Source: Clostridium sp.
GTDB lineage: Bacteria; Bacillota; Clostridia; Lachnospirales; Lachnospiraceae
Length of the DNA stretch: 45,313 bases
Assembly: GCA_023663815.1 (NCBI GenBank)
Contig: JAMPGS010000006.1
Location: 1-45,313 of the forward strand
Reading direction: 5' to 3'
A program made the position numbers and the translations under genes. The notes under the pieces were generated by a model. It had not been told where the DNA came from, made no database searches, and worked only from the letters and a program-made list of their open reading frames with translations. This document shows positions 1-45,313 of the stretch, piece by piece (the stretch's first letter is position 1; each line of letters begins with the position of its first letter).

Positions 1-1163
1 AGATGAATACGGAAAAGATATTTTTTCAAGAAATCAGGAAAATTATTAAGATTACGCCTTTTTTTAATATGGCTGATAAAAGTTACTCTAGGCCGCTTCC
101 ACCGCATTTCCGCCGCAAAAGAACGATAGATTGCAATTTCCTTCCGAAGGCTTCTCCAGATACGCAGCGGCGTCAGGACGCCGTCGTCAGCATACGCATA
201 TTTTTCATGACGGATAGTTGCACTTACAAGATTTGCATCTCGCACCAACATTCGTTTATAGCTTGCCGTCAATGGAAAATATCTTTCAAATTCCTGCAAA
301 TCAATTAGCTCAGGAAAACACTGCATAAAAATTTTAAGCGTCATGCGGACCCGTTCCGTTGCGTGAAATACCGCAGCTCTGTCTGCAAGGTATTTTAAGT
401 TTATCCCGCCTGCAAATTCCCAGACGCGGCGGCAGTCGTAAAGCCATTGCATCCGGCGTTCAGCGCCTTCCGGCAAAAGATAGTTCCGTACCTGAAAGTA
501 ATTTCGGGACTGATTATCGAGAAGATGTATCAGCATATCCTCCGGTGCGGGAACGCGAACATTAATGCCATGAAAACAAAATGTTTCGGCATGTTCCCAG
601 ATATCAGTGGAGCGTTCTCCATATGTTTTAAAAATCCAGCGGTGTAAGTCTATTTCGTCGCGAGCTCCTTTTATTGCGGCAGAGTGCGGATATTCTCCCA
701 TAAGGGTATTTTCGCCGGTCAAAAGCAACGGCAGAGCACGCTCAAAATCTGCGTTTGGAACCGCAATATCATAATCCCACATTAGTCTTGGTTTATCGGG
801 CGCATAGTATGCCAGCATAGCAATGCCTTTAAGCAGCATTACAGGAATCCCATTATCAGTAAGGACTTGAAGCTGCTGAAGGAGCCATGGGATACCCATA
901 CTATTATGGATATGATGGTAGTAGTGTACGCCTTTTAGTCTTGGCTGTATCTCCGGCGGGAAATATTTCCAGCCTTTTGTGTATCCCAAACAGGAAAGCA
1001 TTAAAATATAGTTTTGGTTTGCTGTATCTAAATCAAGATTATCTAAAAGAACATGCGCGGAGTTTTCTGTCAATTTTCCGCTAAACAATAGCGACATTAG
1101 GCATTTTTCGCGCGGCGATAAGATGTTTTTATTCAGTTGCTCTTCTATATACATTGCATCCAT
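1..1163 (-). CDS. Nucleotidyltransferase-family protein, 3' end cut by window edge
   Basis: The minus-strand frame is open from ATG at 1163 to the left edge, about 387 codons with no stop, so the C-terminus lies outside the window. About a quarter of the way in, the protein has the run GIPVMLLKGIAML, then an acidic pair in MWDYDIAVP, then a helix-rich region with EIDLHRW. This is the pattern of the uncharacterised nucleotidyltransferase family PF14907 (lysine-glycine run, then a D-x-D metal site, here DYD). Members transfer nucleotides to unknown acceptors; some accompany lasso-peptide or glycan clusters. A GGAG lies about 11 bases upstream of the ATG; a second in-frame ATG at 1154 is possible. 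It is transcribed divergently from the PP-loop operon, so a shared role is inference. Family call fairly sure, function unknown. Confidence 0.75.
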   Translation of the reverse strand, partial: MDAMYIEEQLNKNILSPREKCLMSLLFSGKLTENSAHVLLDNLDLDTANQNYILMLSCLGYTKGWKYFPPEIQPRLKGVHYYHHIHNSMGIPWLLQQLQVLTDNGIPVMLLKGIAMLAYYAPDKPRLMWDYDIAVPNADFERALPLLLTGENTLMGEYPHSAAIKGARDEIDLHRWIFKTYGERSTDIWEHAETFCFHGINVRVPAPEDMLIHLLDNQSRNYFQVRNYLLPEGAERRMQWLYDCRRVWEFAGGINLKYLADRAAVFHATERVRMTLKIFMQCFPELIDLQEFERYFPLTASYKRMLVRDANLVSATIRHEKYAYADDGVLTPLRIWRSLRKEIAIYRSFAAEMRWKRPRVTFISHIKKRRNLNNFPDFLKKYLFRIH

Positions 1164-1184
1164 TCAGGCGTACTCCATTTTCCT

Positions 1185-1265
1185 GCAAGGCAACATAGCT
1201 GTAAAACAAACATAGCTGCAAGGCAGCATAATTGCAAAACAACATAGCTTTAAAGCGGCGTACCG
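1185..1265. repeat. Degenerate 16-17 base tandem repeat
   Basis: Four clear units start at 1185, 1201, 1218 and 1234, with a weaker fifth at 1250. The units read GCAAGGCAACATAGCT, GTAAAACAAACATAGCT, GCAAGGCAGCATAATT and GCAAAACAACATAGCT. They lie just upstream of the divergent nucleotidyltransferase gene, within the 281-base spacer. No protein is encoded across them. The role is unknown; they could be operator-like sites or slippage products. Confidence 0.6.
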
Positions 1266-1352
1266 CCTAACAGCATATAATTATCCACATGGCATGATAC
1301 CATTGTTTTATGCAAATTACAAGCAAAAAATTCTTGTATCTTCCATAAATGC

Positions 1353-1381
1353 TTGTGAATATTCTGAAAAAATGCTATACT
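1353..1381 (+). promoter_or_regulatory. Sigma-A-like promoter of the PP-loop/glycosyltransferase operon
   Basis: TTGTGA at 1353-1358 and TATACT at 1376-1381 are separated by 17 bases. The predicted start point is near 1388, about 57 bases before the first gene. No other convincing promoter is seen until 8633, so genes to 8631 are probably one transcript. Confidence 0.65.
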
Positions 1382-1444
1382 TTACCGGCAAATAAATTAA
1401 AATGGCGAGTAAAATAAACTTGCGGTGAGCGGGAGATATTGGTT

Positions 1445-2596
1445 ATGTTAAAAATCGGCAAAACTTATATCTTACAGGAAAATGAGAGCGCACGTCTTTG
1501 CTCTAATCTTACAATAGGAGACCGCCATGCCACTCTTTGGTTTCGTGTTAAAAGAGGACAGGCGGATTGGCTGGCATTGGGGCGTGCGGATGCTTTTGTG
1601 ATGGCGCTGCTTCCCTGTGCCATGCGGGAAAAACATGAGATTATCTGTGAAGACCCTTTGTCTGAAAGGCTGTATTATCAGCTTACAGGCAGTTTGATTC
1701 CAGCATTGTCTTCGGTGGGAGAACGCTATCATTCTATTTCAATTACCTGCCCGCTTACAGCAAAGCGGCTGTCAAATGAAGGCGCGGTGGGCACCGGATT
1801 TTCCGGCGGTGTAGACAGTCTTTATACGATTATGCGCCATGGAACAGATAGCGAGCTTCCTTTAACCCATCTTGCGGTTTTTAATACGGGAAACCTTAAA
1901 GACAAAGTTCTTTCTAGGCTTTATGAACAAGCGGAAAAATTTGGGGCAGAACAGGGCTTACAAACGCTCTTTGTCGATACCAATTTTCAGAAAATACTTC
2001 CTGAATTTTATGACGGCATATATACGTTTCGCAATTTAGCCTGCGTCATGGCTTTGCAGGGATTATTTTCGGTTTATCTCGTTTCTTCAGGGCCGGACGC
2101 CGCAAATATGGAATTAGATTTGCTCAAATGCGACCGATATGATTTATTAACGGTAAACTGCGCGGCGACAGAATCCCTTGCTTTTTACTTATCCGGCGTG
2201 GAAACTACCCGCATAGGCAAATTAAAGTCGCTGACAAAATGGGAGCCTTCTTATAGATGGCTGAACCCCTGCATCAGCATAGTGGGGAAAAACAAAAATT
2301 GCGGTCATTGCAAAAAATGTATTCGGGATATGACAGTTCTATATGCCTTAGGGCAGTTAGAACAATATCGCGCGGTTTATGATATTGATGAATATTTCCG
2401 GCATTTGCCGGAACGGTTTGGTTTTATTTTAGCAAGCAGCCTGCATAGCCGTTCTGGAACTCAAACAAAACAGCTTTTAGAGGAATGTAAGATTCCCATC
2501 CCTCCTGCAGCCTATACTTACGCCAGACAATTCCATCTTGCCATGTACAATATTAGAATCAATCAACAGGAAAGGTTTCAATATAATGAACAATGA
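1445..2596 (+). CDS. QueC/ExsB-like PP-loop ATPase paralogue 1
   Basis: A 383-residue protein. The ATP pyrophosphatase P-loop SGGVDS sits at about residues 120-125. A zinc-type cysteine cluster with spacing C-x9-C-x2-C-x2-C (NCGHCKKC) sits at about 275-292; this spacing resembles QueC, the 7-cyano-7-deazaguanine synthase that adenylates a carboxylate and converts it to amide then nitrile. The first 115 residues form a separate module (HATLWF, ALLPCAMRE, ERLYYQL) that also occurs in the two downstream paralogues. The start is ATG 1445 because GGGAG at 1431-1435 is 9 bases away; the in-frame TTG at 1439 is too close. No queuosine genes are nearby, so the substrate is probably not preQ0. Adenylation chemistry is inferred from the P-loop. 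Confidence 0.75.
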   Translation: MLKIGKTYILQENESARLCSNLTIGDRHATLWFRVKRGQADWLALGRADAFVMALLPCAMREKHEIICEDPLSERLYYQLTGSLIPALSSVGERYHSISITCPLTAKRLSNEGAVGTGFSGGVDSLYTIMRHGTDSELPLTHLAVFNTGNLKDKVLSRLYEQAEKFGAEQGLQTLFVDTNFQKILPEFYDGIYTFRNLACVMALQGLFSVYLVSSGPDAANMELDLLKCDRYDLLTVNCAATESLAFYLSGVETTRIGKLKSLTKWEPSYRWLNPCISIVGKNKNCGHCKKCIRDMTVLYALGQLEQYRAVYDIDEYFRHLPERFGFILASSLHSRSGTQTKQLLEECKIPIPPAAYTYARQFHLAMYNIRINQQERFQYNEQ

Positions 2597-3758
2597 AAAA
2601 TATCCTATCATAATAGAAGCTTCTTATTTGGAAAAATCTTCCGACAGGGTAAAATTATGCGCGCAGGTAAATTTTCATGATAAAAAATCGGTTTTGTGGT
2701 TTTCTGTTGATGAAGAATATGGCGAATACTTGACGGACGACCGGTTAGATTCATGGGTTGTAGCGTTACTGACAACCGCCATGCGGGAAGAGCGGGACAT
2801 TATTTGCGAAGCTCCTGTAACCCGACGGCTGATTTATCAATTAAATCATTATCTTATTCCTATGATGGCGGCCAATATGGATGAATTTCATCCAATAACA
2901 ATTCACGCACAAGCTGCCGAAAATAAAATTTCTTGCGCTGGCGCGGTGGGAACCGGCTGGACTGGCGGCGTGGACAGTATGTTTACTTATATGCAGTCGG
3001 TTAAAAAGGCGGAACGCGCGTTGACCCATCTGTTAATTACCAGCAATGGCGCATTGGAAGAAACGGATAACTTTGCAGTATTGAAACAAATGGCGGCTCA
3101 GGTGAAGGAAGGTTTTGCAGCGGAAGCGGGATTAGCGGTGGTTGATGTGGATACAAACCTGCAGGATATACTTTTAGAGCCGTTTCTTGCCGTTGCAGCT
3201 TTTAGGCATGGGGCGGTTGTCTTAGCCTTGCAAAAACTGTTTCATGTTTTTCTCTTTTCCTCTGCTTATGAATTTTCACGTTTTGCATTTGATGCAAATA
3301 ACTCTTTTTACTATGACTTGGCGTCTCTTGGTTGTTTTGAGACAGATAATACGGTTTTTTACTCCGCTGGCGGCGCCTATTCCCGTGCGCAAAAGCTGCA
3401 TGAGCTTTCGTCTTTTCCAATGGCCTACCGTTATCTTCATCCTTGCGTGCATGTAATCAAAGAAAACTGCGGGCGCTGTGGAAAGTGCGTGCGCACAGAG
3501 GCGGCATTGTATGGTTTGGGAACCTTAGAAAAATTTTCAGAGGTATTCGACTTAGATAGGTTTGAACGGGACAAAGATTGGTATTTTGCGCAGGTACTGG
3601 CAAATGAAAAAAGCCAGCATTATGGCGAAGCTCTTGTTTTACTTAAGCAGCGGGGAATTGAATTTTCGCCAGAAGCCCGGCGTATGGCGCGCATGATTCG
3701 CGCGGCAAAAGCGGTAGCAGTTAAAAATAAACAGTTCCTGAGCGAGAATCTTTTATAG
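2586..3758 (+). CDS. QueC/ExsB-like PP-loop ATPase paralogue 2 (divergent)
   Basis: A 390-residue protein; the ATG at 2586 overlaps the previous gene by 11 bases and follows AGGAAAGG, so translation is probably coupled. It keeps the three-gene layout: N-terminal module (SVLWFS, ALLTTAMREE), P-loop, then cysteines. The P-loop is TGGVDS instead of SGGVDS, and the cysteine spacing is shorter, C-x7-C-x2-C-x2-C (NCGRCGKC). The region after the P-loop that reads RNLAC and DAAN in copies 1 and 3 is altered here. All ATP- and zinc-binding elements appear intact, so it is probably an active but differently specialised copy. The substrate is unknown. Confidence 0.72.
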   Translation: MNNEKYPIIIEASYLEKSSDRVKLCAQVNFHDKKSVLWFSVDEEYGEYLTDDRLDSWVVALLTTAMREERDIICEAPVTRRLIYQLNHYLIPMMAANMDEFHPITIHAQAAENKISCAGAVGTGWTGGVDSMFTYMQSVKKAERALTHLLITSNGALEETDNFAVLKQMAAQVKEGFAAEAGLAVVDVDTNLQDILLEPFLAVAAFRHGAVVLALQKLFHVFLFSSAYEFSRFAFDANNSFYYDLASLGCFETDNTVFYSAGGAYSRAQKLHELSSFPMAYRYLHPCVHVIKENCGRCGKCVRTEAALYGLGTLEKFSEVFDLDRFERDKDWYFAQVLANEKSQHYGEALVLLKQRGIEFSPEARRMARMIRAAKAVAVKNKQFLSENLL

Positions 3759-3794
3759 AAAAAGCTGGCAATTGAGAAAGAACAGAGTTAAATT

Positions 3795-4934
3795 ATGGTG
3801 CGGATAGGGAAAACATACATTGATTGGAAAGATGATAAAGCGTATCTCTGCTCAGATATAGTGATTGATAGGCATAAAACAACGCTATGGTTTGCGGTAA
3901 ACCGGACGCAGGCAGGTTATTTATCTGCAGGCGCTGCAGATTCGTTTGTAACAGCGCTTTTGCCATGCGCTATGCGGGAAAATCATGAGATAATATGCGA
4001 AGAGAGTATGTCGGAACGGCTGTACTACCAGTTAAACGGTTCCTTGATTCCCACATTAAGCTTTGCAGGAGAAATTTATCATCCGATTCAAATTAAAGCG
4101 CCATTAGCGGCTAAACCTATGGAAAATGTGGGGGCGGTAGGCGCTGGATTTTCAGGCGGCGTTGATTCTTTATATACAATTATGCGCCATAATGAACAAA
4201 GTGAATATCCGTTGACGCATATAGCCGTATTTAATTCAGGCGTTTTTGAAGGTTTAAAATACAAGGATTTTTTTGTTGAAAGCTGTAAGCGGGCCGAGTA
4301 TTTTGCAAAGGAGCAAAACCTAAAAACAATTTTTGTAGATACTAATTTTCAGGAAGTTCTGCCGGAGCGTTTTCTTGACGTGTATTCTTTCAGGAATCTT
4401 GCGTGCGCCCTCGCGTTGCAGAGATTATTTTCGGTATACTTGCTTTCATCGGGCCATGATGCCGCAAATTTCACTTTAAATCTTAGAAATGCGGCGTCTT
4501 TCGATTTGCTTACCGTCAATTATATTTCTACAGAAACCACTTCTTTTTACCTTTCAGGCGTGGAGGTAAAGCGCAGGGAAAAGCTTCGTTTGCTTGCAGA
4601 ATGGGAGCCGTCATGGAAATGGCTTCATCCTTGTATTTATGGGCTTGCAGGAGATTATAATTGCGGGCATTGTAAAAAATGCACGCGGGACCAGACAACG
4701 CTTTACGCAATGGGAAAATTGGATAGGTATGGGAATATTTTTGATATAAAACAGTATAAGAAATATTTTTCTCAAAGGCTGGCTTTTGTTTTTGCGAATC
4801 GCGGGAATCATCTTTTTGATGAAACGATAGAGCTTTTAGAAAAACAAAATGTAGCAATCCCAAAGGCCGCCTATCTATATGAAAAACAATTTCGCAAAAG
4901 TATGCAGAATTTAGAGATAAAAAAGGATAATTAA
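3795..4934 (+). CDS. QueC/ExsB-like PP-loop ATPase paralogue 3
   Basis: A 379-residue protein, closely similar by eye to paralogue 1 over its whole length: KTYI near the N-terminus, ALLPCAMRE, SGGVDSLYTIMRH, VDTNFQ, FRNLAC, SSG-DAAN and NCGHCKKC with the same C-x9-C-x2-C-x2-C zinc spacing. It begins at ATG 3795, 36 bases after paralogue 2; the ribosome site (GAGAAAG) is weak and distant. Copies 1 and 3 look like a duplication, with copy 2 an older branch between them. Probable role: ATP-dependent activation or amidation of a carboxylate on a sugar, peptide or metabolite; this is inference from fold and neighbours. Confidence 0.75.
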   Translation: MVRIGKTYIDWKDDKAYLCSDIVIDRHKTTLWFAVNRTQAGYLSAGAADSFVTALLPCAMRENHEIICEESMSERLYYQLNGSLIPTLSFAGEIYHPIQIKAPLAAKPMENVGAVGAGFSGGVDSLYTIMRHNEQSEYPLTHIAVFNSGVFEGLKYKDFFVESCKRAEYFAKEQNLKTIFVDTNFQEVLPERFLDVYSFRNLACALALQRLFSVYLLSSGHDAANFTLNLRNAASFDLLTVNYISTETTSFYLSGVEVKRREKLRLLAEWEPSWKWLHPCIYGLAGDYNCGHCKKCTRDQTTLYAMGKLDRYGNIFDIKQYKKYFSQRLAFVFANRGNHLFDETIELLEKQNVAIPKAAYLYEKQFRKSMQNLEIKKDN

Positions 4935-4957
4935 GCGTCAAGCTTACAGGAGAATAA

Positions 4958-5626
4958 ATGGAAAAAATTTCAGTTATCATTCCCGCTTATAATGCAGAAA
5001 AATATTTGGTGGAAGCGGCGGCGTCTATACAAAATCAAAACTGGAAAGGCGAGATGGAGATTATCATTATCGACGACGGTTCTACCGATAATACGTTGAC
5101 AATTGCAAAAAAAATAGGCGGCATTGTTTTGACAAAAGAAAAAGGAGGGGCCGCTTCCGCACGTAACATGGGGATTCGAAACGCTTCAGGGGAACTGCTC
5201 TTTTTCTTTGATGCAGACGACATAGCCGCTACGGGGGCATTGGAACAATTATATGAACCAATGCTTAGAGATAAGAAATTTTTTGCAGTATTCGGCAAAG
5301 CGCAGGATTTTCTCTCACCAGAGCTTTCTGCCGAGCAAATAAGCCTTTTGCAAATTAGAAAAGAGCCTTACGGCGGCGTTTTGCCGGGATGCGCTTTAAT
5401 TAGACGTGAAGCTTTTGAGAAAATCGGATTATTTGATGAAAGCCTGAAAACAGGGGAGACAGTGGCGTGGCAGATAAATCTTCGGGAAGCAAAACTTCCG
5501 ACTGTAAACATTGATTGCGTGACATTAAATCGAAGATTACATTTAACGAATACCGGCCGTGTAAACAACAGACAGGAGATGCAGGATTATGCCGCAATAT
5601 TGCGCAGGAGGATGAAAAAAGAGTGA
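4958..5626 (+). CDS. Family 2 glycosyltransferase
   Basis: A 222-residue GT-A fold glycosyltransferase. It opens with the family-2 signature ISVIIPAYNA, then the nucleotide-sugar site IIDDGSTDNT and the metal motif FFDADD at about residues 85-90. It is short for the family, lacks membrane segments and ends soon after the catalytic domain. The start is well supported by AGGAGA 5-6 bases before ATG 4958. It would transfer a sugar from an activated donor to an acceptor glycan or small molecule; donor and acceptor cannot be read from the sequence. The gene overlaps the next one by four bases. Confidence 0.85.
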   Translation: MEKISVIIPAYNAEKYLVEAAASIQNQNWKGEMEIIIIDDGSTDNTLTIAKKIGGIVLTKEKGGAASARNMGIRNASGELLFFFDADDIAATGALEQLYEPMLRDKKFFAVFGKAQDFLSPELSAEQISLLQIRKEPYGGVLPGCALIRREAFEKIGLFDESLKTGETVAWQINLREAKLPTVNIDCVTLNRRLHLTNTGRVNNRQEMQDYAAILRRRMKKE

Positions 5627-6501
5627 AGCCGTTAGTATCCCTTGTAACGCCGGTTTATAATGCTATGCCTTATTTTAAAAATTACCTTGACTGTGTGCGG
5701 GAGCAAACATGGAGGCCGCTGGAATTCATTGTTGTAGACGACGGTTCTGCAGACGGTTCGTGGGAATACCTTCAATCAGTGATACCGCAGTTGGAAAAAG
5801 ACGCTGTTTTTGTAAACGCTTTGCGAAGGGAGCATGAAAGTCAATCAGCAGCCATTAATGCCGCGTTACCGTTAATTTCCGGCGATTTTTTTACATGGTG
5901 CGACGCGGATGACCTGATGGCGGCGGAGAGCATTGAAAAAAAAGTAGAATTTTTAATTTCGCATAAAGATTTAGGAATGGTTCGCAGCGACGGATTTTAT
6001 TTGGATGGCGATTCCGGAGATATCATTTCTCACAGTGCAAAAAAAGAGGACGCATTTACGCAGAATGTGTTTGATGCGCTTTTTTATGGACAGACCTATT
6101 GCTATGCAGGCTGTTATATGCTCCGCACAGAATTGTTTTTTGAGTGTTATCCTCAAAAACAAATCCCCTTGTCTAAAGAAGGACAAAATCTTCAGCTTTT
6201 GCTGCCGCCGGCCAGCAGGACGGATTGCGGATTTCTGCCGGAAGCGCTGCATTTTTATTATCAGCGCAGCAGCGGCCATTCCCACAGAAAACGCAGTTAT
6301 ATGGAAAGCTTATCGAGAATTGAAAATTTTTATAAACTGCGTTCCGCTATTTTACCTTTTTGCGCATGTGATTACCAGTATTATATGAAAGAAAATAATG
6401 ATATATTAAAAAGTGATAAACAACGGTTATATCGTTTGGCGGCTGCTTTAGCAAGAGAGGAGTTTAAGAAAAATGAAGGCGGGTATTCTTACCTTTCATG
6501 A
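5623..6501 (+). CDS. Family 2 glycosyltransferase
   Basis: A 292-residue GT-A glycosyltransferase that begins with GTG at 5623, overlapping the stop of the previous gene (GTGA). AGGAGG at about 5607 decides this start; the frame is open further upstream to 5515, but that part lies inside the preceding gene. Motifs in order are VSLVTPVYNA, VVDDGSADGS and the metal motif WCDADD, all within the first 105 residues. The remainder carries the acceptor-side region (HFYYQRSSGHS). It is paralogous in fold, not in detail, to its neighbour, so the two may add successive sugars. The specificity is unknown. Confidence 0.85.
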   Translation: MKPLVSLVTPVYNAMPYFKNYLDCVREQTWRPLEFIVVDDGSADGSWEYLQSVIPQLEKDAVFVNALRREHESQSAAINAALPLISGDFFTWCDADDLMAAESIEKKVEFLISHKDLGMVRSDGFYLDGDSGDIISHSAKKEDAFTQNVFDALFYGQTYCYAGCYMLRTELFFECYPQKQIPLSKEGQNLQLLLPPASRTDCGFLPEALHFYYQRSSGHSHRKRSYMESLSRIENFYKLRSAILPFCACDYQYYMKENNDILKSDKQRLYRLAAALAREEFKKNEGGYSYLS

Positions 6502-7528
6502 AGCTGATAGTTATGGCGCGGTACTTCAGGCGTACGCTTTACAGAAAGCATTGATGAATTTAGGGGTTGAAAGTGATTTTATTACTTTTAAGGATGAAAC
6601 ATCAAAGAAGCAATCAGCCGCTTCAGGGAAAGTGGGCGCGTTAGACAATCTGCTGCGTGAAAAAAATGCAGCGCGTAAATTGCTTTTTGATGAGTTTCGG
6701 AAAAATTATCTGAAATGCACCGCCCCGCTTGAAAAACAAGAAGCGGATGATTTAAATGAGAAATATGATTTGTTTATTGCAGGAAGCGACCAAATATGGA
6801 ACTTTTCTTCCCCGGCAGTTGACGGGAGATATTTTCTTCCGTTTGCAGCGCCGAATAAGCGTTTTTCTTACGCTGCATCTTTTGGAGGAAATGAAATTCC
6901 AGATAAAATGAGGGAGTGGTGCATACGGCAATTGAATACTTTTCATGCGATTTCAGTTAGGGAAAAAGAAGGGCAGGAGATATTGCGCGCGCTTATCGGC
7001 CGGGATAGTATTGTATGTGTGGATCCGGTCTTTCTTTTAGAACGTTCCCAGTGGAGAAATTTAACCTATCAAATTGAAGGAAAATCATATATTTTATTAT
7101 ATTTACTGCAATATGACAAGCAAACCATAGATTTTGCAAAAAAGATGGCGGTTGAGAAAGGGATTGAACTTCGGATTGTTACGGCCAGTTTTATGTATGC
7201 CTGCGGTTTTGAACCATGGTGCAATATTGGCGTGGAAGAGTGGCTTTCCCTGATAAATTGCGCGGAATGTGTTGTTACGAATTCTTTTCATGGAATAGCC
7301 TTTTCCATGATTTTTGAACGCCCGTTTTCCTTTACAAAATTAAAGGATAATTTGAAAAAAAGAAATGGACGAATAGAAGAGCTGTTGAAAAAGGCAGGCG
7401 TGGAAAAATGGGAAGAAGGACAAATTTTATATCTTTCTGAACAAGAATTCATGACGCATATGGATGAACAGAAAAAACATTCGTATGATTATCTGCAAGA
7501 AATAATTAATGTTTCATGCTATGCTTGA
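6473..7528 (+). CDS. Polysaccharide pyruvyl transferase family protein
   Basis: A 351-residue protein of the CsaB/PF04230 family, recognised by the N-terminal GILTFHEADSYGAVLQAYAL, the central LFIAGSDQIWN, the run FSYAASFGG and the C-terminal TNSFHGIAFS. CsaB-type enzymes ketalise pyruvate from phosphoenolpyruvate onto cell-wall or exopolysaccharide sugars. The NYGA-type opening followed by GSDQIWN is typical of the subgroup often coupled with FrhB-like iron-sulfur proteins, as here. ATG 6473 is preceded by AGGAG and overlaps the upstream gene by 29 bases. The acceptor is unknown; a pyruvyl role is family knowledge, not proved. Confidence 0.85.
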   Translation: MKAGILTFHEADSYGAVLQAYALQKALMNLGVESDFITFKDETSKKQSAASGKVGALDNLLREKNAARKLLFDEFRKNYLKCTAPLEKQEADDLNEKYDLFIAGSDQIWNFSSPAVDGRYFLPFAAPNKRFSYAASFGGNEIPDKMREWCIRQLNTFHAISVREKEGQEILRALIGRDSIVCVDPVFLLERSQWRNLTYQIEGKSYILLYLLQYDKQTIDFAKKMAVEKGIELRIVTASFMYACGFEPWCNIGVEEWLSLINCAECVVTNSFHGIAFSMIFERPFSFTKLKDNLKKRNGRIEELLKKAGVEKWEEGQILYLSEQEFMTHMDEQKKHSYDYLQEIINVSCYA

Positions 7529-7557
7529 AATTTATAATAAAAGGGTTGAATTTGGAT

Positions 7558-8631
7558 ATGAAAGGTAATAAAAAGAGTTGTTTTGGGTGTGGTAGCTGCT
7601 GCGCAGCCTGCAAGGCTGGGGCAATAACCATGCAGCAGGATGAAGAGGGATTTTTCTACCCTGTCATTGATTCTAAACGATGCATAAATTGCGGGGCATG
7701 TGAAAATGTATGTCCGACAAAACAGCATTTAAGCCGTGTGGAAAGCAAATTTTATGCGGTTCGCTGTAATGATGAAGCCCTGCTAAAAAAAAGTACGTCG
7801 GGAGGCGCGTTTTCTCTAATTGCGCAGGAAGTATTAGAACAGGGCGGGCTTGTCTGCGGAGCGTGTTTTGATGATAAATTTTATGTAAAGCATATTCTAT
7901 CGGAAAATATTGAAGGTATGCGCAAATCAAAATACGTGCAAAGCGATATGGGAGGGTGCTTTGCTTCTATTCAAAATGCGCTTAATGAGAATAGACAAGT
8001 ACTTTTTAGCGGAACCCCCTGCCAATGCCACGCTTTAAAGCTATTTATTAAGGAAAACGAGGATAAACTTATTTTAGCGTCGCTTGTCTGTCGTGGCGTG
8101 CAGTCGCCGGGATTATGGGAAAGTTATACCAAATGGCTTGGCCGCAACGCCTCTTTGCAGGCATATGATTTTCGAGATAAACGGTTTTTAAATGACGCGC
8201 ATACAATAGCCTATACGATTGGCAGTACAGAAATTACTGCTCCGTGGGGAAAGGATGAATTTAGCCGGATATACAGTAAATGTCTTACGTATCGTCCGAG
8301 CTGCTATTCATGCCCTTATTGTGACCCTGATATTGATTTTGATTTTACAATAGGAGACTTTTGGGGGATTGATAACGTTTGTTCTGAGCTTGCAGATGGG
8401 AAGGGAGCGTCCCTCGTGATTGCGCGGGGAAAAAAGGCGGGAAAATTGATGAATAGGATATCTTCAAAAGCGCGGGTTGTGCCGTGCAGTAGAGAGGATT
8501 CCATGCAGCCAGCCTTGATGGAACCGGCGAAAGAAAGTATTCTCCGCAAATTTTTATTTAATGATTATAATAAAAAAGACTTTGAAGGAGATTGTAATAT
8601 TCCGCTAATTTTAAAAAAATACGGGGCTTAA
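7558..8631 (+). CDS. FrhB-like iron-sulfur protein (coenzyme F420 hydrogenase beta family)
   Basis: About 357 residues. The N-terminus has two ferredoxin-type four-cysteine motifs, CFGCGSCCAAC and CINCGACENVCP, for two 4Fe-4S clusters. The FrhB/FdhB N and C domains follow: KSTSGGAFS, the diagnostic FSGTPCQC, a further cysteine set (CLTYRPSCYSCPYC) and IGDFWGI. Related proteins next to pyruvyl-transferase-family genes are presumed flavin and iron-sulfur redox enzymes in glycan synthesis; they need not use F420. The start is taken as ATG 7558, though TTG 7552, with AAAGGG about 7 bases upstream, is a real alternative; an upstream ATG at 7516 lies inside the previous gene. It is the last gene of the cassette. 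Confidence 0.85.
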   Translation: MKGNKKSCFGCGSCCAACKAGAITMQQDEEGFFYPVIDSKRCINCGACENVCPTKQHLSRVESKFYAVRCNDEALLKKSTSGGAFSLIAQEVLEQGGLVCGACFDDKFYVKHILSENIEGMRKSKYVQSDMGGCFASIQNALNENRQVLFSGTPCQCHALKLFIKENEDKLILASLVCRGVQSPGLWESYTKWLGRNASLQAYDFRDKRFLNDAHTIAYTIGSTEITAPWGKDEFSRIYSKCLTYRPSCYSCPYCDPDIDFDFTIGDFWGIDNVCSELADGKGASLVIARGKKAGKLMNRISSKARVVPCSREDSMQPALMEPAKESILRKFLFNDYNKKDFEGDCNIPLILKKYGA

Positions 8632-8632
8632 T

Positions 8633-8661
8633 TTGTTACAATTAATAAAATTTCTTATTAA
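8633..8661 (+). promoter_or_regulatory. Possible promoter for the U32 gene
   Basis: TTGTTA at 8633-8638 and TATTAA at 8656-8661 are separated by 17 bases in the AT-rich 90-base spacer before 8722. The match is moderate and AT-richness raises the chance of coincidence. A TTGACT at 8668 has no good partner. Confidence 0.35.
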
Positions 8662-8721
8662 CATTTTTGACTTATTAACAGCAATTAAGAGCTTATTCAA
8701 TAGCGACTAAGGAATCCACTC

Positions 8722-11202
8722 ATGAAAAAAATAGAACTACTATCCCCCGCCGGAAACTTCGACGCCCTAAAGGGAGCCCTAAACGCAGGCGCGGACGCCG
8801 TGTATCTTGGCGGCGGCCAGTACGGCGCCAGAGCGTACGCGGATAATTTCCCCAAGGAAGAGCTTCTTGAGGGGCTGCGTCTGGCTCATATATTAGGCAA
8901 AAAGATTTATCTCACGGTGAACACTCTTGTAAAAGAAAAGGAGCTTGACAAGCTTTATGAATTCTTGCTTCCTTTTTATGAGAGCGGTCTTGACGGCGTT
9001 ATCGTGCAGGATTTGGGAGTTCTGCGCTTCATAAGAAAACATTTTCCCTCCCTAGCGCTTCACGCAAGCACGCAGATGACGCTGACCGGAAGCTATGGCG
9101 CAAATCTGATGAAAGCGGAGGGCGTTTCAAGAATTGTCCCAGCTAGGGAATTATCCTTAACGGAAATTCAGAAGCTAAAGCAGGATACGGGTCTGGAAAT
9201 AGAGGCCTTTATTCACGGCGCAATGTGCTATTGCTATTCAGGCCAATGCCTGTTTAGCAGTATTCTCGGCGGCCGGAGCGGCAACCGGGGAAGGTGCGCC
9301 CAGCCCTGCAGGCTTCCCTATCGGATAAAAATAGGCGCGGAAATTTACCCTGCGGGTTTGCATCTGGCATTTGATGTCAATCAATCTGTCAAATCGAGTA
9401 GGAATTCATTGAAGGGAGAAATATATCCTTTAAGTATGCGGGACATGTGCACCCTTGAAATTCTTCCCCGGCTGATAGACGCCGGGATCGATTCCTTTAA
9501 AATAGAAGGAAGAATGAAAAAACCGGCCTACGCGGCGGGAGTTACCGCCATTTACAGAAAATATATTGATTTATATGAAAAGAACGGAGCGGATTACCGC
9601 GTCGATGAGGCCGACCTTAAAATGCTACATTCTCTTTATATCAGAAGCGAGGTCAGCGACGGATATTATAAGCGCGGAAACGGCAGGGAAATGATTAGCC
9701 TGCGTTCCCCGTCTTATTCCCCAACAGATGAAAAACTGCTTTCCGTTATAGAAAAGAATTATATTGAAAAAAAGCCCTGTCATGAAGTAAACGCTAGAAT
9801 CGTCCTAAAAGCCGGTACACCGGCGGAGCTGACACTGTGGGCGGACGGCGTTAGCATCTCCTGTCAGGGTGCTTTTGTGCAGGAAGCAAAAAAGCAGCCC
9901 TTGCGGGAGGAAAAAGTTGCGGAGCAGATTCAAAAAACCGGCAACAGTCTGCTCAAAATAAAAAAGGTTGAGGTGAATCTGCAGGGCTTTGTATTTATGC
10001 CGGTAGGAGCGCTCAACGAGCTGCGGCGCAGGGCGGCAGCGGCCATGGAGGAGGAAATTATTCACTGGAGAAGAGAGCAAGGCCAAAGCACACAAACATT
10101 GCTGTCCTCCTCTTTTGAAGCTGAGCCTGTCGATGAAAATCAACAGTTTTCCGTTTCCTCTGAAAAGTCAACTGATAAATTGACCGGTAAAACGGGTGAC
10201 AGCAATCAATATGTACATGTTGCTCAACATAGAAAACTTTCCAATCTCGAAACTGAAAGTCTCCGGGGAAGCGGGAACTTTCATGTATCCGTCAAAACAA
10301 AACCGCAGCTTCAAGCGGCCTTGGAAGTTCAAAATGCCGGGCTGATATCCCGCATTTATGTTGAATACTCACTTTTAAATTCAGAAGTTAAAAATTGGGA
10401 AATAAATGGGGAAATTTACGCGGCAGCACCTTATATTGTCCGGGAAAAAGATATTTGTCAGTTAAAAAAACTTGCGGAGGCCTTTTCAGAAAAGGAAATT
10501 GACGGTATACTTATAAGAAATCTGGAAAGCTATGGTTATTTGGCCGGACAGATTCCCAGTGAAAGGCTGGTAATAGACGCCAATCTTTATATCTGGAACA
10601 GGGAGGCTCTTTCCTTTTGGAGAGGGAGGGCGGCGGAATTTTATCTTCCTCTGGAATGTAGCAGGCAGGAGTGGAGGGAACTGCTGCAGGCCGCTTCAAA
10701 GCGGCCAGTCAATAACCCTGCGGAAATCAAATCCTCCGCGGTAGTTTATGGAAGGCTTCCCATGATGATTACGGCTAACTGCCTGAAAAAGACTACAGGA
10801 AAATGTAACAAAAAATCGGATAAGCATTTGCCGGAGCCTCCACACCCCTTTTCTCCACCGGAAATGGTGACGTTGATAGACCGATACGAAAAGCAATTTC
10901 CTGTTTATACTGATTGTAATTGCTGTTATAATGTTATTTATAACAGCGTGCCCTTATCTTTACATGGAATGTTTGCTGAAAATCCGCTGAAAGGCAAATC
11001 TGAAAATCGCATCGGGGTTGCGGCGGTGGAAAGCAATCGTGATATTGCCCTGCCCTATGACACTCTCCGTTTGGACTTCACCACGGAGAGCGGGGAGGAT
11101 ACCCTGAAAACAATCCGCTATTTTCATGATTTGCAGGCAGGTTTCAGGGAACCCTTTTATAAGGAGTACACGACGGGGCATTATAAAAGAGGAGTTGAAT
11201 AG
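8722..11202 (+). CDS. Peptidase U32 family protein with DUF3656-type C-terminal part
   Basis: An 826-residue protein. It starts with LLSPAGNFDALKGALNAGAD and LGGGQYGARA, typical of family U32, and has the signature cysteine region YCYSGQC...GGRSGNRGRCAQPCR at about residues 168-200, which in relatives helps hold an iron-sulfur cluster. IEGRMKK follows at about 260. The remaining ~450 residues match the DUF3656-containing long form, of which E. coli RlhA (23S rRNA 5-hydroxycytidine formation) is the known example; an RNA-hydroxylation role is therefore plausible and a protease role doubtful. Residues about 456-516 are polar and look like a linker. The start is supported by AAGGA upstream of ATG 8722. 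The next gene begins at the following base. Confidence 0.85.
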   Translation: MKKIELLSPAGNFDALKGALNAGADAVYLGGGQYGARAYADNFPKEELLEGLRLAHILGKKIYLTVNTLVKEKELDKLYEFLLPFYESGLDGVIVQDLGVLRFIRKHFPSLALHASTQMTLTGSYGANLMKAEGVSRIVPARELSLTEIQKLKQDTGLEIEAFIHGAMCYCYSGQCLFSSILGGRSGNRGRCAQPCRLPYRIKIGAEIYPAGLHLAFDVNQSVKSSRNSLKGEIYPLSMRDMCTLEILPRLIDAGIDSFKIEGRMKKPAYAAGVTAIYRKYIDLYEKNGADYRVDEADLKMLHSLYIRSEVSDGYYKRGNGREMISLRSPSYSPTDEKLLSVIEKNYIEKKPCHEVNARIVLKAGTPAELTLWADGVSISCQGAFVQEAKKQPLREEKVAEQIQKTGNSLLKIKKVEVNLQGFVFMPVGALNELRRRAAAAMEEEIIHWRREQGQSTQTLLSSSFEAEPVDENQQFSVSSEKSTDKLTGKTGDSNQYVHVAQHRKLSNLETESLRGSGNFHVSVKTKPQLQAALEVQNAGLISRIYVEYSLLNSEVKNWEINGEIYAAAPYIVREKDICQLKKLAEAFSEKEIDGILIRNLESYGYLAGQIPSERLVIDANLYIWNREALSFWRGRAAEFYLPLECSRQEWRELLQAASKRPVNNPAEIKSSAVVYGRLPMMITANCLKKTTGKCNKKSDKHLPEPPHPFSPPEMVTLIDRYEKQFPVYTDCNCCYNVIYNSVPLSLHGMFAENPLKGKSENRIGVAAVESNRDIALPYDTLRLDFTTESGEDTLKTIRYFHDLQAGFREPFYKEYTTGHYKRGVE

Positions 11203-12957
11203 ATGGAAATTTATATCAGCGAATTTTCCAAGTATGTGATTGCGTTGCTGATAGCTTTATATACCTGCGAATCCTTTGCCGCGCTTTTCCGTAAGGACGA
11301 GGAAAAAAGGCGGGGGGTTTACGCCAGACAAAACTTTTTGATGTTTGTTTTCCTTTTCAGTTGTTTTGTGGTAATTTGTTTTGAAAAAAAGGACATTACT
11401 TATCTGTTTTTTTACGCTTTCGGGCAGATAATTTTGTATGCGGTCAACGTTTTGTACCGAATGATTTATCCGAAGGCAAACCGGCTGATTGCAAACAATA
11501 TGTGTATGCTCCTTGGCATTGGGTTTGTGATTTTAGCGAGGCTTGATTTGGGAAAAGCGGGGCGGCAGTTGATTATCGTTACGGTTTCCCTTGGGGCGGC
11601 TCTTTTAATTCCTTTTTTCGTCAGCAAATTTCATTTTTTGAGGAATTTAAAATGGCTTTACGCCATGGTGGGGATTGCGGCCCTTTCCGTCGTGATGATT
11701 TTGGGACAGACCACCTACGGCAGTAAACTATCCTATTCCATAGCGGGCGTTGCTTTTCAGCCCTCGGAGTTTGTGAAAATTATATTTGTATTTTATGTCG
11801 CTAGCGCCTTGTACAAGGCCGCAGGATTTTTCGAGGTGTTCACCACTGCGGTAGTGGCGGCGGCCCATGTAATTGCGCTGGTAATTTCCAAGGATTTAGG
11901 CAGCGCGCTGATTTTTTTCCTTGTGTACGTGCTTATGGTGTTTGTGGCATCCAAAAATTTTTTGTATCTCCTAGCCGGGGCCGCGGGCGGTTCGGCGGCG
12001 GCATACGTTGCCTTTCAGGTATTTACCCATGTTCAAGTGCGGGTGCAGGCGTGGAAAGACCCTTGGAGCGTCATTGACGCGGAGGGGTATCAAATTACCC
12101 AGTCGCTTTTTGCAATTTCCAGCGGAAGCTGGTTTGGGCTGGGACTGTTCAAGGGAACGCCGGAATCTATCCCTTTTGTGGAAACGGATTTTATTTTTTC
12201 AGCCATTGCGGAGGAGCTGGGGATTATCTTTGCGGTATGCCTTATTTTGATTTGCGTCAGCAGTTTTGTCATGTTTATGAAGATTGCATCTGGCCTGCGG
12301 GATAAATTTTATCAGCTTACGGCTTTTGGGCTGGGCGTTACTTATATTTTTCAGATATTTCTCACCATTGGAGGGGGAACCAAATTTATCCCCTTAACAG
12401 GCGTAACGCTGCCCCTTATCAGCTACGGCGGAAGCTCTGTTCTCACTACCCTTGTCATGTTTGCCGTACTGGAAGGCCTTCATATTATCTGGCAGGATGA
12501 AGAAGAACTGGCACAGGAACAGGCGCGGGAGATGGCCGAGCAGCGGAAGAACAGGAAGAAAAAAGCTGAAAAGGCCGCGAGAAAAAAGAGCAGGCTGTCG
12601 GAAGAGCAGGAGGCAGAATGGGATGAGCGGGGGCCGAAAAAAAGAAGCCCGCGCAAGACAGAAGCAAGGGTGAAGGAGAGAATTTCTAGCGGGACAGATT
12701 TAAGAATGGAAGCGATAGGGCCGAATGAGGCAGAAGAAAGATTGAGAAAGACCGGCCCGGAAAAAGCAATGCCAAGCCGGAAAAAGGCAGTTTCAGAATT
12801 AGAAGAGCCGGAAACAGATTTTGAGAACATAGATACCGAACCGGAAGAACTGGAAATAGATTTGGAGGACATGGAGATAAATTGGGAGGATATGGAAATA
12901 GGGGTGGAAAACATAGAGTATCCGGCGGGAGATGGCAGCGGCGATGAAAAATACTGA
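11203..12957 (+). CDS. FtsW/RodA/SpoVE family lipid II polymerase/flippase with long charged tail
   Basis: A 584-residue SEDS protein. About ten membrane segments fill residues 1-428, and the SEDS signature is seen late (FIPLTGVTLPLISYGGSS). SEDS proteins polymerise lipid II glycan strands with a partner class B penicillin-binding protein, here encoded immediately downstream with overlap. After about residue 430 there is an unusual cytoplasmic tail of roughly 155 residues: first rich in K, R and E (KNRKKKAEKAARKK), then strongly acidic with imperfect repeats of the form DLEDMEI/NWEDMEI. Typical family length is about 370-430, so the tail is an addition. The start is directly after the previous stop, with GAGGAG upstream. 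Whether it acts in division or sporulation cannot be told. Confidence 0.88.
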   Translation: MEIYISEFSKYVIALLIALYTCESFAALFRKDEEKRRGVYARQNFLMFVFLFSCFVVICFEKKDITYLFFYAFGQIILYAVNVLYRMIYPKANRLIANNMCMLLGIGFVILARLDLGKAGRQLIIVTVSLGAALLIPFFVSKFHFLRNLKWLYAMVGIAALSVVMILGQTTYGSKLSYSIAGVAFQPSEFVKIIFVFYVASALYKAAGFFEVFTTAVVAAAHVIALVISKDLGSALIFFLVYVLMVFVASKNFLYLLAGAAGGSAAAYVAFQVFTHVQVRVQAWKDPWSVIDAEGYQITQSLFAISSGSWFGLGLFKGTPESIPFVETDFIFSAIAEELGIIFAVCLILICVSSFVMFMKIASGLRDKFYQLTAFGLGVTYIFQIFLTIGGGTKFIPLTGVTLPLISYGGSSVLTTLVMFAVLEGLHIIWQDEEELAQEQAREMAEQRKNRKKKAEKAARKKSRLSEEQEAEWDERGPKKRSPRKTEARVKERISSGTDLRMEAIGPNEAEERLRKTGPEKAMPSRKKAVSELEEPETDFENIDTEPEELEIDLEDMEINWEDMEIGVENIEYPAGDGSGDEKY

Positions 12958-14389
12958 CAACGGGCGTCATGCTCCGCAGAAAAAGAAAAAAAACTGGGAA
13001 ATAATGCTTGTAACATGGGCCTTTGTCCTGTTGTTTTTTGGACTTTCGGGCTATATCGTCCACTATTCTGCAACCCACAGGCAGGAGCTGATTAACAACA
13101 GCTACAACGGCAGGCAGCAGATACTGATTGCCCAGAACCGGCGGGGAAGGATTTTTTCCGCAGGCGGGGAGGTTCTTGCCCAGACGGTGACGGACGAGGA
13201 GGGAAAGGAAAAGCGGGAATATCCTTATCAGAATTTATTCGCCCATGCGGTGGGGTACGCAACCAACGGGAGAATGGGCATAGAGGCTCTGGCAAATTAT
13301 TATCTGATTAATTCCAACGCGCCCCTCTCTGAAAAAGCTGCGTTGGATTTGCAGGCGGAGAAGTATCCGGGGGACGACGTGTATACCACGCTGAACGTGG
13401 ATCTGCAGCAGGTTGCCTCCACGGCCCTTGGCATTTATCAGGGGGCGGTCATTGTGACGGAGCCCGGAACTGGAAAGGTGCTTGCCATGGTGTCGAAGCC
13501 TGACTTTAACCCTGAGGATATCTCGGAGATGTGGGATGCTCTGATGGCAGATAAGGAAAGCAGTATTTTGTTAAACCGGGTAACGCAAGGGCTTTATCCG
13601 CCCGGTTCCACTTTTAAAATTGTTACCGCGCTGGAATATATCCGGGAAAATCCCGACAGCTATTCCAATTACAGCTACAACTGCACGGGAGCCCTCACCA
13701 GAGGGGAGGACAGGATTCAGTGCTATCACGGCTCGGTTCACGGCGGGGTAAACTTTAAACGCTCCTTTGCAAAATCCTGCAATACCTCCTTTGCAAATAT
13801 CGGGCTTTCGCTGGATAAACCGGCGTTTCACAGTACGTTGGAGCAGCTCTTGTTTAATCAAAAGCTTCCGGTGGACTTTAACTGCAATGTCAGCCGCGTA
13901 GACGTCTCCAGTAAAACGCAGGATTCGGATATGATGCAGATTTCCATTGGGCAGGGGACTACCTCCATTACGCCGCTGCTCCTCAATATGATTACCTGTT
14001 CCATTGCCAATGATGGCGTGCTGATGGAGCCTTATCTTGTGGATTATGTGCAAAACAGCGCGGGAAACCGCACTAAGACTTACAGCCCCTCCGCTTACGG
14101 CAAGCTGATGGATTCGGAGGAAGCCCAGATTTTAAAAGAGCTTATGACCGACGTGGTGGAAGAGGGGACCGCTTCAAGGTTAAAGGGCTTGTCCTACACG
14201 GCGGCAGGAAAAACCGGTTCGGCGGAGTACGGGACCGTCAAGGGGGACAGCCACGCGTGGTTTACCGGCTTTGCCCCGGCGGAAAACCCTGAAATATGCG
14301 TCACCATCATCATTGAGGGAGCGGGCGCAGGCGGCGATTACGCGGTTCCCATTGCAAAGAGAATCTTTGACGCTTACTTTGGCGTTTAA
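12944..14389 (+). CDS. Penicillin-binding protein, PbpA/FtsI-type transpeptidase
   Basis: A 481-residue class B penicillin-binding protein with an N-terminal basic stretch, one membrane anchor (about residues 20-42), a short non-catalytic region and the transpeptidase domain. The active-site triad is complete: STFK at about 221 (in PPGSTFK), SCN at about 278 and KTG at about 422 (GKTGSAEYG). It cross-links peptidoglycan with the SEDS protein just upstream, whose last 14 bases it overlaps. ATG 12944 is preferred because GGGAG lies about 12 bases upstream; an in-frame ATG at 12932 is only 1-2 bases from that site. The pairing and size resemble actinobacterial and clostridial PbpA. Confidence 0.88.
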   Translation: MKNTDNGRHAPQKKKKNWEIMLVTWAFVLLFFGLSGYIVHYSATHRQELINNSYNGRQQILIAQNRRGRIFSAGGEVLAQTVTDEEGKEKREYPYQNLFAHAVGYATNGRMGIEALANYYLINSNAPLSEKAALDLQAEKYPGDDVYTTLNVDLQQVASTALGIYQGAVIVTEPGTGKVLAMVSKPDFNPEDISEMWDALMADKESSILLNRVTQGLYPPGSTFKIVTALEYIRENPDSYSNYSYNCTGALTRGEDRIQCYHGSVHGGVNFKRSFAKSCNTSFANIGLSLDKPAFHSTLEQLLFNQKLPVDFNCNVSRVDVSSKTQDSDMMQISIGQGTTSITPLLLNMITCSIANDGVLMEPYLVDYVQNSAGNRTKTYSPSAYGKLMDSEEAQILKELMTDVVEEGTASRLKGLSYTAAGKTGSAEYGTVKGDSHAWFTGFAPAENPEICVTIIIEGAGAGGDYAVPIAKRIFDAYFGV

Positions 14390-14411
14390 TGTTTTGTGTG
14401 GCCGCCGTAGA

Positions 14412-14474
14412 GTTTGTCTGGCTTGAAAACGGAATGTTTTAAAGTTATCTGGTTTGAAAACGTGATGTTTTAAG
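14412..14474. repeat. Two-copy direct repeat of about 31 bases
   Basis: Copies at 14412-14442 and 14444-14474 share TCTGG-TTGAAAACG--ATGTTTTAA with a few substitutions. They fill much of the 125-base spacer between the penicillin-binding protein gene and the next gene. No terminator shape is evident. Confidence 0.55.
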
Positions 14475-14514
14475 TAAGCGTTGCGAATATTTCAAGCAGG
14501 AAAGAGTGAAAGGA

Positions 14515-14841
14515 ATGAAATTTTATAAATATCTTTACATTGGAGATACTGTTGCCAATCCGATAAAAATAAAATGGAAGTTAAAACGCCATGCGGGGAT
14601 AACCGCCTATGTGATTGCCCTTGCGGCGGGAGACGATCAGCTTGAAATTTATCACAGCGCTTATTTAAAACAACGGTATTACCGGTATCATCCGCCTGTG
14701 ATTGTAGGGATTGCCGCAAACCATGAGGAGGCGGTGGAGCTTGTGGTAAGGATAACGCAGGAATGTCTTGACGCAAGGGGAGACTGCTGTCTGAAAGAGT
14801 ATTTGAAGCAAAAAGCGGCGCAGAAACGGGGAGAACTATGA
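14515..14841 (+). CDS. Conserved hypothetical protein, about 108 residues
   Basis: I do not recognise a named domain. The protein starts MKFYKYLYIGD, has a basic region (KWKLKRHAGI), a predicted beta strand set (YVIALA, QLEIYHS), a tyrosine-rich patch (LKQRYYRYHPP) and a helical charged C-terminus. It has no signal peptide or membrane segment, so it is probably cytosolic. ATG 14515 is chosen with AGGAAAG about 10-13 bases upstream; a GTG at 14506 is too close to that site. It overlaps the DUF2953 gene and is probably co-transcribed with it and gerW, which hints at a sporulation-linked context only by position. Confidence 0.7.
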   Translation: MKFYKYLYIGDTVANPIKIKWKLKRHAGITAYVIALAAGDDQLEIYHSAYLKQRYYRYHPPVIVGIAANHEEAVELVVRITQECLDARGDCCLKEYLKQKAAQKRGEL

Positions 14842-15767
14842 TGCTGGTATTAAAAATTCTGGGGATTGCAGTGCTGGCTGTTTTAGGAATTTTGTTGACA
14901 ATCCTGCTGCTGGTGCTTTTTGTCCCGATTCGGTATAAAATTACCGCCCACCGGAAAATAATTGAGGAAGTACCGGTGGTGGCGGAGATAAAAATAACGT
15001 GGCTCCTGCATATTTTAAACGCGGCCTTTTCTTACCCGAAAGCGGCGTACGTGAGAGTGCGGTTGTTTTGCTATACCATTTTTAAAATAGGGGAAAAGTC
15101 TGATTCCGGGACGGAGGGGAAGAAAAAGAAGCCTGCCAAGAAAGAAAAGAAATTTACAAAAAAAGAAAAGGAAACAGAAAATAGAAAAGAGGAGAAAAAG
15201 GAAGCTGGCTCTTCCACAGAGGAAAGCTCCAACGCCGATATTTCCAAAAGCAACGCCGATACTTCAAACAATGAAGCGGCGGAAGAGGATATGGAAGAGG
15301 GCGGGAATAAATTTGTCAAATTTTTCAGAAAACTTTTAGAACTGTTGCGAAATATCCGGTACACAATCGTCAAGATTTATGATAAAATAAGACATGTTGT
15401 AAATAATATCCAGTATTATATTAAAATTTTAAAAAGCGACGCCTTCAGCGGAGCATGGGCGGTATGTTCAAAGCAGGTTCTTTCCTTATTAAAGAGTATC
15501 GGCCCAAGAAAGATATCCGGTACGCTTCTTATAGGGACGGGAGACCCGGCCAGCACGGGACAGATTATGGCGATTTACGGGATTCTCTATCCTTTTATTG
15601 GCGAGCACGTGGAAATAACGCCTGATTTTGAACAGCAGATTGTGGAGGGCGACCTTTTAATCAAAGGGAAAATAACGGTATTCAAAGCGTTGAAAACGGC
15701 ATGGATTGTCTATTTTAATAGGGATATGCGCCGTTTAATCAAATTATTTAAAAAGGGAGGCAGCTAA
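14841..15767 (+). CDS. DUF2953 domain protein
   Basis: About 308 residues. An N-terminal hydrophobic anchor (about residues 3-30) is followed by FVPIRYKI and a short beta-rich piece, then a very charged low-complexity segment (about 90-155, lysine, glutamate and serine rich). The C-terminal half has the DUF2953 pattern (ISGTLLIGTGDPASTGQ, FEQQIVEGDLLIKGKI). DUF2953 proteins are uncharacterised and commonly lie directly before ytfJ/gerW in Firmicutes, exactly as here, suggesting a forespore or spore-envelope role. ATG 14841 has GGAG at a better distance (7 bases) than ATG 14838. The gene overlaps the previous stop and touches gerW at its own stop. Confidence 0.8.
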   Translation: MLVLKILGIAVLAVLGILLTILLLVLFVPIRYKITAHRKIIEEVPVVAEIKITWLLHILNAAFSYPKAAYVRVRLFCYTIFKIGEKSDSGTEGKKKKPAKKEKKFTKKEKETENRKEEKKEAGSSTEESSNADISKSNADTSNNEAAEEDMEEGGNKFVKFFRKLLELLRNIRYTIVKIYDKIRHVVNNIQYYIKILKSDAFSGAWAVCSKQVLSLLKSIGPRKISGTLLIGTGDPASTGQIMAIYGILYPFIGEHVEITPDFEQQIVEGDLLIKGKITVFKALKTAWIVYFNRDMRRLIKLFKKGGS

Positions 15768-16175
15768 ATGGCGGAAAATAATTTTTCGGGAGTAATTGAT
15801 TCTCTTATGAAAGGGATGAACGCGGTTTTATCTACAAAGACGGTCGTGGGAGAGGCCACTAAAATTGGCGACACCATCATTTTACCTCTTGTGGACGTAA
15901 GCTTTGGCGTAGGGGCGGGTGCCGGCGCAAGCGACAAGAAAAACGGCGGCGGCGGCGGTTTTTCCGGGAAACTCACTCCTAGCGCGGTTCTGGTAATCAA
16001 GAACGGAAGCACCAAGCTTGTAAACGTTAAAAATCAGGATACCATCACCAAGGTGCTTGACCTGGTTCCCGACATTGTGGATAAGTTTACCGCGCCCAAG
16101 GAGGAAATGATTGACGACGACGAGGCGGTGGACATTGCCTTTCCAGAAGAAAAGGACGGGGAAAAAGGCGAATAG
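15768..16175 (+). CDS. gerW: Spore germination protein GerW (YtfJ family)
   Basis: A 135-residue protein of the YtfJ/GerW family. Diagnostic features are SLMKGMNAVLSTKTVVGE at the N-terminus, IILPLVDVSFGVGAG, a glycine-rich loop (KNGGGGGFSGK) and LTPSAVLVIKNG, followed by an acidic tail. In Bacillus subtilis, GerW is made in the forespore and affects germination. ATG 15768 directly follows the stop of the DUF2953 gene and is preceded by GGGAGG. This is a good marker that the organism sporulates. Confidence 0.92.
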   Translation: MAENNFSGVIDSLMKGMNAVLSTKTVVGEATKIGDTIILPLVDVSFGVGAGAGASDKKNGGGGGFSGKLTPSAVLVIKNGSTKLVNVKNQDTITKVLDLVPDIVDKFTAPKEEMIDDDEAVDIAFPEEKDGEKGE

Positions 16176-16201
16176 AACATGCAGTAGCTGCATAAAATAA
16201 G

Positions 16202-16334
16202 TTAAGAAGCGTAACGGTTTGGTCAGGGCTTTGTATCTTTAGCCGAGAGGGAATCTGTCTCTGCCGCAGGCGGCTTTATATGGCAGATTCCGCAGCCGTT
16301 CGGCCAAAGGCTGGACTGTTATTAAGAAGCATAA
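16202..16334 (+). other. Structured element flanked by 13-base direct repeats; possible RNA
   Basis: TTAAGAAGCGTAA at 16202-16214 and TTAAGAAGCATAA at 16322-16334 are near-identical direct repeats exactly 120 bases apart. The sequence between can fold as a three-way junction. The closing helix is TTTGGTC (16218-16224) with GGCCAAA (16302-16308). Inside it are hairpin GGCT (16227-16230)/AGCC (16241-16244), and hairpin GAATCTG (16251-16257)/CAGATTC (16284-16290) with an inner GCCG/CGGC. A competing pairing is CAGCC (16293-16297)/GGCTG (16309-16313). It precedes a 45-codon membrane-peptide gene and could be its leader or a small inserted element. No known riboswitch class is recognised. The strand is assumed. 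Confidence 0.4.
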
Positions 16335-16347
16335 GCAGGTGATAAGC

Positions 16348-16485
16348 ATGAAAAAATTGATTGGATTTATCGCGTTTTGGATTGCAGTTGGAATGTTGCT
16401 TATGCTTTTTCTTGCCCACCATTATTTGATTGCGCTTATCATTATCGCGCTTCTTCTTTTGGTGGGGTATAACTGTTATTCCTAA
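16348..16485 (+). CDS. Small hydrophobic membrane protein, 45 residues
   Basis: An ATG at 16348 opens a 45-codon frame ending with TAA at 16485. The start MKKLIGF is followed by two hydrophobic stretches (about residues 5-22 and 27-41) split by AHHY, then YNCYS at the end: a helical hairpin or double-pass membrane peptide. A CAGGTG ribosome site is about 6-8 bases upstream. Small proteins of this type are common in Lachnospiraceae and lack a known function. It is convergent with rpmB, sharing the terminator region between them. Confidence 0.6.
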   Translation: MKKLIGFIAFWIAVGMLLMLFLAHHYLIALIIIALLLLVGYNCYS

Positions 16486-16499
16486 AAAATATGCAGAAA

Positions 16500-16520
16500 G
16501 AGCTGACCAGCGGCCAGCTC
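16500..16520 (-). terminator. Terminator of rpmB, possibly bidirectional
   Basis: GAGCTG (16500-16505) pairs with CAGCTC (16515-16520). Reading from rpmB on the minus strand, the hairpin is followed by a T-rich run (TTTCTGCATATTTTTT). It lies 11 bases past the rpmB stop and 14 past the small membrane ORF. Confidence 0.6.
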
Positions 16521-16531
16521 TTATAAATACT

Positions 16532-16717
16532 TTATGCTCTTTCAACTTTTCCGGACTTCAAGCAGCTTGTACAAACATGCATTCTTTTGGAAGCTCCGTT
16601 TACTTTACATTTTACTTGCTTAATGTTTGAATGCCAGATTCTATTGGATCTTCTATGAGAATGGCTTACATTGTTTCCGAAATGAACGCCTTTACCACAA
16701 ATATCACACTTAGCCAT
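16532..16717 (-). CDS. rpmB: 50S ribosomal protein L28
   Basis: A 61-residue ribosomal protein L28: AKCDICGKG at the N-terminus, SHSHRRSNR in the middle and CTSCLKSGKV at the end. The two CxxC pairs (CDIC and CTSC) mark the zinc-binding C+ form. It is a structural component of the large ribosomal subunit. AGGAGGT precedes the ATG by 5-6 bases. It is divergent from asp23; rpmB next to asp23-fakA-recG is standard in Firmicutes. Confidence 0.97.
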   Translation of the reverse strand: MAKCDICGKGVHFGNNVSHSHRRSNRIWHSNIKQVKCKVNGASKRMHVCTSCLKSGKVERA

Positions 16718-16761
16718 GTTGCACCTCCTAACGATTCAAAAATAACGTACACAACAGTTGT

Positions 16762-16790
16762 ATGATAGCAGATATTAAAATAGATTGCAA
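16762..16790 (-). promoter_or_regulatory. Promoter of rpmB
   Basis: On the minus strand TTGCAA (16790-16785) and TATCAT (16767-16762) are 17 bases apart, with the start point predicted about 35-40 bases before the rpmB start codon. Confidence 0.65.
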
Positions 16791-16835
16791 GCGGAAATTT
16801 AATATTTTTTTGTTTCCTTTTTTTTATTTTACGGT

Positions 16836-16841
16836 TATAAT
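16836..16841 (+). promoter_or_regulatory. Promoter -10 box of the asp23 operon
   Basis: A perfect TATAAT lies 36 bases before asp23 ATG. The -35 side is a T-rich tract; TTGTTT at 16810-16815 is 20 bases away, so the -35 is weak or unclear. Confidence 0.5.
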
Positions 16842-16876
16842 AGCTTATATATGTTCAAAAAATAAGGAGGCAACCT

Positions 16877-17251
16877 ATGAAAAATTCTTCCATGAAGAAA
16901 ACGTTTATGAATACTCATATGGGGAATGTTGCGATTGACAGTGAAGTGATAGCCCAATATGCCGGCGGCATTGCTATGGAATGTTTCGGCGTGGTGGGAA
17001 TGGCCGGCATCAATGTAAAGGACGGCCTTGTCAAATTGCTGAAAAAGGAAAGCATGACGAGAGGAATCAACGTATTTATTAAAAATAATAAACTGACGAT
17101 TAATTTTCACGTGATTGTGGCCTATGGCGTAAGCATCCTTGCCGTGAGCGATAATCTTGTCAGCAATGTAAAATACAAGGTAGAGGAATTCACAGGAATA
17201 GAAGTTGAAAAAATAAACATCTTTGTAGAAGGTGTTAGAGTGATTGATTAA
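16877..17251 (+). CDS. Asp23/Gls24 family envelope stress response protein
   Basis: A 124-residue Asp23 (DUF322, YloU-like) protein: GNVAIDSEVIAQYAGGIA, CFGVVGMAG, INFHVIVAYGVSI and a C-terminal GIEVEKINIFVEGV, all family hallmarks. Asp23 proteins sit at the membrane in some Firmicutes and are linked to envelope homeostasis; the gene almost always precedes fakA (yloV). AAGGAGG is 7 bases before ATG 16877. Two alternative internal ATGs (residues 6 and 11) exist, but the first has the best ribosome site. The spacing to fakA is 12 bases, so they are co-transcribed. Confidence 0.93.
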   Translation: MKNSSMKKTFMNTHMGNVAIDSEVIAQYAGGIAMECFGVVGMAGINVKDGLVKLLKKESMTRGINVFIKNNKLTINFHVIVAYGVSILAVSDNLVSNVKYKVEEFTGIEVEKINIFVEGVRVID

Positions 17252-17263
17252 GGAGGACTTGCT

Positions 17264-18928
17264 GTGACTAATACAATCGACGCTAAGATACTTGCAAAGA
17301 TGTTCTTAGCCGGAGCCAAAAATCTGGAATCCAAGAAGGAATGGATTAACGACTTAAACGTTTTCCCTGTACCGGACGGTGACACGGGAACAAATATGAC
17401 CCTGACAATTATGTCTGCCGCAAAGGATGTGGCCGCCATGGAGAACATTGACATGATTTCTCTGTGCAAGGCAATCTCTTCCGGTTCCTTGCGGGGAGCA
17501 AGAGGTAATTCGGGCGTTATTTTATCGCAGTTGTTCCGCGGCTTTACAAAGTCTATCAAAAACAGTACCAATTTGGACATCCCTATGTTTGCGGACGCCT
17601 TTGAAAAAGCGGTTGAGACTGCCTATAAGGCGGTTATGAAGCCCAAGGAAGGCACGATTTTAACCGTGGCGAAGGGCGCGGCCACAAAAGCAAGGCAGCT
17701 TTCCGACGAGGGATGCGAGGATTTTGCTCTGTTCTTTGACGAAGTCATCAAGTATGCCGACGAGGTTTTGGAGAAAACCCCGGAGCTGCTTCCCGTGCTG
17801 AAGCAGGCAGGCGTGGTGGATTCCGGCGGACAGGGGCTTATGCAGGTTTTAAAGGGCGCTTACGACGCGTTTATGGGCAAGGAAGTGGACTTTAGCATTG
17901 AGGAGAATCCCTCCGCTCCTTCCGTGGGCTCAGGCAAAGGGGCGCAGGCGGATGTGGATATCAAGTACGGTTATTGTACGGAATTCATCATCATGCTGAA
18001 CAGGAACTTTAATATTAAAAATGAAATGGATTTTAAGGATTACTTGGAATCTATTGGCGATTCCATCGTGGTGGTTGCGGATGACGGCGTGGTAAAGGTA
18101 CACGTACATACCAACGACCCCGGACTTGCTATCCAGAGGGCGCTTAAGTATGGCGCGTTATCCAATTTAAAAATCGACAATATGCGTCTGGAGCATCAGG
18201 AAAAGCTCTTTAAAAATGAAGAGGGACAAGCTAAGACGCCGGAAGAAGAAGCGGAACCTATGCCGCACAAGGAGATAGGCTTTATTGCCGTTTCCGTGGG
18301 GGCGGGCATCAATGAAATATTTACCGGGCTGGGCGTCGATTATGTAATCGAGGGCGGCCAGACCATGAACCCCAGCACGGAGGATATCTTAAACGCTATC
18401 GACAGGGTAAATGCGGATACAGTCTTCATTTTCCCCAACAACAAAAATATCATTTTGGCGGCCAATCAGGCCCAGACAATGGTGAAGGACAAGAAGATTG
18501 TGGTAGTTCCCACCAAGACGGTGCCCCAGGGAATCACAGCCATTATCAATTACGTGCCCGATATGTCGGTGGAAGAAAACGAGGAGACTATGAAGTCGGA
18601 GATTACCCATGTAAAGACCGGCGAGGTCACTTACGCGGTCAGGGATACGGTGATTGACAACAAGGAAATCAGCCAAGGCGACTATATGGGTATCGGGGAC
18701 GATGGCATCCTCGCCGTGGGAACGGACGTTGCCGACGTGGCATTCAACATGGTAAAAGAAATGATGAGCGATGACCTTGAGCTAATCAGTATCTATTACG
18801 GACAGGACGTCACGGAGGAGGCAGCCGGGATGTTCAAAGAAAAAATCATGCAGGAATACCCTTCCTGCGACGTGGAACTGCAGTTTGGCGGACAGCCGAT
18901 TTACTACTATATTATTTCCGCAGAGTAA
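17264..18928 (+). CDS. fakA: Fatty acid kinase catalytic subunit FakA (DAK2/YloV family)
   Basis: A 554-residue protein starting at GTG 17264 behind GGAGG. The N-terminal DhaL-type kinase domain shows VPDGDTGTNM (metal and nucleotide aspartates, about residues 35-45) and SLRGARGNSGVILSQL. A middle linker is followed by a DegV-like C-terminal domain (VSVGAGI, EGGQTMNPST, FPNNKN). FakA phosphorylates exogenous fatty acids bound to a FakB (DegV-family) protein. A DegV-family gene lies two genes downstream, so the window supplies both probable subunits. The family length is usual. Confidence 0.93.
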   Translation: MTNTIDAKILAKMFLAGAKNLESKKEWINDLNVFPVPDGDTGTNMTLTIMSAAKDVAAMENIDMISLCKAISSGSLRGARGNSGVILSQLFRGFTKSIKNSTNLDIPMFADAFEKAVETAYKAVMKPKEGTILTVAKGAATKARQLSDEGCEDFALFFDEVIKYADEVLEKTPELLPVLKQAGVVDSGGQGLMQVLKGAYDAFMGKEVDFSIEENPSAPSVGSGKGAQADVDIKYGYCTEFIIMLNRNFNIKNEMDFKDYLESIGDSIVVVADDGVVKVHVHTNDPGLAIQRALKYGALSNLKIDNMRLEHQEKLFKNEEGQAKTPEEEAEPMPHKEIGFIAVSVGAGINEIFTGLGVDYVIEGGQTMNPSTEDILNAIDRVNADTVFIFPNNKNIILAANQAQTMVKDKKIVVVPTKTVPQGITAIINYVPDMSVEENEETMKSEITHVKTGEVTYAVRDTVIDNKEISQGDYMGIGDDGILAVGTDVADVAFNMVKEMMSDDLELISIYYGQDVTEEAAGMFKEKIMQEYPSCDVELQFGGQPIYYYIISAE

Positions 18929-18947
18929 TTTTGACGTGAAACGCATT

Positions 18948-19066
18948 GCGCAAGGAGGACGGAATAGCCGTCCTCTTTGCGCGTGCAACGAGCCAAGCGG
19001 AAGTGCTTGCACTTCCATTTGGCGACTGCCGCGACAGCGAGACGCTAGTCGAGCGCGCGTGCAACG
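18948..19066 (+). repeat. Multi-hairpin repeat element, copy A
   Basis: Three hairpins lie in the fakA-recG spacer. Hairpin 1 pairs 18948-18962 with 18968-18982 (15 pairs, one G-U, loop AATAG). Hairpin 2 spans 18992-19023 with core GGAAGTG/CACTTCC. Hairpin 3 spans about 19023-19051 (CGACT/AGTCG with inner AGCG/CGCT). A 12-base direct repeat GCGCGTGCAACG occurs at 18979-18990 and 19055-19066. The junction TTGCGC-4 bases-AACGAGC-(C)AAGC is shared with copy B at 30136. The frame happens to stay open through it, which would give recG a false N-terminal extension. No T-run follows, so it is not an ordinary terminator. Confidence 0.65.
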
Positions 19067-19104
19067 TAAAAAACAAAACCATATATGGCCATGAGGAATA
19101 CGGA

Positions 19105-21165
19105 ATGAAAGACGCAGATGCGATTACCAGCCTAAAAGGAATCGGCGAAAAGACGGCAAAGCTCTTTTACCGCCTTGGAATCTCCAAGACCTCGGAGCTT
19201 CTTTTCTATTATCCCAGAGGCTATGAAACCTTTGAGCCGCCCGTGAAGCTGGCAAAGGCGGCGACGGATAAGCCGGTCACCTTGGAGCTTTTTCTTTTGG
19301 GGGATTTTAAATGGAAGAAGGTGCGGAACCTCTCCATTGGGACGGGGCTTTGCAGCGACGGGGAAAATAAAATTTCCATCACCTACTTCAACGCTCCTTA
19401 CCTGAAAAAAAGGCTGTCCGCTGGAAGCTCCTATTTGTTCCGCGGAAAACTGAAAATAGAAAACGGAAAATACGCCATGGACCAGCCAAAGCTGTATACA
19501 TGGGCGGAATATGAAGAGCTGATGGGACAGCTTTGGCCCTGCTACAGCCTTACGGCGGGGCTTACCAACAGGGCCGTCACAAAAGCGGTATCGCAGGCCG
19601 TCGAACGATTTTCGGAGGAGGAATATCTTCCCGAAGAGGTTCTTAAGGAATACGGGCTTGTCTCAAGGCTTCATGCAATCAGCCAAATTCATTTTCCAAA
19701 GGATTATGACAGTCTCATAGAGGCCCGCAGGAGGCTGGTATTCGATGAATTTTTCTTATTCCTTTTGTCCGTCAGGAAAATGAAGGAGTACAACGAAGAG
19801 CTTTTGACCGATTATCCCATGATGGAGACCGCGTGGACAAACCGCTTTCTGGAAAAGCTTCCCTACAGGCTCACAAACGCCCAGCAAAGAGTGTGGGGAG
19901 AAATACAGAGGGACCTAGTCAGCGAAAAGTGCATGAACCGGCTGATTCAGGGGGACGTGGGCTCTGGGAAAACGATACTTGCCTTTTTGGCGCTTTTGCT
20001 TACGGTGAGCAACGGTTATCAGGGAGCCTTGATGGCCCCCACGGAGATATTGGCGACGCAGCATTTCGAGCAGATGCGCCATTTGACGGAGAGGTATTCC
20101 CTTCCCTTTAAACCGGCGCTTTTAACCGGCTCCCTCTCGGCCGCGGCGAAAAAGGAAATTTACCGGAAAATTGAATCCGGGGAGGTAAACGTTATCATTG
20201 GAACCCACGCCTTAATACAGGAAAAAGTCTCCTACAAATCGCTGGCCTTGGTGATTACCGACGAACAGCACCGCTTCGGCGTCCGCCAGCGGGAAATCCT
20301 TGGCGAAAAGGGCGGGCGGGCCAACGTGCTGGTGATGAGCGCAACCCCTATTCCAAGAACCCTCGCCATCATTTTATACGGGGATATGCACCTGTCCATG
20401 GTGGACGAGCTGCCTGTAGGCAGGCTGCCCATCAAAAACTGTGTGGTGAATACCTCCTATCGGAAGAAAGCCTATGAGTTTATCACAAGGGAAGTGCAGA
20501 AAGGCAATCAAGCCTATGTGATATGTCCCATGGTGGAGGCGGACGAGGGCTCGGATTCCTCCATAGAGAATGTGACGGACTACTGCGAAAAGTTTCGGAG
20601 CATACTGCCGGAGGAAATTCATGTGGAGCTGCTTCACGGCAAAATGCGGCCTGCGGACAAGAAAAGAATCATGGAAGCCTTTGCCAATGGGGATATCCAT
20701 GTTCTGGTATCAACCACGGTGATTGAGGTGGGAATCAACGTGCCGAACGCTACGGTGATGATGATTGAAAACGCGGAGCGGTTTGGCTTAGCCCAGCTCC
20801 ACCAGCTTCGGGGAAGAATCGGGAGAGGGCAGGCGCAGTCCTACTGCATTTTTATCAACGCTTCCGACAAAGAAGAATCCATGGAACGGCTGAAAATATT
20901 AAACAAATCCAACGACGGCTTTTACATTGCCGAGGAGGACTTAAAGCTTCGGGGGCCGGGGGATTTGTTTGGAATCAGGCAGAGCGGCGCAATGGAATTT
21001 CGGATTGCCGACATTTATCAGGATGCGGAAATTTTGAAAAAAATCAGCGTTACAGTAGATGCGATTCTTGAGAAGGACAGGGAGCTTGCGCAGGAAAAGT
21101 ATGCGCTCCTTCGGCGGTATCTGGATGAAAATGCTGGAAATTTTATTGACTTTAGAACAATCTGA
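19105..21165 (+). CDS. recG: ATP-dependent DNA helicase RecG
   Basis: A 686-residue RecG, normal length. The N-terminal wedge region starts with SLKGIGEKTAKLF. Helicase motifs in order are Walker A GDVGSGKT at about 285-292, DEQH with the family tail RFG at about 385, MSATPIPRTLAI, and motif VI QLRGRIGRG; LRGPGDLFGIRQSG lies near the C-terminus. RecG remodels stalled replication forks and Holliday junctions. The start is ATG 19105, with GAGGA 7 bases upstream; the frame is open 53 codons further back only because repeat copy A has no stop in this frame. Confidence 0.96.
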   Translation: MKDADAITSLKGIGEKTAKLFYRLGISKTSELLFYYPRGYETFEPPVKLAKAATDKPVTLELFLLGDFKWKKVRNLSIGTGLCSDGENKISITYFNAPYLKKRLSAGSSYLFRGKLKIENGKYAMDQPKLYTWAEYEELMGQLWPCYSLTAGLTNRAVTKAVSQAVERFSEEEYLPEEVLKEYGLVSRLHAISQIHFPKDYDSLIEARRRLVFDEFFLFLLSVRKMKEYNEELLTDYPMMETAWTNRFLEKLPYRLTNAQQRVWGEIQRDLVSEKCMNRLIQGDVGSGKTILAFLALLLTVSNGYQGALMAPTEILATQHFEQMRHLTERYSLPFKPALLTGSLSAAAKKEIYRKIESGEVNVIIGTHALIQEKVSYKSLALVITDEQHRFGVRQREILGEKGGRANVLVMSATPIPRTLAIILYGDMHLSMVDELPVGRLPIKNCVVNTSYRKKAYEFITREVQKGNQAYVICPMVEADEGSDSSIENVTDYCEKFRSILPEEIHVELLHGKMRPADKKRIMEAFANGDIHVLVSTTVIEVGINVPNATVMMIENAERFGLAQLHQLRGRIGRGQAQSYCIFINASDKEESMERLKILNKSNDGFYIAEEDLKLRGPGDLFGIRQSGAMEFRIADIYQDAEILKKISVTVDAILEKDRELAQEKYALLRRYLDENAGNFIDFRTI

Positions 21166-21194
21166 CAGTAAGATATATTTGCATTGAGGAAAGG

Positions 21195-22073
21195 ATGGAA
21201 AATAAATTGAGCGGAAAAGTTGCGGTTGTAACAGATTCAAACAGCGGTATCACGCAGGCGGAGGCAAAGGAACTTGGAGTAATTGTCCTCCCCATGCCTT
21301 TTATGATTAACGAGGAGACCTTTTTTGAGGATATCACCTTGACGCAGGAGGAGTTTTACGAGCGTTTGGAATCCGGGGCCGAGGTAGTTACCAGCCAGCC
21401 AAGTCCCGAATCCGTCATTAATTTGTGGAAGGAAACCTTGGCGGAATACGATGAGATTGTCCATATCCCCATGAGCAGCGGCTTATCGGGCTCCTGCCAA
21501 AGCGCAATTATGCTTGCGGAGGATTTTGACGGGAAGGTTCAAGTTGCCAACAATCAGAGAATTTCCGTCACCCAAAGGCAGTCCGTTTTGGATGCGAAGC
21601 TTTTGGCAGAAAGAGGCATGAGCGCGGCGGAAATCAAGGATTTTCTTGAGAAAGATAAATTTAATTCCAGCATTTACATTATGCTGGACACCTTATATTA
21701 TTTGAAAAAGGGCGGGAGAATCACTCCCGCGGCGGCGGCAATCGGGACGATTCTGCGCTTAAAGCCGGTGCTTCAAATTCAAGGGGAAAAGCTGGACGCC
21801 TACGCAAAGGCCCGCACGGTAAGCCAAGGCAAGTCGATTATGATAAGCGCCATAAGGAGCGATATGGAAAACCGCTTCGGAGGAGCAGCCGCCGACAATA
21901 TTTGGCTGGAAATTGCCTATTCCAAGGATTTAGGGGCGGCGGAGCAGTTTAAGGAGGAGCTTCTTAAGGAGTTCCCCGGCTTTGATATCGTTATCAGCCC
22001 TCTTTCCTTGAGCGTTGCCTGCCATATTGGGCCGGGATCGCTGGCGGTGGCCTGCTGTAAGAAAATCAACTAA
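21195..22073 (+). CDS. DegV family fatty-acid-binding protein (FakB-like)
   Basis: A 292-residue DegV protein: VAVVTDSNSGI at the N-terminus, the conserved TSQPSPE lipid-contact motif, PMSSGLSGSCQSA, LYYLKKGGRI and a C-terminal GPGSLAVA. DegV proteins bind one fatty acid and present it to FakA for phosphorylation. The start ATG 21195 is next to AGGAAAGG. It is 29 bases after recG and 21 bases before the topoisomerase B gene, so probably in the same transcript. Assignment as the FakB partner is inferred from family and neighbourhood. Confidence 0.92.
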   Translation: MENKLSGKVAVVTDSNSGITQAEAKELGVIVLPMPFMINEETFFEDITLTQEEFYERLESGAEVVTSQPSPESVINLWKETLAEYDEIVHIPMSSGLSGSCQSAIMLAEDFDGKVQVANNQRISVTQRQSVLDAKLLAERGMSAAEIKDFLEKDKFNSSIYIMLDTLYYLKKGGRITPAAAAIGTILRLKPVLQIQGEKLDAYAKARTVSQGKSIMISAIRSDMENRFGGAAADNIWLEIAYSKDLGAAEQFKEELLKEFPGFDIVISPLSLSVACHIGPGSLAVACCKKIN

Positions 22074-22094
22074 GAGCAAGAGAGGTTTGCATAA

Positions 22095-24017
22095 ATGGCA
22101 AAAACGGAGGTTTATGATGCTTCCAGTATCATTGTATTAGAGGGACTTGAAGCCGTAAGGAAAAGGCCGGGCATGTACATCGGCAGCGTTTCCACCAGAG
22201 GGTTAAACCACCTCGTCTATGAGATGGTGGATAACGCGGTGGACGAACATTTAGCGGGGCACTGCAGTAAAATATTCGTGACGCTGGAAGCCGACGGCTC
22301 CGCCACGGTGGAGGACGACGGCCGCGGGATTCCCGTGGGAAAGCATGAAAAGGGAATCAGCGCGGAGCGGCTGGTGTTTACCACCCTTCACGCAGGCGGA
22401 AAGTTTGACGATTCCGCCTACAAGACCAGCGGCGGGCTTCACGGCGTGGGTTCCTCCGTGGTAAACGCACTTTCCGCAAGATTGACCGTACAGGTCAAGA
22501 CCGGCGGCCGCATTTACGAGGATAAATACGAGCGGGGAAATCCTGTAGTGGAGCTTGAGGACGGCCTGCTTCCGGTAATCGGCAAGACAAAGGAAAGCGG
22601 CACAAAAGTAAATTTTCTGCCGGACGATACGATTTTTGACAAGACAAGGTTTAAGGAGGACGATATCAAGAGCCGGATGCATGAAACCGCCTACTTAAAC
22701 CCGGAGCTTACGATTATTTTTGAGGATAAGCGGAAGGAAGAGCCGGAGCATATAGAGTACCATGAGCCGGACGGGATTACGGGCTTTATCAGGGATATGA
22801 ATAAATCCAAGGAAAGCATCTGCGACGTGATTTACTTCAAGGGGGAAAGCGAGGGTATTTCCGTGGAAGGAGCTTTCCAGTACATCAATGAATTTCATGA
22901 AAATGTGCTTGGCTTCTGCAATAATATCTACAATTCGGAGGGCGGCGCCCACTTGACGGGCTTTAAGACCGCTTTTACCAACATTATCAACACTTACGCC
23001 AGAGATTTAAATATTTTAAAGGAAAAGGATGCCAACTTTACCGGTACGGACGTGCGGAATGGGATGACGGCGGTTATTTCCATCAAGCACCCGGATCCCA
23101 GATTTGAGGGGCAGACCAAGACCAAGCTGGACAATCAGGACGCGGCAAAGGCGGTTTCCAAGATTACCGCCGACGAGGTTGTCCGCTATTTCGATAGAAA
23201 TCTGGACGTCTTAAAAAATGTTATAGGCTGCGCGGAGAAAGCCGCTAAAATCCGCAAGACGGAGGAAAAGGCCAAGACAAATATGCTGACGAAGCAGAAG
23301 TTTTCCTTTGATTCCAACGGAAAGCTCGCCAACTGCGAATCCCGCGACGCAAAAAAGTGCGAAATCTTTATCGTGGAGGGCGATTCCGCGGGGGGCAGCG
23401 CAAAGATGGCGAGGAACCGGGCTTATCAGGCCATTTTGCCTATCCGCGGGAAAATATTGAACGTGGAGAAGGCAAGCATCGACAAGGTGCTCGCCAACGC
23501 GGAAATCAAAACCATGATTTACGCCTTTGGCTGCGGTTTTTCGGAGGGCTACGGCAGCGATTTTGATATCTCAAAGCTCCGCTATGATAAAATTATCATT
23601 ATGGCCGATGCGGACGTGGACGGCGCCCATATTTCCACGCTGCTGCTCACATTGTTTTACCGGTTTATGCCGGAGCTTATCTACGAGGGGCATGTATACA
23701 TTGCCATGCCGCCCCTCTATAAAGCTATGCCCAGCAAAGGGGCGGAGGAATATCTCTACGATGACAAGGCCTTAGAGAAATACCGGAAACGCCACAAGGG
23801 CCCTTTTACCCTGCAGAGATACAAGGGACTTGGGGAGATGGACGCCTCCCAGCTCTGGGAGACCACCTTAAATCCTGAGACAAGAATTTTAAAACAGGTT
23901 GCAATCGAGGACGCGCGCATGGCCTCGGAGGTGACGGAAATGCTGATGGGGACGGACGTGCCGCCCAGAAAAGCCTTTATTTACGAGCACGCCACCGACG
24001 CGGAGCTCGACGTTTAA
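22095..24017 (+). CDS. Type II DNA topoisomerase subunit B (ParE/GyrB-like)
   Basis: A 640-residue ATPase subunit with complete GHKL and Toprim domains: RKRPGMYIGS, VDNAVDEH, DDGRGIPV and GGLHGVGSSVVNAL, then the Toprim motifs EGDSAGGSAK and DADVDGAHI, and QRYKGLGEMD near the end. It hydrolyses ATP to drive strand passage with the A subunit encoded 93 bases downstream. The Toprim context reads AKMARNRAYQAILPIRGKILNVEKA; typical GyrB has AKQGRDR here. The absence of oriC genes nearby and the nature of the A subunit favour a second, topoisomerase IV-type enzyme, but GyrB cannot be excluded by eye. Confidence 0.85.
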   Translation: MAKTEVYDASSIIVLEGLEAVRKRPGMYIGSVSTRGLNHLVYEMVDNAVDEHLAGHCSKIFVTLEADGSATVEDDGRGIPVGKHEKGISAERLVFTTLHAGGKFDDSAYKTSGGLHGVGSSVVNALSARLTVQVKTGGRIYEDKYERGNPVVELEDGLLPVIGKTKESGTKVNFLPDDTIFDKTRFKEDDIKSRMHETAYLNPELTIIFEDKRKEEPEHIEYHEPDGITGFIRDMNKSKESICDVIYFKGESEGISVEGAFQYINEFHENVLGFCNNIYNSEGGAHLTGFKTAFTNIINTYARDLNILKEKDANFTGTDVRNGMTAVISIKHPDPRFEGQTKTKLDNQDAAKAVSKITADEVVRYFDRNLDVLKNVIGCAEKAAKIRKTEEKAKTNMLTKQKFSFDSNGKLANCESRDAKKCEIFIVEGDSAGGSAKMARNRAYQAILPIRGKILNVEKASIDKVLANAEIKTMIYAFGCGFSEGYGSDFDISKLRYDKIIIMADADVDGAHISTLLLTLFYRFMPELIYEGHVYIAMPPLYKAMPSKGAEEYLYDDKALEKYRKRHKGPFTLQRYKGLGEMDASQLWETTLNPETRILKQVAIEDARMASEVTEMLMGTDVPPRKAFIYEHATDAELDV

Positions 24018-24110
24018 CCATAAAGCATGAGCGTGGGGCTTGATGTTTAGCTAAGGGCATCGATGGGGACAAAGTTCGGCGCTTAATCATAGAGGGAACA
24101 GGGGAAAAGA

Positions 24111-26348
24111 ATGGAAGAGACAATTATCAAAGCCGAATATTCCGAGGTAATGCAGAAATCCTATATCGACTATGCTATGAGCGTCATCATTGCAAGGGCC
24201 CTGCCGGACGCGCGGGACGGCTTAAAGCCGGTGCAGAGGCGGGTTCTGTATGATATGCATGAGCTGGGAATTAGGTACGACAGGCCCTACCGGAAAAGCG
24301 CCCGTATCGTGGGGGACACCATGGGTAAATACCATCCCCATGGCGACAGCTCCATCTATGACGCCTTGGTGGTGATGACGCAGGATTTTAAAAAGGGGCT
24401 TCCCCTGATTGACGGCCACGGCAATTTCGGCAATATCGAGGGAGACGGAGCCGCCGCCATGCGTTACACGGAGGCCAGATTGGAGCAAATTACGCAGGAG
24501 GCCTTTTTGTCCGATTTGGATAAGGACGTGGTGGACTTTCTCCCCAATTTTGACGAGACGGAAAACGAACCGGCGGTGCTTCCCGCCAAATTTCCCAATC
24601 TCCTAGTAAACGGTTCCGAGGGCATTGCGGTGGGAATGGCAACCAGCATCCCGCCCCACAATCTTGCGGAGGTGGTTGACGCGGCAAAAGCCTATATGCT
24701 GGACGAAACCATCACAGACGAGGGGCTTATGAAATATGTCAAAGGCCCTGATTTTCCCACTGGCGGGATTGTGATTAACAAGGACGAGCTTGCGGAGATA
24801 TATAAGACCGGCGTGGGAAAAATCAAGGTCCGCGGGAAGGTGGATATTGAAAAGGGAAAGGCCGGAAGGATTAATGTGGTAATCAGCGAAATCCCTTATC
24901 CCATGATAGGGGCAAATATCTCAAAGTTTTTAATGGACGTGGCAGCCCTTTCTGAGAGCAAAAAAGCGCCGGATATCGTGGACATTTCCAATCAGTCCTC
25001 CAAGGAGGGCATCCGGATTGTCATTGAGCTTAAGAGGGACGCGGACGCCGGCAACTTTGTCAATATGCTCTACAAAAAGACCCGCCTTGAGGATACCTTT
25101 GGGGTCAACATGCTTGCCATTGCGGACGGACGCCCTGAGGTTATGAGCCTTAAACAGATTATCAAGCACAATGTGGATTTTCAATTTCAGGTAGCCACCA
25201 GAAAATATACCACATTGCTTGCAAAGGAAAGAGAAAAAAAGGAAATTCAGGAGGGCCTCATCAAAGCCTGTAATGTAATCGATCTAGTGATAGAAATTTT
25301 GCGGGGCTCCAGAGACCGGGCCATGGCAAAGGCCTGTCTGGTGGAGGGAAAGACCACCGGAATCAAATTCCGTTCAAGGGAATCCAAAATCATGGCCTCC
25401 CAGCTTATGTTTACGGAAAAGCAGGCAAACGCCATACTGGAAATGCGTTTATATAAATTGATTGGGCTGGAATTGGAGGCCCTTATCGGCGAGCACGAGG
25501 AGACCATGGCGAATATCTACCGCTATGAGGATATTTTGGAACGCCGGGACTCCATGGCGCAGGTCATCATCAACGAATTAGAGGCTATCAAAAAAGCCTA
25601 TGGCCGCCGCAGGAGAACCGTTATTGAAAACGCCGCGGAGGCCGTTTACACGGAGAAAAAAGCCGAGGAGATGGAAGTGGTCTTTTTGATGGACCGCTTT
25701 GGCTATGCAAGATGCATTGACACAGCCACCTATGAGCGGAACAGAGAGGCCGCGGAGGCCGAGAATCAATTTGTCTTTTCCTGCAAAAATACGGGGAAGG
25801 TGTGTATTTTTACCAACACGGGACAGCTCCACACGGTGAAGGTTTCGGATATCCCCTTTGGGAAATTCAGGGACAAGGGGATTCCCGTGGATAATGTCAG
25901 CAATTTTAACGGGGAAAAGGAAACCGTTGTGGCCGTGTACAGCCAAAAGAGCTTAAACCTTTACCGATTGATTTTTACCACAAAATCCGCCATGATGAAG
26001 GTGGTGGACGGCGGGGAATTCGACGTTGCCAAGAGAACCGTCGCGGCAACCAAGCTTGGGGAGGGCGACGAGGTGGCGAGCGTCGCCGTGCTGAACGAGC
26101 AGCGGCAGATTGTGCTGCAGAGCGCGGAGGGCTTTTTCCTAAAATTTGACGTGGAGGAAATACCCGACAAAAAGAAAAACGCTTTGGGCGTCCGGGCGAT
26201 GAAGCTGGGGGAAAAGGACTTTGTAGAAAACGTTTACTTTACCGGAACAGGCGAAAGGACCACCGTTGAATATAAAGGGAAAATGCTTGAATTAGGTAAA
26301 ATGAAAACCGCCAAAAGGGACGGGAAGGGTACGAAGGTGAGAGTGTAG
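24111..26348 (+). CDS. Type II DNA topoisomerase subunit A (ParC-like)
   Basis: A 745-residue breakage-reunion subunit. The quinolone-determining region [14 protein letters not shown] sits at about 73-86 and the catalytic tyrosine in [11 protein letters not shown] at Y119; [10 protein letters not shown] precedes it. The C-terminal beta-propeller begins about residue 520 (RFGYARCID...). I see no GyrA box (Q-R-R-G-G-[RK]-G), the motif needed for DNA wrapping by gyrase, and the protein is shorter than typical GyrA (800+). It therefore probably acts as a topoisomerase IV-type or second gyrase-like enzyme. ATG 24111 follows AGGGGAAAAG. The 93-base spacer before it has weak similarity repeats around GTTTAACCATAAAG but no promoter I would call. 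Confidence 0.85.
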
Positions 26349-26403
26349 GATTTTTGTAAAGTTTTTGATTTTATGGCGGGGTTTTGCTGTGCGGACAGAA
26401 CGC

Positions 26404-26581
26404 ACATGTGCGGGGCGCGCTACATTCGGCATATTTTCTTGGGCACGAGAATACGTGTGCAGGGCGCGCTGTTTTGTGGAAGCTGCATTACGCAAGCGCG
26501 CAATACACAGAGGCTGTTGTATTGCACATGTTGTCTTATGCGCGGCAGGGAACATGTGCAGAGAGGCACGCTGTTTTGTAG
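26404..26581. repeat. Degenerate repeats and hairpin in the topoisomerase-rsmD spacer
   Basis: The 284-base spacer holds three related stretches of the form CRTGTGCRG-G-GCGCGCT, at 26404-26421, 26452-26478 and 26552-26581; the last two continue into CTGTTTTGT. A hairpin CAATACACAG-AGG-CTG-T-TGTATTG lies at 26501-26524. No coding frame shows protein-like composition here. The origin and role are unknown. Confidence 0.5.
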
Positions 26582-26632
26582 ATATGTCATATGCAGGCGG
26601 AAAAGAAGTTTCGCTCAGGGAAAGGAGCAGGT

Positions 26633-27181
26633 ATGCGCGTAGTGGCCGGAAAGGCAAGAAGTTTAAAACTAAAGACGCTGGAGGGCTTGGACGTTCGGCC
26701 CACCACGGACAGAATCAAGGAAACGCTGTTCAATATCATTCAAGGGGACATTCCGGGCAGCATTTTTATTGATTTGTTCGCGGGAAGCGGCGGAATTGGG
26801 ATTGAGGCCTTAAGCAGAGGGGCGAGCCACGCTTATTTTGTTGACAACAGCATGGATGCGGCCGCTTGTATCCGGGACAATCTTGTATTTACAAAGCTTT
26901 CAGACGACGCAACGCTGCTTCGGCAGGACGTATATAGCGCCCTGCGGCAGATTAACGAGAAGGAAGCCGATATCGTATTTATGGACCCGCCCTATCGGGC
27001 CGGATACGAGGAGGGCGTTTTTAGGGAACTTGAAAAACAGACTTATGTGACGGAGAATACCTTGCTGATTTTGGAGGCGCAGGCGGATAAAAAGCTGGAT
27101 TTTTTGGAAGGGCTGGGCTTTGAAATTATCAGAGAAAAAATATATCGAACCAACAAACACGTTTTTATAAAGAGAAAATGA
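26633..27181 (+). CDS. rsmD: 16S rRNA (guanine(966)-N(2))-methyltransferase RsmD
   Basis: A 182-residue Rossmann methyltransferase: [10 protein letters not shown] start, [14 protein letters not shown], the SAM-binding [18 protein letters not shown] and catalytic DPPYRAG (NPPY type, here DPPY). It methylates 16S rRNA G966. ATG 26633 is set by AAAGGAG 5-6 bases upstream; the frame is open 14 codons further back. It overlaps the coaD leader by the ATGA of its stop. The rsmD-coaD-ylbJ order is conserved in Firmicutes. Confidence 0.95.
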
Positions 27182-27189
27182 GGAAAGTC

Positions 27190-27681
27190 ATGAAAAAAGC
27201 AATTTACCCCGGAAGTTTTGACCCTGTGACCTACGGACATTTGGATATCATAAGGAGAGCGGCGAAAATCTTCGATGAATTAACGGTCAGCGTCCTAAAT
27301 AATAAATTAAAGACGCCATTGTTTTCTGTGAAAGAACGTGTTAAGATATTACAGAAAGCCTTGGCGGACATGCCCAATGTAAAGGTGGAATCCTTCAGCG
27401 GGCTCTTGGTGGACTATGCGAGATCCAGAGATGTCCATGTGGTTATCAGGGGATTGCGCGCCATTACCGATTTTGAGTATGAGCTTCAAAACGCCCAGAC
27501 AAACGCCAAGCTTTCAAAAGGAGAGCTGGAAACGATGTTTCTCACTACCAGTCTGGAATATGCGTACCTTAGCTCCTCCAGCGTAAAGGAAATTGCAAGC
27601 TTTAACGGCGACATTCACATGTGCGTGCCTGATTTTGTGGCGGAGCTTGTGTATGAAAAATATGGCTTTGAGAAGATATAA
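27190..27681 (+). CDS. coaD: Phosphopantetheine adenylyltransferase
   Basis: A 163-residue CoaD, the penultimate enzyme of coenzyme A synthesis (4'-phosphopantetheine + ATP to dephospho-CoA). Motifs: [16 protein letters not shown] (T/HxGH nucleotide site), [15 protein letters not shown], and [18 protein letters not shown] near the C-terminus. Start ATG 27190 follows GAGGAAAG; an in-frame ATG at 27178 overlaps rsmD's stop and has no site. It is co-transcribed with rsmD. Confidence 0.96.
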
Positions 27682-27695
27682 ACGGGGGAACGCGC

Positions 27696-28313
27696 ATGAG
27701 CAGCAGGATTGAACAGTTAATTGATGAAATTGAAGAGTATATCGACAGTTGTAAATATCAGCCTCTCTCCAACAATAAAATTATTGTAAACAAAGAGGAA
27801 ATCGACGATTTGTTGAGAGAGCTGCGTATGCGCACGCCCGATGAAATCAAGAGATATCAGAAAATTATCAGCAACAAGGAAGCGATTTTAAACGACGCGA
27901 GGGCAAAGGCGGAAAATTTAATCAACGACGCCACCATACACACAAACGAGCTGATTAACGAGCATGAAATCATGCAGCAGGCTTACGCGCAGGCCAACGA
28001 GGTGGTTAAGATGGCAACCCAGCAGGCGCAGGAAATACTGGACAACGCCACCGTGGAGGCCAACAATATGCGGATAGCCGCCATGCAGTACACAGACGGG
28101 CTTCTCGCCAATCTGGAAAATTTAATCAACCAGACCATGCGGACCACCACCGACCACTACGAAAGCTTTTTCGGCGCGCTGAATCATTATAACGACGTGA
28201 TAAACGCCAACCGGATAGAATTAAATCCGTTGGAGCCTGAGGAGTACATAGAGGAAAGTGTCCCGGCCGCAAAGGACGGCGGCGGAGAGAATTTAAATCT
28301 TGACTTATTATAA
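27696..28313 (+). CDS. Coiled-coil protein, DivIVA/V-ATPase subunit H-like annotation class
   Basis: A 205-residue, almost wholly helical protein. Residues 60-150 form a long alanine, asparagine and glutamate-rich coiled coil (KAENLINDATIHTNELINEHE, QQAQEILDNATVEANNM), preceded by an N-terminal IIVNKEEIDDLLRELRMRTPDEI. No catalytic motif is present. Clostridial homologues after coaD are usually labelled ATPase or vacuolar H+-ATPase subunit H, a label based only on helical similarity; a DivIVA- or scaffold-like role is as likely. GGGGG-rich RBS precedes ATG 27696 14 bases after coaD, so it is in the same operon, which ends at the terminator at 28327. Confidence 0.75.
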   Translation: MSSRIEQLIDEIEEYIDSCKYQPLSNNKIIVNKEEIDDLLRELRMRTPDEIKRYQKIISNKEAILNDARAKAENLINDATIHTNELINEHEIMQQAYAQANEVVKMATQQAQEILDNATVEANNMRIAAMQYTDGLLANLENLINQTMRTTTDHYESFFGALNHYNDVINANRIELNPLEPEEYIEESVPAAKDGGGENLNLDLL

Positions 28314-28326
28314 CAGGAAGGTTGTT

Positions 28327-28360
28327 CCCGGCTTACTTTGTTTCCGTAAGCCGGGTTTTA
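28327..28360 (+). terminator. Rho-independent terminator of the rsmD-coaD operon
   Basis: A perfect 10-pair stem CCCGGCTTAC (28327-28336)/GTAAGCCGGG (28346-28355) with a 9-base loop is followed by TTTTA. It lies 14 bases past the coiled-coil gene and may also stop ylbJ transcripts from the other side. Confidence 0.9.
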
Positions 28361-28395
28361 TGTTCGTGATGGTGCAGTATATTGTTATATGCAGC

Positions 28396-29358
28396 TTACG
28401 CAATTACTTGCAGAACAGCGAGATAATAAAGAACCGTGGCCGCCGTCAGAATCATTTTGTGCATCACATACTCCGTGATGGAAAGGCCGGTGTCTTTTAT
28501 CATACTGTAGGTCTGCGCAATGCAGGAAGCGCCGCCAAAGGGAAGGACGCACAGCACCAAAAGAGGAGCGCTATTCCCGATAACGCTGATTCCCCCGGTA
28601 ATTTCCATAAGACAGCCAATCCCTCCCACAAATAAGGCAGATTGCGCGCTGTTTATAGGAAGATTCTTAAAAATATCCATAGAAAAAATCCCGGCGGCAA
28701 GAGTGGGAAGAATCATCAGCAGATTAAAAAATATCATGTATCCGCCCAGCCTTGCAATACCAAGGAGGGCGTTTAAAATGGATTCGTCCATGGCCGCAAG
28801 GAGGGGAAGTGGGGCTTTTGGGGGAAATTCTTTTTGCAAACCGGTATCTATAGCGGTCCTAAAAACGGTATAGCGCAGAATCAGGCCATAAAAAAAGGGC
28901 AGCCCGTACATACCAAAAAGAAAAACCGCCGCCCGCGGCAGGCCAAGGGTTGGCAGGACAAAGCTCAAGAAATAAACGGGCCCTATATTGTTGCAGAAGG
29001 ATAAAAGAAAAGCCGCCTCCGATTTGGAAATCTGCCCTTGCTCATACAACTGCGCGGCCACATGGGCTCCCATGGGAAAACCGCAGAGAAAACCAACTGC
29101 CATCCCATAGACGCAGGAGGCCCGCACTTTAAAAAGCCTGCCCAGCAGGGGATACAGCAGTTTTATAAAAGAATCGGTGAGATTCATGCGGATAATTATG
29201 CCGGAGAGAACCATAAACGGAAAAAGAGTCGGTATCATGCGCTCAAACCACAGGTTGAGGCCCTTTAAGGCAAAGGAAAGGCAATCCGCCGGAAACGCAA
29301 GAATGATAACGGTGAGGCCGAAGGCAAGAATCGTATGGAAATAATGTTTTAGTTTCAT
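28396..29358 (-). CDS. ylbJ: Sporulation integral membrane protein YlbJ
   Basis: A 320-residue polytopic membrane protein with two nucleoside-recognition (Gate) type repeats. Motifs: PTLFPFMVLSGI, GFLCGFPMGAHVAAQLYEQGQIS, LLSFCNNIGPVYF and a second-half GCLMEITGGI. YlbJ is needed for spore cortex formation in Bacillus subtilis. The start is taken as ATG 29358 with AAGGAAAAAGAG upstream; the frame runs 29 codons further but without a site. Its place after coaD matches Bacillus, but here it is inverted and convergent with the coaD operon. Confidence 0.88.
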   Translation of the reverse strand: MKLKHYFHTILAFGLTVIILAFPADCLSFALKGLNLWFERMIPTLFPFMVLSGIIIRMNLTDSFIKLLYPLLGRLFKVRASCVYGMAVGFLCGFPMGAHVAAQLYEQGQISKSEAAFLLSFCNNIGPVYFLSFVLPTLGLPRAAVFLFGMYGLPFFYGLILRYTVFRTAIDTGLQKEFPPKAPLPLLAAMDESILNALLGIARLGGYMIFFNLLMILPTLAAGIFSMDIFKNLPINSAQSALFVGGIGCLMEITGGISVIGNSAPLLVLCVLPFGGASCIAQTYSMIKDTGLSITEYVMHKMILTAATVLYYLAVLQVIA

Positions 29359-29383
29359 AATAAGCTCTTTTTCCTTTTTGCCG

Positions 29384-29429
29384 TTGTCGCAAAGATTGAC
29401 CCATCGCAATGGGAGAGGCCTTACGACAA
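29384..29429. promoter_or_regulatory. Symmetric hairpin between ylbJ and the HAD gene
   Basis: TTGTCG (29384-29389) pairs with CGACAA (29424-29429), enclosing AAG/CTT and a perfect CCCAT-CGCA-ATGGG hairpin (29400-29413). It lies between divergent genes (ylbJ start 29358, HAD start 29485). It could be an operator or an RNA leader. A smaller inverted repeat ACATG/CATGT follows at 29431-29447. Confidence 0.4.
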
Positions 29430-29484
29430 TACATGTTTTAAGCATGTTTCATTACACTATATTTATGAAAAGAGGTACGCGCTT

Positions 29485-30174
29485 ATGCTTGAGAATATTG
29501 ACGCGGTATTGTTTGATTTAGACGGCTCGCTGGTGGATTCCATGTGGATATGGCGCGATATCGATATCGCTTATTTGGCGAAATTTGGGATTTTGCTGCC
29601 CGGAGATTTACAGAATAATATTGACGGAATGAGCTTTTCCGAGACGGCTCTTTATTTTAAAAACAGATTCCAGATACCGGACAGCGTGGAAGCTATCAAG
29701 GAGGAGTGGAACCGCATGGCATGGGACAAATACACCCATCAAGTGCCTTTAAAAAGAGGAGCGGAGGAATTCATAAAATACTGCCATGAAAAGGGTATCC
29801 GGCTGGGGATTGCTACCAGCAATTCCAGAGAGCTTGTGGAGAATGTGATACAGGTTCACGGCCTGTCGGGATATTTTGATTGCATTGTGACCGGCTGCGA
29901 CGTGGAGAAAGGAAAGCCTTCGCCGGATATTTACTTGGAGGCGGCCAAAAGATGCAAGGTAAGCCCGCAAAAATGTCTGGTGTTTGAAGATATCGTGGCC
30001 GGAATTTTAGCCGGAAAAGCCGCGGGCATGAAAGTCTGCGCCGTGGACGATAAACATTCCCGGCATCAGGACGAGGAGAAGAGGCGGCAGGCAGATTACT
30101 ACATAAAGAATTTTTTTGAGGTTTATGATGTAATAGGCGCAAAAGAAAATCAAGCGACGCAAAGCGGCATTTGA
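29485..30174 (+). CDS. HAD superfamily (subfamily IA) hydrolase, phosphoglucomutase/phosphatase-like
   Basis: A 229-residue HAD hydrolase. Motif I is DLDGSLVDS (aspartate nucleophile at D10-region), motif II GIATSNS, motif III/IV KGKPSPDIYLEAAKR and VFEDIVAGI. These enzymes dephosphorylate sugar phosphates or interconvert them; the substrate cannot be read. AGAGG lies before ATG 29485. The last dozen residues (AKENQATQSGI) and the stop are encoded inside repeat copy B, so the native C-terminus was probably replaced or shaped by the repeat. Confidence 0.9.
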   Translation: MLENIDAVLFDLDGSLVDSMWIWRDIDIAYLAKFGILLPGDLQNNIDGMSFSETALYFKNRFQIPDSVEAIKEEWNRMAWDKYTHQVPLKRGAEEFIKYCHEKGIRLGIATSNSRELVENVIQVHGLSGYFDCIVTGCDVEKGKPSPDIYLEAAKRCKVSPQKCLVFEDIVAGILAGKAAGMKVCAVDDKHSRHQDEEKRRQADYYIKNFFEVYDVIGAKENQATQSGI

Positions 30175-30243
30175 TTTTCTTGCGCCATTAACGAGCAAGC
30201 AGTCTGCGAAGCAGACGATAGAGCACTGCAAGTGCGGGCTTGC
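30136..30243 (+). repeat. Multi-hairpin repeat element, copy B
   Basis: Hairpin 1 pairs 30136-30153 with 30171-30186 (16 pairs with a two-A bulge) and contains the stop codon of the HAD gene. After TTGCGC come 4 bases, then AACGAGC and AAGC, as in copy A. A three-way junction follows: outer GCAAGC (30195-30200)/GCTTGC (30238-30243), inner GTCTGC-GAA-GCAGAC (30202-30216) and GCACT-GCA-AGTGC (30223-30235). Internal stem sequences differ from copy A while the layout is kept, which points to conserved structure. Confidence 0.65.
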
Positions 30244-30272
30244 GAGTTTTGATGATGTAAGGAGGAACTGAT

Positions 30273-30842
30273 TTGAAAAAAAAGGTAAAGGGCAGTTTTG
30301 GATATATTAAATATAGAAGATACCGAACGGCTGTGACGACGATTTTGTTTTTTGGAATTTCTCTCGCGCTTTTTGCGGCGGGGTATATCTCCACAGGGAA
30401 AAAAGAAAACCTGCTCACAATTGTTGCGGTTTTGGGCTGTCTGCCAGCCAGCAAAAGCCTTGTAAACCTTATCATGCTTTTTCGCGCCAAGGGCTGCAGC
30501 GAAGAGGCAAGGGCTGCAATCGCCCCCCTTGAAGGCAGGTTAAACGGCATGTACGATATGTACTTTACCTCCTATCAAAAAAATTTTGCGCTCAGCCACA
30601 TGATGATTGTGGGAAATGTGATTTTGGGTTACACGGAGGACGAAAAATGCGATATAAAGGCCTGCGTGGAGCACCTTCAAACCATGCTAAAGCAGGGCGG
30701 AGTGAAAGATATGACGATTACTGTTTCAAACCAGCTTCAGAAATATTGTGAGCAGCTTTGGAATTTAAATGAGATGGAGGAGAATCGGAAGATTGAGAAA
30801 GAGGAAGAAGTGCGGGGGATTTTGGGGGATATTACGCTTTAA
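30273..30842 (+). CDS. Conserved hypothetical membrane protein
   Basis: A 189-residue protein starting with TTG at 30273; AAGGAGG 6-7 bases upstream decides this start. A lysine-rich N-terminus (KKKVKGSFGYIKYRRYR) is followed by two membrane helices (about residues 22-40 and 47-70), then a soluble, alpha/beta C-terminal part (MMIVGNVILGYTEDE, LQTMLKQGGVKDMTITV) and a charged coiled end. No named domain is recognised. The context gives no clear role. It is the last core-like gene before the AT-rich insertion. Confidence 0.7.
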   Translation: MKKKVKGSFGYIKYRRYRTAVTTILFFGISLALFAAGYISTGKKENLLTIVAVLGCLPASKSLVNLIMLFRAKGCSEEARAAIAPLEGRLNGMYDMYFTSYQKNFALSHMMIVGNVILGYTEDEKCDIKACVEHLQTMLKQGGVKDMTITVSNQLQKYCEQLWNLNEMEENRKIEKEEEVRGILGDITL

Positions 30843-30865
30843 AAAATACGAAAGGAAATAGAGTA

Positions 30866-30932
30866 ATGGTTGATTTTAACAAAGTAAATTGCCAATGCAT
30901 TAAATGAGCGGATTGATAAAGAAAAATAGAAT
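30866..30932 (+). pseudogene. Possible relic of a longer gene
   Basis: AAGGAAATAGAGTA precedes ATG 30866, which encodes MVDFNKVN and then stops at 30907. In the +1 frame the next codons read NALNERIDKEK before TAG at 30930. Together they look like a gene start disrupted by a small indel and cut off by the restriction-modification locus. Very short, so only a suggestion. Confidence 0.25.
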
Positions 30933-30950
30933 ATGAAGAGGTTAATTGAG

Positions 30951-31715
30951 ATGCGATATGAGGATATGCTTTTTAAAATACCAATAGAATCACCTACCTA
31001 TAGGGAGGATAGTGAATTTTTGATTAAACAAATAAATTCTATATTAAATGCACAAAAGGAGCGCGGCGATAATAAGATTATTATTAATACTAATTTACGC
31101 ATAGGGCTTCCGTTAGAAAATATAAATAAAATTGCTGGGCCTATGATAGAAGCATGGGCAGGGGAGGTTTTTGCAGGCATAAGAGATGATATGAATAATC
31201 CATATCATCTTATCAATGTGGAAGCTCAAGAGCGTTTGAGCATGGCTGATGTAATATTACAATTTAAGAAAGATAATAGGTCAATAACAGGAAATATAGA
31301 TGTAAAAGCAACTGCAAATGATATCCCTAATAGTGGCAAAGGTCCCAATATTACAAGTTTTAGCAGAATAAGAACAGCTTACGTCAAAGATCCTGATTTT
31401 ATGTTTATCATTTTGTCAATCAAACATAAAGTATATGTTCAGAGAAACGAGCGTACAAGATTGATGGATGGAATTATGGAAATTGTTGATTATAATGCAT
31501 ATGACTTAAAATTTATTAGTGATGCAGATATTAATTATAATCCGGCATTAGGAACGGGACAAATTCAAATAAAAGACATACATTATGTTACATATCAATA
31601 TAGAACAACTTGGGAGATGTGTAAATTGTTGGATAGTAAATATTTGCACAGTTCACGAAGAAGCATTGAGGATTTTTATAGAGAGGCCAAGAAAAATAAA
31701 TGGATAAAGAATTAA
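30951..31715 (+). CDS. Type II restriction endonuclease, HpaI-like
   Basis: A 254-residue endonuclease. A PD-(D/E)xK-type core is visible: NVEAQERLSMADVILQF then NIDVKAT (D-x-K) at about residues 120. Other conserved-looking blocks are INTNLRIGLPLENINKIAGP and YNPALGTGQIQIKDIHYV. From memory it resembles R.HpaI (also 254 residues, GTTAAC, blunt cutter); this was not searched. ATG 30951 is preferred to ATG 30933 because AAGAGG is 9 bases upstream and the resulting MRYEDM start fits that family. It overlaps the methyltransferase by 16 bases. AT-rich codon use differs from both flanks, indicating acquisition. Confidence 0.72.
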   Translation: MRYEDMLFKIPIESPTYREDSEFLIKQINSILNAQKERGDNKIIINTNLRIGLPLENINKIAGPMIEAWAGEVFAGIRDDMNNPYHLINVEAQERLSMADVILQFKKDNRSITGNIDVKATANDIPNSGKGPNITSFSRIRTAYVKDPDFMFIILSIKHKVYVQRNERTRLMDGIMEIVDYNAYDLKFISDADINYNPALGTGQIQIKDIHYVTYQYRTTWEMCKLLDSKYLHSSRRSIEDFYREAKKNKWIKN

Positions 31716-32641
31716 GTGCAATTTGTGGTGATGCCATAGAAGAATTATGCAAGTTGGAAAGTGGCATTGTAGATTTGATAGTGACAGATCCGCCCTATAA
31801 TTTAAATAAAAATTATGGAACAAGTCAGGATAAGTTGGAATTTGAAGAATATCTTGAGTTTAGCAGAATGTGGTTAAATGAAGCTAAACGAGTTTTAAAA
31901 TCGGACGGGACGATATATATTTTTATGGGAATGAAATATATATCCTATATTTATACAATTCTTGAACAAGAATTGGGCATGACGTTCAATAGTTGGATTA
32001 CATGGTTCTATACACAAGGGATTGGAAAAACAAAAGGATATAGTCCGAGGCATGATGATATACTAATGTTTACAAAAAGTCCAAAAAAATTTTTGTTTGA
32101 CTTGGATGCAATTCGTGTTCCGCAAAAATATTATCGTTCAGTCAATAATATGCGAGGGGCTAATCCCGGAAATGTATGGGAATTTTCCCATATGCATTAC
32201 TGCAATAAAAACCGAAAAAGACATCCAACACAAAAACCAGAAGGCTTATATGAAAGAATGATTTTAGCGTCAAGTAAAGATGGAGATTTGATTGTAGATC
32301 CTTTTGTTGGGTCGGGGACTTGCCTGAGAGTTTGCCAACAATTAAATCGGAGAGGAATAGGGATTGACATTAATCCTGAATATATCCAAATGACAAATGA
32401 ACGATTAAGTGAATCATTTTCAGGATTTGATAGCATTGATGAAAAAATGAAAAGATGCCCTAATGATTTAAATGATGCTCAAGTCAGAATCGATTATATT
32501 GAAAATCATATAGGCTGGTTTTTGAAAAATCATCCAGATGCAATTAGTGAGTTCTTAGAAGAAGTAAAAGAAAAATATTTAGTTAAAATGATTGAAACCG
32601 GTCAAACATGGATTTTTGAGCAGTACGGTGTAGCGATATAA
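31700..32641 (+). CDS. DNA adenine methyltransferase, beta class, HpaI-like
   Basis: A 313-residue SAM-dependent amino-methyltransferase. The catalytic TDPPYN (about residues 32-37) comes before the SAM-binding DPFVGSGTCLR (about 197-207), the motif order of the beta class that includes M.HpaI, M.RsrI and M.HinfI. HPTQKPEGL sits between. It would methylate adenine in the site recognised by the upstream nuclease and protect host DNA. ATG 31700 lies within the end of the nuclease gene, coupling expression. Length and sequence feel match M.HpaI (314 residues) from memory. Intact and probably active. Confidence 0.85.
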   Translation: MDKELSAICGDAIEELCKLESGIVDLIVTDPPYNLNKNYGTSQDKLEFEEYLEFSRMWLNEAKRVLKSDGTIYIFMGMKYISYIYTILEQELGMTFNSWITWFYTQGIGKTKGYSPRHDDILMFTKSPKKFLFDLDAIRVPQKYYRSVNNMRGANPGNVWEFSHMHYCNKNRKRHPTQKPEGLYERMILASSKDGDLIVDPFVGSGTCLRVCQQLNRRGIGIDINPEYIQMTNERLSESFSGFDSIDEKMKRCPNDLNDAQVRIDYIENHIGWFLKNHPDAISEFLEEVKEKYLVKMIETGQTWIFEQYGVAI

Positions 32642-32663
32642 ATAAGCGTTTCGCCTTTCTCAA

Positions 32664-32697
32664 AGGGCAAAACTAATAATAGCGTGTATTTTGCCCT
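32664..32697 (+). terminator. Terminator of the restriction-modification operon
   Basis: AGGGCAAAA (32664-32672) pairs with TTTTGCCCT (32689-32697), nine pairs, 16-base loop, followed by ATTTTCCC. It lies 22 bases after the methyltransferase stop. Confidence 0.65.
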
Positions 32698-32742
32698 ATT
32701 TTCCCGCACATACAAAAGGGATGGAAATAGATTTAACAACGC

Positions 32743-32770
32743 TTGAAAAAGTGCGGAACTTTGATATAAT
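32743..32770 (+). promoter_or_regulatory. Promoter of the toxin-antitoxin remnant
   Basis: TTGAAA (32743-32748) and TATAAT (32765-32770) are 16 bases apart; GGAGG and the GTG start of the RelE-like fragment follow within 21 bases. Confidence 0.65.
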
Positions 32771-32790
32771 ACAGTTGGGAGGTTGACAAC

Positions 32791-32919
32791 GTGAAAATTA
32801 AATATGCCAAAAAGGCAGTAAAATATATTGAATCGTTGGATAAACCGACAAAACAACGAATTAAAACAGGTATTGAAGGACTAACTAAAAATCCGCCAAG
32901 AGGCGATATTTACAAGTAG
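32791..32919 (+). pseudogene. Truncated RelE/ParE-type toxin
   Basis: GTG 32791 behind GGAGG opens a 42-residue frame: KIKYAKKAVKYIESLDKPTKQRIK, then GIEGLTKNPPRGDIYK and stop. This is the N-terminal half of a RelE-family mRNA interferase or ParE-like toxin (usual length 85-95); the C-terminal strands with the catalytic residues are missing. The reading frame ends abruptly after GDI, where full-length relatives continue with a LQG-Y-type strand. It is presumably inactive. Confidence 0.7.
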
Positions 32920-32934
32920 GAAGGAAGTGTATAT

Positions 32935-33148
32935 ATGAGCAGCGCAGTACAAGAAGCAGTAAATCTTATGGAAATATTACCGGAAAGCGAACAAAATTTT
33001 GCGCTTGAATTCATAAAAAAGCTTGTTCTTGCATGGGATCCGGACTATACAAAGGTTTACACCGGCAGAAAGGAAAGCGCTGGAAGAGGCAGAAAAAGAT
33101 ATTGCGGAAAATGGGACGATTGCTCATGATTCTATAAATTGGGATTAA
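32935..33148 (+). pseudogene. Frameshifted antitoxin of a RelE-type pair
   Basis: From ATG 32935 (GGAAGGAAG upstream) the protein reads SSAVQEAVNLMEILPESE, then a helical stretch to LAWDPDYTKV, then becomes nonsense and stops at 33129. In the next frame, starting in GGTTTACACC at 33054, the sequence continues sensibly as TPAERKALEEAEKDIAENG to SINWD and stops at 33148. Removing one T from GTTT (33055-33058) restores a single frame of about 70 residues ending in an acidic tail, as expected for an antitoxin. The single-base insertion could be a real mutation or an assembly error. Confidence 0.7.
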
Positions 33149-33262
33149 AAGCATAAAAAGAATGATTAATTTCAAAACGTAAACCTAACATTGGGGTGGT
33201 TTTTCCATCCCTTTTTCAATATAATTATAAAAACAAGCTTTTACTTTTTTGGAGAACCCAAA

Positions 33263-34360
33263 ATGCAGGAAATAAAAATAACCCCCAACGAATCCGGCCA
33301 AAGGCTGGATAAATTTCTTCACAAATTTATGCCGCTGGCGCCTTCCTCCTTTTTTTATAAGATGCTTCGGAAGAAAAACATCACGTTAAATGGAAAAAAA
33401 GCCGAGGGCAAAGAAAAGCTTGCGGAGGGGGATATTTTAGCTTTTTATCTGTTGGACGAAACTATAGTGAATTTTCAGCAAGGGCAAGGCCATACGGAAG
33501 AATATGAGGAAGCTTATAAAAAGCTGAAAGGGATTCAGGTTATTTATGAGAATGAACATATTTTAATCTTAAACAAGCCCGCGGGGATTCTTTCACAGAA
33601 AGCGGACGCAGGGGATATATCTTTAAATGAATGGCTGATTGGTTATCTTCTGGCACAAAATACCGTTGCCAGCGATATGCAGAGTTTTTTTCTGGCCCAA
33701 AATACTGATGACAACGACGCGCAAAGTCCTCCAAGACAAAACACCAATGCTGATGATACACACAATATGCAAAACTTCCCCCCTTTTCGCCCAGAGCAGC
33801 TTGCCACCTACAAGCCGTCTATCTGCAACCGCCTAGACCGAAACACCGCCGGGCTGGTGATTGGCGCAAGGTCGCTTATTGGAAGTCAGGAGATGAACCG
33901 GCTTCTTGCGCAGCGGAAAATCGGCAAGTATTACCGCATGTTTGTGAAAGGCCATGTGACCGGTGAGAAAGTACTTGAAGGGTATCTTCTCAAGGACGAG
34001 GCGCGCAACACTGTCCGGCTTGTATCTGACAAAAGTAACGACAAGGCCGCTTTTATAAAAACCAGATACTACCCTATAAAAGAATTTTCTGATAAAACGC
34101 TGGTTGAAGCGGAATTGATTACGGGAAAATCCCACCAGCTTCGGATTCACCTAGCGGGCGCGGGGCATCCCCTGCTGGGGGATTACAAGTACGGCGACAG
34201 GGCATGGAACGACATTTATAAAAGAAAATACGGCGTAAACGGCCAGCTTTTGTATGCCTGCCGACTGGAATTTCCCAAGCTGGAACGCCCATTTGAAAAA
34301 CTGAGTGGGAAAGTTTTTGCAGCCCCTATGCCGGAAAACTTTCAAATGCTGGCACAGTGA
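33263..34360 (+). CDS. RluA family pseudouridine synthase with low-complexity insert
   Basis: A 365-residue enzyme: N-terminal S4 RNA-binding domain (GQRLDKFLHKFMP, about residues 12-60), then the RluA catalytic domain with NRLDRNTAGLVI (the catalytic aspartate in the HRLD motif; here N replaces H) and LITGKSHQLRIHLAGAGHPLLGDYKYG. It isomerises uridine to pseudouridine in rRNA or tRNA; the target base is unknown. Residues about 128-182 are an unusual Asn/Gln/Asp-rich insert with three imperfect QNT...D repeats, absent from typical members. ATG 33263 is supported by GGAGA 7 bases upstream; the open frame upstream to 33191 has no site. Confidence 0.9.
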   Translation: MQEIKITPNESGQRLDKFLHKFMPLAPSSFFYKMLRKKNITLNGKKAEGKEKLAEGDILAFYLLDETIVNFQQGQGHTEEYEEAYKKLKGIQVIYENEHILILNKPAGILSQKADAGDISLNEWLIGYLLAQNTVASDMQSFFLAQNTDDNDAQSPPRQNTNADDTHNMQNFPPFRPEQLATYKPSICNRLDRNTAGLVIGARSLIGSQEMNRLLAQRKIGKYYRMFVKGHVTGEKVLEGYLLKDEARNTVRLVSDKSNDKAAFIKTRYYPIKEFSDKTLVEAELITGKSHQLRIHLAGAGHPLLGDYKYGDRAWNDIYKRKYGVNGQLLYACRLEFPKLERPFEKLSGKVFAAPMPENFQMLAQ

Positions 34361-34420
34361 TTGCAGGACAAATAAGAACAGAGGCGACGGTTCAGATAAA
34401 TTCAGAAAGCAGGATAAACT

Positions 34421-34954
34421 ATGGCAACATGGAGTTCCAGAGGGCTTAGAGGCTCCACCTTGGAGGAGCTTGTCAACAGGACAAATGAAAAGTATCAGGA
34501 AAGCGGTTTGGCTCTGATTCAAAAAATCCCCACCCCTATCACCCCTATCACCATCGATAAGGCCACGCGGCATATCACGCTGGCCTACTTTGAACAAAAA
34601 AGTACCGTTGACTATATCGGGGTTGTGCAGGGGGTTCCCGTTTGCTTTGACGCCAAGGAGTGCGCCATCGAGCGTTTCGCCCTTCAAAATATACATGAGC
34701 ATCAAGTAAATTTCATGGAGCAGTTTGAAAAGCAAGGGGGAGTTGCTTTTTTTCTGATTTACTTTTCCCATAGGGACGAATTTTATTACCTGCCCTTTCA
34801 GATTTTCAAATATTTTTGGGATAGGGCGGTAGAGGGAGGTCGGAAAAGCTTTCTCTATGAAGAGCTGAATCCCGAATACATCTTGCCAAAAAAGCACGGA
34901 GTTTTTGTCCCTTATCTTGATATGCTCAATAAGGATTTGGAAGAGCGGATTTAA
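34421..34954 (+). CDS. recU: Holliday junction resolvase RecU
   Basis: A 177-residue RecU-family resolvase: SRGLRGSTLEELVNRTNEKY, KIPTPI, STVDYIGV (metal aspartate), FDAKE (the E-x-K position is D-A-K here), and FFLIYFSHRDEFYYLP. RecU cleaves four-way junctions in Firmicutes and works with RuvAB. A short proline-threonine repeat (PTPITPITI) lies around residue 38. CAGGA upstream of ATG 34421 is a modest site. The spacing from the previous gene is 60 bases with no terminator, so the two may be co-transcribed. Confidence 0.9.
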   Translation: MATWSSRGLRGSTLEELVNRTNEKYQESGLALIQKIPTPITPITIDKATRHITLAYFEQKSTVDYIGVVQGVPVCFDAKECAIERFALQNIHEHQVNFMEQFEKQGGVAFFLIYFSHRDEFYYLPFQIFKYFWDRAVEGGRKSFLYEELNPEYILPKKHGVFVPYLDMLNKDLEERI

Positions 34955-34957
34955 AAT

Positions 34958-34986
34958 TTGACAAAAATTCAACTTTTCTGTATACT
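34958..34986 (+). promoter_or_regulatory. Strong promoter of the his operon
   Basis: TTGACA (34958-34963) and TATACT (34981-34986) are exactly 17 bases apart, close to sigma-A consensus. The leader to hisZ is only about 60 bases, too short for a T-box; no attenuator-like His run is seen in it. Confidence 0.85.
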
Positions 34987-35054
34987 TCCTTGTAGTTTTT
35001 ATATCAGCTTGATAACGAATTAGAACTTTAAATAAATAAAGCGAGGAACAACCT

Positions 35055-36173
35055 TTGAATCGACAATTAATCCATACGCCGGAGGGTGTGCGGGATATTT
35101 ACGGAAAAGAATATGCCGGAAAGCTTTATGTGGAAAATTTGATACATAAACAGCTAAATCTCTACGGTTATCAGGACATTCAAACGCCTGTGTTTGAATT
35201 TTTCGACGTATTTTCCAAGGAAACGGGAACCACGCCCTCCAGAGAGCTGTATAAGTTTTTTGATAAGGAAGGGAATACGCTGGTTTTGCGGCCGGATTTT
35301 ACTCCTTCCATTGCAAGGTGCGCCGCCAAGTACTTTATGGACGAGGACGTGCCTATCAGGTTTTGCTACGCGGGGAGCGCTTTCACAAACACTAGCAGCC
35401 TTCAGGGAAAGCTGAAGGAGATTACGCAAATGGGCGCGGAGCTGATAAACGACGGCAGCGTGGAGGCCGACGGGGAAATGATTGCCATGATGGTGGAAGC
35501 CCTTTTGTGCGCCGGGCTGAAGGATTTTCAGGTAAGCATCGGACAGATGGAATATTTTAAGGGTATCTGCGAGCAGGCGGGGCTTGACGATGAGACCGTT
35601 ATGGAGCTTCGGGAATTCATTTCCGGAAAAAATATTTTCGGCGCGGAGGAGCTTCTTGCAGAAAAAGGAGTTGAAAAAGCCTACAGTGAGATGCTTCTTA
35701 AAGTGACGGAGCATTTCGGCACGGTTCAGGTTCTTGAGGACGCCAAGGAAGCGGCGAAAAATAAGCGTTCCCTTGAGGCGGTCCGCCGCCTTGAGAAATT
35801 GTATGATATTTTATGCAAGTACGGCGTTGAAAAATATATTTCCTTTGATTTGGGGATGCTCAGCAAATTTAATTATTACACCGGCGTTATTTTTAAGGTC
35901 TACACCTACGGGGTGGGGGAGCCGGTTGCAAAGGGCGGCCGGTACGACCAGCTTCTTGGGTATTTTGGCAAAAAAGCGCCTGCCGTCGGCTTTGTTGTAG
36001 TGATTGACGACCTCTTAGCGGCCTTGAAACGTCAAAACGCGGAGATTGAAATAGAAGATGAAGTGATTTATCTCACTTATCAGGCCTCTGATTATGAAAG
36101 CAAACTTGCCGAGGCAAGAGCCCTCAGAATACAGGGGAAAAAGGTTGCCCTTATACCTGAGAATAAACTTTAA
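35055..36173 (+). CDS. hisZ: ATP phosphoribosyltransferase regulatory subunit HisZ
   Basis: A 372-residue HisRS-like protein starting with TTG at 35055, set by GAGGA 8 bases upstream. It has class II synthetase features (THPEG-like HTPEGVRDIYG, LRPDFTPSIAR, FDLGMLSKFNYYTGVIF, GGRYDQLL), but a HisRS-type anticodon-binding domain is not evident, which with the following short hisG identifies HisZ. HisZ combines with HisG to give the active, histidine-regulated first enzyme of histidine synthesis. First gene of the operon. Confidence 0.93.
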   Translation: MNRQLIHTPEGVRDIYGKEYAGKLYVENLIHKQLNLYGYQDIQTPVFEFFDVFSKETGTTPSRELYKFFDKEGNTLVLRPDFTPSIARCAAKYFMDEDVPIRFCYAGSAFTNTSSLQGKLKEITQMGAELINDGSVEADGEMIAMMVEALLCAGLKDFQVSIGQMEYFKGICEQAGLDDETVMELREFISGKNIFGAEELLAEKGVEKAYSEMLLKVTEHFGTVQVLEDAKEAAKNKRSLEAVRRLEKLYDILCKYGVEKYISFDLGMLSKFNYYTGVIFKVYTYGVGEPVAKGGRYDQLLGYFGKKAPAVGFVVVIDDLLAALKRQNAEIEIEDEVIYLTYQASDYESKLAEARALRIQGKKVALIPENKL

Positions 36174-36251
36174 GCAAACCGCAAGTATTTATAACTGTAC
36201 TTACAGTAAATTATTAATTTTGAAAGAAAAAGTATAAAGGAAAAGCATAAT

Positions 36252-37001
36252 ATGCAGACAAATAATCCATCTGTAAAAATAAATACGTTTATGCCGTCCT
36301 CTGCTCCTTTTCAGCGAAATACCTCTTTGCAATCAGACCGATACCTGACCTTTGCCTTGGGGAAGGGCCGTCTGGCGGTAAAAACCCTTGAGCTTTTGGA
36401 AGCAATTGGAATCACCTGCGAGGAGATGAAGGATAAAAGCTCCAGAAAATTAATTTTTGTCAACGAGGAGCAGAAACTAAAATTTTTTCTGGCAAAAGGG
36501 CCGGACGTCCCTACCTATGTGGAATACGGTGCGGCGGATATCGGGGTAGTCGGCAAGGATACCATTCTGGAGGAGAACAGACGGGCCTACGAGGTGTTAG
36601 ACCTTGGCTTTGGCAAATGCCGGATGTGCGTGTGCGGCCCGGCTTCCGCGAAAGAGCTTTTGCTTCACCATGAGCGAATCCGCGTTGCAAGCAAATATCC
36701 CGTAATTGCCAGAGATTATTTTTACAATAAAAAGCACCAGACGGTGGATATTATCAAGCTCAACGGCTCTGTGGAATTGGGCCCTATTGTGGGACTTTCC
36801 GACGTGATTGTAGATATTGTGGAGACCGGCTCCACGTTAAAGGAAAACGGGCTTGAGGTTTTAGAGGAAATCTGCCCCCTGTCCGCAAGAATGATTGTAA
36901 ATCAGGTCAGTATGCAGATGGAAACGGAGCGGATTAAGAAGCTGATATCACAATTAAAAGAAATTGTACTTGAAAAAACGGCTTCCAAAAAGGAACATTG
37001 A
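36252..37001 (+). CDS. hisG: ATP phosphoribosyltransferase catalytic subunit (short form)
   Basis: A 249-residue short-form HisG, which needs HisZ. Motifs: [31 protein letters not shown], and the phosphoribosyl-pyrophosphate loop [13 protein letters not shown]. It joins ATP and PRPP, step one of histidine synthesis. There is an atypical N-terminal extension of about 28 polar residues before the first core strand ([10 protein letters not shown]); AAGGAAA supports ATG 36252, but an internal start at residue 14 is possible. It lies 78 bases after hisZ with no terminator between. Confidence 0.94.
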
Positions 37002-37046
37002 AAGGAATTGTTCTCAAAGAAGCTCAATCAAGGAGCAATAAAAATT

Positions 37047-37100
37047 ATGTATAAAAGCATTTTTGTAAAAAAGAAGGGACAAGCAAATGCGAATCATTGA
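37047..37100 (+). CDS. Possible 17-codon leader ORF overlapping hisD start
   Basis: AAGGAG then ATG 37047 opens MYKSIFVKKKGQANANH and stops at 37100, 14 bases inside hisD. It may couple translation into hisD. Only one histidine codon is present, so it is not a classical attenuator peptide. Weak evidence; it may be chance. Confidence 0.2.
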   Translation: MYKSIFVKKKGQANANH

Positions 37101-38388
37101 ATTAAACGAAAAAACAAGAGGCAGTCTTTTGGACAATCTTTTAAAGAGGAGCCCCGGAAGTTTTGGGCAGTACGAACAGATTGTTGCGGACATTATAAAT
37201 GAAATTAGAGGAAGAGGAGACGAGGCCCTCTTTGAATATACTTTAAAGTTCGACAAGTGCAGCATCACGGCGGAAACTATCAAAGTGACGGAAGAGGAAA
37301 TACAGGAGGCCTACGGCCTAGTTGACCCTGCTTTTGTGGCGGTTATGAAAAAATCAGCCGCCAACATCACCGATTTTCACAGACACCAATTGAGAAACAG
37401 TTGGATTGTGCCCAGTGAAAACGGCGTTATTCTCGGACAAAAAATTACTCCCATTGCAATATCCGGGGTTTATGTTCCCGGCGGAAAAGCGGCCTATCCC
37501 TCCAGCGTTCTTATGAACGTTTTGCCCGCGAAGGTGGCGGGGGTTCCCAGAATCATTATGACGACGCCTCCCGGCGCGGACGGGAAGGTTAATCCCGGCA
37601 CGCTGGTTGCCGCCGACATTGCGGGGGTGGATGAAATATACAAGGCCGGCGGCGCGCAGGCGATTGCCGCCATGGCCTTTGGGACGGAGAGTATCCCCAG
37701 AGTGGATAAGATTACCGGCCCCGGAAATATTTTTGTGGCCCTTGCAAAAAAAGCCTGCTTTGGCTTCGTGAGCATCGACTCCGTGGCGGGCCCCAGCGAA
37801 ATTTTAGTGCTGGCGGACGAGACGGCCAACCCTAGATATGTGGCCGCCGATTTGCTCTCGCAGGCGGAGCACGACGAGATGGCAAGTGCAATTTTAATCA
37901 CCACAAGCAGAGCGTTAGCGGAGCGGGTTTCCGCGGAGGCCAACGCTTTTACGGCGCAGCTTTCCCGAAAGGATATTATTGAGAAATCTCTGGAAAACTA
38001 CGGTTATATTTTAATCGCCCAAACTATGGAGGAAGCCGTTGACGCCGCCAATCAAATTGCATCGGAGCATTTGGAAATCCTGACGGCCAATCCTTTTGAG
38101 GTCATGACAAAGATAAAAAATGCGGGCGCTGTTTTCCTTGGGGAATATTCCTCGGAGCCCTTGGGAGACTATTTTGCAGGCCCCAATCATATATTGCCTA
38201 CGAACGGCACAGCAAGGTTCTTTTCGCCCCTAAACGTGGACGATTTTTTGAAAAAGACCAGCATTATTTCCTATTCCAAGGACGCGCTTTTCGAGGTTCA
38301 CAGAGACATTGAACTGTTTGCGGAAAAGGAAGGCCTAACGGCTCATGCAAATTCTATTAAGGTAAGATTTGAGGAGAAGGATAAATGA
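37087..38388 (+). CDS. hisD: Histidinol dehydrogenase
   Basis: A 433-residue HisD, normal length. Diagnostic runs: ISGVYVPGGKAAYPSSVLMNVLPAKVAG split over residues 120-150, the GPGNIFVALAKK block, GPSEILVLAD, SQAEHDEMA (zinc-ligand region) and a C-terminal GPNHILPTNGTARF. It oxidises histidinol to histidine in two NAD-dependent steps, the last steps of the pathway. AAGGGA is about 6 bases before ATG 37087. It overlaps hisB by four bases. Confidence 0.97.
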   Translation: MRIIELNEKTRGSLLDNLLKRSPGSFGQYEQIVADIINEIRGRGDEALFEYTLKFDKCSITAETIKVTEEEIQEAYGLVDPAFVAVMKKSAANITDFHRHQLRNSWIVPSENGVILGQKITPIAISGVYVPGGKAAYPSSVLMNVLPAKVAGVPRIIMTTPPGADGKVNPGTLVAADIAGVDEIYKAGGAQAIAAMAFGTESIPRVDKITGPGNIFVALAKKACFGFVSIDSVAGPSEILVLADETANPRYVAADLLSQAEHDEMASAILITTSRALAERVSAEANAFTAQLSRKDIIEKSLENYGYILIAQTMEEAVDAANQIASEHLEILTANPFEVMTKIKNAGAVFLGEYSSEPLGDYFAGPNHILPTNGTARFFSPLNVDDFLKKTSIISYSKDALFEVHRDIELFAEKEGLTAHANSIKVRFEEKDK

Positions 38389-38972
38389 CAAGAACAGCAG
38401 TTATCACACGAAAAACAAAGGAAACGGAAATCACCGCGTCGCTTGACCTAGACGGCGGCGGAATCGGAAGGATTGAAAGCGGAATCGGCTTTTTCGACCA
38501 TATGCTGGAAGGCTTTGCAAAGCACGGCTTTTTTGACTTAACCTTAACTGTAAAGGGGGATCTTCACGTGGACGGCCACCACAGCGTGGAGGATGCAGGG
38601 ATTGTCCTTGGAACCGCCATAAAAGAGGCCCTTGGGGACAAAAAAGGAATTCGGCGTTACGGTTCCTCCATTCTTCCCATGGACGACGCCCTTGCCCTGT
38701 GCGCCGTGGATTTGTGCGGGAGGCCTTATTTCGCCTTTGACTGCGCGTTTACAACAGAAAAAGTGGGAAATTTGGATACGGAGCTGGTTCGCGAATTTTT
38801 TTATGCCGTCTCCTACAGCGCGGGGATGAACCTTCATATAAAAATGCTTTCCGGCATCAATAATCATCACATGATTGAAGCCATATTCAAGGCTTTTGCA
38901 AAGGCCTTGGACCAAGCGGTGGAAAAAGACGAAAGAATCAAGGACGTTCTCAGTACCAAAGGGAGTTTATGA
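38385..38972 (+). CDS. hisB: Imidazoleglycerol-phosphate dehydratase
   Basis: A 195-residue HisB dehydratase without the phosphatase domain found in enterobacteria. Metal-binding motifs: [25 protein letters not shown] and [18 protein letters not shown]. It converts imidazoleglycerol phosphate to imidazoleacetol phosphate. Its ATG at 38385 overlaps the hisD stop (ATGA), so translation is coupled. Confidence 0.97.
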
Positions 38973-40258
38973 TGAAGAATTATAAAAGCTTTATACCCTG
39001 TATTTATCTTTTAAACGGAAAGGCCGTTGCAGGTTTTCATGATAACGCGGTTATCAGCGAAAGCCCGGCGGAGCTTGCCAGATTTTACGGAGAAAACAAT
39101 GCGGATGAGCTGATTGTTTTCGATAGGTCCACGGACGGCGCTTCCCACGATGCGGCCCTCGACGCGCTGAAGGTCATCTGCAGGGAAGCGCAGATTCCCG
39201 TAATCGGCGCGGGAAACGTTAAGCGCATGGAGGACATTAAAAAGCTCATCTATGCGGGGTGCAGCAAAGCCGCCCTCAATTACTCCAAGGAAAGCAATAT
39301 AGAATTGACAAAGGAGGTTTCCTTAAAATTCGGGAAAGATAAAATTGCGGCCTGCGTGATGGAGGCCTCCGACATTAAGGCCAATGAGCTGCTTCTCAAG
39401 GAATATGTAGGCACGGTCATTTTAATCAATGAAAAAAGCATCAAGCAGGCAGTTCAGGATTCGGAAATACCGGTTATCGTCTCGCTTCCTGAGGTCTCCT
39501 TGGACAAAATTATCGAGCTGTTGTCCAGCAAAAATATTGCGGGAGTTACCGGCCCGGCCATCAACGCCAACGCGAAGGAGCTTATAGATATCAAGGATTT
39601 ATGCGCGGGCGGCGGCGTGGCGGTTAGAACCTTTGAGCCCGCCGTCAAGTGGGAGGAGCTTAAGAAAAATTCTGAGGGTCTTGTGCCCGTGGTGGTTCAG
39701 GACTACAAAACCCGCGAGGTGTTGATGGTTGCTTACATGAACGAGGAGGCCTATCTTGCCACCTTAAAGAGCGGGCGGATGACCTATTACAGCAGAAGCC
39801 GGAAGCAGCAATGGCTAAAGGGCGAGACCAGCGGCCATTTCCAGCACGTAAAGGAAATGATTGCGGACTGCGATAAGGATACTATTTTGGCAAAGGTTTC
39901 CCAAATAGGGGCCGCCTGTCATACCGGGAATTACAGTTGCTTTTTCAACGAGATTATTAAGAAAGAATATGAGGAGAGCAACCCCCTTATGGTGTTCGAG
40001 TCGGTTTTGAACGTGATTAAGGACAGAAAGCTCCACCCAAGGGAAGGCTCCTACACCAATTATCTGTTCGACAAGGGGATTGACAAGATATTAAAGAAGC
40101 TGGGGGAGGAGGCCACGGAAATTGTCATTGCCGCCAAGAATCCCAACGCCAATGAGATTAAATATGAAATTGCAGACTTCCTTTACCATATGATGGTGCT
40201 TATGGTGGAAAAGGGCGTAAGCTGGGAGGAAATCACGGAGGAATTGGATAAGAGATAA
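38972..40258 (+). CDS. hisIE: Three-domain fusion: degenerate HisA/HisF-like barrel + HisI + HisE
   Basis: A 428-residue protein. Residues 1-205 resemble a HisA/HisF half-barrel fold ([33 protein letters not shown]), but the catalytic aspartate after the first strand (P-C-L/I-D) is Y12 here and the second aspartate after the fifth strand is not in place (CVMEA), so it is probably inactive. HisI (about 215-325) is intact: [28 protein letters not shown] and [10 protein letters not shown]. HisE (about 335-428) is intact: [26 protein letters not shown]. The last two hydrolyse phosphoribosyl-ATP and open the ring of phosphoribosyl-AMP. ATG 38972 is better spaced from GGGAG than ATG 38969. Last his gene here. 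Confidence 0.88.
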
Positions 40259-40283
40259 TCAGAACGAGAAATAGCTAAACTTT

Positions 40284-40313
40284 AAATGCTGCCATGCAAA
40301 CTTGGCGGCATTT
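40284..40313 (+). terminator. Terminator of the his operon
   Basis: AAATGCTGCCA (40284-40294) pairs with TGGCGGCATTT (40303-40313), 11 pairs with one G-U, 8-base loop, ending in a T-run (TTTT). Confidence 0.85.
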
Positions 40314-40404
40314 TGAGTTCTGTGGCGATTGCCCTATTCATAATCCGGCCATGCCCCGCATATTTTTTACCAATAAATATGATTACCTTAGGAAGAAACG
40401 CGCT

Positions 40405-40764
40405 ATGGGTAAGGTAAACGCAAACAAAAAATTGGAGCTGGTGAAAGCTATCCGGATGCAGAATCAGTATAACAGACAGCTTTTCCGCTCAAGAGAAAAT
40501 TTTATATACTCCAAGACGCCGGAGACTATGCATGGGGAGCTGTACAGCTTGGAAGAGCCGAAATCGCCGGAGGAGGACGCCCCGATTGCAAGCAATTTCC
40601 GCGTTCGCTTTGTGATTGCTCTGGCTCTTTTATTTGCTTTTGTGCTGTGCGACGTCAATCAGGTAAGCTACGAAGGGGAAAACGCCGGCACGGTTTTCGA
40701 GCGGATAGTAGAAAGCCCCGACTTGACGGATGTCTTTGATTTTCTAAAGTCGGATATACCATGA
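40405..40764 (+). CDS. Small single-pass membrane protein, hypothetical
   Basis: About 119 residues from ATG 40405, which has AGGAAG upstream; the frame is open to ATG 40294, but that part overlaps the his terminator and lacks a site. A basic N-terminal region rich in N, Q and R (KAIRMQNQYNRQLFRSRENF) is followed by an acidic linker and one membrane helix (about residues 72-90, VIALALLFAFVLC), then a short outer domain ending VFDFLKSDIP. The layout suggests a type II anchored protein with a cytoplasmic basic part. No known domain. Confidence 0.65.
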   Translation: MGKVNANKKLELVKAIRMQNQYNRQLFRSRENFIYSKTPETMHGELYSLEEPKSPEEDAPIASNFRVRFVIALALLFAFVLCDVNQVSYEGENAGTVFERIVESPDLTDVFDFLKSDIP

Positions 40765-40809
40765 GTTTTGGCGGCGATTGGGCAAAAATTAGGCAGTTAA
40801 ACTTTTTTA

Positions 40810-40851
40810 CAGACAGAAGATGTGTTTTTGCAGGCAGCAGATGCATTTTTT
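40810..40851. repeat. Two-copy 21-base tandem repeat
   Basis: CAGACAGAAGATGTGTTTTTG (first copy, from 40810, 21-base period) and the next unit CAGGCAGCAGATGCATTTTT are clearly related. A fainter third start (GCAGAGAACAGAAC) follows. They lie directly upstream of the promoter at 40869. Confidence 0.5.
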
Positions 40852-40868
40852 TGCAGAGAACAGAACGA

Positions 40869-40896
40869 TTGACTTTACCAAAAGATTTGTTACAAT
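40869..40896 (+). promoter_or_regulatory. Promoter of the radical SAM-RNase G operon
   Basis: TTGACT (40869-40874) and TACAAT (40891-40896) are 16 bases apart; the transcript would start about 85 bases before the radical SAM gene. Confidence 0.65.
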
Positions 40897-40987
40897 AAAT
40901 ATTTGAAGAAAAAATTTGCAGTTATACGGAAAACACCGCAAAACACACTATGGAAAAGCATGGAAGTACTGCGGAATAAGGAGAAGT

Positions 40988-42868
40988 ATGAGAAAACTTG
41001 CTTTAAGCGACGAGATACTATTGCAGATTGAAAAGCCCGCCCGCTACATTGGCGGCGAGGTAAACGCCGTGATGAAGGATAAAGAGAAGGTAAGTATCCG
41101 TTTTGCCATGTGCTTCCCCGACGTCTATGAAATAGGAATGTCCCATTTAGGAATACAGATTATCTACGATATGCTAAACCGCTTTGAGGACGTGTGGTGC
41201 GAGCGGGTTTACTCCCCATGGGTGGACTTGGACGCGGTGATGCGAAGGGAAAAAATCCCCCTGTTTGCGCTGGAATCTCAGGAGCCCGTGAAAGGCTTCG
41301 ACTTTCTTGGGATTACCCTTCAATATGAAATGTGTTACACAAATATCCTGCAGGTTCTCGACCTTTCGGGGATTCCTCTGCTGTCAAAGGACCGGGGGGA
41401 GGAATACCCCATTGTAATCGGCGGCGGCCCCTGCAGCTACAATCCGGAGCCTATCTGCGATTTTTTCGACCTTTTTTATATCGGCGAAGCCGAGACAAGA
41501 TACAGAGAATTGCTTGATTTGTACAAAAAATGCAAGGCAGAAAAGGCTGGGAAGAAGGAATTCCTGCATAAAGCCGCCCAAATTCCCGGCATGTATGTTC
41601 CTTCCCTGTACGACGTGGCCTACAAGGAGGACGGAACTATCTTAAAAAGAATTTCCCTTGCGCCCGGCGTCCCTGAAAAAATTGACAAGGAACTAGTAAA
41701 GGATATGTCGGATACCTATTATCCCCAAAAACCGGTGGTTCCTTTTATCAAGGTGACGCAGGATAGAGTGGTGCTGGAAATTCAAAGAGGGTGTATCAGA
41801 GGATGCCGTTTTTGTCAGGCGGGCCAGCTTTACCGGCCGGTGAGGGAGCGGAGCCTTGAGGCTTTAAAATACTATGCCATGGAAATGCTGAAAAATACCG
41901 GTCACGAGGAAATTTCCTTAAGCTCCCTAAGCTCCAGCGATTTTTCAAAACTGCCGGAGCTGCTGGATTTTCTCATTGAAAACTGCGGCGAAAAGAAAAT
42001 CAATATTTCCCTTCCCTCCCTGCGGATTGACGCTTTTTCCTTGGATGTGATGAATAAGGTGCAGGATGTAAAGAAAAGCAGCCTCACCTTTGCCCCGGAG
42101 GCGGGAAGCCAAAGGCTGAGAAATATCATCAACAAGGGATTGACCGAGGAAGTCATTTTGGAGGGAGCCAGGATGGCCTTTGCAGGCGGATGGACAAGGG
42201 TAAAGCTTTACTTTATGCTGGGGCTCCCCATGGAAACGGAAGAGGATATCAAAGGCATTGCGGAGCTGTGCAATAAGATAGCGGCCGTTTTTTACGAGAC
42301 TGTTCCCAAGGAAAAGCGGACGGGGCGGGTGCAGATTGTGGCAAGCACTTCCTTTTTTATTCCCAAGCCCTTCACCCCCTTTCAGTGGGCGTCCCAATGC
42401 ACGAAGGAAGAATTCTTGGACAAGGCGTATCTCACAAGAACCTCTATTGCCGGCGTACTGAATCAAAAGAGCATCAAATACAACTGGCACGAGGCGGACG
42501 CCAGCGTATTGGAGGGCATCATGGCCCGCGGAGACAGAAGGTTAAATCAAGTGATTCTGCGGGCCTATGAAAAGGGCTGTCTCTATGACGCGTGGAGCGA
42601 GTATTATAAAAATGATATGTGGTTTGAGGCTTTTGAAGAGTGCGGCATGGACCCGGCTTTTTACACCCTGCGGGAGCGGGCCGACGACGAAATTTTTCCT
42701 TGGGACTTTTTAAGCTGCGGCGTCAGCAAGGAATTTCTTTTGCGGGAATGGCATAAGGCGAAGGCGGGGGAAACTACCCCTAATTGTCAGAAACGCTGCA
42801 ACGGCTGCGGAGCGGCTCGGTACGGCGTGGGCGTTTGCGCAGCCGGACGGGAAGGAGGCGCGTCATGA
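40988..42868 (+). CDS. B12-binding-type radical SAM protein (TIGR03960 family)
   Basis: A 626-residue radical SAM protein. The N-terminal ~200 residues form a cobalamin-binding-like domain (FPDVYEIGMSHLGIQIIY, VIGGGPCSYNPEPICDFFD). The radical SAM cluster motif C-x3-C-x2-C (GCIRGCRFC) is at about residues 270-277. The C-terminal part ends in a cysteine patch (KRCNGCGAARYG). In clostridia this protein is paired with a DUF2344 protein, as here, and with RNase G; the reaction is not established but is thought to be RNA or ribosome related. AAGGAG is 4 bases before ATG 40988; an upstream in-frame ATG at 40916 has no site. Confidence 0.9.
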   Translation: MRKLALSDEILLQIEKPARYIGGEVNAVMKDKEKVSIRFAMCFPDVYEIGMSHLGIQIIYDMLNRFEDVWCERVYSPWVDLDAVMRREKIPLFALESQEPVKGFDFLGITLQYEMCYTNILQVLDLSGIPLLSKDRGEEYPIVIGGGPCSYNPEPICDFFDLFYIGEAETRYRELLDLYKKCKAEKAGKKEFLHKAAQIPGMYVPSLYDVAYKEDGTILKRISLAPGVPEKIDKELVKDMSDTYYPQKPVVPFIKVTQDRVVLEIQRGCIRGCRFCQAGQLYRPVRERSLEALKYYAMEMLKNTGHEEISLSSLSSSDFSKLPELLDFLIENCGEKKINISLPSLRIDAFSLDVMNKVQDVKKSSLTFAPEAGSQRLRNIINKGLTEEVILEGARMAFAGGWTRVKLYFMLGLPMETEEDIKGIAELCNKIAAVFYETVPKEKRTGRVQIVASTSFFIPKPFTPFQWASQCTKEEFLDKAYLTRTSIAGVLNQKSIKYNWHEADASVLEGIMARGDRRLNQVILRAYEKGCLYDAWSEYYKNDMWFEAFEECGMDPAFYTLRERADDEIFPWDFLSCGVSKEFLLREWHKAKAGETTPNCQKRCNGCGAARYGVGVCAAGREGGAS

Positions 42869-43539
42869 AGATAAGGGTTAAATTCTCAAAGTACGGCGCT
42901 TTGCGGTTTATCGGCCATTTGGACGTGATGCGCTATTTTCAAAAGGCTATCCGGCGGGCGGAAATCGATATCGCTTATTCCGAGGGCTTTTCCCCCCATC
43001 AAATTATGTCCTTTGCATCACCTTTATCTGTGGGGCATACCAGCGAGGGGGAGTACTTTGATATGGAAGTAAATTCCTTTACCGGCGAGGAGGACTTGCT
43101 AAAAAGGCTTCAGGCGGCGATGGTTGAGGGAATCGACATTTTAAAGGTAAAGCTTCTTCCCGAAAAAGAAAAAAACGCCATGGCAAGCGTGGCGGCTGCA
43201 GATTACCTTGTAACGTTCAGTGAAAAAGTGAACCTGCCCGATGATTGGAGAAAGCAGCTTCTTGATTTTTACGGGCAAAGGACAATTCCCGTGATAAAAA
43301 AGACTAAAAAGGGCCAGCGGGAATTAGATTTAAAGGAAGGCGTTTACCGGTTGGAGCCGCGGGACATGGGCGTTTACATGCTGGTGGACGCAGGCAGCGG
43401 CAGCAATGTCAAGCCGGGCTTTGTGCTGGAAACCTTCTTTGAACAGGCGGGAATTTTGCTGCCAGAGTATCCTTTTCACATTCATAGAATCGACACCTAT
43501 AAACGATTGGAAAGCGGAAAGCTTTCACCGCTTCTCTAG
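42865..43539 (+). CDS. TIGR03936/DUF2344 radical SAM-associated protein
   Basis: A 224-residue DUF2344 protein: RVKFSKYGALRFIGHLDVMRYFQKAIRRA at the N-terminus, YSEGFSPHQIMSFASPLSVGH, and EGEYFDMEV. It is a partner of the preceding radical SAM protein; in some genomes the two are fused. ATG 42865 overlaps the previous stop (ATGA) and has GGAGG upstream, so translation is coupled. A longer open frame back to 42784 lies within the radical SAM gene and is rejected. Confidence 0.92.
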   Translation: MKIRVKFSKYGALRFIGHLDVMRYFQKAIRRAEIDIAYSEGFSPHQIMSFASPLSVGHTSEGEYFDMEVNSFTGEEDLLKRLQAAMVEGIDILKVKLLPEKEKNAMASVAAADYLVTFSEKVNLPDDWRKQLLDFYGQRTIPVIKKTKKGQRELDLKEGVYRLEPRDMGVYMLVDAGSGSNVKPGFVLETFFEQAGILLPEYPFHIHRIDTYKRLESGKLSPLL

Positions 43540-43564
43540 GAAAGCCTCTTTAGGAAATATTGAT

Positions 43565-44899
43565 ATGGGAAAAATTGTAATCGTTAAGCGGCGGACTTCC
43601 CCTAGCAGCTCTTTTTACGGACAGGGACGCACAGCGGAAGCTTCCGCTAAGACCACACGCGGGACGCACAAAGAGGGAGGAGAAAACTGCTCCTATTTAA
43701 TTGAGAATAAGCTTGAGAACAAGCCGGGCGAGAGGCTGCTGATGGTTTTATTTGATGAAAAAAGGCCTTATATGATGGAGACGGCGCCTCTGCTCACGGA
43801 GGAAAGTATTCTTGGAAACATTTACCTTGCAAGGGTAAAGAACGTTGTCTCCGGCTTAAGCGGAGCGTTTCTTTCCATTTCAAAGGACGAGACGGTATAT
43901 CTGCCTCTTTCCAGATGCCGGGAGATTCTTGTAGCCAACCGGGAGCTTAAGGAAGGGGAATCTATTCGGCAGGGGGACGAGGTGGTAGTTCAAATCACAG
44001 GCGAGGCCTTAAAAACCAAACAGCCTGCGGCTTCCGAGCGGCTTTCCTTAACAGGCCAGTACTGCGTGTGCTCCTATTTCGGCCACGGCGTTCATTATTC
44101 GCGGAAATTAACCGAACAGAAGAAAAAAGAGATTGACGGCGCGCTAAAGGCGCGGGAGCTCCAAGGGCGGAAAGGGTATCAGTTTACCGTCCGCACGAAC
44201 GCCGAGGGATTGGAGGATTTTGAGCCTCTTTTTCAGGAAATGCAAAAATTTATTCACATATTTGATACTATCACAGAAATTTACCGGAGCCGTACCTGCT
44301 ATTCCCTGCTTTACCAAAAGGAAGCCGAGCTTTTAAGCCGGATAAAAAATATTCCCCTGACCGCATATGACGAAATTGTAACGGACGAGGAGGACGTCTG
44401 CAGCTTTCTCGAAAAATCCTTTCCCCATAAGCCGGTCCGGCTGTACAGGGACGAGCTTCTTCCCCTTGCAAAGCTGTACAGTCTCGACGCCCATTTAAAG
44501 GAGGCCCTTGAAAAAAAGGTCTGGCTTCCCTGCGGCGGGTATCTGGTGATGGAACCCACGGAGGCTATGGTGGTTATCGACGTAAATTCGGGGAAAACCA
44601 TAAGCAAGGGGAAGAAAAGCCGCGATTATTATTTGAAGGTGAATCTGGAGGCGGCGGGAGAGGTTGCAAGGCAGCTCCGCCTTCGGAACTACTCCGGCAT
44701 GATTATGGTTGACTTTATCAACATGGATTCGGAGGACGACGATAAGCTTTTACTTGAAGCCTTGGACAAGGCCCTGCGGGAAGATAAGGTAAAGACAAGG
44801 CTTGTGGACATGACGGCCCTTGGCATTGTGGAGATTACCAGAAAGAAGATAAACAGGCCCCTGTCGGACTTTTTTCATCTCTCTGACTTTTTCCGCTGA
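43565..44899 (+). CDS. rng: Ribonuclease E/G family protein
   Basis: A 444-residue RNase G-type endonuclease. After a basic N-terminus comes an S1-like RNA-binding domain (ILGNIYLARVKNVVSGLSGAFL, QVTG-like VVQITGEALKTK), then the catalytic domain with both metal aspartates: VVIDVNSGK (about D338) and MVDFINM (about D381), followed by LVDMTALGIVEITRKK. The RNase E zinc-link CPxC is not present. It processes rRNA and decays mRNA in the cytoplasm. AGGAAA precedes ATG 43565; the longer frame back to 43406 overlaps DUF2344. In many clostridia rplU follows directly; here it does not. Confidence 0.93.
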   Translation: MGKIVIVKRRTSPSSSFYGQGRTAEASAKTTRGTHKEGGENCSYLIENKLENKPGERLLMVLFDEKRPYMMETAPLLTEESILGNIYLARVKNVVSGLSGAFLSISKDETVYLPLSRCREILVANRELKEGESIRQGDEVVVQITGEALKTKQPAASERLSLTGQYCVCSYFGHGVHYSRKLTEQKKKEIDGALKARELQGRKGYQFTVRTNAEGLEDFEPLFQEMQKFIHIFDTITEIYRSRTCYSLLYQKEAELLSRIKNIPLTAYDEIVTDEEDVCSFLEKSFPHKPVRLYRDELLPLAKLYSLDAHLKEALEKKVWLPCGGYLVMEPTEAMVVIDVNSGKTISKGKKSRDYYLKVNLEAAGEVARQLRLRNYSGMIMVDFINMDSEDDDKLLLEALDKALREDKVKTRLVDMTALGIVEITRKKINRPLSDFFHLSDFFR

Positions 44900-44972
44900 T
44901 TCCTCTGTTTTCTTTTGATTTTTTTGCAGATTGCGGTTGATTCCTTTAGCAGTTTCTTCTGCTTTTTTACAG
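44897..44972. repeat. Degenerate direct repeat after rng
   Basis: TGATTCC units start at 44897 and 44938, each followed by a pyrimidine-rich tract and ending in a T-run plus GCAG or ACAG (44929 and 44972), a period of about 41-43 bases. They begin at the rng stop. Confidence 0.45.
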
Positions 44973-45000
44973 AAATTTCTTCTGATTTCTGTAAAAAAGC
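44961..45000. other. Perfect 16-pair hairpin after rng
   Basis: GCTTTTTTACAGAAAT (44961-44976) pairs perfectly with ATTTCTGTAAAAAAGC (44985-45000) around an 8-base loop. It lies 62 bases after the rng stop and before a GC-rich terminator. It is AT-rich and carries A- and T-runs on its arms, so it could act as a bidirectional terminator or be half of a small inverted element. Confidence 0.6.
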
Positions 45001-45060
45001 TTGACAGCGTTTTGCCAATGTCCCGTCTTTGACAACGTTTTGATTAAAAAAGTCTCGAAA

Positions 45061-45092
45061 CCCGCTCTGGCAGCGGCTTGCGGGGCTTTTTT
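45061..45092 (+). terminator. Rho-independent terminator after rng
   Basis: CCCGC (45061-45065) pairs with GCGGG (45080-45084), followed by GCTTTTTT. It may also protect against transcription from the transposase fragment side. Confidence 0.65.
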
Positions 45093-45119
45093 AAATTTTA
45101 CAGTTGCACGTTACGCTAT

Positions 45120-45313
45120 CTATTTCTTGGTCTGTGAGCAAATATTTTTCATTTTTGCTATGGGCACGATTTGCCTGGATGTGCAAAAGCCGAAAGCCTC
45201 ATGCAGTGCATCGGTTAATTCCGTCCTTGTGTAGACCGGCTGATATCCCTTGCCTTCATATTTCATAAAGTCCATTTCCTGTAAGGCGGGCAGTATCTGA
45301 TCTATGGTGTATT
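45120..45313 (-). mobile_element. 3' end of a probable IS transposase, cut by window edge
   Basis: The minus-strand frame is open from the right edge to TAG at 45120, 63 codons. It reads YTIDQILPALQEMDF, then KYEGKGYQPVYTRTELTD, ALHEAFGF and ends CSQTKK. The block YTRTELTDALHEAFGF is characteristic, from memory, of the C-terminus of clostridial IS1634/IS4-type DDE transposases. The remainder lies outside the window, so intactness cannot be judged. The terminal inverted repeat should lie between 45092 and 45120 but is not recognisable alone. Confidence 0.6.

Follow-up and report, generated by a model that had tools for sequence, protein, structure and literature searches.

The closest described systems are RiPP clusters. 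Those of the linear polyphosphorylated peptides (LPPs) share an RRE, an HprK-like kinase, an NTP transferase and an MsbA-like transporter in glycosyltransferase-rich loci (PMC13381572), and pseudomycoidin owes its phosphate and hexose to a kinase and the nucleotidyltransferase PsmN (PMC9266682). The HprK-like RiPP kinases described in the sections of these papers drawn on here act on Ser (PMC9266682, PMC13381572). Lasso clusters of rumen Butyrivibrio likewise carry nucleotidyltransferase, HPr kinase/phosphorylase and GT2 genes, often with PqqD genes, around a central lasso precursor and cyclase (PMC7533575). ATP-dependent adenylation in a RiPP cluster is described for PesC, the nitrile synthetase of the nitrilobacillins, which takes a peptide carboxylate to the amide and nitrile (PMC13060819, preprint). 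For the PP-loop proteins the nearest described relatives are QueC, QatC and Cap9 of PF06508 (PMC13329287).

The window, the whole stretch of 45,313 nucleotides that was analysed, comes from the draft genome of a Clostridium sp. and carries two divergent operons at its start. Their features are given below, with ORF start sites chosen by us.

3-1163, minus strand: PF14907 (NTP_transf_5) nucleotidyltransferase-like gene (PF14907 E 1.2e-21), truncated by the contig end
1164-1444, no strand: intergenic region separating the two divergent operons, with promoter-like sites on both strands
1445-2596, plus strand: PP1, QueC-like PP-loop protein, putative class A; alternative TTG start at 1439
2586-3758, plus strand: PP2, QueC-like PP-loop protein, putative class B; counterpart in locus L009 fused to GT_A
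3795-4934, plus strand: PP3, QueC-like PP-loop protein, putative class A
4958-5626, plus strand: GT_A, GT2 glycosyltransferase (PF00535 E 1.4e-33); counterparts in L009-L011 at 53-59% identity
5623-6501, plus strand: GT_B, GT2 glycosyltransferase (PF00535 E 8e-22); counterparts in L010 and L011 at 53-55% identity
6473-7528, plus strand: PST, polysaccharide pyruvyl transferase family (PF04230 E 2.7e-34)
7516-8631, plus strand: FrhB-like iron-sulfur protein (PF04432, FrhB_FdhB_C, E 3.8e-15; PF04422; 4Fe-4S domains)

The seven plus-strand genes had been recognised in a sequence-only reading as three QueC-like PP-loop proteins, two GT2 enzymes, a PF04230 protein and an FrhB-like protein in a tightly packed operon, and this description holds. 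Four of the six junctions overlap by 4 to 29 bases, the other two having gaps of 36 and 23 bases. PST is a predicted PF04230 member, scoring 119.8 bits against a cut-off of 25.3, and the FrhB-like protein scores 56.5 bits against the PF04432 cut-off of 23.3, as expected of an FrhB/FdhB family member. The extent was drawn too short, as the divergent gene at 3-1163 is also part of the cluster. Candidate promoter sites lie between the operons at 1353-1381 on the plus strand and 1322-1294 on the minus strand, with TG preceding the second hexamer in both; the scanned region holds 25 promoter-like sites against 18.0 ± 4.5 in shuffles, so that the promoter evidence is weak. The grouping of the genes goes beyond chance, because the best matches recur together in L009, L010 and L011 at 45-59% identity.

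The frame of the PF14907 gene, which is 38% identical to L009:1434-2612, appears to be continued on contig C55 of the same genome, as judged by a 10-base overlap and an open reading frame in this draft. We take PsmN and LppN to be PF14907 proteins as well. The end of the frame on C55 overlaps by ATGA the start of an HprK-like kinase gene, which is followed by a gene for a PqqD-type protein, and this PF14907-HprK-PqqD operon appears to belong with the PP operon. The kinase matches fall under the Pfam and NCBIfam cut-offs; the residues His, Lys, Asp and Asp are invariant in four aligned kinases and can be seen by eye in that of the window genome, and a search for this residue pattern matched four of seven kinases. 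The PqqD protein of the window genome has no Pfam match at E 0.1 and was recognised through its 64% identity to the PqqD of L009; as a profile, the PqqD proteins match the lasso RRE TbiB1 with E 9e-4. An ABC exporter gene lies at C55:3702-5402 and, in L010 and L011, directly after FrhB; the NCBIfam names for it vary, those shown being below cut-off. Beyond the core, C55 runs on into an exopolysaccharide-type region with a second PST-FrhB pair, an AMP-binding enzyme and GT genes. The glycan-type neighbourhood suggested earlier is retained; the RiPP-type core of PF14907 protein, HprK-like kinase and tailed PqqD had been missed, and its presence changes the class of the system.

Compared with the LPP clusters, a discrete RRE, an HprK-like kinase and an NTP transferase are present here by kinship, the kinase being below curated cut-offs and the PqqD tailed; the ABC exporter may correspond to the MsbA-like transporter, and the setting is likewise rich in glycosyltransferases. 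The locus differs in the near-invariant tail of PqqD, in the additional PP-loop, PF04230 and FrhB proteins, and in that neither an SpI-like peptidase nor a precursor with a YxxP leader was recognised (compared with PMC13381572 as far as drawn on here). The genes assigned in L009, L010 and L011 include no SpI-like leader peptidase, and a scan of the small frames of the five cassette loci for [YW]xxPx[LVIAFY] gave a single, unlikely frame, 59 residues long and some 1.3 kb upstream of the cluster in L011. The idea of a separate precursor ORF common to the loci was rejected, the small-ORF matches between loci appearing from their coordinates to be shadows inside larger genes. With the paeninodin and pseudomycoidin lasso peptides (PMC9266682, in part) the locus shares the kinase with His, Lys, Asp and Asp and the nucleotidyltransferase gene, but no C-terminal-Ser precursor was recognised, and the genes assigned in L009, L010, L011 and the window operon include neither a macrolactam cyclase nor a B2 peptidase. 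PP-loop, PF04230 and FrhB proteins go unmentioned in the sections on the rumen Butyrivibrio clusters that were drawn on (PMC7533575). PesC differs in being asparagine synthetase-like rather than QueC-like, and the corresponding sections of the preprint mention neither a PqqD/HprK/PF14907 core nor glycan enzymes (PMC13060819). Searches of the literature turned up no paper on such a combination, in agreement with the sequence-only reading.

The PqqD proteins end in a tail of the form DP(I/V)H(D/E)(V/I)...GWP, seen in 11 loci, one of them cyanobacterial, of which those outside the cassettes were retrieved by profiles containing the tail. All 11 have an HprK-like gene, and PF14907 is on the same stretch in 10, the eleventh being the window genome, where it is reached through the contig join. 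Over 25 near-far pairs the tail is 54% identical, against 22% for the domain, and 9 of the 13 invariant columns of PqqD fall within it. No Ser or Thr is invariant in the tail, which, with the described HprK-like RiPP kinases targeting Ser, weakens the case for the tail as kinase substrate. RiPP cores are not usually so constant, and a docking motif would explain the tail equally well. A survey of the class with A5 matched 5 of 391 genomes including its own, all with the tail; with the wider A6, 15 of 398 genomes of the phylum matched, again including its own, the match being mediated by the tail only in the window genome (G000) and G630. The literature search found no occurrence of four tail strings.

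PP3 and PP2 are 55% and 36% identical to PP1, respectively. The P-loop is SGGVDS in PP1 and PP3 and TGGVDS in PP2, and the cysteine motif C(x)9CxxCxxC in the former pair and C(x)7CxxCxxC in the latter, the P-loop of QueC being SGGxDS and its zinc motif C(x)8CxxCxxC. The idea of three paralogues for serial adenylation is not supported in that form by the tree, on which PP1-PP3 seem rather to fall into two classes, A and B, with an additional class-A copy; class A is well supported (97/98, starred) and class B less so (94/89, unstarred), starred branches making up 3 of 18. None of the three matches PF06508 at E 1, and none reaches the cut-off of a model in Pfam, NCBIfam or PADLOC. In a profile-profile comparison, which replaced an hhalign comparison against single sequences that proved too weak, the QueC family alignment matched the PP proteins with a probability of 93.9% over 193 columns spanning the P-loop and the cysteine motif, against 81.5% for LarE, 39% for MnmA and 3% for AsnB, an uneven contrast because the control alignments hold far fewer sequences (4, 4 and 1, respectively) than the 19 of QueC. 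That LarE also scores fairly high counts against a clean QueC assignment. The PP proteins are also some 110 residues longer at the N-terminus than QueC, QatC and Cap9 as described in the material used (PMC13329287), no queuosine or defence partner genes were seen beside their genes, and YxQxHxxE, VPxRN and YPDC of canonical QueC are absent from all 15 PP sequences, for which they were rejected as the QueC of queuosine synthesis. Judged by profile, PP1-PP3 are apparently remote relatives of QueC, outside PF06508 and without its canonical motifs; the earlier assignment to a QueC-like type stands as one of kinship. No canonical QueC was found in the genome (93% complete), which gave no match at E 1e-20; three weak PF06508 hits elsewhere in it are, by eye, of the LarE, MnmA and AsnB type. 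The PP proteins were also rejected as known defence genes, with no PADLOC match at E 0.1 and PP2 unmatched in phage records.

The complete set occurs on one contig in three other Clostridia MAGs, in one of them without GT_B. L010 and L011 have it contiguously as PqqD-GT2-PP(2-3)-GT_A-GT_B-PST-FrhB-ABC, and L009 in a changed order without GT_B; extra PP copies in these three loci match at 39-42% identity. Fusions are also seen: besides the joined PP2 counterpart and GT_A of L009, the HprK-like part of L031 is fused to two GT2 domains, with similar proteins in L029 and L030. PP genes adjoin PF04230, or share a frame with one, across distant bacteria. PF04230 is directly upstream of PP in L014 and on two Gloeothece plasmids, and the two share one reading frame in L015, where the first ~490 residues of the long frame resemble, by eye, a shadow frame and where PF04230 was seen by Pfam (31.5 bits against 25.3) and missed by our own PST profile. 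Across the 17 PP loci counted, PF04230 is on the same stretch in nine (the window, L009, L010, L011, L014, L015, L032, L038 and L093) and was not seen on it in eight (L012, L013, L016, L017, L018, L037, L043 and L044), among which L013, L017, L018 and L043 have the PP gene at an end of the stretch. FrhB is on the same stretch in five (the window, L009, L010, L011 and L032). The PqqD/HprK/PF14907 core accompanies PP in five (the window with C55, L009, L010, L011 and L044, the last without PST or FrhB) and is absent from the examined stretch in the other 12; no PqqD match was found in the whole genomes of L012, L014, L016, G021 and G658, all with PP genes. Scattering of homologues without their partners, named beforehand as telling against a common system, is thus seen in part, for 8/17 with respect to PF04230 and 12/17 with respect to the core. 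The cluster is rare. PP proteins were found in 2 of 60 relatives and 2 of 398 genomes of the phylum (each count including the window genome), in 4 of 72,556 plasmid records and in none of 50,697 phage records; a pattern scan gave at least 10 loci in 84,980 species genomes.

In an alternative explanation the PP, PST, FrhB and GT2 proteins decorate an ordinary surface polysaccharide, the PP enzymes amidating uronic acids or pyruvyl ketals, while the core trio only regulates or delivers and the tail is a docking motif. We regard this as possible but doubtful. The run of C55 into an exopolysaccharide-type region with its own PST-FrhB pair agrees with it, as do G021, which has PST, FrhB and GT2 genes in the vicinity of PP and gave no PqqD match, and Gloeothece and L014, where PP and PST stand in glycan loci without the trio on the examined stretch. 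In L028-L031, L073 and Crinalium, on the other hand, trio, tail and GT genes are conserved as a group that lacks PP and PST, which argues that the trio has a role of its own, and RRE-type proteins bind peptides in the known systems covered (PMC13381572).

A conventional LPP- or lasso-like RiPP, its precursor elsewhere in the genome or overlooked and its PqqD simply an RRE whose tail serves for docking, would account for the resemblance of the RRE-type protein, HprK-like kinase, PF14907 protein and ABC transporter to the LPP core, for the TbiB1 match and for the similar gene content of the rumen Butyrivibrio clusters (PMC7533575, in part). It seems unlikely given the lone frame near L011 from the leader-motif scan, the shadow nature of the small-ORF matches and the failure to recognise a lasso cyclase or leader peptidase. 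Enzymes of the WbpG/PseA type are PP-loop proteins found in glycan loci, and the PP proteins might by this analogy be N-acetyl-sugar amidotransferases making acetamidino sugars. This we consider highly improbable, since 14 of the 15 PP sequences have C(x)6-10CxxCxxC and not the CxxC(x)6CxC given as the group motif in the part of the source used, where WbpG is assigned to PF06508 (PMC13329287), and since the PP proteins lack any Pfam or NCBIfam match above cut-off.

The gene content and order, the kinship and the fusions are observed. Together, the carrier-like PqqD, kinase, nucleotidyltransferase, sugar enzymes and paired QueC-like enzymes point to a modified glycan or glycopeptide not described before. 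The explanation we favour, tentatively and at somewhat less than an even chance, is a system akin to the LPP and paeninodin RiPPs that may build a peptide-directed glycan, with the PP enzymes adenylating a carboxylate. Operon 1 would make the PF14907 protein, the HprK-like kinase and the PqqD/RRE-type protein carrying its own tail, and the divergent operon 2 the two PP-loop classes, two GT2 enzymes, the PF04230 enzyme and the FrhB-like redox protein. PqqD would bring the kinase, the PF14907 enzyme and the GT2 enzymes to an acceptor peptide, in all likelihood its own tail. There a (phospho)glycan would be started and extended, to be decorated by the PF04230 and FrhB proteins. The PP enzymes could then adenylate a carboxylate on the glycan or tail, be it Asp/Glu, a uronate or a pyruvyl ketal, which with ammonia or an amine would yield an amide, a nitrile or an amide link, and the product may be exported by the nearby ABC transporter. 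A more specific form, which we think rather unlikely, has PqqD as its own substrate, a recognition domain joined to a nearly constant carrier peptide bearing a phosphate-, Asp- or His-linked glycan; diversity would lie in the sugar enzymes, and the QueC-like A/B pair and the PF04230 enzyme would turn a pyruvyl-ketal or tail carboxylate into an amide, a nitrile or an amide-linked group.

The locus ties together three poorly known recurring things, the tailed PqqD, the PF14907 enzymes and the QueC-like proteins beside PF04230, and offers a small gene set in which to ask how the tail and the PP pair function. A carrier role for the tail would bring glycan priming into RiPP biology, and amidation or nitrilation of glycan carboxylates by the PP enzymes would add a function to a fold known from queuosine synthesis and phage defence. 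Were the more specific form true, Clostridia and a cyanobacterium would share a pathway in which a peptide primes the glycan, and the QueC fold would gain a new chemistry.

The seven tightly packed genes described in the sequence-only reading, three of PP-loop type, two for glycosyltransferases, one PF04230 gene and one for an FrhB-like protein, were recovered in full, with overlaps at four junctions:

1445-2596, forward strand: PP1, QueC-like PP-loop protein
2586-3758, forward strand: PP2, QueC-like PP-loop protein
3795-4934, forward strand: PP3, QueC-like PP-loop protein
4958-5626, forward strand: GT_A, GT2 glycosyltransferase
5623-6501, forward strand: GT_B, GT2 glycosyltransferase
6473-7528, forward strand: PST, PF04230 protein
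7516-8631, forward strand: FrhB, FrhB-like iron-sulfur protein

Since housekeeping genes (U32 peptidase, FtsW/RodA and PBP) lie 3' of the operon, followed among the scanned ORFs by RecG, topoisomerase subunits and others, the end of the cluster was placed at about 8631. PP1, PP2 and PP3 share a P-loop (SGGVDS or TGGVDS) and a cysteine cluster, C(x)7-9CxxCxxC, and have no above-cut-off match to any Pfam, NCBIfam or PADLOC family. When 19 PP proteins and 19 QueC proteins were compared as profiles, the two aligned with 93.9% probability over 193 columns, from the P-loop to the cysteine cluster; control profiles for LarE, MnmA and AsnB, built from 4, 4 and 1 sequences, gave 81.5%, 39% and 3%. The canonical QueC motifs, as set out in passages of PMC13329287, were absent from all 15 PP sequences, and the top PDB profile matches (E 1.1), which cover P-loop segments in two entries for nitrile synthetases, were not significant.

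Two classes were resolved in a 21-sequence tree. Class A (97/98) contains PP1, PP3, a spirochaete protein and one or two proteins per cluster. Class B, whose branch (94/89) is not starred, takes in PP2 and one protein each from three Clostridia MAG clusters (L009, L010 and L011) and the same-genus genome G021. The window, L009 and L010 hold two A and one B, and L011 one of each. In G021 (L032:10075-12154) the class-B gene is intact and lies beside a class-A gene whose reading frame loses the end of the cysteine cluster; PST, FrhB and GT2 genes are found a few kb away, and a search there for PqqD found none. A Paracoccus yeei plasmid (L037:11461-13137) encodes a 558-residue 'hypothetical protein' whose PP domain, 32% identical to PP2, follows an N-terminal part of about 170 residues, with glycan genes absent among the annotated neighbours. 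In Parahaliea aestuarii (L016:7702-11086) a PP relative with a weak, below-cut-off DUF6395 match adjoins two ATP-grasp genes (PF14397, RimK-like).

PF04230 occurs in the same stretch as PP at 9 of 17 PP loci, and its gene immediately precedes PP in a Spirochaetales locus and on plasmids of Gloeothece verrucosa and G. citriformis. In a Solirubrobacterales locus a single frame carries a PP domain at residues 517-799 and, at residues 1056-1225, a match to PF04230 (31.5 bits, cut-off 25.3), at which our own PST profile did not attain E 1e-5; a second PP domain lies downstream in a different frame. This co-location, direct adjacency and one-frame case suggest that the PP enzyme may work with the PF04230 enzyme, for example on a pyruvyl ketal carboxylate.

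The window begins at a contig end, where a minus-strand frame (3-1163) encodes a PF14907 protein (E 1.2e-21) that is 38% identical to one in L009. Another contig of this draft genome, C55, starts with an HprK-like kinase gene followed by a PqqD gene, and overlaps the reverse-complemented window by 10 bases. Across the join the PF14907 frame stays open for a further 10 residues and ends in a TGA overlapping the ATGA start of the kinase gene. Because the frame continues, and because PF14907-like genes lie upstream of HprK and PqqD in L011, in agreement with the joined order, the locus most likely consists of two divergent operons, PF14907-HprK-PqqD and PP1-PP2-PP3-GT_A-GT_B-PST-FrhB. The HprK-like kinase matches score under curated cut-offs, and the PqqD protein of C55 was recognised from its 64% identity to the L009 counterpart rather than through Pfam. 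Further along C55, of which 20 of 39.7 kb were read, are an ABC transporter gene (C55:3702-5402) and an exopolysaccharide-type region. There an AMP-binding enzyme lies beside a second PST-FrhB pair (L027:7735-10524), with a 79-residue carrier-like and a 372-residue membrane-type protein, both recognised by eye; this gene set resembles an acylated exopolysaccharide locus.

A single pattern scan across 84,980 species genomes yielded 10 PP loci. The family is rare: with the window genome itself counted in both surveys, 2 of 60 relatives have it, as do 2 of 398 genomes of the phylum. L009, L010 and L011, the complete clusters, all from MAGs titled as Clostridia-type, have PP, GT_A, PST and FrhB genes, at 45-59% identity for the best matches and 39-42% for extra PP copies, adjoined by PF14907-like, HprK-like and PqqD genes; GT_B has a counterpart in L010 and L011. 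PP genes number three in L010, all consecutive, three in L009, one being fused to GT_A, and two in L011. A second locus in the genome of L009 (L044) has PqqD, GT2, PF14907, HprK-like and GT_B genes as well as three PP genes, of which one is interrupted and another is short; PST and FrhB are absent from it. A second PF14907-like gene adjoins the first in all three clusters (L009:205-1308; L010:6680-7819, minus strand; L011:6849-7877), with a Pfam match below cut-off or none. By eye in the alignment, these second copies are without the K-G and D-x-D residues of the first, which we take to be active-site residues, and each cluster may thus pair an active copy with a possibly inactive one.

Ten PqqD proteins, five from PP clusters and five others, have 13 columns without variation, and nine of these (F, L, D, P, H, V, G, W, P) fall in the C-terminal part. 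Mean identity between the two fives (25 pairs) is 54% in the 24-residue tail and 22% in the domain, a contrast valid among tail-bearing proteins, the other five having been retrieved by profiles including the tail. Among the five PqqD proteins from PP clusters, 109 of 152 differing tail codon comparisons are synonymous (pairs not independent). An eleventh tail locus, L073, differs by eye at two of the nine invariant residues (L to E, V to I).

We infer the catalytic steps of the pathway as follows. The nucleotidyltransferases of the pseudomycoidin and LPP clusters are presumably PF14907 proteins. By analogy with the kinases and nucleotidyltransferases of those systems, PqqD, the HprK-like kinase and PF14907 would recruit a peptide to be phosphorylated and glycosylated. 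According to passages on pseudomycoidin, PsmK is a kinase that phosphorylates a Ser residue, and hexose addition requires the nucleotidyltransferase PsmN (PMC9266682); those on LPP RiPPs have a kinase placing phosphates on Ser, and removal of the NTP transferase gene causing no change in the host used (PMC13381572). No convincing separate precursor peptide was found in the cluster loci examined and the tail is the one conserved peptide, making the PqqD tail the likeliest acceptor or carrier. The tail has no invariant Ser or Thr, which speaks against a plain phosphoserine and would leave Asp, His, Trp or a docking role. The GT2 enzymes would then lengthen the glycan, PF04230 and FrhB would decorate it, and the PP pair would activate a carboxylate. 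QueC performs an adenylation leading to an amide or nitrile. In passages on PesC, an asparagine synthetase-like RiPP enzyme, adenylation likewise has an amide or nitrile outcome (PMC13060819). No paper on this combination of genes was found in searches of open-licence literature, the nearest systems being compared from passages.

Smaller PP-free systems of tail PqqD, HprK-like kinase, PF14907 and GT (L028, L029, L030, L031, L073 and L046) are found in Crinalium epipsammum as well as in genomes from the same class or phylum as the window. In L031 a single protein combines an HprK-like part with two GT2 domains, and L029 and L030 have similar proteins; the C. epipsammum plasmid is annotated with a PqqD family protein, a nucleotidyltransferase family protein and HPr kinase. 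An HprK-like gene is present at all 11 tail loci and PF14907 on the same stretch at 10, the window genome making the eleventh through the contig join, while at six (L028, L029, L030, L031, L073 and the C. epipsammum plasmid) the stretch has no PP gene. The PqqD-tail, kinase, PF14907 and GT genes therefore look like a core, to which PP, PST and FrhB look like an added module.
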